Shown: positions 1-53,248 of the stretch, one piece after another | How positions within the stretch are numbered: position 1 is the first letter of the stretch | Layout: each line of letters opens with the position of its first letter | Translations under genes and position numbers: made by a program | Assembly (NCBI GenBank): GCA_902540265.1 | Contig: CACBLW010000009.1 | Coordinates: 1-53,248 of the forward strand | Length of the DNA stretch: 53,248 nucleotides | From: an uncultured Alphaproteobacteria bacterium | GTDB lineage: Bacteria > Pseudomonadota > Alphaproteobacteria > HIMB59 > GCA-002718135 | Direction of reading: 5' to 3' | Notes under the pieces: generated by a model | Database searches by the model: none | The model's input: only the letters and a program-made list of their open reading frames with translations | Told to the model about the DNA's origin: nothing

Positions 1-133
1 TAGCAATGTTAGTATCATAAAAATGCTTTTGAAAATCTTCAATACTTTCTAAAGAATTTGCATTTAAAAATTCATTCTGAAAAATATATTGAACAAATGC
101 AAGTCTTGTTTGTGACTTGATATAATTTTGCAT
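1..133 (-). CDS. nusB: Transcription antitermination protein NusB (N-terminal part, cut by window edge)
   Basis: Reading the minus strand from an ATG at 133 gives about 44 residues that run off the left edge without a stop. The start, MQNYIKSQTRLAFVQYIFQ, has the arginine plus aromatic/Gln helix typical of the NusB N-terminus. NusB is an all-helical RNA-binding protein that works with NusE (ribosomal protein S10) in antitermination on rRNA operons. Position supports the call: ribH followed closely by nusB is a standard bacterial pair, and only 3 bases separate the ribH stop from this ATG. Because only the first third is visible, the name rests largely on context. Confidence 0.7.
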   Translation of the reverse strand, partial: MQNYIKSQTRLAFVQYIFQNEFLNANSLESIEDFQKHFYDTNIA

Positions 134-136
134 TTT

Positions 137-538
137 TTATTTTAATAACTCTATGCAAGCTAATGCTGCTTCTCGACCTTTATTTTTTTGATTAATATCG
201 CTTCTAATTATTGCTTGCTCTAAATCGTAACAAGTTAAGATACCAAATCCAATTGGAATATTAAACTCAACAGATAGATCCATAATTTTTCTAGAAGTTT
301 CATTAGCAATAAGTTCAAAATGATATGTATCACCTTTAATAATACATCCTAAAGAGATAAATCCTTTAAAATTATCAATATTTTTTTTAATTAAATAGGG
401 AATTTCAAAACAACCCGGAGCATTAATAATTTCATATTCATAACCATTTTCTTTAAGGGTAATGATAGAGCCCAACTCGAGATTTTTCGATATTTCTTTG
501 TAATAATTTGCTGATACAATTAGAATTTTATTATTCAT
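137..538 (-). CDS. ribH: 6,7-dimethyl-8-ribityllumazine synthase
   Basis: Lumazine synthase condenses 5-amino-6-ribitylamino-uracil with 3,4-dihydroxy-2-butanone 4-phosphate, the penultimate step of riboflavin synthesis, in the cytoplasm. The 133-residue protein has the family landmarks: GCFEIPYL (42-49), SLGCIIKGDTYHFE (62-75) with the presumed catalytic His73, and GILTCYDLEQA (99-109). It is slightly shorter than most homologues (about 150) but looks complete. The ATG at 538 overlaps the ribBX stop by 4 bases, so translation is probably coupled. It belongs to a run of four riboflavin genes read ribD, ribE, ribBX, ribH. Confidence 0.95.
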   Translation of the reverse strand: MNNKILIVSANYYKEISKNLELGSIITLKENGYEYEIINAPGCFEIPYLIKKNIDNFKGFISLGCIIKGDTYHFELIANETSRKIMDLSVEFNIPIGFGILTCYDLEQAIIRSDINQKNKGREAALACIELLK

Positions 539-1638
539 ATTTTTTTCTGATCGACTATTTCAATATTAAATCCATCCAGAGCAATAATTCTTTTCTTACT
601 GTTTGTTAATAATATAATTTTATTTATTTGAAGTAATGATAAAATCTGAGCACCTACGCCATATTCTCTTAGTTCTAATTTATTTTTTGATCTTTTTCTT
701 TTATTAAAAGTTTTGAGTATATTTGGTGACATATCACTATTTATTAAAACTATAGCTCCTGATCCATTCTTCTCTATAAGCTGAAATGCAGACTTAATTT
801 CACTACCAAAAATATTTTTTTCTTCAAATATATCCTTTGTGACATTCAATCTGTGCATCCTAACAAACACAGGTTCATTTACATCACTTAGATTTTTTAC
901 TAGAGCGTAATGTTTTTCACCTGAAATTGTATTTTGAAAAACTTTTAAAGTAAATTGCGATCCCATCTCACTTTCAAATGGCCTTTCGGAGATCTGTTCA
1001 ACAATTTTAGTTTTTTTAAGTCTAAATTTAATCAAGTCACTAACAGTCCCTACTTTTAAATTATGTATTTTTGCAAACTTAATAATTTCTGGTAACCTCG
1101 CCATAGAGCCATCTTCGCTCATTATTTCACAAATAACACCAGAAGGATTTAGATCTGCAAGTTTTGAAATATCAACTGCTGCTTCAGTATGACCAGCGCG
1201 TACTAATACGCCTCCGTCCCAAGCCATAAGAGGGAAAACGTGTCCTGGATAAACAAGATCGTTTTTGTTTCTATTATTGTTTACGGCTACTGATATAGTG
1301 TGGGCTCTATCAGCTGCAGATATTCCAGTAGTCACGCCTTCTTTTGCCTCAATAGAAACAGTAAATGCAGTTAAATCATTTTTTATATTACTTGGATTCA
1401 TTAAGGGAAGTTCCAATTCTTCTATTCTATCCTTAGTTAAAGCTAAACAAATTAATCCTCTTCCATTTTTTGCCATAAAATTAATGGCTTGCGGGTTAGC
1501 ATATTGAGCAGGAATGATTAGATCACCTTCATTTTCTCTATCAGGATCATCGACAAGAATATACATTTTACCATTTCTTGCATCTTCTATGATTTCTTCA
1601 ATAGAAGATAAACTTACTTCAATGTTATTTTTATTCAT
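535..1638 (-). CDS. ribB: 3,4-dihydroxy-2-butanone 4-phosphate synthase with degenerate GTP-cyclohydrolase-II-like C-domain (RibBX type)
   Basis: The first ~200 residues are a full DHBP synthase, which makes the four-carbon unit of riboflavin from ribulose 5-phosphate: acidic metal-binding motif DDPDRENEGDL (30-40), PGHVFPL (131-137) and RAGHTEAAVD (147-156). Residues ~206-367 have the size and general pattern of a GTP cyclohydrolase II domain but contain no cysteine at all. The zinc-binding Cys cluster and the GDxxxSxRCDC signature of active RibA are therefore absent. This is the RibBX architecture known in Proteobacteria, so the protein should supply only the RibB activity and a separate ribA is expected elsewhere. 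The ATG at 1638 overlaps ribE by 8 bases. Confidence 0.93.
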   Translation of the reverse strand: MNKNNIEVSLSSIEEIIEDARNGKMYILVDDPDRENEGDLIIPAQYANPQAINFMAKNGRGLICLALTKDRIEELELPLMNPSNIKNDLTAFTVSIEAKEGVTTGISAADRAHTISVAVNNNRNKNDLVYPGHVFPLMAWDGGVLVRAGHTEAAVDISKLADLNPSGVICEIMSEDGSMARLPEIIKFAKIHNLKVGTVSDLIKFRLKKTKIVEQISERPFESEMGSQFTLKVFQNTISGEKHYALVKNLSDVNEPVFVRMHRLNVTKDIFEEKNIFGSEIKSAFQLIEKNGSGAIVLINSDMSPNILKTFNKRKRSKNKLELREYGVGAQILSLLQINKIILLTNSKKRIIALDGFNIEIVDQKKI

Positions 1639-2221
1639 TATTCAAGATGAAACGGGCAAGATAATCAAATTCAATATTTACTTGATCACTTTTTTTTAAA
1701 AATTTTAAATTAGTATGATGAAATGTATGATCAATGACAGAAATCATAAAAGTATTATTTTCTACTTTTGCTACTGTTAAAGAAATACCATTTATTGAAA
1801 TAGATCCTTTTTCAACAATAAATCTATTGTTTTTATTAAATTTTTTTTCAAAATGATATTCCCAACTATTTTCAAGTTCTAAAATTTCACTGACATTAGT
1901 TGTAGTATCAACATGACCATAAACAAAGTGGCCACTGATTTCGTCACCTATCTGAAGAGATTTTTCCAAATTAATATTTTCATTTTTTAAAATAGAGTTA
2001 GCAAGATTTGTTCTTTTCAAAGTTTCTTCTCCTATGTTCACATCAAAGCTAAATGAATTGTTGTTTGATGGAGTTATATTTTTTGCTGTAAGACACACTC
2101 CATTACAAGAAATTGAAGAACCTTCCTTACAATTACTCAAATCAAGATTCGTAGATATTTGGTAAAGTCCCACATCTTTGTTTTTTATTGTTCCTAAATC
2201 TTGAATAATACCTGTAAACAT
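1631..2221 (-). CDS. ribE: Riboflavin synthase alpha chain
   Basis: Riboflavin synthase dismutates two molecules of 6,7-dimethyl-8-ribityllumazine to riboflavin. The 196-residue protein opens with the family signature MFTGIIQDLGTI and contains the two internal lumazine-binding repeats, marked by NGVCLTA (40-46) in the first and INGISLTVAKV in the second. The GHFVYGHVDTTT segment matches the conserved GHxVxGHVD motif. Length is normal. Its ATG at 2221 shares one base with the ribD stop, so these genes form a tightly coupled transcription unit. The enzyme works with RibH, encoded two genes downstream. Confidence 0.95.
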   Translation of the reverse strand: MFTGIIQDLGTIKNKDVGLYQISTNLDLSNCKEGSSISCNGVCLTAKNITPSNNNSFSFDVNIGEETLKRTNLANSILKNENINLEKSLQIGDEISGHFVYGHVDTTTNVSEILELENSWEYHFEKKFNKNNRFIVEKGSISINGISLTVAKVENNTFMISVIDHTFHHTNLKFLKKSDQVNIEFDYLARFILNNE

Positions 2222-3303
2222 TAATTCACCTGATAGTTTGTATATATGTCGTCTTTGAATTTTTTTCTTTCATTTAAAGATAAATTTAATTGACTAAGTT
2301 TTTTTCCAACAATTGCTGGCTTACCGTGTTTTCCTATAATAATTTTGGATTTAAATAAATGAATTTCATCTACTAAATTTTTATTTAACAATTCTGTAAA
2401 AAAAATGCCCCCTGCTTCAACTAATAAATCTGATATTTTTAATGAGTATATTTTACTAAAAATATTTTTTAAATTTAGTTTTTTATTTTTATTTAATTTA
2501 CAAAAAATAATTTCACATCCTAATTTAATTAAATTTTCAGATTTTTTATTTTTTTTAGAAGTAAAGATAATAATTCTTTTTTTAGATATATCTTTTAATA
2601 TTTTTGATTTCATTGGTATTTTTAGATTATTATCAATTATTATAACTGGAATATGTTGCTCTAAAGTTTTTTTTAATCTTATAGTTAATCTTGGATCATC
2701 TTTTAATACGGTTTTTGAAGTAGTTAAAATAGCTTGACTCATTGATCTTAACTTATGAGCATATTCTCTACTTGATTTATTAGATATCCATTTACTTTTA
2801 TAATCATGCCATGCAATTTTTTCATCTGTGGAAGTTGCAATTTTAACTTTTGTAAATGGTTTTTTCTTTAAAACACTTTTAAAAAAAAATTTATTTAAAT
2901 TATATGTTCTATTCTTTTCTAAACCTACATTTACAATTACATTATTTTTTTTTAACTTTTTAATACTTTTATAATTAGTTCTAACATCTGGATCAGCCGC
3001 AGATATAAATATTTCTTTAATTCCTGATCTTAATATTTGATCTGTGCATGATCCATCTTTTGAACTATGAAAACATGGTTCTAAAGTAACATACATTGAA
3101 GCTCCTTTAGCTTTATGACCAGCTTTAGCTAGAGCTATTTCTTCGGCATGAGGCCTTCCAGATTGATTCGTTACAGCTTTAGAAATTATTTTTGAATTTT
3201 TTGCAATCACACAGCCCACTGTGGGATTAGGGAATGTTTTTCCAAATTTTTTTTTAGCAATATCATGCGCTAAATTAATCATCTTTACATTTTGTTGAGA
3301 CAC
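2221..3303 (-). CDS. ribD: Bifunctional diaminohydroxyphosphoribosylaminopyrimidine deaminase / 5-amino-6-(5-phosphoribosylamino)uracil reductase
   Basis: RibD carries out the second and third steps of riboflavin synthesis. The N-terminal half is a zinc cytidine-deaminase fold with PNPTVGCVI, HAEEIALAKAG and TLEPCFHSSKDGSCTD, the HAE/PCxxxxxxxC zinc site. The C-terminal half (from about residue 150) is the NADPH-dependent reductase, with TTSKTVLKDDPRLTIR and the late VEAGGIFFTELL motif. Length 360 is typical. The start codon is GTG at 3303; an internal ATG seven codons later is possible but would trim the first helix. It lies 6 bases after nrdR, an order common in bacteria (nrdR-ribD). Confidence 0.94.
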   Translation of the reverse strand: MSQQNVKMINLAHDIAKKKFGKTFPNPTVGCVIAKNSKIISKAVTNQSGRPHAEEIALAKAGHKAKGASMYVTLEPCFHSSKDGSCTDQILRSGIKEIFISAADPDVRTNYKSIKKLKKNNVIVNVGLEKNRTYNLNKFFFKSVLKKKPFTKVKIATSTDEKIAWHDYKSKWISNKSSREYAHKLRSMSQAILTTSKTVLKDDPRLTIRLKKTLEQHIPVIIIDNNLKIPMKSKILKDISKKRIIIFTSKKNKKSENLIKLGCEIIFCKLNKNKKLNLKNIFSKIYSLKISDLLVEAGGIFFTELLNKNLVDEIHLFKSKIIIGKHGKPAIVGKKLSQLNLSLNERKKFKDDIYTNYQVN

Positions 3304-3309
3304 TAAAAA

Positions 3310-3762
3310 TTATTTATCTTCTAAATTACCTAAGAAATCTTCAAAATCTTTTGCTTCTCTAAAATTTTTGTAAACAGATGCAAATCTGACGTATGCTACC
3401 TGATCTAAATGCATTAAAGCTTCCATAATGTACTGACCAATAATATTAGATTTTATATCAGTTTCACCTGAGTTTTCTAATTTTCTTACAATAGCATTTA
3501 CAATTTTTTCAATTTTTTCATTATCAATATTTCTTTTTCTTAAAGCCAAAGAAAGAGATCTATACATTTTATCTCTATCAAAATTTTCTTTTTGACCGTT
3601 ACTTTTCATTACGACCAAATCTCTTAGCTGAATTCTCTCAAAAGTTGTAAATCTAGAGCCGCAAGCATCACAAACTCTTCTTCTTCTTATAGCTGTATTA
3701 TCTTCTGTAGGTCTTGAATCTTTTACTTGTGTATCTTCATTACTACAGAAGGGGCATCTCAT
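3310..3762 (-). CDS. nrdR: Transcriptional repressor NrdR of ribonucleotide reductase genes
   Basis: NrdR represses ribonucleotide reductase operons by sensing ATP/dATP through an ATP-cone and binding NrdR boxes. The 150-residue protein has the N-terminal zinc ribbon with Cys3, Cys6, Cys31 and Cys34 (MRCPFC ... RRVCDACG), a basic stretch IRRRRV, and then an ATP-cone from about residue 48 ([16 protein letters not shown]). It is one base downstream of glyA and just upstream of ribD, the usual alphaproteobacterial order glyA-nrdR-ribD. Its targets (nrd genes) are not in the window. Confidence 0.95.
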
Positions 3763-5052
3763 TTAAAATGCCTCACTATAAATTGGATATTTTTTGCAAA
3801 GATCAATTATATCTTTTCTTGTTTTATTAAAAACTTCAGTTCTTTCATTTTCTTCAAGTAAAAGACTATCCAAAATATCAGCAATCATATTTCCAACTTT
3901 TTCAAAATCTTTCTGATTAAAACCTCTGGTCGTAGCAGCAGCAGTTCCAAATCTAAGTCCACTGGTTATTTTTGGCGGGTTAGGGTCATATGGAATTGCA
4001 TTTTTATTACATGCCAATCCAACTTCTTCTAAAATTTTTTCAGCTTTATCACCAGTTAAACCTTTTGGTGTTAAGTCTAACCAAACTATATGTGAATCTG
4101 TTCCCCCAGTAACAATTCTAAATCCTCTGTCTACTAAAGTTTGTGCCATAATTTTAGCACTAGCAATTACATTTTTAATATATTCTTCGAATTCAGGTTT
4201 AAGTGCTTCACCAAAGCAAACAGCTCTAGCTGCAATTACATGCATTAGTGGACCACCTTGTAATCCAGGAAAAACAGCAGAATTAATTTTTTTATATAAA
4301 TCTTCATGATTAGTTAAAATCATTGCGCTTCTTGCACCTCTTAAAGTTTTGTGAGTTGTTGAAGTTACTACATGTGCATGCTCAATCGGATTTGGATATT
4401 GTTTACCTGCAACCAAACCAGAATAGTGAGCCATATCAACTAAAAAATATGCTCCTACTTTATCAGCTATTTCTCTAAATTTTTTCCAATCTATTGTTCT
4501 AGGATAAGCGGAGGCTCCCGCTATTATCATTTTTGGTTTATGCTCTAACGCTAAAGCTTCGACTTCATCATAATCAATTAAATCTTTATCATTGCCTTCT
4601 TTTTTTACACCGTATTGAACAGCATTAAACCATTTACCAGATAGATTAGGTTTTGCTCCATGAGTTAAGTGACCACCTGATGCAAGAGACATACCTAGAA
4701 TAGTATCATGCGGTTGAAGTAACGCTAGAAAGACTGCTTGGTTTGCCTGTGCTCCGCTATGTGGTTGTAGATTTGCAAATTTACAATTAAAAAGTTTTTT
4801 AACTCTTTCTAAGGCTATCTCTTCAGCTTGATCAACAAATTCACATCCGCCATAATATCGTTTACCAGGATAACCTTCTGCATATTTATTTGTCATGACA
4901 GAGCCTTGAGCATTTAAAATCGATCTTGAAGCAATATTTTCAGATGCTATCAACTCTATTTGGTTTTGCTGTCTTTCTAGTTCACGGCTTAATGTTCCAT
5001 AAACCTCTGGGTCTGCTTCTTTAATTCCTTTAGTAAACAAATCTGAAATCAT
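3763..5052 (-). CDS. glyA: Serine hydroxymethyltransferase
   Basis: This PLP enzyme interconverts serine and glycine with transfer of a one-carbon unit to tetrahydrofolate. The 429-residue sequence is highly conserved: [10 protein letters not shown] near residue 31, [15 protein letters not shown] (55-69), and the PLP lysine Lys235 in [13 protein letters not shown]. The C-terminal small domain is complete. The start overlaps the rpiB stop by 4 bases, so the two are translationally coupled. No glycine-riboswitch-like leader is possible here because there is no free space upstream of glyA. Confidence 0.97.
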
Positions 5053-5468
5053 AGTTTTTTAATCCTTCTTTTATGTCGTCCTGACTCAAACTTTGTAGAA
5101 AGAAAAGCCTGAACACTTTTTTTTGCCTCGCTAGTATTTATAAACCTACCTGGTAAAACAAGTACATTAGCATCATTGTGCTTTCTTATCAATCTTGCTA
5201 TTTTTGAATTATTAGCAAGACCAGCTCTAATTCCTTTTTTTCTATTAGCTGCAATACTCATACCAACACCAGTTCCACAAATTAGAATACCAACGTTTTT
5301 CTTGTTCTTAAGAACCTCTTTTGTTAATTTGTGTGCAAAATCAGGATAGTCAACACTTTCATCTGTCTTTGTTCCTAAATCATTAATTTTTGGAAAATTC
5401 TTTAACAATTTGTTTTTTAGGTCAAATCCAGCATGATCTGAGGCTATATATATATTCTTATTTTGCAT
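5049..5468 (-). CDS. rpiB: Ribose 5-phosphate isomerase B
   Basis: RpiB (RpiB/LacA/LacB fold) interconverts ribose 5-phosphate and ribulose 5-phosphate; ribulose 5-phosphate is also the substrate of the nearby RibB enzyme. The 139-residue protein has SDHAGFDLK (10-18), the catalytic cysteine Cys64 in [14 protein letters not shown], and a basic C-terminus. It is the first gene of the minus-strand run, so the operon promoter should lie in the 51-base gap to the divergent gene at 5520. The rpiB-glyA-nrdR-ribD order is typical of Alphaproteobacteria. Confidence 0.93.
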
Positions 5469-5519
5469 AATAATTTTTGTGGTTATTTACATCAAAATGA
5501 TGATATTGCCTAATATTGT

Positions 5520-6695
5520 ATGAAAGAAAATAATTGGTTTGATCCATTTTATATTCAAAGTCATTTAAATGAAGAAGAAAGTAATATTCAGAAAAATGTA
5601 AGAGATTTTTGTAATAATGAACTTAAACCTACAGTAGTTGAAAGAAACAGAAAAAATGAATTTGATAAAGAACTCTATCCAAAATTTGGATCACTTGGAG
5701 TTTTAGGACAAACAGTTAAAACACATGGTGGGTCTGGTACATCAAATTTAGCGTATGGACTTGTAACATATGAATTTGAAAAAATAGATAGCAGCTATAG
5801 ATCTTCAATATCTGTTCAGTCTTCTCTTGTAATACATCCAATAAATCAATTTGGATCTCAAGAACAAAAAGATAAATACCTTCCTCCATTAATTAAAGGA
5901 GAAAAAATTGGTTGCTTTGGTTTAACAGAAAGCGAAGCTGGTTCTGATCCTACTTCAATGAAAACTTCATTTAAAAAAACTAAAGATGGATATATTATAA
6001 ATGGATCTAAAAATTGGATTACGAATGCGCCAATTGCTGACATATTTATTATTTGGGCTATTGAAGAAAACAAAGATCATAAAAGTATAAAAGGTTTTAT
6101 AATTGAAAAAAATACTGAAGGATTAAACACTTCAACAATAGAAAATAAAACAAGCTTAAAAATTAGTCCAACTGGTCAAATAATTTTAAATAATGTTTTT
6201 GTTCCAAATAATTTGCGCTTAGAAAATACCGAAGGATGGAAATCAGTTTTTAGTTGTCTCAATAAAGCAAGATTTGGAATTAGCTGGGGTGTATTAGGTT
6301 CAGCCTCTGAATGTTGGTTAATTGCAAAAGACTATGTAGAAAATAGAATTATGTTTAAAAAACCTTTAGCATCAAATCAATTAATTCAAAAAAAATTATC
6401 TGAGATGCAAATAGAGATAAATTTAGGATTAGCATCATGTCTTTTAAGCTCTAAAGCTTTAGATGAAGGAAAAGATATCATTAATGCAATTAGTATTTTA
6501 AAAAAAAATAACTGTAAAAAATCTTTAGACATAATTAGAAATGCTCGTGATATGCTTGGGGCAAATGGCTTATTAGAGGAATATCATATCATGAGACATT
6601 TGGTAAATTTAGAAACTGTTAAAACTTACGAAGGCGCTGAGGATATTCATTCACTAATTTTAGGGAAAAATCAGACAGGAATTTCTAGTTTTTAG
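5520..6695 (+). CDS. gcdH: Acyl-CoA dehydrogenase, glutaryl-CoA dehydrogenase type
   Basis: This FAD-dependent acyl-CoA dehydrogenase of 391 residues most resembles glutaryl-CoA dehydrogenase, which oxidises and decarboxylates glutaryl-CoA to crotonyl-CoA in lysine and tryptophan breakdown. Supporting features are YRSSISVQSSLVIHPI, the flavin-contact stretch CFGLTESEAGSDP, and the GcdH-like C-terminus NLETVKTYEGAEDIHSLI with Glu371 at the catalytic-base position. A TAATAT box directly before the ATG and TTTACA at 5486-5491 may be its promoter; with only about 4 bases between them the mRNA might be leaderless. It stands alone before the TRAP operon. Substrate choice within the acyl-CoA dehydrogenases is inference. 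Confidence 0.82.
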   Translation: MKENNWFDPFYIQSHLNEEESNIQKNVRDFCNNELKPTVVERNRKNEFDKELYPKFGSLGVLGQTVKTHGGSGTSNLAYGLVTYEFEKIDSSYRSSISVQSSLVIHPINQFGSQEQKDKYLPPLIKGEKIGCFGLTESEAGSDPTSMKTSFKKTKDGYIINGSKNWITNAPIADIFIIWAIEENKDHKSIKGFIIEKNTEGLNTSTIENKTSLKISPTGQIILNNVFVPNNLRLENTEGWKSVFSCLNKARFGISWGVLGSASECWLIAKDYVENRIMFKKPLASNQLIQKKLSEMQIEINLGLASCLLSSKALDEGKDIINAISILKKNNCKKSLDIIRNARDMLGANGLLEEYHIMRHLVNLETVKTYEGAEDIHSLILGKNQTGISSF

Positions 6696-6725
6696 TAATT
6701 TTCTTATTATTTATATGATTTGAAA

Positions 6726-6795
6726 TTGATAGATTTTCTATTTTTGTATAATTCTATTAATAAATAAATTAATTTATTCATATAATCTCGGGAGG
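6726..6795 (+). promoter_or_regulatory. Candidate promoter, palindrome and Shine-Dalgarno of the TRAP operon
   Basis: The 104-base gap before the binding-protein gene holds TTGATA (6726-6731) and TATAAT (6747-6752), a promoter-like pair with a short 15-base spacer. It is followed by a perfect 16-base palindrome AATAAATTAATTTATT (6763-6778) and a strong GGAGG ribosome site (6791-6795), 4 bases before the ATG at 6800. Most genes here lack an obvious ribosome site, so this one suggests high expression. The palindrome could be an operator or just an AT-rich hairpin in the leader; sequence alone does not decide. Confidence 0.5.
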
Positions 6796-6799
6796 ACAT

Positions 6800-7906
6800 A
6801 TGAAAAAAAACTTTAAAAGACGTGACTTCCTAAAAAAAGCAGGAATTGGTGCAGCAGCTGCAACAGCCGTTTCATCTTTCCCAGCTCCAGCTATTGCAGC
6901 TGATAGAATAGAAGTCAACTGCGTTGCTACTTGGGGTAGAGGCTATCCTGGATTAGGTACAGGCGCAGAAGCTGTTTCTCAAAGAATATCGGACTTAAGT
7001 GATGGTCGTATTGTTGTAAATCACTTTGCTGGTGGTGAAAGAGTAGGACCATTAGATGTATTTACAGAAGTTACATCTGGAAATGCCCAAATGTATAATA
7101 GTGCTGACTACTATTGGGTTGGACAGCATCCAGGTTGGGGATTCTTTGCAGCAGTTCCTTTTGGAATGATAGCAACTGAAATCAACGGATGGATACGACA
7201 TGGTGGCGGACAGGAACTTTGGGATGAACTAGGTGATGAATTTGGTTTGAAAAACTTTATGGCTGGAAACTCAGGTGTTCAAATGGGTGGATGGTTTAAT
7301 AAAGAAATTAATTCTCCAGATGATTTCAAAGGTCTTAAAATGAGAATTCCTGGATTAGGAGGAATGATGATGTCTAAACTTGGTTTATCTGTTGTAGGTG
7401 TGCCTGGTGGACAAATATATGAAAACTTGATCAATGGAACAATCGATGCAACTGAATGGGTAGGACCATGGAATGATGAAAGATCAAGATTCTATGAAGC
7501 CGCAAAGTATTATTACTGGCCTGGATGTCATGAACCAGGAACATTAATAACACTAGGTTGTAATAAATCTTGGTTAACAAGTTTAAGCAAAACAGATCAA
7601 ATGATTATTGAGCATGCTTCAACAGTTCAAAATGAAAGAATGTTGACTGAATATAATGCAAATAATGGAGCTGCATTGCAGAGACTTGTTAATGATCATG
7701 GTGTTGAGCTAAGAGAATTCAACGAAGATGTTATCGATGCAATGGGTGAAGCAGCAGAACAACTGTATGAAGAACTTGCTGAAGGTAATGAATTAACTGG
7801 AAGAATTCTTGCAAGCTTTAGAAAATCAAGAAGTGAAATAAGTGGTTGGTTAGAAAAAGCTGACTCAGCTTTCTTTACTCAAAGAAATAGAGTACTTGAA
7901 GGTTAA
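6800..7906 (+). CDS. TRAP transporter substrate-binding protein, TakP/DctP type, Tat-exported
   Basis: This is the periplasmic binding component of a tripartite ATP-independent transporter. The first 33 residues are a twin-arginine signal: Arg7-Arg8 in KRRDFLKK, an alanine-rich core and a likely AIA cleavage site. The mature part follows the TakP pattern closely: ADYYWVGQHPGWGFFAAVPF, a GVQMGGWF motif, and NGTIDATEWVGPWNDE, including the Trp and acid positions seen in family members that bind small 2-oxo or hydroxy carboxylates. The exact ligand cannot be read from sequence. Length 368 is normal. It is separated from the permease genes by a hairpin (7919-7938), which should make it the most abundant subunit. 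Confidence 0.9.
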   Translation: MKKNFKRRDFLKKAGIGAAAATAVSSFPAPAIAADRIEVNCVATWGRGYPGLGTGAEAVSQRISDLSDGRIVVNHFAGGERVGPLDVFTEVTSGNAQMYNSADYYWVGQHPGWGFFAAVPFGMIATEINGWIRHGGGQELWDELGDEFGLKNFMAGNSGVQMGGWFNKEINSPDDFKGLKMRIPGLGGMMMSKLGLSVVGVPGGQIYENLINGTIDATEWVGPWNDERSRFYEAAKYYYWPGCHEPGTLITLGCNKSWLTSLSKTDQMIIEHASTVQNERMLTEYNANNGAALQRLVNDHGVELREFNEDVIDAMGEAAEQLYEELAEGNELTGRILASFRKSRSEISGWLEKADSAFFTQRNRVLEG

Positions 7907-7918
7907 ATTTTAAATCAT

Positions 7919-7945
7919 GTGGGGAGTTTACTCCCCACTTATTTT
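7919..7945 (+). terminator. Hairpin with T-rich tail between TRAP binding-protein and permease genes
   Basis: A perfect 8-base-pair stem GTGGGGAG / CTCCCCAC with a TTTA loop (7919-7938) is followed by TTATTTTTA. It starts 12 bases after the binding-protein stop and ends before the likely permease start at 7947. It is the clearest GC-rich hairpin noticed in the window. As a partial terminator or 3'-end stabiliser it would give more binding protein than permease, an arrangement common in binding-protein-dependent transport operons. Its effect is inferred. Confidence 0.75.
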
Positions 7946-7946
7946 T

Positions 7947-8867
7947 ATGAATATTTCAAATATTTCTAAATTTTTTTCAATTTGTTTAATCTCAATTGTA
8001 TTTGCATTTTTAATTAATAACTATTTAACTTTTGCAGGTGATTGGCCTGGAGCGTTTACAATATATAATTCAGCAAATATATATTCATCGATTCAATTTT
8101 TTCTTTATGTATCAGCAATTATTTTTCCATTAATATTTATTTATAATAACCAAAAATTGGATAATCTGACTCTAGCCAATAACCTTGAAAGATTGAATGA
8201 TTTTATAATTAGATTTGGTTTTTGGTCAGTATTAATAATAGGAATAATTGACGCCATAATTTCTTTTCTAATAATTGAAGGCTTCCTTGAACAAATGATT
8301 GGAAAAAGTTGGAACATAAAATTTTCAAATAATTCTTTTCGAGCCCCATATGTTCATTTTCCTCTATTATTTGTTTCATTAATATTTGCATATTACTTTA
8401 GAGCTCTCAATTTTTACTGGTTAGCATTTCTTGTTGTAATAGCAGAATTTCAAATTGTCATTTTAAGATTTGTTTTTTCATATGAACAAACTTTAATGAG
8501 TGATCTTGTAAGATTTTGGTATGGAAGCTTATTTTTATTTGGAAGTTATTATACTTTAATTAAAGATGGCCATGTTAGAGTTGATGTTTTGTATACTAAT
8601 TTTAGTGAAAAAAATAAGGCAAGAGTAAATCTTTTTGGAAGTTTATTACTGGGTATTCCACTTTGTTTAACTGTGTTCTTTCTTGGGATGTACTGCAAAC
8701 AATGTGTTTTAAACCAACCAATAATGAATTTTGAAACATCTCAAAGTACTCAAGGAATGAATATAAAATATTTAATGGCGGGTTTTTTAATAATATTTGC
8801 TCTTACAATGCTGATACAATTTATAATTTATTCATTAAGAAGTTTAGAAGTAATTAGAAAGAATTAA
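7947..8867 (+). CDS. TRAP transporter small permease (DctQ type) with long N-terminal membrane extension
   Basis: The C-terminal half is a recognisable DctQ subunit: RFVFSYEQTLMSDLVRFWYG, then LFGSYYTLIKDGHVRVDVL, the conserved membrane-domain core. Ahead of this lies about 150 residues with several further hydrophobic segments, so at ~306 residues the protein is much longer than a minimal DctQ (~170); long forms accompany TakP-like binding proteins. An ATG at 7917 is in frame but lies at the start of the hairpin at 7919-7938, so the ATG at 7947 (MNISNISKFF) is preferred. It sits 2 bases before the large permease, with which it forms the membrane complex. Confidence 0.85.
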   Translation: MNISNISKFFSICLISIVFAFLINNYLTFAGDWPGAFTIYNSANIYSSIQFFLYVSAIIFPLIFIYNNQKLDNLTLANNLERLNDFIIRFGFWSVLIIGIIDAIISFLIIEGFLEQMIGKSWNIKFSNNSFRAPYVHFPLLFVSLIFAYYFRALNFYWLAFLVVIAEFQIVILRFVFSYEQTLMSDLVRFWYGSLFLFGSYYTLIKDGHVRVDVLYTNFSEKNKARVNLFGSLLLGIPLCLTVFFLGMYCKQCVLNQPIMNFETSQSTQGMNIKYLMAGFLIIFALTMLIQFIIYSLRSLEVIRKN

Positions 8868-8869
8868 TA

Positions 8870-11512
8870 ATGGAATTATTTTTTCTTTTTTTATTAATAT
8901 TTTTAATGGCATTTGCACTTGCTTCTGGATATCCATTAGCATTCGCTCTTCCTGGTTCAGCTATAATATCAATATTTTTAGCTGGTTTAGCAGGGTATTT
9001 AATTGAAGGTAACCCAAATGAATATTTTATATCTGATGGACCTTTTCAATGGCTAAATGCAGGAATAACAAATTTTCGAGGAGTATATTGGGAGGTAGAA
9101 AGAGATACATTGATAGCAATACCTCTTTTTATTTTTATGGGAATAATGCTTGAAAAATCAAAAATTGCAGAAGACCTATTGATCAGTATGGGGCAATTAT
9201 TTGGACCTATACCAGGGGGATTAGGAATTTCTGTAATATTTGTTGGTGCATTATTAGCTGCTACGACAGGCATTGTAGGGGCAACAGTAGTTGCGATGGG
9301 TTTAATTTCTTTACCAGCAATGATGAAAAATAATTATAATAAATCACTTGCGTCTGGAATTGTTTGTTCTTCTGGAACACTCGGTCAAATAATTCCACCT
9401 TCAATTGTCCTTATTATTTTGTCAGACCAATTGGCATCTGCTTCAGATGCAGCAGATAATATGAGAATAGAAAATTATAAAAACGTAACTGGTTCTACAA
9501 ATATACCAAGTCAATTTAGTGTAGATTCAGTAAGTGCTGGGAATATGTTTTTAGGAGCTTTCTTACCTGGTTTAGTTCTTGTTGGTCTATACATGTTATA
9601 TGTTTTACTGATTGGAATATTTAAAAAAGAAGCAGTACCTCCAGTAGAATATGAAGGAAATTATGACAGAGATTTCTTTAGGAGAGTTTTTCTATCGCTT
9701 GTCCCGCCATTAGCATTAATTTTTGTAGTTTTAGGTTCAATATTACTTGGTATAGCAACAGTAAATCAAGCAGGTGCCATAGGTGCTGTAGGCGCAGGTG
9801 TGATGGGTGGTTATAGATTGTATGATAAAAAAAACAAATATACACCAGCTTTAATAACTATAATTTCATTAATAGTAATAACTTTTATTGTAATAAATTT
9901 TCAACTTAATGTTAAAAATATTTCATCAACATCAGAAGTGGTGGCTTTAGTAATTGCAATATTTGCAGTTATATTTTTACTTGTTGGTGTTGTTTGGAGT
10001 TTTTGGAGGACATTTAAAATAAATAATGTTTTAAAAAACGTAATGATTGAAACAAGTTTAACTACTTCAATGGTTTTTATAATTCTGATTGGTGCTGCAA
10101 TGTTAACAGCAGCGTTTAGAGGTTTTGGAGGTGAAGAGATAGTTAAGGATTTTCTTACTAGTCTTCCTGGAGGTTTTTGGACGCAATTTATAGTTGTAAT
10201 GGCAGTTATTTTTGTACTAGGTTTTTTTTTAGATTTCATAGAAATTGCTATTGTTGTTGTTCCTATAGTTGCACCAATACTATTAGCTGAAACATCAGCA
10301 AATGTTACTGCAGTTTGGCTGGGTGTAATGATTGGTGTAAATATGCAAACTTCATTTTTAACTCCGCCATTTGGATTTTCACTATTTTATCTAAGAGGGG
10401 TAGCACCAAAATCAATAAAAACGACTGAAATTTGGAAAGGTGCAAGCGTCTTTATTGTACTTCAACTAGTTGGTTTAGGAGTAGTTGGATATTTTCCACA
10501 ATTAGTAAATTATTTACCTCTTAGGTCTTATTATTCATCAGAAGTTTCTCCTCCTCCAATTAATCCTAAACTTCAAGAATGTTTAATAGATTATTCTTAT
10601 AATAAATATGAAGAAAATTTTTCAGAATCAATATTAATTACAAATGACTTAATAACTACCAATATTGATTTTTTACCAGAGAAACAAAATAAAAGTTTTA
10701 CTAATATGATTAATAACATCAATGATTCAAAGAATTTGATAGAAGAAGTAAAATTATCACGTAAAAATTTTAACGATTACTCAATTAACTATAAACCACT
10801 TCATACAAAAGTAAGGAATATTGAGAAAAATATTTATAAGAAATTGTCCAAGATAGAAAAAATTAAAAAAGAAATTAGACTTGAAACTGAACTAAATAAA
10901 ATTCAGAAGTTTGAAGAGGAAATTTTAGAATTAGAAAATGAAATTGAGAGTATAAAAATGACAATTCCATCAAATTGGAAAGAGGAAAATAATAATTTCA
11001 ATGGAATATTAAATGAATTTAAGAAAAAGAAACTTAGCTATAACAAATTAGTAGACAACTCATTTAATGATTTACAAAAATTTATCAAAATTTTTCAAAA
11101 TGCTGAAGAATTTTCAAAATTAGAAATTAATTTTAATGAGTTATTAAATAATGTTAATGAAGAGAATGATGGAATTGAAGAAATAATAAAAAATTTTGAG
11201 AGATTATTTAATTCTTTCAGTGACACTTCAGACATTACAAAACCAATCAAAAAAGCAAGAAAATTGTTGAAAAAAAATTACAATAAGAAAAAAGAAGCAT
11301 TAGCTTTAATTAATGAAGCGAAAAAAATATACAATTTTGAAAAAAATTGGAGATTGAATGGTAATAAAATTATCTTAAGTGATTTAATTAAATTATCTGA
11401 AACTGGTACTGAGACTTTTGGGTTAAGAAAACAAGACAAACTGAATAAAGAGCAAGCTATTTATTTAGCTTCGTGTAAATCTGTACATGAAGATATTTCT
11501 TTATATTTTTAA
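8870..11512 (+). CDS. TRAP transporter large permease (DctM type) with C-terminal coiled-coil domain
   Basis: Residues 1 to about 550 are a DctM transport subunit: a first helix with ALASGYPLAFALPG, the conserved IPLFIFMGIMLEKS, IPGGLGISVIFVGALLAATTG, a serine/glycine loop around GTLGQIIPPSIVLI, and LGFFLDFIEIAIVVVPI with NMQTSFLTPPFGFSLFYLRG near the end. It is the sodium-driven transport channel. Unusually, residues ~550-880 form a hydrophilic, Lys/Glu/Asn-rich tail with heptad-like coiled-coil stretches (for example KFEEEILELENEIESIK). Usual DctM proteins are about 430-600 residues. No frameshift or stop separates the parts and base composition is unchanged. The stop overlaps the convergent methyltransferase gene by 4 bases. 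Confidence 0.9.
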   Translation: MELFFLFLLIFLMAFALASGYPLAFALPGSAIISIFLAGLAGYLIEGNPNEYFISDGPFQWLNAGITNFRGVYWEVERDTLIAIPLFIFMGIMLEKSKIAEDLLISMGQLFGPIPGGLGISVIFVGALLAATTGIVGATVVAMGLISLPAMMKNNYNKSLASGIVCSSGTLGQIIPPSIVLIILSDQLASASDAADNMRIENYKNVTGSTNIPSQFSVDSVSAGNMFLGAFLPGLVLVGLYMLYVLLIGIFKKEAVPPVEYEGNYDRDFFRRVFLSLVPPLALIFVVLGSILLGIATVNQAGAIGAVGAGVMGGYRLYDKKNKYTPALITIISLIVITFIVINFQLNVKNISSTSEVVALVIAIFAVIFLLVGVVWSFWRTFKINNVLKNVMIETSLTTSMVFIILIGAAMLTAAFRGFGGEEIVKDFLTSLPGGFWTQFIVVMAVIFVLGFFLDFIEIAIVVVPIVAPILLAETSANVTAVWLGVMIGVNMQTSFLTPPFGFSLFYLRGVAPKSIKTTEIWKGASVFIVLQLVGLGVVGYFPQLVNYLPLRSYYSSEVSPPPINPKLQECLIDYSYNKYEENFSESILITNDLITTNIDFLPEKQNKSFTNMINNINDSKNLIEEVKLSRKNFNDYSINYKPLHTKVRNIEKNIYKKLSKIEKIKKEIRLETELNKIQKFEEEILELENEIESIKMTIPSNWKEENNNFNGILNEFKKKKLSYNKLVDNSFNDLQKFIKIFQNAEEFSKLEINFNELLNNVNEENDGIEEIIKNFERLFNSFSDTSDITKPIKKARKLLKKNYNKKKEALALINEAKKIYNFEKNWRLNGNKIILSDLIKLSETGTETFGLRKQDKLNKEQAIYLASCKSVHEDISLYF

Positions 11513-12627
11513 TTAATTTTTTTTTCTATATCCATTACTATATGAATATAATCCATTGCATGACCTGTTGGATCTTCTGCTACTTCCTCAAGATAAGAAT
11601 TATAAAATTGATCAACAATTTGATTTATCTCATTAGGATTTCTTTTTTCTAATGCTGTTTTAAATACAGTTTCAGACCAACTTCTCATTGTTGGTATTAA
11701 TGTTTCAGCATATTCCCTTGATGCCATAGTAGATTTATTTTTATTATAATGAATTTTAAAAGGACAATCGGTAAACATTGTTTCACATTTTTTAAGAATT
11801 AACCCAGATTTTGATATTTCTGAGTTAGGGTCATCAAAAGGTTTTCTAAATTCTTCAACAGTTCTATAATGTTGAGTAAAAGTTGCGTTAACAAATTCTT
11901 CATTTGTAATAATTCCTTTTTGCTCTAAACTTTTCCAATGTTTAGTAAAATTATTAAACATGTTATGACCACCAGTGTTACCTAAATATCGACCCTTTTC
12001 ATCTATTCCAAAATTTATACAAATTAACCTTCCACCTGGAACTAATTCATTTGATCTATTTAATAAAATTGTTTCCCAATCTTTTAGAGCTTGGTTTTTA
12101 AATTGTTTTTTTTCTTCTTCATTTGAACCTACCATATGAACATGGTTATTTATCAAACATGGTCTTTCTGAAACATAGTGCATTGCAGTCGCAGAGAATC
12201 CTAAAGATAAACTATTATTAGACATCAATTGTTTATGAAAACCTGTACCGCATCCATGCACAAAAACATTTTCAAATTTATTCTGGTAAGCAAAATTATC
12301 ATTACCTTGCATTCCTTGCATCATTCTAAATAAAACTGAAAAGTCATTAGATGCTAAATCAGTATACAACATCTCAATTTCTCTATTATCTCCAGATTTT
12401 TTTATTTTTTCAATAATATTAAACCACATTTCTTGACTTGTACCGCCATCAGCACTGCCAAAATCAGCTATTCTAAGTATGTCAACTTTAGGAATATTTT
12501 TAAAAGCTTCTTCAATTAATACTTCCATTTTATCTATAGCAATTTTTGCCCCAACAGTTTTTTGAGAGTAATAACCCTCCCCTTTCATTGATAAAACAGA
12601 TTGTGTATTTAGATTAGGTTTGTTCAT
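11509..12627 (-). CDS. SABATH-family SAM-dependent carboxyl methyltransferase
   Basis: The 372-residue protein fits the SABATH family (Methyltransf_7), which methylates carboxyl groups of small acids. Visible motifs in order: MKGEGYYSQKTVG (14-26), equivalent to the N-terminal SAM/substrate motif with its SYxxNSxxQ pattern; DFGSADGGTS (55-64), the SAM loop; LYTDLASNDFSVLF (87-100), matching the plant LNDLxxNDFNxxF; GTGFHKQL (127-134); and SATAMHYVSERP (145-156), matching the plant SxxxLHWLSxxP, with Tyr where plant enzymes have a substrate-contacting Trp. The substrate is unknown. It is the last gene after parC on its strand and runs tail-to-tail into the TRAP operon, so its substrate might be an acid taken up there, which is speculation. 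Confidence 0.85.
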   Translation of the reverse strand: MNKPNLNTQSVLSMKGEGYYSQKTVGAKIAIDKMEVLIEEAFKNIPKVDILRIADFGSADGGTSQEMWFNIIEKIKKSGDNREIEMLYTDLASNDFSVLFRMMQGMQGNDNFAYQNKFENVFVHGCGTGFHKQLMSNNSLSLGFSATAMHYVSERPCLINNHVHMVGSNEEEKKQFKNQALKDWETILLNRSNELVPGGRLICINFGIDEKGRYLGNTGGHNMFNNFTKHWKSLEQKGIITNEEFVNATFTQHYRTVEEFRKPFDDPNSEISKSGLILKKCETMFTDCPFKIHYNKNKSTMASREYAETLIPTMRSWSETVFKTALEKRNPNEINQIVDQFYNSYLEEVAEDPTGHAMDYIHIVMDIEKKIN

Positions 12628-12668
12628 GTAATAATTTTAAACCTATTGAATAATAATAAAAGTATTTA

Positions 12669-14861
12669 TTAATCAAATTTAAGATTTTTATTAAAATATT
12701 TAGGGACTTTTTTTCCTGCCTGAGCTCTTTTGCCCATCCAGAACTCGACATCTTCTAACTTTCTATTTTTAGAACCAGTGCTCCATTCTAAACCATCTTC
12801 AATGGTTAACTGAGTGACATCTGATAAAAAATCATCTTTCTTAATTTTGATTAATTGAACTCCTCCACCCTTTTGTAATTTTGGCAAAGCATCTATTTCA
12901 AAAATTAGCATTTTTTGCAACTTTGTAACACAAGCAATATGTTTTTTTGTAAGATTTAATACTTTAATTACGACATCATTATTTTTTAAATTAAATAATT
13001 GCTTACCTTTCTTTTGGTTTGTTACAAGAGTTTCAGTATTACTAATAAATCCTTTACCATTTTTGGATATAATTAAGAGCTCTTCATCGATTGATGAAAG
13101 TAACCCAACAATCTTATCTTTAGGCATACTATCAACAAAATAAATAAATGATTTAGGATTACTATTTCCACCTGGTAGAATATTTGGATCTATCGTGTAA
13201 ACTTTACCAGAAGAAACAAACAAAAGTATTTTTTGATTTGAATTTAAATTAACTGAAAATAGATTTTCTTTATTTATTTTTTCAAATTCCTTTTCATCGG
13301 TTATCTCTTTAATTCTCTTGAGCTGAAAATCTTTATTAATAATAATGGTAAATTTTTCAATTTCTTTAAATTCATCAATACTAATATCAATATCATTATT
13401 TTGTTCTGATGAAATTAAAGATTTTCTATCCTTTATATCACTATCTAAATCATTATTTATAAGATCTAATTCACTTACTATAAATTTATCTAAGGTTTTT
13501 TTATCTTTTATTAATTTGTTAAGGTATTTTAATTCTTCATTTAATTTTTGGATTTCATCTTTAATATTTTTTTCATCAATCTTTCTGAGAGATCCTAAAC
13601 GCATACTTAAAATTGAATCACATTGTAAATCAGATAATTTATATTTTTTTATTAATTCTTTTTTTGGATTATCTTTTGTTCTTATTATTTTTATTATAGA
13701 ATTTAAATTTTTAAAGACAATTTGATAACCTGTAAGAATTTCTAGTCTCTTTTTAATTTTTTCTATATTAAATTTTGATTTTCTTTTAATTGTAACTTTT
13801 CGGTGTTCTAAAAAATTAGAAAGTATTTCAATAATTCCAATTTGTTTAGGCTCTATACCATCAATTAAAACATTAAAATTACAAGAGTACTTAATTGATA
13901 GGTCAGTTAATTTAAAACATAAGCTTATTAATTTTTCAGCATCAATATTTCTGGTCTTTGGTTTTAAGACAATTCTAATATTTTCATCTGACTCATCAAC
14001 TACATCATCAAGAGGTAATTTTTTATTATTTATATTATTAGCAAGTTGTTCAATTATCTTAACTTTATTTACTTGATATGGTATTTCAGTAATAATCATT
14101 TGATATAAGCCATTTTTTAATTCTTCTATTTGGTATTTGGCATTAATATTAAATGAGCCCTTACCATTCTTATAAATTTGTTTTTTTTCATTGCTATCTA
14201 AAATTATTTCACCACCTGTGGGAAGGTCTGGTCCATTAATAATTTTTAAAATTTCAGTTAGTGATACTTTATCTTTTTTTATAATTAATTTTAATGCATC
14301 AATTAATTCTACAATATTATGAGGAGGAATGTTTGTTGCCATGCCTACAGCTATTCCCATTGCTCCATTAATTAAAATATTAGGTAGTTGAGATGGTAGA
14401 ACCACTGGCTCTAAATTTTGACCATCGTAATTATCTTTAAAATCTACAGAGTTTTCTTCGATGCCATCAAAAAAATAATTCGTATAATCTTGTAATCTTG
14501 CTTCTGTGTATCGCATTGCTGCAGGGTTATCTCCATCAATATTTCCAAAATTACCCTGTCCATCTACTAATGTAATTCTTGTAGAAAAATCCTGAGCCAT
14601 CCTTACTAAACTATCATATATAGCTTGATCGCCATGAGGATGAAATTTACCCATTACGTCACCAACAATTCTAGCACATTTTTTATAGCTTGAACTTTTG
14701 AAAAGTTTTAGTTGATACATTGAATAAATTATTCTGCGGTGAACAGGTTTTAATCCATCTCTAACATCAGGTAACGACCTTGAAACAATTGTTGATATTG
14801 CATAAGAAAGATATTTTTCGCTAAGAATAGTATCTAAATTGGATTCAATTATTTTGTTCAT
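12669..14861 (-). CDS. parC: DNA topoisomerase IV subunit A
   Basis: ParC is the DNA-cleaving subunit of topoisomerase IV, which decatenates daughter chromosomes together with ParE. The 730-residue protein has SRSLPDVRDGLKPVHRRI (27-44), the FHPHGD motif (73-78) and the active-site Tyr118 in AMRYTEAR. The C-terminal beta-propeller repeats are weakly conserved, and the position after recO favours ParC over GyrA, as does the QKGGG-like segment in place of a clear GyrA box. The order era-recO-parC is typical of Alphaproteobacteria. The start overlaps recO by 17 bases. Confidence 0.93.
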   Translation of the reverse strand: MNKIIESNLDTILSEKYLSYAISTIVSRSLPDVRDGLKPVHRRIIYSMYQLKLFKSSSYKKCARIVGDVMGKFHPHGDQAIYDSLVRMAQDFSTRITLVDGQGNFGNIDGDNPAAMRYTEARLQDYTNYFFDGIEENSVDFKDNYDGQNLEPVVLPSQLPNILINGAMGIAVGMATNIPPHNIVELIDALKLIIKKDKVSLTEILKIINGPDLPTGGEIILDSNEKKQIYKNGKGSFNINAKYQIEELKNGLYQMIITEIPYQVNKVKIIEQLANNINNKKLPLDDVVDESDENIRIVLKPKTRNIDAEKLISLCFKLTDLSIKYSCNFNVLIDGIEPKQIGIIEILSNFLEHRKVTIKRKSKFNIEKIKKRLEILTGYQIVFKNLNSIIKIIRTKDNPKKELIKKYKLSDLQCDSILSMRLGSLRKIDEKNIKDEIQKLNEELKYLNKLIKDKKTLDKFIVSELDLINNDLDSDIKDRKSLISSEQNNDIDISIDEFKEIEKFTIIINKDFQLKRIKEITDEKEFEKINKENLFSVNLNSNQKILLFVSSGKVYTIDPNILPGGNSNPKSFIYFVDSMPKDKIVGLLSSIDEELLIISKNGKGFISNTETLVTNQKKGKQLFNLKNNDVVIKVLNLTKKHIACVTKLQKMLIFEIDALPKLQKGGGVQLIKIKKDDFLSDVTQLTIEDGLEWSTGSKNRKLEDVEFWMGKRAQAGKKVPKYFNKNLKFD

Positions 14862-15561
14862 TTTTTTCTAAAAAACTGATTATATTTTTCTTAAATAAAA
14901 TATACTGATTTGGCAATTTATGATTTAAATTTGATAAATGATTTTTAATAAAAATAATTTCAAAAATTTTAAAAAAATTATTTAAAGAGTTATAATCGAA
15001 TGCAATATTTGAATTTTTCATAAAAAGATGATGAGGAAAATCAATAGTATAATTTGAGTAATTTTCTTTAAATTCTAAAGTATCTGTATCAAAAAATTTC
15101 AATCTATTATTGTTAACATAGTCTAATTCATATCCAATATATTTAAGTAAGTCGAATAAGTATATACAATAAAAATTTAACCATTTTTTTTTATTAATCA
15201 TAATTTCTAAAAATTCTTTAGAAATTTTATATATTTTGGTTATTTTCTGACCTTCAATTACTGAGACATTAATTAAAGACACAACAGAAAGTAGGCAGCT
15301 TAGTTTATATTTATCATTAATAACACTTGATAAATAAGGTTTTGATAATTCAGCTTTTATTGATGGTGGACGGTTCCCAATGTATGTCACATCCAAATTT
15401 AAAAAAAAACCAAGTTGCATTATATTTTTTTTACTCTTTGAAAGCCCCCCGTATACAATTCCTGAGCATACTTCATCCGTATCTGATAAAAATTTAATTA
15501 ATAGATCATTATCTTTGAAAACTTTTGAATGTATAAGTATTCCGTTAAATTTTTTTTGCAT
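14845..15561 (-). CDS. recO: DNA repair protein RecO
   Basis: RecO loads RecA onto SSB-coated single strands in the RecFOR pathway. The 238-residue protein begins with the RecO OB-fold pattern (GILIHSKVFKDNDLLIKFLS, then VYGGLSKSKKN) and continues with a helical domain. The C-terminal zinc-binding cysteines of many RecO proteins are not visible, so it may be a zinc-free variant. Sequence conservation is modest, but the place between era and parC is diagnostic in this class. It overlaps both neighbours by 17 bases. Confidence 0.9.
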   Translation of the reverse strand: MQKKFNGILIHSKVFKDNDLLIKFLSDTDEVCSGIVYGGLSKSKKNIMQLGFFLNLDVTYIGNRPPSIKAELSKPYLSSVINDKYKLSCLLSVVSLINVSVIEGQKITKIYKISKEFLEIMINKKKWLNFYCIYLFDLLKYIGYELDYVNNNRLKFFDTDTLEFKENYSNYTIDFPHHLFMKNSNIAFDYNSLNNFFKIFEIIFIKNHLSNLNHKLPNQYILFKKNIISFLEKNEQNN

Positions 15562-16402
15562 CTGATGAAATAATACTTATATAAAGATGAGTTTTTACAT
15601 CTAAAATATTAGAAATTTCTTTTTGACTTTTTATTCTAATATCTTTTATTTTAGATCCTTTCCTACCCAATAATATTTTTTTGTATCTGTCATTTTTAAT
15701 AATAATATCTTGCTTTATTTTTAGCTGTCCATTTTTCAAATATTTAAACGTTTTATTAGTTACTTCTATATTATATGGAATTTCTTTATGAATTAATGAT
15801 AGTATTTCATTTCTTGTGCATTCATTGGTGATAAAAATATCATCTTTGTCTGTGATTTCATCATCCTTATATAGCCACCTTCCATATTTTGATTTTTGTA
15901 AAAGATAATCAATTAAATTTTCAAAACCTAATTTTTTTCTAGCTGATACGTTAAAAAATTTCTCTATTTTATATTTTTTAGAAATTAATTTTATATGCTT
16001 AAGTAAATTTTCAGCTTTTATTAAATCGGTTTTATTAAAAATAATTGAAATATTCTTTTTTAATTCATAAAGTTTAGGAAAGTCATTTTTTAAATCATTT
16101 AATTCAATCCTTTTTGAATCAATTAAATACAAAATAATATCTGATTGATTTAAGCCTTCCCATAAATTTTTCTTCAATTTAGTTTTTTGAGATTTATTGT
16201 CTCTAAGAAAACTAATACCAGGTGTATCATATAGAACTAATTGAGTATTTTTGATATTAACAATACCAATTACAAAATCTTCAGTAGTATTAATTTTTTT
16301 GTTTGTTATTGAAATTTTCTCACCAACAAGGTTATTTAATAGAGTTGATTTACCTGCATTAGTCTTACCGACAAGACTAATTTTTAATATTTTTCTTTTC
16401 AT
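15545..16402 (-). CDS. era: GTPase Era
   Basis: Era is an essential GTPase that binds the 3' end of 16S rRNA during small-subunit assembly. The 285-residue protein shows the GTP-binding motifs GKTNAGKST (G1, residues 12-20), a TT pair in the switch I region, DTPG (G3) and NKTD (G4), then a C-terminal KH domain with LLGRKGSKIKDI, which matches the Era KH loop. The G1 sequence has NAGKS where most Era proteins have NVGKS. The start overlaps rnc by 26 bases, the longest same-strand overlap in the window. Confidence 0.95.
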   Translation of the reverse strand: MKRKILKISLVGKTNAGKSTLLNNLVGEKISITNKKINTTEDFVIGIVNIKNTQLVLYDTPGISFLRDNKSQKTKLKKNLWEGLNQSDIILYLIDSKRIELNDLKNDFPKLYELKKNISIIFNKTDLIKAENLLKHIKLISKKYKIEKFFNVSARKKLGFENLIDYLLQKSKYGRWLYKDDEITDKDDIFITNECTRNEILSLIHKEIPYNIEVTNKTFKYLKNGQLKIKQDIIIKNDRYKKILLGRKGSKIKDIRIKSQKEISNILDVKTHLYISIISSDAKKI

Positions 16403-17084
16403 TAATTTTTTTTAATGCAATTTCTGCTGCATTTCTCTCTGCCTCTCTTATTGAAGAACCTTTTGAATTAATCTTATTTAAATTTACCACTTTAACTGAA
16501 ACAGTGAATGTGGGTGAATGAGGTGGCCCTTCTTTTTTGATTAATTTATATTCAGGAAGTTTTTTATAAAGTTGTTGTGATATTTCCTGTAATAATGTTT
16601 TTGGGTCTAAGGTTTTAGAAACTTCAATATCTAGATGTTTTGACCAAAATTTACTTATAAAATCAAATGAAGAATTATATCCGCCATCTAGAAAGATTGC
16701 TCCAATTAATGATTCTACTGAGTCTGAAAAAATTGAATTTAACATTTTATTATTTTTTTTCTTAAAATTATATTGAAGCACATCTTCTATTTGCAATTCT
16801 TGAGAAATTTTAAACAAAAATTTTTTTTGAACTAAATAAGAATATTTTTTAGATAAATCACCTTCATTAAACTTTTTATTTTTTGAAAATAATAAATTTG
16901 CTATTATTAATCCTAACACTCGATCTCCTAAAAATTCAAATCTTTCAAATTCATTTATTGTAATTTTTTTTTCATTTTCTAAATAGAAACTTGGATGAGT
17001 TAAGGATTGAATTAGCAATTTGCTATTTTTAAACTTATAATTTATTTTTTTTTCAAATAATTTGATTTTTTTACTATCTATCAT
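16377..17084 (-). CDS. rnc: Ribonuclease III
   Basis: RNase III cleaves double-stranded RNA, for example in rRNA precursors. The 235-residue protein has the signature ERFEFLGDRVLGLII with its metal-binding Glu and Asp, the second acidic motif SVESLIGAIFLDGGY, and a C-terminal double-stranded-RNA-binding domain from about residue 165, ending in GSSIREAERNAAEIALKKI. It lies between lepB and era as in most Alphaproteobacteria. The start overlaps the lepB stop by 4 bases. Confidence 0.95.
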   Translation of the reverse strand: MIDSKKIKLFEKKINYKFKNSKLLIQSLTHPSFYLENEKKITINEFERFEFLGDRVLGLIIANLLFSKNKKFNEGDLSKKYSYLVQKKFLFKISQELQIEDVLQYNFKKKNNKMLNSIFSDSVESLIGAIFLDGGYNSSFDFISKFWSKHLDIEVSKTLDPKTLLQEISQQLYKKLPEYKLIKKEGPPHSPTFTVSVKVVNLNKINSKGSSIREAERNAAEIALKKINEKKNIKN

Positions 17085-17827
17085 TGAATTTTTTGAAAAA
17101 TTCTTTGATATCTAATTGAATTAGGCCATTTCCATATCTGTAAAAATCTTGCATTTTCCAAAGAAAAGAAAATAAACTGCGCTTTACCAACTAAATTTTC
17201 ATAAGGAATGAATCCAACTGTACTTATAAATCTACTATCTTGTGAATTATCTCTATTATCACCCATTACAAAGAAATGATTTTCTGGGACATTAAATAAC
17301 TGAGTATTATCTGCTATACCATTATCTGTGATATCAAGAATGTTGATTTCTTTGTTAAAAAAATATTCATTATACATTCTAACTCTTTTGTTACTCGTTT
17401 TGTTATCTGTATCTATAAAATCATTTAGTTTTTTTCTTAGAATTTCTGATCCATTGATAAAAATAATACCATTTTTAATTTCTATTTTATCACCAGGCAG
17501 ACCAATAACTCTTTTAATATAATCAGTTCTATTATTTTCAGGAGTTTTAAAAACTACTACATCGCCTCTCTCAGGCGTGTTTGAAAAGATTTTACCGGGT
17601 ATTAAAGGTATGGAAAATGGAAGAGAGTGCTTTGAAAAACCATATGAATATTTTGAAACAAAAATAAAATCTCCTACAAGAAGATTTGGTTTCATTGATC
17701 CTGAAGGTATATTAAAAGGTTCAAATATAAATGATCTAATTAATAAAGCTATAAAGATTGCTATAAATATTGATTTTAAATTACCAAAAAAACTATTTTT
17801 TTTACCTTTAGTCATAGATTGTAACAT
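17081..17827 (-). CDS. lepB: Signal peptidase I
   Basis: LepB removes signal peptides of Sec- and Tat-exported proteins, such as the binding protein at 6800, at the outer face of the inner membrane. The protein has an N-terminal membrane segment (about 18-32), the catalytic Ser in FNIPSGSMKPNLLVGD, the general-base Lys in YIKRVIGLPGD, and the GDNRDNSQDSR motif near 190-200. Length 248 is normal. Starts at 17827 and 17815 (second ATG, four codons later) are both possible; the first overlaps acpS by 20 bases, the second by 8. Confidence 0.95.
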   Translation of the reverse strand: MLQSMTKGKKNSFFGNLKSIFIAIFIALLIRSFIFEPFNIPSGSMKPNLLVGDFIFVSKYSYGFSKHSLPFSIPLIPGKIFSNTPERGDVVVFKTPENNRTDYIKRVIGLPGDKIEIKNGIIFINGSEILRKKLNDFIDTDNKTSNKRVRMYNEYFFNKEINILDITDNGIADNTQLFNVPENHFFVMGDNRDNSQDSRFISTVGFIPYENLVGKAQFIFFSLENARFLQIWKWPNSIRYQRIFQKIQ

Positions 17828-18194
17828 TTGCTATTGCGTATTTTTTTTCATCAGAAAGCGATACTTCGACTTTTGTATTCGAAGTTTTATTCATATTTTT
17901 AAAAATTTCTTTTGCATTACCATGAAGTTTAATAAAAGGTTTACCAAATTGGTTATTTTTGACTTCAATATCTTTCCAAAATACGCCCCTGGCTACACCC
18001 GTGCCTAAAGCTTTAGCACAAGCTTCTTTAGCTGCATATCTTTTTGCATATGATTCTACCGAATTTTTTCTTTTCTCTGATCTTTCGATCTCTGAAGAAC
18101 TAAAACATCTTTTTTTAAATCTGTTTCCATATTTATCAATTACTTTTCTTATTCTATTTATATCAATAATGTCTATTCCATTTCCATAAATCAT
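17808..18194 (-). CDS. acpS: Holo-[acyl-carrier-protein] synthase
   Basis: AcpS transfers phosphopantetheine from CoA to acyl carrier protein. The 128-residue protein has the N-terminal GNGIDIIDINRI motif, with the metal-binding Asp, and the central YAAKEACAKALGTG motif with the conserved Glu and Lys. Length is normal. In most Alphaproteobacteria pdxJ directly precedes acpS; here the upstream gene is relA/spoT, only 2 bases away, so pdxJ is missing from this spot. Confidence 0.95.
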   Translation of the reverse strand: MIYGNGIDIIDINRIRKVIDKYGNRFKKRCFSSSEIERSEKRKNSVESYAKRYAAKEACAKALGTGVARGVFWKDIEVKNNQFGKPFIKLHGNAKEIFKNMNKTSNTKVEVSLSDEKKYAIANVTIYD

Positions 18195-18196
18195 TT

Positions 18197-20320
18197 TTAA
18201 CCTTTCAATCTCTCTAAGGAAGATACTTCTTTTTCCATTCTTAATGCTGCAATAATATTTTGTAAATGATTAGCATCTCTAACCTCAATATCTATTATAA
18301 TTTCAAAAAAATCTGATTTCCTAACTGAAAACAGAATATTTGAAATGTTTCCATTATTTTTTGCAATAACAGTTGTAACTTTTCCTAAACTTCCAGGTTT
18401 ATTAAATAAAACAACAACGATTCTTGCATTAGATACGGTTTCTAAATTACTTTGATTATCCCATGAAATATTTAACCATCTATCGGGGGCCTCTTGATAT
18501 GAAGTAAGAGTATCACAATCAAGTGTATGAACAGCAACTCCTATTCCAGCAGTTACTATACCAACTATACTGTCTCCTTTTAATGGTGAACAACATCCTG
18601 CAAGATGATAAGACATTCCAGCAGTCAAGCCTTTTAACTTAATTGGATTTTGAATATTTTTATTAAATTTAGAAACTGGAATATAGTTATACTCAGGATA
18701 AATTTTCTTAATGACAGAAAGTGCTGTAATTTCTCCAGAGCCTATTGAGGCATATAATTCATCAATTGATTTATAACTAAAATCATCAAGTATTTTTTTT
18801 TCAATATTTTTATTAAATTCATAATTTTCTTTTTGAAAATAATTTATTAAAATTTCTCTACCAAAAATTATATGTTCTTCCTTCTTCTTAAATCTAAAAA
18901 ATCTTCTTAGCTGAGATTTAACTTTTGTTGTTACAGCAAATCTTTGCCATAAAGGTGATGGCTGTGACGATTCAGAGGTGATAATTTCTATTTGATCTCC
19001 ATTTTTTAAAATTGTTTTTAGAGGCTGTAACTTATCATTAATTTTAGCAGCTACACATTTATCACCTATTTGACTATGAATAGCATACGCAAAGTCTACA
19101 GGAGTTGCATTCTTAGGCAATTCAATTAAATCACCTTTTGGAGTAAAAACAAAAATATCATTTTGAAAAACTTTTAATTTAGAATTTTGAATTAATTCAT
19201 CTTGAGAAACTGAAGAATTCATTGAATCTACTAAATCATGCACCCACTTATATTCTTTTGCATCTTTTTCTTTGATTTTTTTTGGATCCTTATATTTCCA
19301 ATGAGATGCAACTCCGAAATCAGCAATTTGATTCATTATGTTTGAACGAAATTGAATTTCAATTTTTTTGTTCTTTGGTCCCATAACTGATGTATGTAGT
19401 GCTCTATACCCATTTGATTTGGGAGCAGAAATAAAATCTTTAAACCTTCCTTGAATGTATGGAAAGTTTCTATGTATTATTCCTAAACATCTGTAGCATT
19501 CTCTGGTAGAATTTGTAATAACTCTAAAAGCCATAATATCCGAGAGTTGTTCAAAGGAAATATTTTTATTTTTTATTTTATTCCATATTGAATATGGAGA
19601 TTTAATTCTACCCTCTACTTTGCAAAATAAATCTTCTTGAAAAAAAATATTTTTTAAATCATATCTAATTTCATCAACAATATTATCATCCTTTGATTTT
19701 AAATATTCCAATCTTTCAATAATTGTTTTTTTTGCATCAGGATTTATTACTTCAAATGAAATATCCTCTAATTCATCTTGCCATTCCTTCATACCCAATC
19801 TTTGTGCTAAGGGAGCAAAAACTTCTAATGTTTCTAAAGCTATTCTAGTTTTTTTATTTTCATCTTTAATGAATTGAATTGTTCTCATATTATGTAATCT
19901 ATCAGCTAATTTTACTAAAATTACTCTTAAGTCTTTTGTTGTAGCTAAAATTAATTTTTTATAATTTTCTCCAAATTTTTGATTTTTTACTTTTAATGAA
20001 TATTTATTTATTTTTGTTAATCCATCAACAAGTTCAACTATTTGATTTCCAAAATTTTTATTAATGTCCTCTATATTTAAACTTGTATCTTCAAGTGTAT
20101 CATGAAGGAGGCCAGCTACTATAGAATCAGCATCTAACTTTATTGAAGTTAATATTTTTGCAACTTCTAATGGATGTGTAATAAAAGGATCACCTGATTT
20201 TCTTAGCTGATTACTATGAGCTTCTTCACTCAATCTAAGTGCCTGTCTTACTTTATCTTTTTCTTTATCATTTAGATAAGAGGTAATTAATTCTATCTCT
20301 TTATGAATTTCTTTAACCAT
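18197..20320 (-). CDS. relA: Bifunctional (p)ppGpp synthetase/hydrolase (RelA/SpoT homologue)
   Basis: This long RSH protein (707 residues) controls the stringent response by making and degrading (p)ppGpp. Domains in order: HD hydrolase with THPLEVAKIL and the intact GLLHDTLEDT motif (near 66-75); synthetase with FKDFISAPKSNGYRALHTSV; TGS domain from about 385 (IFVFTPKGDLIELPKNATP); and a C-terminal ACT domain (RIVVVLFNKPGSLGKVT). With the HDxxED residues present it should be bifunctional, as expected where a single RSH serves the cell. It follows rpoZ, as is common in Proteobacteria. Confidence 0.95.
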   Translation of the reverse strand: MVKEIHKEIELITSYLNDKEKDKVRQALRLSEEAHSNQLRKSGDPFITHPLEVAKILTSIKLDADSIVAGLLHDTLEDTSLNIEDINKNFGNQIVELVDGLTKINKYSLKVKNQKFGENYKKLILATTKDLRVILVKLADRLHNMRTIQFIKDENKKTRIALETLEVFAPLAQRLGMKEWQDELEDISFEVINPDAKKTIIERLEYLKSKDDNIVDEIRYDLKNIFFQEDLFCKVEGRIKSPYSIWNKIKNKNISFEQLSDIMAFRVITNSTRECYRCLGIIHRNFPYIQGRFKDFISAPKSNGYRALHTSVMGPKNKKIEIQFRSNIMNQIADFGVASHWKYKDPKKIKEKDAKEYKWVHDLVDSMNSSVSQDELIQNSKLKVFQNDIFVFTPKGDLIELPKNATPVDFAYAIHSQIGDKCVAAKINDKLQPLKTILKNGDQIEIITSESSQPSPLWQRFAVTTKVKSQLRRFFRFKKKEEHIIFGREILINYFQKENYEFNKNIEKKILDDFSYKSIDELYASIGSGEITALSVIKKIYPEYNYIPVSKFNKNIQNPIKLKGLTAGMSYHLAGCCSPLKGDSIVGIVTAGIGVAVHTLDCDTLTSYQEAPDRWLNISWDNQSNLETVSNARIVVVLFNKPGSLGKVTTVIAKNNGNISNILFSVRKSDFFEIIIDIEVRDANHLQNIIAALRMEKEVSSLERLKG

Positions 20321-20361
20321 AAATAATATTTAAATTATTTATTTAAATTATATTAACTTTA

Positions 20362-20781
20362 TTATAAATCTTGTACTTTATCTTCATCTGATGAATTTTC
20401 CAAATTATCATTTGAAATCTCTATTTGCGTTTCTTCTGCAGACTCACTAATTTTTTCTTCTTTTTGATTTGCTTCATCATTTACTGATTCACTTGCTTCA
20501 GATTGGCTTTCATCACTATTATCTTCAATTTCATTTATATCTTCATCTTCACTAAAAGTATTAGTTTGGTATTCTTCAATTAAGTCATTTTTGAGTTGCT
20601 CTGAAGTAATAGTTTCCTCAGCTATCTCTCTCAGTGCGATTACAGTATTTTTATCATTATCAATTTCAATAGTAGGTTCTTCACCAGAATGTAGTTTTCT
20701 TGCTCTATTAGAAGCAACTAATACTAACTCAAATCTACTTGGAAATTTATCAATACAATCCTCAACTGTTATTCTAGCCAT
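20362..20781 (-). CDS. rpoZ: RNA polymerase omega subunit with long acidic C-terminal tail
   Basis: Omega assists RNA polymerase assembly by chaperoning beta-prime. Residues 1-70 are a standard omega: [27 protein letters not shown], and [12 protein letters not shown]. The last ~70 residues (from about 70 to 139) are dominated by Glu, Asp, Ser and Asn and look disordered. Many alphaproteobacterial omegas have a C-terminal extension, but this one is long and strongly acidic for such a compact genome. The gene has small gaps of about 40 bases on each side, and rpoZ-relA linkage is typical. Confidence 0.93.
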
Positions 20782-20819
20782 TTAGAGGCTTATATTGATC
20801 AAATTATAAAAGTAAATAG

Positions 20820-21266
20820 TTAATTATTTTTAAGTAATCTCTCTTTTTTTATGTTCCAATCCCTCTGTTTTATTGACTCTCTTTTATCAATTTTTTTCTT
20901 ACCTTTTGCAATACCACAAGATAATTTTGCAATTCCTTTATCTGAGAAGTAAAGAGATATTGGAATTATTGTAAACCCTCCTTGTCTTATTGATCCAGCT
21001 ATTTTATTAAATTCTTTTTTTGTTACTAATAATTTTCTATTTCTACTTGGATTATAATTACTATCAGTTGAATTTTGATATTTTTTTATAAAAGAGTTTG
21101 ATAACCACAATTCACCATTTTGTTCTATAATATATGATCCTCTAATTGATCCCGTATTTATACGTAAAGATTTTACTTCAGAACCCGTTAGTACTATTCC
21201 TGCTTCTATTTTATTGGATATAGTAAAATTATAATTAGCGCTGTTATTAGCCGCAATTATTTTCAT
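20820..21266 (-). CDS. smpB: SsrA-binding protein SmpB
   Basis: SmpB delivers tmRNA to stalled ribosomes for trans-translation. The 148-residue protein has the early GIVLTGSEVKSLR motif, GSYIIEQNGELWLSNSFI, RNRKLLVTKKEF, and a basic C-terminal tail typical of the family (GKKKIDKRESIKQRDWNIKKE). No tmRNA gene was found in the window. dapA-smpB adjacency is common in Alphaproteobacteria, and here the start directly abuts the dapA stop. Confidence 0.95.
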   Translation of the reverse strand: MKIIAANNSANYNFTISNKIEAGIVLTGSEVKSLRINTGSIRGSYIIEQNGELWLSNSFIKKYQNSTDSNYNPSRNRKLLVTKKEFNKIAGSIRQGGFTIIPISLYFSDKGIAKLSCGIAKGKKKIDKRESIKQRDWNIKKERLLKNN

Positions 21267-22139
21267 TTATAAAAGCTGCAACTCTTCAAGGCAGCTTTTA
21301 ACTAATTCTTTAGTATGATCATTTATAGAAGTTAATGGTAGTCTTGTATTTTCTTTACATAATCCTAACAATGAAGCAGCATATTTTACTGGTCCTGGAC
21401 TAGACTCTATAAATAACGCGTTATGTAATGATGCTAATTTTAAATTAATTTCTTGAGCTTTTAAAATATTGCCATCTTGCCAATACGAATGCATTTCTGA
21501 ACATAATTTAGGAGCTACATTAGCTGTAACTGATATGCAACCATGTCCGCCTTGAGCTAAATATGCTAATGCAGTTCCATCTTCACCAGATAGATAACAA
21601 AAATCATTTTGCATATTTTTTCTTGTTAACAAAGGTCTAAATAAATCATTAGTTGCATCTTTAACTCCAATAATATTTTCAATGTTTGATAATTTAATCA
21701 TAGTTTCAATAGACATATCAACAATAGATCTTCCTGGTATATTATAAATAATTATTGGGATTTTAGTCTTTTCAGCGATCGTTTTAAAATGCTCATATAA
21801 TCCTGATTGAGTTGGTTTGTTATAATATGGAGTAACAACTAAAGCAGCATCAGCACCCGATTTTTTTGCATGCTCAGTATATTCAATAGCTTCTAAAGTG
21901 TTATTTGAACCAGTACCAGCGATAACAGGAACTCTTTTGTCAGCAACCCTGATGGTTTCTTCGATTATTTTTTTATGTTCATCGTGTGATAAAGTTGGAG
22001 ACTCACCAGTTGTGCCGCAAGGAACGAGTCCGTGAGATCCATTATCAATTAAATAATTTAATACATTTACTAAAGAAGCATAATCAACTTTATTGTCTTG
22101 AAATGGTGTTATAACCGCAGGTATACTTCCTTTAAACAT
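21267..22139 (-). CDS. dapA: 4-hydroxy-tetrahydrodipicolinate synthase
   Basis: DapA condenses aspartate semialdehyde with pyruvate, the first committed step to diaminopimelate and lysine. The 290-residue TIM-barrel has PCGTTGESPTLSHDEH (41-56), VTPYYNKPTQSGLYEHF with the catalytic Tyr, and the Schiff-base lysine in IIGVKDATNDL near residue 160. Length is normal. It is the first protein gene of the minus run 11509-22139 and begins 7 bases after the 3' end of tRNA-Ser, so the two may share a transcript. Confidence 0.96.
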   Translation of the reverse strand: MFKGSIPAVITPFQDNKVDYASLVNVLNYLIDNGSHGLVPCGTTGESPTLSHDEHKKIIEETIRVADKRVPVIAGTGSNNTLEAIEYTEHAKKSGADAALVVTPYYNKPTQSGLYEHFKTIAEKTKIPIIIYNIPGRSIVDMSIETMIKLSNIENIIGVKDATNDLFRPLLTRKNMQNDFCYLSGEDGTALAYLAQGGHGCISVTANVAPKLCSEMHSYWQDGNILKAQEINLKLASLHNALFIESSPGPVKYAASLLGLCKENTRLPLTSINDHTKELVKSCLEELQLL

Positions 22140-22146
22140 TTTTATA

Positions 22147-22238
22147 TGGCGGAGAGAGAGGGATTCGAACCCTCGGAAGGAATTACTTCCTTCGCAGGTT
22201 TAGCAAACCTGTGGTTTAAGCCACTCACCCATCTCTCC
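22147..22238 (-). tRNA. tRNA-Ser (anticodon GCU)
   Basis: Read on the minus strand, the acceptor arms GGAGAGA and TCTCTCC pair fully and are followed by G and an encoded CCA. The anticodon arm is CAGGT-TTGCTAA-ACCTG, anticodon GCT, reading AGC/AGU serine codons. A long variable arm (GAAGGAA paired with TTCCTTC) confirms a class II serine tRNA, and the T arm GAGGG-TTCGAAT-CCCTC is intact. Total length is 92 bases including CCA. Confidence 0.97.
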
Positions 22239-22356
22239 TGTTGTTGTTCTTTCAAAGTTGACCTTTCTAACTTAAAAAAAATCAAGTAAAAACTAGTTTT
22301 ACCCGCTTCTATAAAATATTATTTAACATAAAACAAAGTAGGATTACACTAATTAA

Positions 22357-22408
22357 TTGATCAAATTTTGATTCAAAGTGGTACGTAGGTGGTACGAAAT
22401 TGATCAAA
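22357..22408. repeat. Phased direct repeat flanked by two TTGATCAA palindromes
   Basis: In the 165-base gap between tRNA-Ser and the HupE-like gene, GTGGTACG occurs at 22378-22385 and again at 22389-22396, a period of 11 bases. The pair is flanked by the palindrome TTGATCAA at 22357-22364 and 22400-22407. Such helically phased short repeats can be binding sites for a regulator or arm-type sites of a tyrosine recombinase, and the tRNA gene next door is a typical integration target. No integrase gene is present here. The rest of the gap (22239-22356) is AT-rich and contains a 12-base palindrome AAAACTAGTTTT. Confidence 0.55.
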
Positions 22409-23561
22409 TAAAATTAATTCTTTCAAAAAACCAATATAACCCAATACTAGAAATTAATATAGAAGATGGAACTTGAAATAAGAATCTGTAATTTTTATTT
22501 TTTGCAAAATTTAAAGCAATCAATAGATATAAAACCAATACTATAGATATTTGCGCTACTTCAATGCCAATATTAAAAGATACAAGATTTATAAATAAGT
22601 CTGTACTCCTATAACCTATATCACTCAAAACCAATGCAAATCCTAAACCATGAAGTAATCCAAAAAATAAAATTACAACATATCTCAAATATTCTTTTAT
22701 ATATTTTTTAAAAATATTTTCTATTCCTATATAAACTATAGAAAGTGCAATTATAGGCTCAACAATTTGAGGATTGATTCTCATTAAAGATAAAGAAACA
22801 AATATAAGGGTAATTGAATGAGCAATAGTAAAAATAGTTATTTGAGAAATTAATTTTTTTAAAGATGATGAAAATAAAAAAAGTCCAAATATAAATAAAA
22901 TATGATCTAATCCTTTTGGAATTATATGTTGAATTCCTAATACAAAAAATTTTGTGAAGCTATTAAATGTTTTACTAAAATTATTTTCCTTAAACGAAAA
23001 TTGACTTGATTCAATTCCTGATTGCAAATATTCTGTAACTAATTCATCTTCTAATTTGTTATTATTATTCTCTCTTAGAATAATTGGGCCGTAGTTTTTA
23101 ACCCATCTAAATGTAAATTGTTCAGAATTTTCATCTAATAAAACTTTAAAATAAACATGCGTATCTCTACTTATTTCAAAATTTTTTATATCTTCAACTT
23201 CAGTTTTAATTAAATTTATTTTCTTTGTTTCATTATTAATTTTAATATCAATATTAGAACTTATTTCACTCCAAGAATTTTGAAACATTTCTTCAAGGTC
23301 TTTTTTACTTAAAATTCTAAATTCATCATAAATTTCACTTAGTGATGAAGAGTCTGTATTAGAAACAGTAGATGCATCAATATTAGATAATATCAATTCA
23401 GCGTTTAATCTTATTTTAAAATTCAAATAACTTTCATTATAAGTAAAATCTGCAATAGATGGCTTGATTTCATGACTAATAGAAGATGTTGAAAATAAAT
23501 TTAAAAAACATACTGGAATTAAAAATAGATATAACTTTATAATTTTTATATAAGAGAACAT
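22404..23561 (-). CDS. HupE/UreJ-like membrane protein
   Basis: This 385-residue protein has an N-terminal signal/anchor, a large extracytoplasmic region (about 30-200), and a C-terminal half with six or so membrane helices. The membrane part matches the HupE/UreJ_2 family: LGIQHIIPKGLDHILFIFGLFL, IFTIAHSITLIF, ALSIVYIGIENIF and FFGLLHGLGFALVLSDIG, with conserved His and Asp residues suited to metal binding. The family is linked to nickel/cobalt handling, but a transport role for this subgroup is not proven. Its start codon overlaps that of the divergent DUF4198-like gene, which supports a joint function. It could equally be a general membrane factor of unknown role. Confidence 0.75.
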   Translation of the reverse strand: MFSYIKIIKLYLFLIPVCFLNLFSTSSISHEIKPSIADFTYNESYLNFKIRLNAELILSNIDASTVSNTDSSSLSEIYDEFRILSKKDLEEMFQNSWSEISSNIDIKINNETKKINLIKTEVEDIKNFEISRDTHVYFKVLLDENSEQFTFRWVKNYGPIILRENNNNKLEDELVTEYLQSGIESSQFSFKENNFSKTFNSFTKFFVLGIQHIIPKGLDHILFIFGLFLFSSSLKKLISQITIFTIAHSITLIFVSLSLMRINPQIVEPIIALSIVYIGIENIFKKYIKEYLRYVVILFFGLLHGLGFALVLSDIGYRSTDLFINLVSFNIGIEVAQISIVLVLYLLIALNFAKNKNYRFLFQVPSSILISSIGLYWFFERINFI

Positions 23562-24372
23562 GATGAAATTTACTTTAAAAAGATTAATATTTATTATTAT
23601 CTTAACTTCAATAACAAAAATCTCTTTATCTCATGAATTTTGGATTGATCCAAAAAATTATCACTTATCAAATAATGAAAAAGCTTTGGCAAATATCTTT
23701 GTAGGAGAAAATTTTGAAGGATCACCAATACCATTTACAAAAGAATATTTTAAAATTGCATTCCTGTATGCTGAAGATAATAAATTAAAAATTAAAGGTA
23801 GATTAGGTGATATTCCAGCTCTTAATATTAAAAAAACGTTCAAAGGATTAAATGTAATACAAATTGAATCAGTGACTAAATATGTTGAATATGAAAAATT
23901 AGTAAAATTTGAAATTTTCACAAGAGAGAAAGGATATCCAAATTTAGCTCAAAAACATAGAGAAAATAACTATCCAGAAAATTTTTTTGAAAGTTATAAA
24001 AGATATGCAAAGTCATTAATTAGTGTGGAAAATTTTGATGGTAAAGATATCGATACAAATATGGACTTTGAATTAATTTTTTTAGACAATCCTCTTAAAA
24101 ATTTAAATGAAAGTAAAAGAATTCTTTTAGAATATAAAAATAAAATACTAGCTGATCATAAGGTTTCTATTATGAGTTTAAATAATGGTTATTTTAGAAA
24201 AGAATACGTTAGAACAAATAACGGTGGATATTTTAATTATCTCTTTAAAAAAAATACAAAATATCTAATTGAAAGTGTTGTTATAATTGAAGGCAGTAAT
24301 AAGAAAAAAGATTATTATGCTAAATGGCATTCTTTATGGACTTCTTATACATTAAAAACACCGAATAAATGA
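23560..24372 (+). CDS. DUF4198-like periplasmic protein
   Basis: The 270-residue product has a signal peptide (about 1-25: basic residues, hydrophobic core, then SLSHEFW) and begins its mature part with HEFWIDPKNYHL, the hallmark of the DUF4198 family. These periplasmic beta-rich proteins are often encoded beside nickel/cobalt uptake genes; the mature N-terminal His could bind metal. The pairing with a HupE/UreJ-like membrane protein, divergent and overlapping at the start codons (ATG at 23560, or the second ATG at 23563), agrees with that. No enzyme motif is visible. Function beyond a likely metal-related role is unknown. Confidence 0.65.
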   Translation: MMKFTLKRLIFIIILTSITKISLSHEFWIDPKNYHLSNNEKALANIFVGENFEGSPIPFTKEYFKIAFLYAEDNKLKIKGRLGDIPALNIKKTFKGLNVIQIESVTKYVEYEKLVKFEIFTREKGYPNLAQKHRENNYPENFFESYKRYAKSLISVENFDGKDIDTNMDFELIFLDNPLKNLNESKRILLEYKNKILADHKVSIMSLNNGYFRKEYVRTNNGGYFNYLFKKNTKYLIESVVIIEGSNKKKDYYAKWHSLWTSYTLKTPNK

Positions 24373-24436
24373 TTTAAGAATGTTGAATTGCTATTAAAAA
24401 TTTTATGAATAATTATAATATTAAAGATTAATAAAA

Positions 24437-24781
24437 ATGACTAATACAAACATAATAAAAGATTTTTTTGAAGGAAAAATAAAACTCTGGAAATCCTATT
24501 GGTTAGTTGGTGAACTACTAAATGGTATTGTTTTGCTTATTATATTTAATCTTGAAATTTATTTTTTTAATACAGATAGCTCTGTTTCCCAAATACCATT
24601 TTTAGATTTTACTAATCTTGCGCTAATCTCAAAAATTTTTATTTTTATTTGGACAATATTTATTTCTATTGGAATTTGGAGAGCAGCAGAAAATTACAAA
24701 GGAAGTATAATTTGGATAGTTTTAACATTTATAATTGTTGCTTATAGATGCTATTCTTTACGTTTAATTTTTTTTATTTAA
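24437..24781 (+). CDS. Small membrane protein of unknown function
   Basis: A 114-residue protein with about three hydrophobic segments (roughly 25-45, 60-82 and 92-113). The motif [16 protein letters not shown] between the second and third helices resembles the WR-A-YKG pattern of small uncharacterised bacterial membrane proteins, but I do not recognise a named family. It follows the DUF4198-like gene by 64 bases and its end overlaps the convergent gatB end by 18 bases. Base composition is like that of its neighbours. No function is proposed. Confidence 0.7.
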
Positions 24782-26239
24782 TTTTTGTTTTAAAATATCA
24801 TTTAACATTTTTGGATTAGCTTTTCCTTTAGTTAATTTCATAGCTTGACCAACAAAGAAACCTAATAACTTATCTTTACCTGCTAGATACTGTTTGACCA
24901 TTTTGGGATTTTCTGCAATGACTTCATCAATAACTTTTGCTATTTCACCCTGATCTGTAACTTGTTGCAAACCCTTTTCATCTACGATTTGTCTAGCTGT
25001 TTTTCCTGAAGAAAACATATCGTCCAATACATCTTTTGCAATTTTACCAGAAATTTCATTTGTAGAAATTAACTTTATAAGTTGTCCTAAGTTTTCAGGT
25101 GATACTGGAGAGTTATTTAAATCTTGATTATTTTTATTTAATAATGAAAACAATTCAGAAGTAATCCAATTTACAACTATTTTTGAATGATTTTTTAATT
25201 CCGAATCTGAATTAATTGTTTCATTAAAATAATCAGATGTTTGTTTCTCTGCAGTTAATACTGAAGCATCATAATTAGACAATTTATAAGTCTCAATAAA
25301 TTTATTCTTAAGCTCATCTGGAAGCTCTGGTATTGATGATTTAATTTTTACTATTTCTTCTTTAGAAATTTCTAGTGGTAATAAATCTGGATCAGGAAAG
25401 TATCTATAGTCATGAGCTTCTTCTTTATTTCTCATGGGTCTAGTTTTGCCAGTAGATGTATTAAAGAGCATTGTGTTTTGCTCAATAGAACCGCCAGACT
25501 CCAATATTTCTATTTGTCTTTTTGCTTCATAATTAATAGCCTGCTTTATAAACTTTATAGAGTTTAAGTTTTTAATTTCACATCGAGTTCCATATTCATC
25601 CCCAGGTTTTCTAACTGAAATATTTACATCTGCTCTTAAAGAACCCTCTTGCATATTTCCATCACATGTATCTAAATACATTAAAATTGATCTGATTTTG
25701 GATATATACATTCCAGCTTCATCAGGCGTTCTAATGTCAGGCTCGCTTACAATTTCCATCAAAGCAACACCAGATCTATTAAGATCTACATATGTTTTTG
25801 AAGGATTTTGATCGTGTAAACTTTTACCAGCATCTTGTTCTAAATGTAATCTTACAATTCTAATATCTTTTGATGTTCCATCTTTGAAATCAATTGTAAC
25901 CTTTCCTTCTCCAACAATTGGATATTTATACTGACTAATTTGATATCCTTGCGGAAGATCAGCATAAAAGTAATTTTTTCTATCAAAGACAGAATAATTA
26001 TTAATTTTAGCATTTAAACCGACTCCAGTTTTTACTGCCTGTTCCACACAATACTTATTAATAACAGGCAACATTCCTGGCATAGCAGCATCGACTAAAG
26101 ACACTTGACTATTTGGTGATGAACCAAATTTTGTTGATGATGATGAAAATAATTTAGAATTTGATTTTACTTGAGCATGTATTTCAAGACCGATTACCAT
26201 CTCCCAATCATGTTTTTCACCTTTTATTAAATTATTCAT
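24764..26239 (-). CDS. gatB: Asp-tRNA(Asn)/Glu-tRNA(Gln) amidotransferase subunit B
   Basis: GatB binds misacylated Glu-tRNA(Gln) or Asp-tRNA(Asn) and phosphorylates the acyl group in the GatCAB complex. The 491-residue protein has the N-terminal [19 protein letters not shown], the [15 protein letters not shown] motif, [15 protein letters not shown], and [11 protein letters not shown], all family signatures, then the helical YqeY-like tail ending in [17 protein letters not shown]. It lies downstream of gatA and overlaps it by 8 bases. It implies that the indirect route to Gln-tRNA and/or Asn-tRNA is used. Confidence 0.97.
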
Positions 26240-27656
26240 ATGATCTTTCTAGAGATACAGCGGCATTAAAAACCTGTTGTTCATCAAAGTGTTTTCCTAA
26301 TATTTGAATACCTAGTGGTAAATTATTTTTATCTTTACCAAAGGGAATGGAAATACCTGGTAGGCCAGCTAAAGAAGCAGGAACCGTAAACACATCATTT
26401 AAATACATTTTGATAGGATCATTTTGTTTTTCATTTAAGGGAAATGCAGCACTTGGTGCAGTAGGAGTAACTATAAAATCACATTCTTTAAAAGCTTTAT
26501 TAAAATCATCAGCAATTAATTTTCTTACTTTTTGTGCCTTAAGATAATATGCATCATAATAGCCTGCAGATAATACGTATGTTCCTATTAAAATTCTTCT
26601 TTTTACTTCTCTTCCAAAACCTTGAGCTCTTGTATTTTCATACATTTCATCAAGAGAATCAATTTCATCAGATCTATAACCATATTTTACTCCATCATAA
26701 CGAGCTAAATTTGAGGAAGCTTCAGCAGGAGCAATAATATAATAAGTAGGAAGTGCATATTTAGTATGAGGAAGTGAAATATTTTTAATTTTAACACCTT
26801 TTTTTTCTAAAACTTTGATAGCATCTTCCCATATCTGACTTATTTCCATTGGTGTAGCATCAATAGAATACTCTCTTGGTATACCAACGGTTTTTCCATT
26901 TAGATCATCATCTAAATTTTCAAAATAATTTGGAATATCTACTTTAGCACTTGTACTATCTCTTTGATCAAATCCAGCGATTGATTGTAATAATATTGAT
27001 GCATCTTCAACATTATGAGAAAAAATTCCTGCTTGATCCAAACTAGATGCAAATGCAGCTATACCCCATCGTGAACATAAACCATATGTTGGTTTGATAC
27101 CAACAACACCACAAAAGCTAGCTGGTTGTCTTATTGATCCACCTGTATCTGTTCCAGTTGCCCCTAAACATAAATCTGCTGCAACTGCGGCTGCGGAACC
27201 ACCAGAAGATCCACCAGGAGCTAAAGGCTCATTCTCTTTTGATAGTGGATTAATTGTATTTCCAAAAAAACTTGTATTAGTAGCTGAGCCCATAGCAAAC
27301 TCATCTAGATTTGTTTTACCAACAAAAATAGATCCTTCATCTAATAATTTTTGAGTAACAAATGATTCATAAGTTGGATTGAAATTTTCTAAAATCTTTG
27401 AAGCTGCAGTTGTAGGCATACTTTTAGTACAAAATAGATCCTTGATTGCAATCGGAATACCTTTTAATTTTTTTGCTGAATTATCTTTCTCTAAGTTATC
27501 TATCTGCTTTAAAACATTCTCTTCACTAAAATGAATAAAAACATTTAAGTTTTCATTTTCCTTAATTCTTTTTAAATAATCCTGATTTAATTCTCTTATT
27601 GATATTTTTTTTGTATCGAGATCTTTTAATGTTTGTTTCAAAGATGATTTAGACAT
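26232..27656 (-). CDS. gatA: Asp-tRNA(Asn)/Glu-tRNA(Gln) amidotransferase subunit A
   Basis: GatA is the amidase that releases ammonia from glutamine or asparagine for GatB. The 474-residue protein has the amidase signature: the catalytic Lys in [12 protein letters not shown] (near 70), the cis-Ser/Ser pair in [16 protein letters not shown] (near 150), and [16 protein letters not shown]. Length is normal. It shares one base with the gatC stop and overlaps gatB, so the three subunits are translated as a coupled unit in the order C-A-B. Confidence 0.97.
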
Positions 27657-27943
27657 TATTCTACCACCTTTGGTACTGCAAAAAAACCTTCGAGTTTATC
27701 AGGAGCATTTTCAAGAATTTCCTCACTAGAATTAGTATCATTAGATACATCTTCTCTTTTGGGTAAAATTGACGATGATATGTTACTTAACGGTTCTACA
27801 TTTTCAGTATTTACTTCATTTAACTGCTCTACCCAGTCTAAAATGGAATTAAGATCCTTAATATAATCTTCAGATTCTTTATCATCTAACTTTATTCTAG
27901 ATAGACGAGCAATTTTATTTATTGTATTTTTATCAATCTTCAA
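27656..27943 (-). CDS. gatC: Asp-tRNA(Asn)/Glu-tRNA(Gln) amidotransferase subunit C
   Basis: GatC is the small wrapping subunit that stabilises the GatA-GatB contact. The 95-residue protein has the standard N-terminal helix (INKIARLSRIKLDDKE), LNSILDWVEQLNEVNTENVEPL, and the C-terminal PDKLEGFFAVPKVVE. The start codon is TTG at 27943, with GGAG 8 bases upstream in a GGAGCTC sequence. It is divergent from ruvX, whose ATG is only 17 bases away. Confidence 0.94.
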   Translation of the reverse strand: MKIDKNTINKIARLSRIKLDDKESEDYIKDLNSILDWVEQLNEVNTENVEPLSNISSSILPKREDVSNDTNSSEEILENAPDKLEGFFAVPKVVE

Positions 27944-27960
27944 CTTATGAGCTCCATTAT
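27944..27960. promoter_or_regulatory. 17-base divergent gap whose GAGCTC palindrome can serve both ribosome sites
   Basis: The gap between the gatC TTG (27943, minus) and the ruvX ATG (27961, plus) contains GAGCTC. On the minus strand it reads GGAGCTC, a Shine-Dalgarno 8 bases before TTG; on the plus strand it reads TGAGCTC, placing GAG 7 bases before ATG. The gap is too short for two promoters, so at least one must lie inside the opposite coding region. Confidence 0.5.
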
Positions 27961-28419
27961 ATGAATGATCAAAATAATTTAATCGATGGCCTTAATACAT
28001 CACAAATACTTGTAGGTCTAGACCTAGGAACTAAAACGATTGGTGTTGCAGTAAGTGATAGATCAAAAATAATCGCTACACCTCTTTCAATTATCCAAAG
28101 AAAAGGAACTAATAAAGATTTAATTATCATGAAAGATGTTTTGAAAGAGTATGAAATTGGTGGATTTATTCTTGGTCTGCCGATTAGCCTGGATAATAGT
28201 GAAAACAAACAAAGCCAATTAGTAAGAGATTTTAATATTAATCTTCAAACCTTTTTTAAAAAACCTACAGCTCTTTGGGATGAAAGATTTTCATCAGATG
28301 TAATCTTTAAAGAAATGAGAAAAGCCGATTTAAGTAAAACAAAGATAAAAAATAAACTTGATCAACAATCAGCTGCTTATATCTTACAAGGATATTTAGA
28401 TAGATATAGAAATAATTAA
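27961..28419 (+). CDS. ruvX: Putative pre-16S rRNA nuclease / Holliday junction resolvase-like protein (RuvX/YqgF)
   Basis: RuvX/YqgF is an RNase H-fold protein thought to process the 5' end of 16S rRNA. From the ATG at 27961 the product is 152 residues with VGLDLGTKTIGVAVSD (the catalytic Asp in LDLGTKTIG), FILGLPISLDNSENKQS, LWDERFSS with the second acidic residue, and a C-terminal DQQSAAYILQGYLD with the last Asp. An in-frame TTG at 27922 would extend the protein into gatC and is not preferred. The next gene is pyrB, as is usual in Alphaproteobacteria. Confidence 0.93.
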   Translation: MNDQNNLIDGLNTSQILVGLDLGTKTIGVAVSDRSKIIATPLSIIQRKGTNKDLIIMKDVLKEYEIGGFILGLPISLDNSENKQSQLVRDFNINLQTFFKKPTALWDERFSSDVIFKEMRKADLSKTKIKNKLDQQSAAYILQGYLDRYRNN

Positions 28420-28426
28420 TAAATTA

Positions 28427-28457
28427 GTTTACACATATTGACACATTATTGACACAT
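28427..28457 (+). repeat. Helically phased TTGACACAT direct repeats before pyrB
   Basis: ATTGACACAT occurs exactly at 28437-28446 and 28448-28457 (period 11), and a related copy GTTTACACAT lies at 28427-28436 (period 10). The last copy abuts the ATG at 28458. Each unit contains TTGACA, which matches a -35 element, but no convincing -10 box follows at the right distance. Because the coding sequence just downstream begins with an integrase-like segment, these are best read as former arm-type or autoregulatory integrase sites. Confidence 0.6.
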
Positions 28458-29600
28458 ATGAATTCAAAGCTACTTAAATCAGGGCACATAAAATTATATA
28501 AAAGAGAAAATTCAAAATATTGGCAAATGAAAGTGAAAATGCCAAAATTAAAAGCAATCAGGTCATCTACAGGTTCAAAAATTCTTAAAGATGCAGAAAA
28601 AATAGCTTTAAAATATTATTCATCAATTTCTTCAAAAACAAATATCAAATTAAGAACGAAAAATATTTTTAAAAAAATTCATTTAGTAGAAACAGCTGAT
28701 TTAACCAAGAAAGAAATTGAGCACATTTTAGATGAATCTAAAAAATATATAGCTTTTAATAAAAGGAAAATTAAAAAAATTAATGTTCTAGAAGGAAGAA
28801 CAATATTTAATCTTTTTTTTGAAGATTCAACAAGAACAAGAACAAGTTTTGAAGTTGCTGCTAAAAGGCTAGGAGCAGATCTCATTAATGTAGTGGTAAA
28901 AGATAGTTCTATTAACAAAGGTGAGACCTTGCTCGATACTATGACTACTATTAATTCAATGAATCCTGACGTTTTAATTGTAAGGCATCCAGAGGAAGGA
29001 ATTAGTAAAAAAATTTCAGAAACAGTAGATGCGTCTGTAATTAACGCTGGTGATGGTAGTCATGAGCATCCCACACAAGCCTTATTAGACGCACTTACTA
29101 TAAAAAATAAATTTCAAAATTTTGCAAAATTAAAAATTGCTATATGCGGGGATATTTTACATAGCCGTGTTGCTCGATCAAACATAATCATACTATCAAA
29201 GTTAGGAGCAAAAATAAATGTTATTGGGCCTAAGGAATGGTTACCAAAAAGTTTAAATAAACTTCCTGTGAACGTTTATACGGAAATGAAAAAGGGATTA
29301 CAAAATTGTGATATTGTTATGATGCTACGTATTCAAAAAGAAAGAATAGTTGGGAAAATAATGCCAAATCAAAAGACTTATTTTAAAAAGTATGGTTTAG
29401 ATTACAATAAACTTAAATATGCAAAAAAAAATGCTTTCGTTATGCATCCAGGCCCAATGAACCGTGGTGTAGAAATAGACTCGAAACTTGCCGATGACGT
29501 CACGAGGAGCTTAATACAAGAACAGGTCGCTATGGGTGTTGCAGTACGAATGGCATGCTTAGACTTAATTATTAAAAACAGAGATGACTTTAGTAAGTAA
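28458..29600 (+). CDS. pyrB: Aspartate carbamoyltransferase with integrase-like N-terminal extension
   Basis: From about residue 74 onward the protein is a complete aspartate carbamoyltransferase, which makes carbamoyl-aspartate for pyrimidine synthesis: FFEDSTRTRTSFEVAA (carbamoyl-phosphate loop), KGETLLDTM, GDGSHEHPTQALLDALT, ICGDILHSRVARSN and MHPGPMNRGVEI. The usual protein is about 310 residues; here about 73 residues precede the normal start. That segment (SGHIKLYKRENSKYWQMKVK, then RSSTGSKILKDAEKIALKYY) resembles the N-terminal DNA-binding part of tyrosine integrases. No in-frame ATG, GTG or TTG lies between the ATG encoding Met28 and the carbamoyltransferase core, so the fusion is probably translated. 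An in-frame TTG at 28449 is an alternative start. plsY overlaps the end by 17 bases. Confidence 0.9.
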   Translation: MNSKLLKSGHIKLYKRENSKYWQMKVKMPKLKAIRSSTGSKILKDAEKIALKYYSSISSKTNIKLRTKNIFKKIHLVETADLTKKEIEHILDESKKYIAFNKRKIKKINVLEGRTIFNLFFEDSTRTRTSFEVAAKRLGADLINVVVKDSSINKGETLLDTMTTINSMNPDVLIVRHPEEGISKKISETVDASVINAGDGSHEHPTQALLDALTIKNKFQNFAKLKIAICGDILHSRVARSNIIILSKLGAKINVIGPKEWLPKSLNKLPVNVYTEMKKGLQNCDIVMMLRIQKERIVGKIMPNQKTYFKKYGLDYNKLKYAKKNAFVMHPGPMNRGVEIDSKLADDVTRSLIQEQVAMGVAVRMACLDLIIKNRDDFSK

Positions 29601-30189
29601 TTTATCATTAATCATATTGTTTTATGTAATTGGATCATTACCCTTTGCATTGATTTTTACAAAATTATTTGGCTTGGGAGATATTAGAAAGGTTGGTTCT
29701 GGAAATGTAGGTGCAACAAATGTTTTAAGAACAGGAAATAAATTTGTAGCATTCATTGTTCTTTGTTTTGATATTTTTAAAGGCTTTCTTCCATTCCTCA
29801 TTTTACAAATGTATTTTCAAGATATTTCTTTATTGAATAAAATACTTATCTGTCACTTTGCCATATTAGGTCACATCTATCCAGTCTGGTTGAAATTTAA
29901 AGGTGGAAAAGGTGTTGCAACGTATATTGGTTTCTTATTTGGTCTTAATCCTTACATTGCACTTTTATTTTTATTAGTATGGTTTGTGACTGCTTTTGTA
30001 AGTAAATACTCTTCTCTTGGGTCTTTAATTGGAATTTTAGTAGCTCCAGCTTATTATATTTTTATTAATTTTAATTTTTATATTCTAATTTTCTTTATTT
30101 ATTTAACTTTAATTATTTATCTTAAACACACAGAAAACATTAAAAGACTCATAAACAAAACTGAAAGTAAAATTAAATTATCCAAGTAA
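29584..30189 (+). CDS. plsY: Glycerol-3-phosphate acyltransferase PlsY
   Basis: PlsY transfers the acyl group from acyl-phosphate to glycerol 3-phosphate, starting phospholipid synthesis at the inner membrane. The 201-residue, five- to seven-helix protein has the motifs GSLPFALIFTKLFGLGDIRK, the glycine-rich GSGNVGATNVLRTG (motif 1, near 39-52), HLGHIYPVWLKFKGGKGVAT-like sequence (AILGHIYPVWLKFKGGKGV), and SLGSLIG (motif 3). It overlaps pyrB by 17 bases. In many relatives pyrC lies between pyrB and plsY, and dprA follows; both are absent here. Confidence 0.95.
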   Translation: MTLVSNLSLIILFYVIGSLPFALIFTKLFGLGDIRKVGSGNVGATNVLRTGNKFVAFIVLCFDIFKGFLPFLILQMYFQDISLLNKILICHFAILGHIYPVWLKFKGGKGVATYIGFLFGLNPYIALLFLLVWFVTAFVSKYSSLGSLIGILVAPAYYIFINFNFYILIFFIYLTLIIYLKHTENIKRLINKTESKIKLSK

Positions 30190-30254
30190 AAATATACTTT
30201 TTTTTAAAATTTCTTGACGAATTATCTTTAAACTGAAATTTGGGGCCAAAATTT

Positions 30255-32780
30255 ATGAATGTTTTAATTGTTGAATCACCATCAAAGGCAAAGTCTATTA
30301 ATAAATATTTAGGCTCTGACTTCAAAGTTCTCGCAAGTGTGGGACATGTTCGAGATTTATCAGCAAAAAATGATGCGATAGATACTGAAAATGATTTCCA
30401 AATGAAATGGGAAACCAGTGATCGTGGAAAAAAAGTGATAAAAGAAATAACAGATGCAGCAAAAAAATCTGAAAATTTATATCTAGCCACTGACCCCGAC
30501 CGTGAAGGTGAAGCCATAGCTTGGCATGTAGAAAAACTACTTAGAGATAATTCATCACTTTCAAAATTAAATATTCACCGTGTTACATTTAATGAAATTA
30601 CAAAAAATGCAGTTCTTGATAGTCTTAAAGAACCAAGAGAAATAGATGAAAATTTAGTAAATGCTTATCTTGCAAGAAGAGCGTTAGATTTTCTTGTTGG
30701 TTTTACACTTTCTCCAGTGCTGTGGAGAAAGTTACCAGGTTCAAAATCAGCGGGTAGAGTTCAATCTGTAGCCTTAAGAATAATTAGTGAGAGAGAACTT
30801 GAAATAGAAAAATTTATTCCACAGGAATATTGGTCTTTACAAGGCGAGTTTAGAAATAAAGAAGATAAAATTATTAATTCCAGACTTACAGTTTATGATG
30901 GGAAAAAAGTAGATAAACTTGATATTAAAAATGAGAGTGAAGCGACAAAAATTTTTAATGATATTAAAAATTCTACTTTCACTGTTGGAAATATTACTAA
31001 AAAAGAAGCCAGAAGAAATCCCTACCCTGCTTTTACTACATCTACAATGCAAATTGAATCTAGTCGTAAACTTGGTCTTAGTGCGAGTCAAACAATGCGC
31101 ACAGCTCAACGCCTTTATGAAGGAACAGACATTAAAGGAGAAACAACTGGCTTAATAACTTATATGCGTACAGACAGTGTCGTCATGTCAAAAGAAGCCA
31201 TTAACCAAGTTCGAGGTTTTGTTACTGATAATTATGGTGCAAACTATTTACCAGAAGCGCCAAGAGTTTATAAATCTAAGGCGAAAAATGCACAAGAAGC
31301 ACATGAATGTATTAGGCCAACAAATATTTACCTAACACCAAAAGATATTAAGCAATACATTACCTTAGAAGAATATAAGCTATATGAAATTATTTGGCAA
31401 AGAGCGGTAAGTTCACAAATGGCGAGTGCTGTATTAGATCAAGTAGCTGTTGATATTACAAACGAAGATAAAAATATTATTTTACGAGCAAATGGATCAA
31501 CAATTAAGTTTCCTGGGATGTACAAAGTTTATCAAGAAGCTAAAGATGATGACAAAGATGAAGAAAAAGAAACAATTCTTCCTGCCATTAGTGAAGGAGA
31601 GAGTTTAAATCTCAAAGAAGTTGAAAAGACACAACATTTTACCTCCCCTCCTCCTCGTTTCACCGAAGCTAGCTTAGTTAAAAAACTTGAAGAACTTGGT
31701 ATTGGCAGACCATCTACCTATGCTTCTATTATTAAAGTTCTACAAGATAGAGATTATGTAATTTTAGATAAAAAACGTTTTAATCCTCATGATAGAGGAC
31801 GAATTGTATCGATATTTTTAGAGAAATATTTTAATCAATATGTCGAATATGATTTTACCGCTGATCTTGAAAATCAACTTGATGAAATTTCTGATGGTAA
31901 GCTTGATTGGAAAGAAGTTCTAAGAAAATTTTGGGAAACATTTAAACAACTTTGCGATGAAACTGTAGGCAAATCAAATAGAGAGGTCATTGATGTGTTA
32001 GATGAAGCACTAGGTCCACATTTCTTTCCACCAAACGGAGCAGATGAAAAAAGGAAATGTCCAACCTGTGATAATGGAAGATTAGGAATTAAAGTTGGAA
32101 AGTTTGGAGGATTTATTGGCTGCTCTAATTATCCTGATTGCAAATATACAGTTCAGTTTAATCAATTAAACGATAAAGATGGCGCTGCTCTTAGCGGACC
32201 AAAAGAAATTGGTATTTATCCTGAAACAGGAGAAATGATTACTCTTCGAAAAGGTCCTTATGGATTTTATATGCAAGTTGGTGAAGGGACAAAAGAAAAG
32301 AAACCAAAAAGAGTTTCTATTCCTAAAAACTTTGAACCAGATGAAATAGGATTAAACACAGCAATCCAACTACTTGGCTTACCACGTAAATTAGGATTTC
32401 ATCCGGAAACTAACAAAACGGTTAGTGCCGGTATTGGAATGTATGGACCATATATTTTGCATGATAAAAAATATAAAGCTCTAGAAAAAACAGATAATAT
32501 TCTTGATATTGAACTTGAAAGAGCCATTGAATTAATTGCTAAACCTACACAGAGAGGTAATGCTACGTTAAAAACATTTGGAGAGCATCCAACAGAAAAG
32601 AAAAATATTACTGCTCATGATGGAAAATTTGGACCGTATGTAAAATGTGGAAAAATAAATGCATCAATTCTTGGTGATCAAACAATTGATAGCTTAAAAC
32701 TAGAAGATGCCATTAGGTTAATTGATGAAAGAAAAGCTAAAATGGGTCTCAAAAAAAAGAAAAAAACAGTTAAGAATTGA
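30255..32780 (+). CDS. topA: DNA topoisomerase I
   Basis: TopA relaxes negative supercoils through a transient 5'-phosphotyrosine link. From ATG 30255 (MNVLIVESPSKAKSINKYLG) the product is 841 residues: Toprim domain with ATDPDREGEAIAWH, the active-site Tyr in TGLITYMRTDSV, a C4 zinc finger (CPTCDNGRLGIK with the second pair in CSNYPDC), then C-terminal TopA repeats (GKFGPYVKCG) and a Lys-rich tail. A TTG at 30240 is in frame but unlikely to be used. GGGG at 30242-30245 may be the ribosome site, within a near-palindrome AAATTTGGGGCCAAAATTT. Confidence 0.97.
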   Translation: MNVLIVESPSKAKSINKYLGSDFKVLASVGHVRDLSAKNDAIDTENDFQMKWETSDRGKKVIKEITDAAKKSENLYLATDPDREGEAIAWHVEKLLRDNSSLSKLNIHRVTFNEITKNAVLDSLKEPREIDENLVNAYLARRALDFLVGFTLSPVLWRKLPGSKSAGRVQSVALRIISERELEIEKFIPQEYWSLQGEFRNKEDKIINSRLTVYDGKKVDKLDIKNESEATKIFNDIKNSTFTVGNITKKEARRNPYPAFTTSTMQIESSRKLGLSASQTMRTAQRLYEGTDIKGETTGLITYMRTDSVVMSKEAINQVRGFVTDNYGANYLPEAPRVYKSKAKNAQEAHECIRPTNIYLTPKDIKQYITLEEYKLYEIIWQRAVSSQMASAVLDQVAVDITNEDKNIILRANGSTIKFPGMYKVYQEAKDDDKDEEKETILPAISEGESLNLKEVEKTQHFTSPPPRFTEASLVKKLEELGIGRPSTYASIIKVLQDRDYVILDKKRFNPHDRGRIVSIFLEKYFNQYVEYDFTADLENQLDEISDGKLDWKEVLRKFWETFKQLCDETVGKSNREVIDVLDEALGPHFFPPNGADEKRKCPTCDNGRLGIKVGKFGGFIGCSNYPDCKYTVQFNQLNDKDGAALSGPKEIGIYPETGEMITLRKGPYGFYMQVGEGTKEKKPKRVSIPKNFEPDEIGLNTAIQLLGLPRKLGFHPETNKTVSAGIGMYGPYILHDKKYKALEKTDNILDIELERAIELIAKPTQRGNATLKTFGEHPTEKKNITAHDGKFGPYVKCGKINASILGDQTIDSLKLEDAIRLIDERKAKMGLKKKKKTVKN

Positions 32781-32810
32781 ATTAAGCTGAAATAGTTTTA
32801 AATAGAGAGT

Positions 32811-34133
32811 ATGGCAAAAAATATATCTCTATCAACAATCAAAACTTTCAAAAATAAATTTTTAAGAAATAATAAAAACACAGCTTCACGAAATGCATTA
32901 ATCAAAAATGATTTAGCCAATGTTGCGCTCAATTGGGAAAACTTTAGTCAAATCAATCATAATTTTTCCAATCTTATTAAAAAAGAATTACCTGCAACAA
33001 ATCAAATGGCATCAGGTAGATGTTGGGGATTTGCAGGATTAAATCTGATGCGCTTACAAGTTGTTGATAGCCTTGAACTAAATACATTTGAGTTTTCACA
33101 AAATTATTTCATGTTTTGGGATAAGTTAGAGAAAGCAAATTATTTTTTTGAGAATATTATTAAATCTAGAGATGAATCATATGAAAGCAGATTAATAACC
33201 CATCTTTTAAAAGCGCCAGTGCAAGATGGTGGACAGTGGGATATGTTTGTAAACTTAATTAATAAGTACGGTGCAGTACCTAAAGATGTAATGCCTGAAA
33301 CAAATCATAGCAGTAAATCTGGTGCTATGAATTATATTCTTACACACAAATTAAGAGAGTTTGCTTCTATACTAAGAAAGAAACCAGCTAAAAATTCTGC
33401 AGCTCTAAAAAAAGACATGATGGAAACAATTTATAATTTACTTGCAATGTTTCTTGGTCAACCACCAGATGTTATCAATTGGTCTACTAGAAATAAAGAT
33501 AATAGACACATTGTCATTTCAGATATGACACCAATTGATTTCTGCAAAAAATATGCAGATATCAATATTAAAGATAAAGTTTGCTTAATTCATGCTCCAA
33601 TGAGCAATAAAAAATTTAATACAATGTATACTGTTGAATATCTTGGTAATGTTGTTGAAGGACAAATTATTAAATATCTTAATGTAGATATTAAAGAATT
33701 AAAAAAATCAGCAATGGACTCTATAAAAAACAATGAAGCTGTATGGTTTGGTTGTGATGTTGGTAAACGTTTTAGTCGTGATATGGGTGTACTTGATATG
33801 GGCATTTACGACTATGAAAATGTCTTCCAAACTTCATTTAAGATGAATAAACAAACTCGTTTAGAATACGGTGATAGTGAAATGACTCATGCCATGCTCT
33901 TAACAGGAGTGGATATTAAAAAAAGAAATTCAACTAAATGGAAAATTGAAAATAGCTGGGGGACAAAAAGTGGTAATCAAGGGTATATGATGATGACTGA
34001 TGAATGGTTTGACGAATATACCTATGAAGTTGTCATTGATAAAAAATATCTTAACAAAAGACTTCTAAAATACTTAGATATGGAACCAGTAGCGCTAGCA
34101 CCTTGGGATCCAATGGGTGCTTTAGCTAGATAA
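32811..34133 (+). CDS. pepC: C1-family aminopeptidase, bleomycin hydrolase / PepC type
   Basis: The 440-residue protein is a papain-fold peptidase of the bleomycin hydrolase/aminopeptidase C family, cytosolic hexameric peptidases that trim oligopeptides. The catalytic set is visible: Gln65 and Cys71 in NQMASGRCWGFAGLN, His360 in MTHAMLLTG, and Asn381 in KIENSWGTKSG. The family insertion region and a C-terminus ending in PMGALAR, a tail that lies in the active site in known structures, are present. No signal peptide, so it should be cytoplasmic. An AGAGAG ribosome site precedes the ATG. It follows topA, where relatives often have other genes, and may have been acquired. Confidence 0.92.
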   Translation: MAKNISLSTIKTFKNKFLRNNKNTASRNALIKNDLANVALNWENFSQINHNFSNLIKKELPATNQMASGRCWGFAGLNLMRLQVVDSLELNTFEFSQNYFMFWDKLEKANYFFENIIKSRDESYESRLITHLLKAPVQDGGQWDMFVNLINKYGAVPKDVMPETNHSSKSGAMNYILTHKLREFASILRKKPAKNSAALKKDMMETIYNLLAMFLGQPPDVINWSTRNKDNRHIVISDMTPIDFCKKYADINIKDKVCLIHAPMSNKKFNTMYTVEYLGNVVEGQIIKYLNVDIKELKKSAMDSIKNNEAVWFGCDVGKRFSRDMGVLDMGIYDYENVFQTSFKMNKQTRLEYGDSEMTHAMLLTGVDIKKRNSTKWKIENSWGTKSGNQGYMMMTDEWFDEYTYEVVIDKKYLNKRLLKYLDMEPVALAPWDPMGALAR

Positions 34134-34134
34134 A

Positions 34135-34362
34135 TTGAATAAAGATAACGCATCTAAAATTTGGAAGTTAATTCAAGAAACAGGCGACTTTTTAAGAGGA
34201 AAATTACCTGATCACCCTAATCATCCAAAGGGTAGAAATCCTTATGCTCATGTTGCTTTAGAGGTAAAAAATCATTTTGGTATGACCTATAAAGATATTC
34301 CTGATGAAAAATTCAATGAAGTTATTAATTATCTTGAAGAGTTAAAATCTAATCCTGAGTAG
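34135..34362 (+). CDS. Small conserved-looking protein of unknown function
   Basis: A 75-residue protein starting with TTG one base after the pepC stop, so it is probably translated by coupling. It contains KGRNPYAHVALEVKNHFGMTYKDIPDEKF, a helix-loop-helix pattern with GRxxYAH and FG-SYKxIP that loosely recalls the small C-terminal module of phage antirepressor-like (ORF6C/P22-AR) proteins. That likeness is weak and no function is assigned. Acidic and lysine-rich, no membrane segment. Its end overlaps the convergent MFS transporter end by 14 bases. Confidence 0.6.
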   Translation: MNKDNASKIWKLIQETGDFLRGKLPDHPNHPKGRNPYAHVALEVKNHFGMTYKDIPDEKFNEVINYLEELKSNPE

Positions 34363-35530
34363 CTATTCTTTTATTACCCTGAATGGGCAAGAAAATAATA
34401 AAAATTGAAACTATAGCCATCATTATTGCATTAATTAAAAATAAATAAGTAAACTCTAAAGTTATGGAATATATTTCTGAAATTAAGAATACCGAAATTG
34501 GTCCTGATCCAAATGCAAGAATAAACTTAATTCCATATACAACACCATGATACTTTTGGGGTGTAAATTTCCCAAGCAGGAGATTTTCTGTAGGCAGAAT
34601 ACTTGCATTAAATACGGCAGCTAGAACACATAACACTACTAAAGAGTAACCAGATATGTAAGCTATTCCTAGGTAGCAAGGAAACTGAAAAAATATACCA
34701 ATTAAGTAAATAGTTTTTAAATTAAATCGATCAGCAAGTAAGCCTCCAACAAATGTTGTTGCACCAGAAATAAAATAGATAATTGCTATCATAAATCCAA
34801 TTTGAATTGAGCTTGTGTTACCAATTCGTATTTCAAATACTTTTGGTAACGCTGTTTGTGTATTGTGAAAAGATAATCCAAGAGCAAACATTGATAATAG
34901 CATTATTAATGCAATTAAAATCATCTCATTACGGGAATGATCTTGATCATCATTTTTAATAAAATAATTTTTGTAAGATATTTTATCAATTAAGATTAAA
35001 TAAATAAGAATAAACCCAATAATAATTGAAATTAAACCAGGTAATATAAAAGCTAATTGCCAATTTAGTAATTCTGTTAGAGTACCAGCTACAAATGCTC
35101 CAGAGCCTATCCCTACTCCACCAAAAATACCATTTACACCAAGCGCTCTCCCTTGTTTGTTTGCTGCGTGAATTACCCAAGGAATGCCTACAGGATGGTA
35201 AATTGAACAGAAAAGTCCAAGAAGAGATAAGGAAAAAAATAAAAAAGAAACTGATGTGCTTAAACCACATAAAATGGAGGCTAATCCCATTCCAATAAAC
35301 ATAATTGTCATTGTTCCTGAACGAGACCATCTATCACTTAACCATCCGAAAGGAATTGCCCCTAAGCCAATTAGTAAAGCTCCAAGAGACCATAATCTAA
35401 TTAATTGATCATAAGAAATATTCCATTCTTTTTCTATAGTCAAAACGATCACAAAATAAAATGCTGCAAACATATGCATGAGTGCATGACCCATTGATGA
35501 AAATAGGAGTGTATAAAAAGTATTATTCAA
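34349..35530 (-). CDS. MFS transporter, fosmidomycin-resistance-like
   Basis: The 393-residue protein has about 12 membrane helices and the major-facilitator loop 2-3 motif GWLSDRWSRSGTM. A second half-repeat loop, GGLLADRFNLKTIY, is also present. The stretch LFCSIYHPVGIPWVIHAA with His-Pro-Val resembles the Fsr (fosmidomycin resistance) subgroup and related small-molecule exporters. Substrate unknown. The start is probably the TTG at 35530, overlapping the msrB stop by 8 bases; the first in-frame ATG would cut into helix 1. Read in one run with msrB and the EamA transporter. Confidence 0.85.
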   Translation of the reverse strand: MNNTFYTLLFSSMGHALMHMFAAFYFVIVLTIEKEWNISYDQLIRLWSLGALLIGLGAIPFGWLSDRWSRSGTMTIMFIGMGLASILCGLSTSVSFLFFSLSLLGLFCSIYHPVGIPWVIHAANKQGRALGVNGIFGGVGIGSGAFVAGTLTELLNWQLAFILPGLISIIIGFILIYLILIDKISYKNYFIKNDDQDHSRNEMILIALIMLLSMFALGLSFHNTQTALPKVFEIRIGNTSSIQIGFMIAIIYFISGATTFVGGLLADRFNLKTIYLIGIFFQFPCYLGIAYISGYSLVVLCVLAAVFNASILPTENLLLGKFTPQKYHGVVYGIKFILAFGSGPISVFLISEIYSITLEFTYLFLINAIMMAIVSIFIIFLPIQGNKRIATQD

Positions 35531-35918
35531 ATTCTTCGTAATTAATAGAAAGAGAATTTACACAATATCTTTTGCCAGTAGGCTCTGGTCCGTCATCAAA
35601 GACATGACCTAAATGAGCATCACATTTGGCGCACATAATTTCAATACGCACCATTCCATGAGATCTATCAGTCTCTGTTTTAATTGCTTCAGGTGATATT
35701 TGTTCAAAAAAACTTGGCCATCCACAATAAGAGTCATATTTTGTAGAACTATTAAATAATTCATTACCACAGCATTTACATTTAAAAATACCGCCATTAA
35801 TAATTTCAAAATTTTTACCAGAAAAAGGTGGTTCTGTTCCCTTTTGTCTTGTTACGTAATATTCATCTTCTGTGAGAAGAGATTTCCATTCCTGATCAGT
35901 TTTGACTATTTTGTTCAT
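35523..35918 (-). CDS. msrB: Peptide-methionine (R)-S-oxide reductase
   Basis: MsrB repairs methionine-R-sulfoxide in oxidised proteins. The 131-residue protein has both zinc CxxC pairs (CKCCG near 47-51 and CAKCDAHLGHVFDDG near 95-109), YDSYCGWPSFF, and the catalytic Cys119 in RYCVNSLS. Length is normal. It overlaps the EamA transporter gene upstream by 23 bases and the MFS gene downstream. Both links suggest a shared transcript but not a shared function. Confidence 0.96.
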   Translation of the reverse strand: MNKIVKTDQEWKSLLTEDEYYVTRQKGTEPPFSGKNFEIINGGIFKCKCCGNELFNSSTKYDSYCGWPSFFEQISPEAIKTETDRSHGMVRIEIMCAKCDAHLGHVFDDGPEPTGKRYCVNSLSINYEEFE

Positions 35919-36810
35919 TTTTAAATCTTATATTAGATAATATAATTCCTGTAATTATAAAAAAAACACCTACAATATGAAATATTGCAAAACTTTCATT
36001 TAAAAAAGTTATTGCCCAAATTGCAGCAAAGACAGGTATAAAGTGTAAAAATAAACCAGCTCTATTTGGTCCAATTAAATAAACGCCCTTGTTCCAAGCA
36101 AAATAAGCAGCAATACTTGCAAAGATAGCAACATAAATAATAATGAAAAAATCATAAGAAGATGAAAGTAAAAAGGTACCATTGAAAGATTCAAAAAGAT
36201 AAAATGGAATAATAAAAAATAAGCCAATAATAATCATTACTTCTAAGCTTGCTAGTTGAGGGATTGATGTATCCATCTTTTTTAACAGGACGGAATATAA
36301 GCACCAAGATATTACAGCAGCAAACATCCAAATATCACCAATAGTAAAATTAAGGGTATATAGATTATTTAAATTTCCTTTTAAAATTATAGCTAAAGCA
36401 CCTAATAAAGATAAAATTATACCAATTAGTTGAAGTTTAGAGATTTTAGTTCGAAACATTAGCCAAGAGAAACCAATCATAATTACAGGTGCAGTAGATG
36501 CCATTATAGTTGAATTTAAAACTAAAGTTGTCTGCAATGAAATATATGTAAATGAGTTAAATATTGTAACACTTAAAATACTTAATGTAGTCATTAGTAA
36601 AAAGTTCTCTTTGTAATACTTAAAATTTAACAAAATGCTTTTAATGGTGAAAGGTAGTAGTAAAAGCAAAGCTAAAGACCATCTAAAAAAACTTAATTTA
36701 AATGGTGAAAGATCAGTTATGTGAGCAACTTTTCCAAAAAAGAAATTTCCTGACCAAAATAAAGAAGAAGCTATTAACAATATGACTGCTAACATTAAGT
36801 TTCTTGACAT
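35896..36810 (-). CDS. EamA-family (DMT) transporter
   Basis: A 304-residue protein with about ten membrane helices arranged as two EamA repeats. The first contains SSLFWSGNFFFGKVAH and LSFFRWSLALLLLLPF; the second starts near residue 155 (TIGDIWMFAAVISWCLYSVLLKK). These are typical of drug/metabolite exporters of the DMT superfamily, whose substrates range from amino acids to purines and osmolytes. The substrate cannot be told here. It abuts the dehydrogenase gene upstream with no gap. Confidence 0.9.
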   Translation of the reverse strand: MSRNLMLAVILLIASSLFWSGNFFFGKVAHITDLSPFKLSFFRWSLALLLLLPFTIKSILLNFKYYKENFLLMTTLSILSVTIFNSFTYISLQTTLVLNSTIMASTAPVIMIGFSWLMFRTKISKLQLIGIILSLLGALAIILKGNLNNLYTLNFTIGDIWMFAAVISWCLYSVLLKKMDTSIPQLASLEVMIIIGLFFIIPFYLFESFNGTFLLSSSYDFFIIIYVAIFASIAAYFAWNKGVYLIGPNRAGLFLHFIPVFAAIWAITFLNESFAIFHIVGVFFIITGIILSNIRFKNEQNSQN

Positions 36811-37683
36811 TTATTTGTCTACAAGAGTCATTAAGGATGATGTATCAAACCTATTTCCACCATTTTTTTGAACTTCTTCATAATATTTATCAACTATTTT
36901 TGTAACTGGAAGTATTGCGCCATTTTTGCTGGCCTCGTTAAAACATATTGATAAATCCTTACGCATCCAATCTACAGCAAAACCATAATCAAACTTTCCA
37001 TCAAGCATAGTTCTATATCTATTTTCCATTTGCCATGATTGAGCCGCACCCTTTGATATAACGCTAAGAACCTTTTCCATATCTACATTGGATTTTTTTC
37101 CAAAAGCCATTGCTTCAGATAAACCTTGCACTAATCCCGCAATACAAATTTGATTTATCATTTTAGCTATTTGACCCGATCCAGATGGACCTATAAGTTC
37201 AATAGCTTTACCATAAGATGAGAGAACTGGCTTAACAGTATTATAATCTTTTTCATCACCACCAATCATAATAGAAAGAACACCATTTTCTGCTCCAGCC
37301 TGACCACCAGATACAGGGGCGTCAAGAAAACTCAATTTTTTATCTTTAAGTTTTTGATAATAATTTCTTGCTATCTCTGCAGAAGCTGTTGTGTGATCAA
37401 CAATAATTGATCCCTCTGCTACATTTGAAAGAATTCCACCTTCACCTTCCATTACTTCAATAATATCTTCATCACGTCCAACACACATAAAAACAATTTC
37501 AGAATTTTGAGAAGCTTCACCAGGAGTTTTAGCCATACTTCCTTCGTACTTTTCTACCCATTTTTCCGCTTTAACTGTTGTTCTATTATAAACAGTTACA
37601 TTGTAACCATTGTTTTGAAGATGACCTGCCATTGGATAACCCATTACTCCTAAGCCAATAAAAGAAACATTTTTAATACTCAT
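36811..37683 (-). CDS. Beta-hydroxyacid dehydrogenase (3-hydroxyisobutyrate / tartronate semialdehyde reductase family)
   Basis: This 290-residue NAD(P)-dependent enzyme has the N-terminal nucleotide fold signature FIGLGVMGYPMAGHLQNNGY, the family substrate motif FLDAPVSGGQAGAENG (near 120), GSGQIAKMINQ with the catalytic Lys, and the late DWMRKDLSICFNEA with the conserved Lys-Asp. Members reduce or oxidise short beta-hydroxyacids such as 3-hydroxyisobutyrate, tartronate semialdehyde or succinate semialdehyde. Asn11-equivalent Arg in YNRTT suggests NADP preference, as in glyoxylate/tartronate reductases, but this is tentative. It shares one base with the phosphatase gene upstream. Confidence 0.88.
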   Translation of the reverse strand: MSIKNVSFIGLGVMGYPMAGHLQNNGYNVTVYNRTTVKAEKWVEKYEGSMAKTPGEASQNSEIVFMCVGRDEDIIEVMEGEGGILSNVAEGSIIVDHTTASAEIARNYYQKLKDKKLSFLDAPVSGGQAGAENGVLSIMIGGDEKDYNTVKPVLSSYGKAIELIGPSGSGQIAKMINQICIAGLVQGLSEAMAFGKKSNVDMEKVLSVISKGAAQSWQMENRYRTMLDGKFDYGFAVDWMRKDLSICFNEASKNGAILPVTKIVDKYYEEVQKNGGNRFDTSSLMTLVDK

Positions 37684-38486
37684 TAATATTCTCCTATTTT
37701 TTCTAAAATTTTAAAATTTAAATCTTCTGAATTACTAACAATTAAATTCTTATTCTTTTTTGTAAAGTCATATTTATTTTTATCAAAATCTATATCAGAA
37801 CCTCCTGCTTCTCTCACAAAAAGAATACCTGGAATATGGTCCCAAGGAGATAATTTTGATAAAATAGCAAAATTTCTAATGCCAATACCTATATCTATAT
37901 ATTCAAAACCAATGCATCTATATGAGTTAACTTCTTTAAATATGTTTTTAAATATTTTTAATTTATCTTTAAATCCTGGTTCCCAATACTTTGTACTGAT
38001 CGATCCTATAGTTTCTTCAATTATATTTGCATCTTTTGTAATAATTTTATTATTATTGATATAAGCACCTTCATTCACAATTGCTGAACACATAATTTTA
38101 TCTAATGGTTTATAAATCCAAGATCGTAAAATTTTTTCTTTAAATGTTAAGGCTATCATAATTGCAAATTTATCTCTACCATTAGCAAAATTTGTTGTTC
38201 CATCAATTGGATCAACAGTCCAACAATATGCATCTTCATTATAAAAATTTAATATATTTTCATTTCTAGAATATTCCTCTTCACCTATAAAATTTGAAGT
38301 AGGCAAAATTTTTAACAAATTTTTTTTTAATTCTTTTTCTGCTTCTATATCAGCTGCTGTTACTAAATCAGATCCATTTTTATAATTAATATCATCGTCT
38401 GATAAATTTTTAAATTTTGGCAAGATAATATTTTGACTTACATTAAAACAAATATCCTCTATGTCCTCTTGCTTTATATTATCCAT
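37683..38486 (-). CDS. Inositol-monophosphatase-family phosphatase
   Basis: The 267-residue protein has the metal-dependent phosphatase signatures of the IMPase family: GEEEY (near 73-77), WTVDPIDGTTNFANG (near 93-107, the DPIDGT motif) and SPWDHIPGILFVREAGG (near 213-229, the WD motif). Family members hydrolyse inositol phosphates, histidinol phosphate, PAP or glycerol/sugar phosphates, and sequence alone does not choose among SuhB, HisN and CysQ-like roles. It overlaps the transaminase gene by 8 bases in the same run. Confidence 0.85.
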   Translation of the reverse strand: MDNIKQEDIEDICFNVSQNIILPKFKNLSDDDINYKNGSDLVTAADIEAEKELKKNLLKILPTSNFIGEEEYSRNENILNFYNEDAYCWTVDPIDGTTNFANGRDKFAIMIALTFKEKILRSWIYKPLDKIMCSAIVNEGAYINNNKIITKDANIIEETIGSISTKYWEPGFKDKLKIFKNIFKEVNSYRCIGFEYIDIGIGIRNFAILSKLSPWDHIPGILFVREAGGSDIDFDKNKYDFTKKNKNLIVSNSEDLNFKILEKIGEY

Positions 38487-39324
38487 TTATACATGCTTCA
38501 GTATACATTTCGGCTAGTTTCAATGTGATATTGCCAATTTTACCATTATTAATTTTTTTATTATCAATTTTTAAAATAGGAGTAATAAAACTTCCAGAGC
38601 TAGTTAAGAATACTTCATCAGCATTAATTAATTGCTTTTGGGTAAATTGTTTTTCTATTAGTTTAAGTTTAGTTTTTTTTATAATTTTTAAAAGAGATGT
38701 TCTAGTTACTCCTTTTAAAATATCGGAATTAGCTGGATGAGTTATTAAATTATTTCTTTTTATAATCCAAATATTAGAAGATGTACCCTCAGTTACTTTT
38801 CCATCTTGTATTAAAATTGCCTCATAAGCATTTTTCTTTTTAGCCATATTTGCTGCTATAATATTTGGCAGTAAATTTACTGTTTTAATATCACGTCTTT
38901 TCCATCGAAGATCTTGGTATGTAATTGTATTTACCCCTACAAATTTTTTTCCAGGTAAATTAAAAATTTTATTTCTTGTGTATACAATCAAAGTTGGGGT
39001 TAAATTTTTTTGATATTTGTGCTCTCTAAATTGAATACCTCTTGTAATTTGTAAATATATTATACCGTTCCTTGTTTTATTTTTCTTTATTAAATTGAGA
39101 AAAATATTATTTAGGTTTTTTTTATTGATTGTAAAATTAATTTCTAATTCACGAAGAGAATATTTTAATCTCTTAAGATGAAAATCTAAATCAATTAAAT
39201 TTTTATCTAAAACTGCGATAACTTCATAAACACTATCTGCAAATTGTAATCCTCTATCCTCTATATGAATTTTTGAGGATCTAAAATTTACAAATTTGTT
39301 ATTTATATAAGCAAAATTTGGCAT
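38479..39324 (-). CDS. dat: D-amino-acid transaminase (class IV aminotransferase)
   Basis: The 281-residue PLP enzyme belongs to fold type IV. IHIEDRGLQFADSVYEVI near residue 20 matches the D-alanine aminotransferase N-terminus; the PLP lysine is probably in RRDIKTVNLLPNIIAA; EGTSSNIWIIK and the late DEVFLTSSGSFITPI complete the pattern. It would convert D-alanine and 2-oxoglutarate to pyruvate and D-glutamate for peptidoglycan. A dat gene follows ntrYX-trkA in many Alphaproteobacteria, which supports the name; branched-chain aminotransferase is less likely. Confidence 0.87.
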   Translation of the reverse strand: MPNFAYINNKFVNFRSSKIHIEDRGLQFADSVYEVIAVLDKNLIDLDFHLKRLKYSLRELEINFTINKKNLNNIFLNLIKKNKTRNGIIYLQITRGIQFREHKYQKNLTPTLIVYTRNKIFNLPGKKFVGVNTITYQDLRWKRRDIKTVNLLPNIIAANMAKKKNAYEAILIQDGKVTEGTSSNIWIIKRNNLITHPANSDILKGVTRTSLLKIIKKTKLKLIEKQFTQKQLINADEVFLTSSGSFITPILKIDNKKINNGKIGNITLKLAEMYTEACING

Positions 39325-39328
39325 TAAA

Positions 39329-40693
39329 TTAAACTTTTGATAAAAGTTTTTCTAGTTTTTTTATGCAGTTTGTTTCAGCAAAAAAAACAACATCATCATT
39401 TTCTTTAAATACAGTTTGACTATTAGGAATTATAATTTTTTTATCTCTTACAATGGAGCCGATACGTATACCTTTTGGTAATTCTAATTCTTTAAGATTT
39501 TTATTACAGAGAAATGACTCTGATTGAATATCAGCCTCAATAACTTCCCCAAATCCTTCACCTATAGAATAATCGTTTCTTATTTTTACACCTCTTACTT
39601 TTTCTAAAATTTTAGAAATCGTAATTATTTTTGGATCTATTGTCATATCAACACCAATATTAGATAACAAAGATGAATAATTGCTATTATTAATCAAAGT
39701 AATTGATGTTTCAGCGCCTGCTCTTTTAGCCAATAAGGAAGATAATATATTAACTTCATCATCTTCAGTAATAGATATACAGTAACCAGCTTCTGATATA
39801 TTTACCTCTTCAAGTATCTGATTATCTAGCCCATCTCCACATGTAACAGTAATATTCTCTAAATTTGACGCAAGAAATTCAGCACGTTCTTTGTTAGTTT
39901 CAATTAATTCAGTTTTTATGAAAGTCTCAGAACTTTCAATTAATTGTGCCAATGAAAATCCAATATTCCCCCCACCAATAACAACTGCTTTTTTGGCTTG
40001 TAACTCTCGATGTCCAAATTCAGATAAAACATCAGTCAAATTGTCAGTTTCCACAACTAGAAAGATGGTATCTTTTTTTTCGATTTTTGTAGATGAATTT
40101 ACAGTAAATTTTTGATCACCTCTAAATATAAACATTATGTTAGCAAGGTAATCAGGAAATTTTTGAGATAATTCTCTAACAGTTAGACCTGAATGTAAAA
40201 AATTATCTTCACATTTTAATCCAATTAATTTCAATTTTTTATCAGATAACTCAACCATATCTATAGTTCCTGGAGAGATTAATCTTCTGAATATACCTTT
40301 TGCAACCTCTTGTTCTGGAGAAATTATTGCATCTATTGGAAAGTTTTCATCATTATATAAATCTTTCCAATCATTTTTTAAATAATCCTGCTGTCTTATT
40401 CTTGCAATTTTCTTTTTAATTTTAAATAAAGAATGGCCAATTTGACAAGTAACCATGTTTGTTTCATCACTTTTTGTAACTGCAATCAGTATTTCACAGT
40501 CATTAGCACCTGCATTCTCTAAAACTGATGGCATACTAGGAATGCCATTTATTGTTTTTACATCCAACGTTTCAGATACTTTACTTAATTTATTTTCGTC
40601 TTCATCAATAACTGTAACTTCAAAATTTTCACGTGATAGTTTATCAGCTATGCTATATCCAACATCTCCAGCACCACAAATAATTGTTTTCAT
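39329..40693 (-). CDS. trkA: Trk system potassium-uptake regulator TrkA
   Basis: TrkA is the cytoplasmic NAD(H)-binding gating subunit of the TrkH/TrkG potassium channel. The 454-residue protein is a tandem of two RCK modules: the first opens with IICGAGDVGYSIADKLS, the second near 233 with VVIGGGNIGFSLAQLI; each is followed by an RCK-C domain (for example LRVGSIVRD-like GIRIGSIVRDKKIIIPN). No channel gene (trkH) is in the window. It lies 7 bases after ntrX, as in many Alphaproteobacteria. Confidence 0.95.
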   Translation of the reverse strand: MKTIICGAGDVGYSIADKLSRENFEVTVIDEDENKLSKVSETLDVKTINGIPSMPSVLENAGANDCEILIAVTKSDETNMVTCQIGHSLFKIKKKIARIRQQDYLKNDWKDLYNDENFPIDAIISPEQEVAKGIFRRLISPGTIDMVELSDKKLKLIGLKCEDNFLHSGLTVRELSQKFPDYLANIMFIFRGDQKFTVNSSTKIEKKDTIFLVVETDNLTDVLSEFGHRELQAKKAVVIGGGNIGFSLAQLIESSETFIKTELIETNKERAEFLASNLENITVTCGDGLDNQILEEVNISEAGYCISITEDDEVNILSSLLAKRAGAETSITLINNSNYSSLLSNIGVDMTIDPKIITISKILEKVRGVKIRNDYSIGEGFGEVIEADIQSESFLCNKNLKELELPKGIRIGSIVRDKKIIIPNSQTVFKENDDVVFFAETNCIKKLEKLLSKV

Positions 40694-40700
40694 TGATTAG

Positions 40701-42032
40701 TTATTCAACTTTAATATCTAGTGACTTAAATTTTCTATAAAGAGCAGTTCTTTCCATTCCTGTAAACTCAGAAACCTTTGTTATATTACCATTAAATCTC
40801 TTAATTTGCGATATTAAATAATTTTTTTCAAACTCCGATCTTGCTTCTTTTAAAGACAAATCCAGTGAATTATTGGAAGAATTTGACGCAGTTTCATCTC
40901 CCATTTGTAAAGCTAAATCATCAACTTCTAACTCTTTTATATTTTGATCTTGGTTAAGTATCAGACTTTTCTCTACGTAGTTAATTAGTTGAGATATATT
41001 TCCAGGCCAATCATACATTTGCAACTTAGTTAAGGCTTTAGAAGAAAATTTAAAATTTAAATTTCCTCCACTTTTTTCATTTAAATAAAAATCAAGGATA
41101 GGCAGAACATCATCTCTCCTGTCAGAGAGAGATTTAAATTTTATTAAGTCTGTTGAAATTCTATCATATAGCCTTTTAATAAAATTACCTTTTTCAATTT
41201 CTATTTCTAAATTTCTCTCAGTAATTGTAATAATTTTATGATTTAATTTAATATCAAGATCTTCAAAAAATTTTTTGTTTTCTAGAAAATTTAAAAGTTT
41301 TTTTTGATAAATATTTGGCAGTGTTTCAATATTGAGCAGTATTAATGAATTATTGTTTGATCGATAAAAAATATTTTCATTAATTACATTTTTATTTTCC
41401 ACAAACATATTATCCAAAGCTTCATTTGTAAGTTTTTTAAAATCAATTGATATAGGAAGCTTATCTTTATATTTTGAATTTTGATGTATTAAATTTGTAA
41501 AATGTTTTTTTCCTGATCCAAATGGCCCTTCAATTAATAATCTTGAATTACTTGAACTCTGTTCATTCAAATGTTTGTTAATTTTTTTAATAAATTCAGA
41601 ATTCCCTATTAGCGGTATAGTTTTAATTAAGGTATTTTTTAAATTTTTATTTTCACTCAATAATGATGAGCTTTCTATTGCTCTCTTGGTAAGAATAATT
41701 AATTTATCACTATTGAATGGCTTTTCTAAAAAGTCGTATGCTCCATTTTTTATAGATTTGACTGCAAGGTCAACGGTACCATGACCACTTATAATAATAA
41801 TTGGAATGTTGCTATTAATTGATTTGAATTCTTTTAAAATTTCAATACCGTCTAATTTACTGTTAGATAGCCATACATCTAAAATAACTAAATCAGGTTT
41901 AATTTCATTGAATTTACTAATTGCTTCATCTGAATTAAGAGCAATTGAAGTATTATAGTTTTCATCTTTTAAAATTTCAGAAATTAGAAAACAAATATCT
42001 TTTTCATCATCTATAATTAAAACTTTATGCAT
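40701..42032 (-). CDS. ntrX: NtrX-type response regulator with degenerate AAA+ domain
   Basis: From ATG 42032 the product is 443 residues. Receiver domain (1-120): IIDDEKDICFL, phospho-acceptor Asp in LVILDVWLS, ISGHGTV and FLEKPF. The AAA+ region (about 135-360) keeps a Walker A-like GPFGSGKK and an arginine-finger-like LYDRIST, but the GAFTGA loop that contacts sigma54 is deleted and Walker B reads LILLNIETL, without the usual Asp-Glu. A Fis-type helix-turn-helix ends the protein (FNGNITKVSEFTGMERTALY). It should bind DNA but not drive sigma54 transcription. It overlaps ntrY by 8 bases; a TTG start at 42041 is less likely. Confidence 0.92.
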   Translation of the reverse strand: MHKVLIIDDEKDICFLISEILKDENYNTSIALNSDEAISKFNEIKPDLVILDVWLSNSKLDGIEILKEFKSINSNIPIIIISGHGTVDLAVKSIKNGAYDFLEKPFNSDKLIILTKRAIESSSLLSENKNLKNTLIKTIPLIGNSEFIKKINKHLNEQSSSNSRLLIEGPFGSGKKHFTNLIHQNSKYKDKLPISIDFKKLTNEALDNMFVENKNVINENIFYRSNNNSLILLNIETLPNIYQKKLLNFLENKKFFEDLDIKLNHKIITITERNLEIEIEKGNFIKRLYDRISTDLIKFKSLSDRRDDVLPILDFYLNEKSGGNLNFKFSSKALTKLQMYDWPGNISQLINYVEKSLILNQDQNIKELEVDDLALQMGDETASNSSNNSLDLSLKEARSEFEKNYLISQIKRFNGNITKVSEFTGMERTALYRKFKSLDIKVE

Positions 42033-44169
42033 TGTATTCAAAATTAATTAGTGATGTTGTTCCTGCCATATTTTTATTTTTCTCAATTTTTATTTTACCA
42101 CCATGATCTTCAATAATTCTTTTTACAATAGATAAACCAAGACCGGTTCCCTTTGTTTTAGTTGTAAAATAGGGCTCAAATATTTTACTCAACATTTTTT
42201 CATCAATACCTACACCATTATCCTTTATTTCAATTTTTATATTTTTAGCATCAGTAGCCATTAATACTTCTACTGCAGGGTTAGGTATTTTTTCCACAGC
42301 TTCAATAGCATTTTTAATTAAGTTACTGAAACATCTTGAGATTTGAAGGGTGTCAAAATGAAAATAAATATCATTTTCGGTTTTAATTAAATTAAGTTTT
42401 ATATCCTTCCTTGTATTGAAATATAAAAGGTATGCCTCTTCTAAACATTTTGATAGGTTATCAAGCTTAATTTCTGCTTCAGGCATTCTCGCAAAAGATG
42501 AAAATTCATCAACTAACTTTCCAATATCGTCTACTTGCCTTGATATTGTTTTAGTTAGAAGTGAAATATCTTCCTTATCTGTTTTTGCATCTAAAAATTT
42601 CTTTTCTATTCTTTCAGCAGAAAGTTTAATGGGGGTTAGAGGATTTTTAACTTCATGTGCTATCTTTCTTGCAATATCAGACCAAGCGGCATGTTTTTCT
42701 GCTAAAATTAAAGATGTAGCATCATCTAGGGCAACAACATATCCCTCAATTTTATTATCATTAATCTCTTTAATGACTCTAATATTAAAATTCCTCTGAT
42801 CATCATATAATGTAAAATCATATTGAAAATTTAATAATACTTTATTTGAGGTTTCAAAGTTCTCGAATATTTTTTTCCATTCAGGGAAATAGGATAGAAA
42901 ATTTTCATTTATTTTAAAACTTTTAGTGCTTCTAAATAGTTTTGTTAAAGTTTTATTGTATAACAAAATATTAAAATTTTTATCTAAAGAAATTACACCT
43001 ATTGTTAAAAGACTTAAGATCGCCTCTATAAAAATTCTTTTTTCTTCATCTTCTTGACTTTTTGATATTAGCTCATTTTGTTTATTCTCAATTTCAGAAA
43101 TCATTTTATTATAAGATGATAGTAATACTTTTATCTCTTGAAATTGATCTGCCTCACTAACTTTAGCATCAAAATTCCCTTCTGATATCTTATTTGCTGA
43201 TTTAATTAAGTTTGTAATTGGTTTACTAAGATTGCTAGCTAGATTAAATCCAATCAAAATTGCCACTAAAATAAAACAAATGGAGAAAAGAACAAATATC
43301 ATTGAATAAGTTATTTGAATTCCTGAACTTTCCTCTTCTTTCATAGTATAAATTTCAAATGCCTCTTTTGTAGCGCTAATATGATCCCAGATATTGGTAT
43401 TTAGATTTCTATTAACTTGCATGTAAACATCATTTAAAAAATTTATTTTTTTATACGCAGTAATAGAATTTTTATTTAATTGAAAAATATAAACACGATT
43501 TTGATTAACAATCTTAAATATTTCATTTGATGGCACTGAAAAATTTTTATTATCAGGATCTTTCAAACTTAAATATATGTTGCCTTCCGTATTAAAAATA
43601 TAAATACTTGAAATTGTTCTTAAGTTAATAAATTCACTTAAAGCTGTTCTAATTGATTGAATATTAACCTCATTATTTTGAGAAACTTTTAATATTTCTC
43701 TCATTATTAACTGAGTATCAGACACAATTTCTGCCTGTATTTCATTTTCATAATTTCTTGCTACAATATTAGAATTTACAACAGCATCCCTTACAGCATC
43801 ACCATACCAAGTTCTTAATTCTAAATTAAAGAATAATGATGTTATAATAACTAAACCAATGGCTGGTCCTAAAGCCATTGCAGCAAATAAATTTACAAAT
43901 TTTATATATAATCGAGATTCATCATAACTTTTTCTTCTTCTCACTAAGATCAATACAATTTGTCTAATAATTATGGATATCAATAAAATGACAAAAATTA
44001 CATCCGCCAATAAAAAAAATTGTAGTCTTCTTGGATCTTTTACTAAATCGTTATTTGGAAGCATTAAGTAGAATGTGATCGAAAAACTCAATATGATTAA
44101 AAAGATTAAAAAATAAAAAGATAATCTTGAAAGATGAATAGATTTAAGTAATTTTGATAGGTTAAACAC
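42025..44169 (-). CDS. ntrY: NtrY-type sensor histidine kinase
   Basis: NtrY is the membrane kinase partner of NtrX. The 714-residue protein has N-terminal membrane helices, an extracytoplasmic region, another helix near 290-310, a HAMP linker (SNLSKPITNLIKSANKISEG), a PAS-like domain (GVISLDKNFNILLYN), and the kinase core: H-box HEVKNPLTPIKLSAERI, N-box FSNLIKNAIEAVEKI, and G-boxes DNGVGI and GTGLGLSIVKRIIEDHGG. The start is GTG at 44169. It faces ispDF across a 59-base gap; in typical relatives dusB-ntrB-ntrC lie at this position. Confidence 0.95.
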   Translation of the reverse strand: MFNLSKLLKSIHLSRLSFYFLIFLIILSFSITFYLMLPNNDLVKDPRRLQFFLLADVIFVILLISIIIRQIVLILVRRRKSYDESRLYIKFVNLFAAMALGPAIGLVIITSLFFNLELRTWYGDAVRDAVVNSNIVARNYENEIQAEIVSDTQLIMREILKVSQNNEVNIQSIRTALSEFINLRTISSIYIFNTEGNIYLSLKDPDNKNFSVPSNEIFKIVNQNRVYIFQLNKNSITAYKKINFLNDVYMQVNRNLNTNIWDHISATKEAFEIYTMKEEESSGIQITYSMIFVLFSICFILVAILIGFNLASNLSKPITNLIKSANKISEGNFDAKVSEADQFQEIKVLLSSYNKMISEIENKQNELISKSQEDEEKRIFIEAILSLLTIGVISLDKNFNILLYNKTLTKLFRSTKSFKINENFLSYFPEWKKIFENFETSNKVLLNFQYDFTLYDDQRNFNIRVIKEINDNKIEGYVVALDDATSLILAEKHAAWSDIARKIAHEVKNPLTPIKLSAERIEKKFLDAKTDKEDISLLTKTISRQVDDIGKLVDEFSSFARMPEAEIKLDNLSKCLEEAYLLYFNTRKDIKLNLIKTENDIYFHFDTLQISRCFSNLIKNAIEAVEKIPNPAVEVLMATDAKNIKIEIKDNGVGIDEKMLSKIFEPYFTTKTKGTGLGLSIVKRIIEDHGGKIKIEKNKNMAGTTSLINFEYNA

Positions 44170-44228
44170 TGTATACTTTAGTTAGTTTTTAAATAATGAT
44201 AGTAAAACAGTATAGTATATAAATTAAA

Positions 44229-45368
44229 ATGATGAAAAATGCACTTGTAATTCTAGCTGGTGGAAAAGGAAAGAGATTTGGTCAAAAAATTCCAAAACAA
44301 TTCTTAAAAATTGGGAATACAAATTTTTTAAATTATTTTATTTCAAATTTAGATTTATCAAACTTCGATATTATTAATATTTCAATAGATAAAAAATATC
44401 AAAACACTTACTTTAATCATAAGGCTGTTTCTAAGAAAATAAAAATTACCTATTCAAAACCTGGGATTACAAGACAAATTTCATCTTTAAATGCTTTAAA
44501 AAATTTAAAAAAATTTAAAATTAAAAATGTATTAATACATGATGCTGCGCGTCCTTTATGTAGTAATAAATTAATTAAAAGAATTATATCCAAATTAGGC
44601 AAAAATACTAATGCAATTCCATATGTTGAATATAATGACAGACAACTAATAAAGAAAAGTAAATTGGAAACAAAAGCAATTAACGTACAAACACCCCAGG
44701 GTTTTAATTATAATTTAATATTAAAAGAACATATAAAATATAAAAATTTTGAATTTAATGATGATGCAGGGCTATTACAAAAATCAAAAATAAAAATAAA
44801 TTTGATCAAAGGTGAAAAAAATAATATTAAAATTACTTACCCAGAAGATATTCTGTTATTTAATTTATACAGAAAGCCCATAACAAAATACGGTATTGGT
44901 TATGATATTCATCAAATTGATAAAAAAACTAAAAATGGATTAAAATTAGGAGGTGTTAAAATTCCTTTCTCTAAGTTAATTGGTCATTCTGATGCGGACG
45001 TTGTACTGCATGCAATTTGTGATAGTATTTTTGGAGCGCTGTCTATGAGAGATATAGGTTATCACTTTCCAAATACAGATAAAAAATGGAAAAATGCAGA
45101 TTCATCGAAGTTTATTATTTATTGTAGAAATAAACTTAAAGAAAAAGGTTATTCTGTAATCAATCTAGATATAAATATAATAGCTGAAAAACCTAAAATT
45201 AATAAATATGTTTCAAAAATGATTAAAAATATTTCAACATTACTTCAAATTAAAAATACCTCTGTATCTATTAAAGCAACTACAAATGAAAAAATTGGTT
45301 TTATTGGTAATGGCGAAGGAATTGCAGCCGAGTCAATAGTTCATATAACAGATGATAAAATTAGCTAA
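44229..45368 (+). CDS. ispDF: Bifunctional 2-C-methyl-D-erythritol 4-phosphate cytidylyltransferase / 2-C-methyl-D-erythritol 2,4-cyclodiphosphate synthase
   Basis: This fusion carries out two steps of the non-mevalonate isoprenoid pathway. IspD occupies residues 1 to ~220 (LAGGKGKRFGQKIPKQFLKI, IHDAARPL, and VQTPQGFNYNLI). IspF follows from ~221: YGIGYDIHQI with the zinc-binding Asp and His, GHSDADVVLHAICDS, GDIGYHFP-like RDIGYHFPNTD, and TTNEKIGFIGNGEGIAAES at the end. The IspDF fusion is characteristic of Alphaproteobacteria and some Campylobacterota. TATAGT upstream of the ATG may be the -10 box. The end overlaps pgpA by 17 bases. Confidence 0.96.
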   Translation: MMKNALVILAGGKGKRFGQKIPKQFLKIGNTNFLNYFISNLDLSNFDIINISIDKKYQNTYFNHKAVSKKIKITYSKPGITRQISSLNALKNLKKFKIKNVLIHDAARPLCSNKLIKRIISKLGKNTNAIPYVEYNDRQLIKKSKLETKAINVQTPQGFNYNLILKEHIKYKNFEFNDDAGLLQKSKIKINLIKGEKNNIKITYPEDILLFNLYRKPITKYGIGYDIHQIDKKTKNGLKLGGVKIPFSKLIGHSDADVVLHAICDSIFGALSMRDIGYHFPNTDKKWKNADSSKFIIYCRNKLKEKGYSVINLDINIIAEKPKINKYVSKMIKNISTLLQIKNTSVSIKATTNEKIGFIGNGEGIAAESIVHITDDKIS

Positions 45369-45828
45369 TTTTTTTGTATCTTTATCTTTTGCTGGATATA
45401 TTAAATTAATACCATCAGGAACCTTTGCATCTTTTTTATCAATAGTTATTTTATTTCCTATTGTTGAATACAAAATTATTTCTTTAAAAATATTTGTAGT
45501 TATTTTTTTTGTAATCTTTTTACTATCTTTATTTTTTATTAATAAATTCTCTTCACACACCCAATCACATGACTCAAATATAATAGTTATTGATGAATTC
45601 TTAGGAATATACTTAATTTTAATATTTTATGATCAAATAAAAATAATAAATCCTTATGTAACAATAATGTTAATTTTTGTTTTATTTCGTTTTTTTGATA
45701 TATTGAAAATTTTTCCAGCCAACATAGTAGACAGGAAACTTAAATCAGCTTTTGGTGTAATTCTTGATGATTTAATAGCAGGAATATATACAATAATAAT
45801 TCTTTATATTATAAATGCCTATTATTAA
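45352..45828 (+). CDS. pgpA: Phosphatidylglycerophosphatase A
   Basis: PgpA dephosphorylates phosphatidylglycerol phosphate at the inner membrane. The 158-residue protein has the N-terminal YIKLIPSGTFASFL, the acidic VIDEFLGIYLI (matching the family DEVVGxW), FVLFRFFDILKIFPANIVDRK (family FRxFDIxKPxPI) and GVILDDLIAGIYT (family ImxDDxxAG). Several membrane helices separate these loops. It overlaps ispDF and the cinA-like gene; ispDF-pgpA-cinA is a usual order. Confidence 0.92.
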   Translation: MIKLANFFVSLSFAGYIKLIPSGTFASFLSIVILFPIVEYKIISLKIFVVIFFVIFLLSLFFINKFSSHTQSHDSNIIVIDEFLGIYLILIFYDQIKIINPYVTIMLIFVLFRFFDILKIFPANIVDRKLKSAFGVILDDLIAGIYTIIILYIINAYY

Positions 45829-46279
45829 AAAAGTTATAGATAAATTATTAAAAAAAAATATCTCAATTTCAGTTGCTGAGTCATGCACAGGTGGGCTAAT
45901 ATCAAGCACTATCACAAAATACAGTGGAGTTTCAAAAATTTTCTCTTATGGGATTATTAGTTATTCTAATAAAGCAAAATCTAAATATTTATCTGTTTCA
46001 AAAAGTAATCTCTCTAAATTTGGAGCTGTAAGTAAAGAAGTAGCTGAGGATATGATAAATGGTCTATACAAAAACGAAAAAACAAAAATCTGCATTTCTA
46101 CAACTGGTATAGCAGGTCCTAATGGTGCGACAAAGTTAAAGCCAGTAGGATTGGTATATATTGGAATTAAAGTTAATAAAAGTAATTATATTTTCAAGAA
46201 AATATACAAAGGAAAACGATTGGACATACAGAGAAAAACTAGAGATTTTGTATTTAGCAAAATTAATCAATTAATCTAA
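45815..46279 (+). CDS. pncC: CinA C-terminal-domain protein (nicotinamide-nucleotide amidohydrolase)
   Basis: The 154-residue protein is the stand-alone CinA C-terminal domain, which deamidates nicotinamide mononucleotide in the pyridine nucleotide salvage cycle. Motifs: SVAESCTGGLISSTITKYSG with the catalytic Ser, SYGIISYSNKAK, FGAVSKEVAEDM, and STTGIAGPNGATKLKPVGLV. The N-terminal molybdopterin-like domain of full CinA is absent, which is common. It overlaps pgpA by 14 bases and the convergent ratA-like gene by 9 bases. Confidence 0.93.
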   Translation: MPIIKKVIDKLLKKNISISVAESCTGGLISSTITKYSGVSKIFSYGIISYSNKAKSKYLSVSKSNLSKFGAVSKEVAEDMINGLYKNEKTKICISTTGIAGPNGATKLKPVGLVYIGIKVNKSNYIFKKIYKGKRLDIQRKTRDFVFSKINQLI

Positions 46280-46708
46280 AATTTCATCAGCACGAACTTT
46301 AAATGATTCAATCATTTTGTTTTCAATTAAAGGAAAAAAAGCTTCAGCAATTTTTTGGTGAAAAAATCGTTTAAATTCAAATTGAACATTAAAATGAATT
46401 CTTGTTTGATTTTTTTTTAATGATTCAAAAATCCAATTGGTTTTGAGATCTTTTAAGGGCCCTTCAATATAAGTTGTACTTATTGAAAGTTTTTTTTTAT
46501 CAAAAGTGACGTGAGAACCAAAAGTTTGGGGCATAAAATATTTATACCATACGACCATATCAGCATATATTTCGTTTTTATTTTTTGAATGAATTCTCAT
46601 TGCTGAACACCAAGGAATAAAATATGGATAACTTTCGATATCTAAAACAATATCAAAAAGTCCTTTTGCGTCGTGATCGACTATTTCCTCTCTATTTGAA
46701 GATTTCAT
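46271..46708 (-). CDS. RatA/Coq10-type START-domain protein
   Basis: The 145-residue protein belongs to the Coq10/RatA polyketide-cyclase-like group of START-fold proteins: [23 protein letters not shown] is the signature, and [19 protein letters not shown] follows. Relatives bind ubiquinone or other hydrophobic ligands and help respiration; the toxin name RatA comes from one E. coli study. Position after lipA is conserved in Alphaproteobacteria. It overlaps lipA by 4 bases. Confidence 0.88.
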
Positions 46709-47640
46709 TGAATTGAATAAAGTTTATTTTTCCTATTTTCTTGCATAATTTTAAAATCATCGGAGGCATGATAACTTGAACGAGTTAACGGTGATGATGC
46801 CACCATTAGAAATCCTTTTGCGTATGCCATTTTTTTATATTCGTCAAATTCTTGAGGAATAATAAATTTTTCTAGCTTAGCATGTTTTGGTGTTGGAGGT
46901 AGGTATTGCCCTATTGTAATAAAATCAACATTAGCTGCTCTTAAATCATCCATTACTTGATATACTTCTTCTTTAGTTTCACCTAAACCAACCATTAGAC
47001 CTGATTTTGTAAATATACTTGGGTTTTTTTCTTTAATTTGACTAAGTAAATTCAAACTTACAAAGTAACGTGAACCTGGACGAATTGATGGATATAATCT
47101 TGGCACTGTTTCTAAGTTATGATTGAAGACGTCAGGTAAATTTTTTGATAAAATATCTATAGCTTCAGGTTTATTTTTAAAGTCAGGAGTTAAAATTTCA
47201 ATTGTGCAACTTGGATTTAAAGATTTAATTGAATCTATTACGTTGATAAAATGTAGTGCTCCACCATCTATTAGGTCGTCTCTGTCAACACTCGTTATTA
47301 CAACATGTTCTAAATTCAATTGCTTAACTGACTCAGCAATTCTTATAGCTTCACCGTGGTCAATATAATGAGGTTTGCCAGTTTTAATATTACAAAATGC
47401 GCAAGCTCTAGTACATATATCTCCGAGTATCATAAATGTTGCATGTTTTTTTTGCCAACATTCAGCTATATTTGGACATGCAGCTTCTTCACATACAGTT
47501 ACGATTTTTTTATCTTTTAGGAGTTTATTTGTTTCTTTGAAAAATTTTGAAGTTGGTGCTTTTACTCTAATCCAACTTGGTTTTTTAGGAATTGGATTAG
47601 ATTTATTTTTTACTTTTTCAGGATGACGAGGTCCACTCAT
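46705..47640 (-). CDS. lipA: Lipoyl synthase
   Basis: LipA is a radical-SAM enzyme that inserts two sulfurs into octanoyl groups on lipoyl domains, including those of the PDH subunits encoded next to it. The 311-residue protein has the auxiliary-cluster cysteines in [13 protein letters not shown], the radical-[13 protein letters not shown], and the C-terminal RSSYHA with the cluster-ligating Ser. Five bases separate it from the pdhC stop, so lipoate insertion and its acceptor proteins are made together. Confidence 0.97.
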
Positions 47641-47645
47641 GAAGG

Positions 47646-48875
47646 TTAAATAACTTCCATATCCATGCTATTCAACCATATTTGGAAGGGATCTTCCAAA
47701 ATATCGCTAAAATCTTTGAGTAATTTTGCCGCAACGGCACCATCTAATGATCTATGGTCTGCTGAAATAGTAGATTTCATTGTATGACCTATTTCAATAC
47801 TACCAGAGTTCACAACAGGTTTTTCAATTATAGATCCAATTGCAATAATACTTGATTGTGGCGGATTAATAATTGCTTGAAATTCTGTGATTCCAAACAT
47901 GCCTAGGTTTGAGATAGTTATAGATCCTCCACTATATTCTTCTGGTAATAATTTATTTTTATTAGCTTTTTTTACTAATGATTTAATTTCTGTTGAGATT
48001 TCAGCTAATCCTTTTGAATCAGCTTCTTTAACAATAGGTGTAATCAATCCTTCTTTTAACGCTACCGCTATAGCAATATCGATATTTTTATATTGATGAA
48101 TTTTACCATTAACCCAAGAAATATTTGTTTCTGGATTTTTTGCTATTGCCATTGCACATGCTTTAACAATAAGGTCGTTAAACGAGATTTTGATATTACT
48201 ATTTGAATTTATTTTTTTTCTTAAATTAATTAGCTTATCCATTCTTGTTTCAATAGTAAGATAAAAATGTGGAACCTCATTTTTTGTTTGTGTTGTTCTT
48301 TCAGCAATTATTTTTCTAATACTAGACGGTTCAATTACAGAAATGTTTTCATCATTGATATGTAGTTCAAAATTTTGAATATCTTTTTTTATTATCCTAC
48401 CATCAGGTCCAGACCCTTTAATAAGAGTTAGATCAATATTGTTATCTTTAGAAAATTTTTTTACAAATGGTGAAGCAAAATTAGTATTTTGTTTAGTGTT
48501 TGAATCTTTACTTATTTCTATTATTTGACTTTTATCTACTTCAGTATTTACTTTAGGTGTTTCTAAAACTTCATTTTTTTCTTCACTGCTTACAGTTTGA
48601 TCTTTATCATTATAATCTTCTAATCTTTCATCTTTGCTGCCATTGATTAGAGCAATGACAGAATTAACAGCAATTTGTTTATCTGTTGTTGTATCAATTA
48701 AATGTGTAATTTCTCCCTCATCAACTGCTTCAACTTCCATTGTTGCTTTATCTGTTTCAATTTCAGCTAATATATCTCCAGCTGAAACAGTATCACCAAC
48801 ATTAACTAACCACTTATTAATTACACCTTCTGACATTGTGGGTGATAATGCAGGCATTAAAACTTTAATGGCCAT
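47646..48875 (-). CDS. pdhC: Pyruvate dehydrogenase E2, dihydrolipoamide acetyltransferase
   Basis: E2 forms the core of the pyruvate dehydrogenase complex and passes acetyl groups to CoA. The 409-residue protein has one N-terminal lipoyl domain (lipoyl Lys in [15 protein letters not shown]), a linker, a peripheral-subunit-binding domain ([20 protein letters not shown], near 133-152), and a catalytic domain ending with [19 protein letters not shown] (HRxxDG). The lpd (E3) gene that often follows pdhC in Alphaproteobacteria is absent, and lipA follows at once. Confidence 0.96.
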
Positions 48876-50255
48876 TTATTTTATATAACTTACTTTTTTT
48901 GCAGCATTTATAATATCATCAACTTGAGGAAGATATAATTTTTCTAAGCTCAATGAGTATGGCATTGGAACATCCGCACTATTAACTTTTATCACTGGTG
49001 AATCTAAATAATCAAATGCATCCCTTTGAACAATATTTGCAATTTCAGAACCAACACTACCAATTGGCCAGGACTCTTCGACAGTAATTAGTCTATTAGT
49101 TTTTTTAACTGAATTTAAAATTGTTTCCGTATCCAAAGGTCGTAAAGTTTGTAAATCAATAATTTCTGCATCTAAATTGTATTCCTCTTTTAATCTTAAT
49201 GCCGCTTCTTTTGATTTCTGCAACATTATTGAATACGTTACAATCGTTAAATCTTTTCCTTCTTTTTCTATATTTGCTTTTCCAATTGGTATTGAGAAGT
49301 TAATGTCATTATTAACAGGACCTTTTAATCCATAAAGAATTTCATTTTCTAGAAAAATTACGGGATTAGGATCTGATATTGCAGATCTTAACAAACCTTT
49401 TGCGTTATAAGGAGTAGATGGCGCAATAACTTTTAAACCTGGCACTTGAGAATACCAGGAAGAAAAATCCTGACTATGTTGTGCAGCAACTTGGGCCGCA
49501 GCACCATTAGGTCCTCTGAAAACAATAGGGCAATTAATTTGTCCTCCAGACATATAAAGTGTTTTTGCAGCTGAATTTATAATTTGATCAATTGCTTGCA
49601 TAGAAAAATTAAAAGTCATGAATTCTAAGATTGGTCTCAATCCCTTAAATGCTGCTCCAACTGCTAATCCAGTAAATCCATGTTCAGAAATAGGAGTATC
49701 TAATACTCTTTCTTTGCCAAATTCTTCTAGAAGACCTTGTGTTACTTTATACGCACCTTGATACTCGGCAACTTCCTCTCCAAGTATGAAAACTTTGTTA
49801 TCCTTTCTCATTTCTTCGGCCATTGTGTCTCTTAGTGCTTGGCGCATAGTAATTTCTTCTGAACTTAAATTTCTATCTTCTTCTATTTTAGGTGATGGTG
49901 TATCGATTATATCAGCTTTCTTATTCTCAATTTTTGTCTCAATATTTTTTTCAATTTTCTTTTCTTCAATCACTTTTTCAATGGGAGCTTCTTTTTTTAC
50001 TTCAACTTTTTCATTTGGATCGCCAATAATCGCTATAGCTTTATTTACTGGAATTTTGGCTTCTCCTTCTTTAAATAAAAGATCAAGAACAACACCTTCA
50101 TCTACCGCCTCTACTTCCATTGTTGCTTTATCAGTTTCAATTTCAGCAATCAAATCACCAGCTTTAATAGTATCCCCTTTTTTAATTAACCACTTAGACA
50201 GATTTCCTTCTGTCATTGTTGGAGATAATGCGGGCATTAAAATTTCTGTGCTCAT
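48876..50255 (-). CDS. pdhB: Pyruvate dehydrogenase E1 beta subunit with N-terminal lipoyl domain
   Basis: The C-terminal ~325 residues are the E1 beta subunit ([57 protein letters not shown]), which with E1 alpha decarboxylates pyruvate using thiamine diphosphate. Residues 1-80 are a lipoyl domain like that of E2 ([15 protein letters not shown]), joined by a Lys/Glu/Ile-rich linker (about 85-130). A lipoyl domain on E1 beta is known from several Alphaproteobacteria. It directly abuts pdhC and follows pdhA by 3 bases. Confidence 0.97.
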
Positions 50256-50258
50256 AAT

Positions 50259-51221
50259 TTATAGATAAACATCCGTATGAAGTTCGCTGTCCTTTGGAAA
50301 AGGACTATTGGTTGCAAATTCAGCTGCATTTTTAATTTCTTCTAAAGTATCTTTATTAATTTTTTCAATTTCATCATTAGTTGCAATTTTTTTCTTTAAA
50401 ATTTCAGCTTTGACTATTTCAATAGGATCAGTTTGCTTATAATTATCTAATTCTTCTTTTGTTCTATATTTTGCAGGATCTGACATTGAATGTCCTCTAT
50501 ATCGATATGTTTGTACTTCAATAATATAAGGCCCATTACCTTCTCTGACATACTTACCTGCTTTATCTGCTGCTTCTATAACAGAGAACACATTCATCCC
50601 ATCTACCTTCTCGCCAGGAATACCAAATGCCTCTCCTCTTTTATATAAGTCTAATCCAGCCGCCGCTCTATCTACAGATGTGCCCATTCCATATTTGTTG
50701 TTTTCAATAATGTATAAAACAGGAAGCTTCCATAAAGCAGCTAGATTAAAAGCTTCAAAAACTTGTCCATTGTTCATCGCTCCATCACCAATATATGTTC
50801 TGCATATATTTTTTTCTCCATTATATTTATGGGTGAATGCTATACCCGTTCCAATTGGTACTTGAGCTCCTACAATACCATGCCCACCGTAAAAATTATT
50901 TTCTTTTGAAAACATATGCATTGAACCACCCTTACCAGCAGAATAGCCATCTTCTCTACCAGTCAATTCTGCCATAATACGTTTTGGATCTAGTCCTCTA
51001 GCGATCATATGGCCATGATCTCTGTAAGTTGTTACAACTGAGTCATTCTTATCTATTGTCATTAATATACCAACAACAACTGCCTCTTGGCCAATATACA
51101 AATGGCAAAAACCACCTATTTTACCCATTCCGTAAAGTTGAGCTGCTCTTTCCTCAAATCTTCTTATTTTGAGCATAAATGAATACATTTTAATGTAATC
51201 TGCTTTTTGAAGTTTCTTCAT
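50259..51221 (-). CDS. pdhA: Pyruvate dehydrogenase E1 alpha subunit
   Basis: The 320-residue E1 alpha subunit binds thiamine diphosphate: MLKIRRFEERAAQLYGMGKI at the start, YRDHGHMIARG, GKGGSMHMFS, and the ThDP motif GDGAMNNGQVFEAFNLAALW (GDG...N). The phosphorylation-loop-like YRYRGHSMSDPAKYRTKEE is also present. It is the first of the pdhA-pdhB-pdhC-lipA run, 50 bases after the ftsB-like gene, so a promoter may lie in that gap. Confidence 0.97.
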   Translation of the reverse strand: MKKLQKADYIKMYSFMLKIRRFEERAAQLYGMGKIGGFCHLYIGQEAVVVGILMTIDKNDSVVTTYRDHGHMIARGLDPKRIMAELTGREDGYSAGKGGSMHMFSKENNFYGGHGIVGAQVPIGTGIAFTHKYNGEKNICRTYIGDGAMNNGQVFEAFNLAALWKLPVLYIIENNKYGMGTSVDRAAAGLDLYKRGEAFGIPGEKVDGMNVFSVIEAADKAGKYVREGNGPYIIEVQTYRYRGHSMSDPAKYRTKEELDNYKQTDPIEIVKAEILKKKIATNDEIEKINKDTLEEIKNAAEFATNSPFPKDSELHTDVYL

Positions 51222-51271
51222 ATGATAATCTTTAATTATAATTAGGGTGATTTTTTGTCAAATAAATCAGT

Positions 51272-51583
51272 TTATTCTATAATTATAACTGTTTCGTTTT
51301 CTGAAGTAAATCCTGTAACCCTCCTAAATGTCTCATCTAAATAGTCCAAATCTATAGTATTTGGTTGTAATCTTTTAATTCTATCTAGGTGAAATTCATT
51401 TTCCTTTTTTAAAGACATATATTGTTTATTGTATTGAGCATTAAGATTTTTAAGACTGAAATATTTCAGTAATCCCCTCTCACCATTTACAAGAAAATAA
51501 AGAAGATAAACAAATAGAAAAAAAGTAAACATAAAGGACAGATAAAAATAAAATTTATTTTTTAAAACTAATGATTTGTTCAT
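51272..51583 (-). CDS. ftsB: FtsB/DivIC-like cell-division protein
   Basis: A 103-residue bitopic membrane protein: short cytoplasmic N-terminus, one membrane helix (about 12-32), the typical GERGLLKYFSLKN segment just outside the membrane, then a coiled coil with LDRIKRL and a C-terminal LDETFRRVTGF, matching the FtsB/DivIC pattern (LDxxxERARxxLGx). FtsB acts with FtsL and FtsQ in septum synthesis. The place between eno and pdhA is conserved in Alphaproteobacteria and supports the call. Confidence 0.88.
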   Translation of the reverse strand: MNKSLVLKNKFYFYLSFMFTFFLFVYLLYFLVNGERGLLKYFSLKNLNAQYNKQYMSLKKENEFHLDRIKRLQPNTIDLDYLDETFRRVTGFTSENETVIIIE

Positions 51584-51618
51584 ATTCTATATAAATAGCA
51601 TATTTAAGATCGAGACTG

Positions 51619-52899
51619 TCAATTATTATTTAAGATAGAAGATCCAGCATAATTTGCTTTACCTTGTAATGCTTCTTCAATTCTTAACAATTGATTATAT
51701 TTTGCTGTTCTATCTGTTCTAGATAATGATCCTGTTTTAATTTGACCTGCAGAAACACCAACTGATAAATCAGCAATCGTCGTATCTTCAGTCTCACCAG
51801 AACGATGTGAAATAATAGTAGTGAAATTATTTTCTTTTGCTAATTTAATCGACTCCAAAGTTTCTTTTAGAGTTCCTATTTGATTTACTTTAACTAAAAT
51901 AGAATTTCCCGCACTCTCTGAAATACCTTTTTGCAATCTTTTTTTATTTGTAACAAATAAATCATCACCAACTAACTGAACTTTTTTTCCTATTGTTGAT
52001 GTTAAATTAGACCAACCATCCCAATCGTCCTCTGACATTCCATCTTCAATAGAATAAATGGGATAAGCATTTACCAATTTCTCTAAATATTTTATCATTT
52101 CATCAGAAGACAAAACAATTTTTTCTCCTTGTAAATCATATTTATTATTTTTGTAAAATTCAGTTGATGCAACATCAAGTGAAAGAAAAATATCTTTACC
52201 AGGTTTAAAACCTGCATCCTCAACTGATTTCAAAACAGTTTCTATGACTTCACTAGAACTATTTATGTTGGGAGCAAATCCACCTTCATCACCAACATTT
52301 GTGTTTAAACCTTTTGATTTTAAAAGTGACTTTAATGAATGAAATATTTCACAACCATATTGAAGTGCTTCTGAAAAATTATTTGCACCAATTGGAGCAA
52401 CCATAAATTCTTGAATATCAACATCGTTATCTGCATGAGATCCACCATTAACAATATTCATCATTGGAACTGGAAGACTCATTGTATGTTCTTTACCAAG
52501 AAAAGAATACAATTCATGACCTTCAGAAGAAGCCAAACATTTTGCAAAGGCTAAACTTGCAGCAAGCGTTGCATTAGCGCCCAAATTTGATTTATTTTCC
52601 GTTCCATCTATTTGTAATAAAAAATCATCAAAGGAAGAAATATCTTCAAATGATTTTCCAACTAGTTCATTAAAAATTCTATCATTGATGTTTCCTACTG
52701 CTTTCAAAACTCCTTTACCTTTATACTTAGATTTATCATTATCTCGTAATTCTAAAGCTTCATGCACTCCAGTAGATGCTCCACTTGGAACTGCAGCTCT
52801 TCCAAAGGTAGAATTTTCAAACTCTATATCGCATTCAACAGTAGGATTTCCTCTGCTATCTATTATTTGTCTAGCTTTTATATTAGTTATTTTAGGCAT
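51619..52899 (-). CDS. eno: Enolase
   Basis: Enolase converts 2-phosphoglycerate to phosphoenolpyruvate and is also a degradosome partner in many bacteria. The 426-residue protein has [17 protein letters not shown] (9-25), [23 protein letters not shown] (near 207) with the catalytic Glu pair, [25 protein letters not shown] with metal ligands, and [16 protein letters not shown] at the C-terminus. Length is normal. It overlaps the kdsA end by 8 bases. Confidence 0.98.
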
Positions 52900-53248
52900 T
52901 ATTTTTAGCTATATCATCAAATTGTTTAAGTTGAATTAATAAATTTTTTAAATCTTTTATGTTAATCATGTTTGGTCCATCACTAGGGGCATTATCTGGA
53001 TCATCATGTGTTTCTAAAAATAAACCAGCTACACCAATAGATATGGCAGCTTTACATAATGAAGGAATATGCTCTCTTTGACCGCCACTTTTATCACCCA
53101 GTCCTCCTGGTTGCTGAACAGAATGAGTTGCATCAAAAATTATAGGATACTCATATTTTTTCATAATATCTAATCCTTTAAAATCATTGACTAGTGTGTT
53201 GTAACCAAAAGATGTTCCTCTTTCAGTTATCATTATGTTTTTATTATT
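52892..53248 (-). CDS. kdsA: 3-deoxy-8-phosphooctulonate synthase (C-terminal part, cut by window edge)
   Basis: KdsA condenses phosphoenolpyruvate with arabinose 5-phosphate to make KDO 8-phosphate for lipopolysaccharide. About 118 C-terminal residues are visible: [52 protein letters not shown] and [17 protein letters not shown], all strongly conserved. The frame stays open past the right edge, so the first part lies outside. It shows that the cell is Gram-negative with KDO. kdsA-eno is the usual order in this class. Confidence 0.95.

Follow-up and report, generated by a model that had tools for sequence, protein, structure and literature searches.

PutA and BirA are trigger enzymes, and the arm-type domains of integrases are DNA binders. 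The N-terminal arm-binding domain of tyrosine integrases, an AP2-like domain of which the HPI/HAI7 type is represented by 3rmp, 3jtz and 3ju0, is the comparison system used here. To our knowledge, the domestication of integrases has usually been argued from the protein alone. Searches of the open-licence literature found no related report of a fusion between aspartate carbamoyltransferase (ATCase) and an integrase DNA-binding domain, no on-topic report of DNA binding by ATCase or of pyrB autoregulation by ATCase, no exaptation of an integrase DNA-binding domain into a bacterial metabolic enzyme and no TTACACA repeats at integrases; the terms 'pyrB', 'aspartate carbamoyl' and 'integrase' are absent from the main text of the AEGEAN-169 paper. 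In KplE1, the gene intS is reported to be repressed by the integrase that it encodes, and it has been argued that autoregulation could apply to most integrase genes linked to a tRNA (PMC2951348). The ALOG regulators of plants are described as deriving from the DNA-binding domain of a tyrosine recombinase (PMC3537659).

The pyrB gene described here resembles each of these systems in part. As at KplE1 intS (PMC2951348), sites of the integrase type are placed where the gene for the binding domain begins; in contrast to intS, the regulated product would be PyrB, the autoregulation being predicted from our analysis. Like PutA and BirA, PyrB appears to be a metabolic enzyme with a DNA-binding part and a predicted action on its own gene, whereas both its DNA-binding part and its operator are of mobile-element origin, apparently gained in a joint acquisition. 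Like the ALOG proteins, it contains a recombinase DNA-binding domain taken over by the host, although ALOG proteins are eukaryotic transcription factors with another recombinase domain, and captured sites are not mentioned in the abstract of that report (PMC3537659). The extension of PyrB shares with the phrog_1-type integrase N-terminus its sequence family and the tandem upstream repeats, and its own predicted fold consists of strands and a helix; unlike in tyrosine integrases, the core-binding and catalytic domains are gone and the domain heads a metabolic enzyme.

The extended PyrB and its homology to integrases

The window, that is, the whole stretch of 53,248 nucleotides that was analysed, contains pyrB as a forward-strand frame at 28458-29600, which starts with the ATG at 28458 and encodes 380 amino acids (Table 1). 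Since the PF02729 match begins at residue 75, about 73 residues lie ahead of the carbamoyltransferase core, as the preliminary description had stated. From about residue 75 onward the protein matches carbamoyltransferase families in Pfam (PF02729 and PF00185) and NCBIfam (NF002032; 405.7 bits against a cut-off of 263), indicating a complete enzyme core. No integrase family of Pfam or NCBIfam was matched by the whole 380-residue protein, and the tyrosine recombinase catalytic domain is absent. By direct reading, no in-frame ATG, GTG or TTG occurs from codon 29 into the core. The genome of the window, which is 78% complete, yielded no further copy of the domain.

Upstream of pyrB lies ruvX, and downstream are plsY (29584-30189, directly after pyrB) and topA. 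In many alphaproteobacteria pyrC is expected to adjoin pyrB; it is absent beside pyrB in the window and in three loci read from the sister family (L142-L144). The open frames of ruvX and pyrB overlap, without an insert, in the three sister-family loci read.

Table 1. Positions of the pyrB features and of the upstream gene in the window
Feature	Positions	Strand	Basis
ruvX, longest frame, ends 38 nt 5' of the pyrB ATG	27922..28419	+	context
Repeat 1, TTTACACAT, putative operator / arm-type site	28428..28436	+	CACA invariant; agrees with integrase-leader TTACACA
Repeat 2, TTGACACAT, 10 bp from repeat 1	28438..28446	+	CACA invariant
Repeat 3, TTGACACAT, 11 bp from repeat 2, abuts the ATG	28449..28457	+	CACA invariant
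Integrase-derived N-terminal domain of PyrB, residues 1-61	28458..28640	+	profile matches in integrase N-termini, AF2 model, pN/pS
Linker from domain to core, residues 62-73	28641..28676	+	less conserved, lower pLDDT
Aspartate carbamoyltransferase catalytic core (PyrB), including stop codon	28677..29600	+	PF02729, PF00185, NF002032

Profile matches in integrase N-termini show homology between the extension and the N-terminal domain of a subfamily of tyrosine integrases, and the residues that never vary among the fusions (YKRENS, WQ) are for the most part also found in the integrases. Nothing significant was obtained when the extension alone was compared with Pfam, PHROGs and NCBIfam or when 17 members of the extension family were compared with Pfam; profile searches of the PDB sequences with the extension gave chance matches only, and a scan of viral contigs with the PyrB extension profile gave none. 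The AF2 model of the extension (mean pLDDT of 87.5 over 73 residues) has strands at residues 3-6, 11-15, 22-26 and 34-37 and a helix at 43-61; the fold expected of an arm-type domain is a sheet of three strands plus a helix. A Foldseek search with this model found no match below E 0.45 in the PDB and none below 0.001 among viral models, where two integrases reached TM scores of 0.61 and 0.66; a full-length PyrB model built from 12 close sequences was poor (pLDDT 42.9) and was not used. The proposal that the extension is an integrase N-terminal domain, and that pyrB now begins at the start of this domain, is supported by the sequence comparison, the fold evidence being supportive but weak. Some integrases, in G905, G1021, G1024, G1030 and G1034, have two tandem copies of the N-terminal domain in one frame.

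Distribution and conservation of the extension

We searched 162 genomes of the order for the extension (E <= 0.001) and found it in 83, comprising 82 from the family of the window (76 from its own genus and six from four other genera) and one from the sister family (G519), where the match is a 42-residue frame away from pyrB. Each matching genome of the window's family has one such match only. PyrB was matched in 122 of the same genomes at E <= 1e-30 (86 from the window's family and 36 from the sister family), the other 40 being uninformative. The AEGEAN-169 paper divides that clade into one half with HIMB59 and a second half, and the family of the window is most likely the latter, AEGEAN-169 (SAR11 subclade V) subclade II. 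Among the 86 family genomes with pyrB, 82 have the extension, three (G011, G012 and G505) are cut at contig ends, and one, G512, genuinely does not have it. The extension is not universal in the order: a pyrB match is present in 36 genomes of the sister family, and not one of them carries the extension there. In G512 the pyrB leader is without the repeats as well, and this genome clusters (100/99 support) with four genomes, each of a different genus, that do have the extension, which is most simply explained by a single deletion of domain and repeats; the arrangement can therefore be dispensed with.

The fusion is one open frame of 384-406 amino acids in 77 of the 82 genomes, and the remaining five comprise four cuts at contig ends and the frameshifted G028. 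A separate scan gave 77 loci, nearly all from AG- and AH- records, which we take to be single-cell genomes of one ocean survey, with three from other projects. The start is ATG in all 77 and the frame is of full length in 72, the other five again being four contig-end cuts and G028. In the latter (L228), the frameshift lies near the end of the extension, beyond which pyrB stays open in a different frame; this may be a sequencing error.

The preliminary description also held that the normal pyrB start had been lost. This is so in the window and in 68 of the 77 loci (among them two cut at contig ends before the core and one frameshifted), where no start codon occurs from codon 29 to 25 codons beyond the core start, but nine loci keep at least one, which in four of them is an ATG directly at the core (codon 76). 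The ordinary start is thus usually, not always, absent.

From 50 alignable genes (1,064 pairs), pN/pS was 0.13 for the domain (residues 1-56), 0.25 for the linker (residues 57-73 of the 381-residue relatives) and 0.05 for the core, and the extension is under purifying selection. The extension had been described as the scar of an integrative element; rather than a recent scar, it is an old domain, maintained by purifying selection in five genera of one family, and in these relatives it is accompanied by similarity to integrases.

Tandem repeats at pyrB and at integrase genes

Three T(T/G)ACACAT repeats, spaced by 10 and 11 bp, precede pyrB and run up to the ATG without a gap, as direct reading confirmed. 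The 77 loci comprise 47 distinct upstream sequences, in which the CACA core of each of the three sites never changes, and variation occurs at several positions between the sites. Four genomes of four other genera, with extensions only 41-50% identical to that of the window, likewise keep two or three sites at a distance of 11 bp; the spacing of 10-11 bp holds across five genera. The exact two-site pattern gave 20 matches in 14 genomes, 18 of them at pyrB; of the other two, one lies elsewhere in G508 and the second belongs to the sister-family genome G037. The array is located at pyrB in 11 of the 12 window-family genomes searched. There was no exact match in G036, in which site 2 differs, or in G041. 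No regulon was found by this pattern in the 14 genomes. The control, in which the pattern was read backwards, gave 12 matches, recorded without their places, some of which must be the same arrays because these hold TACACA twice as well.

Similar repeats were found at integrase genes. Reading of the loci of the first 12 integrase matches revealed a tandem TTACACA pair upstream in seven, and in five of the 12 a tRNA gene predicted by ARAGORN lies just upstream on the same strand. In a wider count of 56 integrase loci, which included the discovery loci and some near-identical or truncated ones, a T[TGA]ACAC pair at 10 or 11 bp occurred within 120 bp in eight, against 0.018 expected from shuffles for those 56 and two of 2,316 background windows. 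A repeat of any word at a lag of 11 bp was present in 29 of the 56 (6.1 expected), whereas every other lag from 7 to 24 gave at most 10 (5-6 expected). Because this count contained the discovery set, a new sample was drawn from 142 genomes of another order, of which 45 were matched at E <= 1e-10; among the best matches of 30 of these 45 genomes, 29 loci were new, and 18 of the 29 carry the repeat pair, compared with one of 1,194 background windows. As a control we took the 30 best loci of the Phage_integrase family in that order, which have short frames and are probably XerC/D; among the 28 with enough upstream sequence, none has the repeat pair and four have any 11-bp repeat.

In 54 pair sites of the integrases, for which the motif itself fixes five positions, the second position is T in 53 and the seventh is A in all 54; a C precedes the site in 45, and the consensus is CTTACACA. 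After removal of two near-duplicates, integrases with a higher score against the PyrB profile were more likely to have the pair (24 with and 59 without; Mann-Whitney p 2e-9, relatedness not corrected), and the best-scoring integrase domain, L180, is without it. Upstream of seven integrases with more distant versions of the domain (L157, L158, L164, L171, L176, L178 and L197), 11-bp-spaced repeats of other words were seen, namely TAGCACA, TAGCGCA, CTGACCAA, TCACACAA and GGACACA. It seems that the site changes along with the domain while the 11-bp spacing stays, and the 11-bp rule is useful for locating the binding sites of this integrase subfamily.

In the reverse test, which started from the repeat pattern and looked for the domain nearby, there was no domain in 47 of 48 viral contigs. 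Viral groups with 11-bp TTACACA arrays and no nearby domain were L239/L242/L256/L260/L273, L245/L259/L263 and L248/L236/L254, and in one such group the array sits inside the first codons of an open frame. Several of the 12 viral contigs read belong to phage groups that have such arrays elsewhere, so the array alone does not identify the domain. Since the integrase subfamily carries the same tandem repeats at the starts of its own genes, the view that the pyrB repeats are binding sites of the extension is plausible.

Proposed function and origin of the fusion

At the level of sequence, we consider as established the fusion, its homology, the shared repeats, their conservation and the place of the array, which for almost every match in the searched genomes is pyrB: a housekeeping gene carries the domain of an integrase together with what appear to be the sites of that integrase. 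Such repeats before pyrB suggest that the enzyme controls its own production. Domain and sites are the parts of a circuit of the intS type, and we therefore infer that PyrB binds DNA and that its control is repressive; the match of a trimer to three sites and any coupling of control to substrate or nucleotide levels are further suppositions. PyrB of this family is a complete ATCase fused to the site-recognising domain of an integrase, and it probably binds its own sites and limits its own expression. The 38-nt leader matches the leader of that integrase in having tandem TTACACA-type sites one helical turn apart; the fused domain would bind the three sites abutting the start codon, and bound PyrB would reduce its own expression as the intS product does that of intS. 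The catalytic chains of ATCase form trimers, and a single trimer would thus hold one domain for each of the three sites. The fuller scheme, in which a single capture supplied a ready-made circuit and the trimer docks on the three sites, senses the state of PyrB and stops its own synthesis, is one that we hold with even confidence.

A real, if unlikely, alternative is that the domain binds the repeats and activates or fine-tunes translation or roadblocks transcription within a ruvX-pyrB operon, acting on the mRNA or on the passing polymerase instead of repressing a promoter. In all 77 loci the ruvX stop and the pyrB ATG are 35 or 38 nt apart, which makes co-transcription of pyrB probable and would place the repeats inside the mRNA beside the start codon; no promoter-like match was found between ruvX and pyrB, and none overlaps the repeats. 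However, the arm-type domains of integrases bind DNA, and at several integrases the sites lie between the tRNA and the int gene, where binding to DNA is expected.

It is also doubtful that the extension is a captured leftover without binding to the repeats, kept for its start signal, for folding or for oligomer contacts, with the repeats serving as translation start region or promoter. Because the ordinary start is gone in most relatives, the start of the domain must be kept; the faster evolution of the domain than of the core and its absence from G512 are also in line with this explanation. It accounts less well for the CACA cores, which never vary while the positions between them do, for the constant spacing over the five genera and for invariant fusion residues that are largely those of integrases. 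A further point against it is that absence of the domain goes together with absence of the repeats, although both could have gone in one deletion.

As to the origin, it was proposed that an element integrated before pyrB and then decayed. The surroundings do not favour this history: no tRNA was found in the 3-4 kb around pyrB of the window (L004) and of four divergent loci (L135-L138), and no further element genes lie beside pyrB of the window, the neighbours being host genes, so that a capture limited to the 5' end of an int gene is an equally good fit. Most likely, an ancestor shared by the whole family captured the domain together with its leader sites. Protein domain and DNA sites can be followed jointly from mobile elements to a core metabolic gene, and the one lineage with neither provides a natural contrast. 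If PyrB does bind the sites, this would show that a genome can acquire feedback control in a single step, and pyrimidine synthesis in uncultured ocean bacteria would have a regulator; the hosts are marine bacteria with small genomes, and a single purified protein with a single 40-bp DNA would make the control of essential enzymes in streamlined genomes open to testing.

An assembly artefact or chimeric contig, for which one could cite two metagenome proteins that place the same extension on IspH (P0001) and RpoN (P0045) and are most likely themselves assembly chimeras, is ruled out by the independent assemblies, the fusion being present in 77 loci from many separate assemblies, with 72 full-length frames. 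P0001 and P0045 bear the extension at 92-99% identity, and P0001 switches at a short stretch common to the pyrB junction. P0134, which joins the N-terminal half of an integrase to a short-chain dehydrogenase, is probably another assembly chimera.
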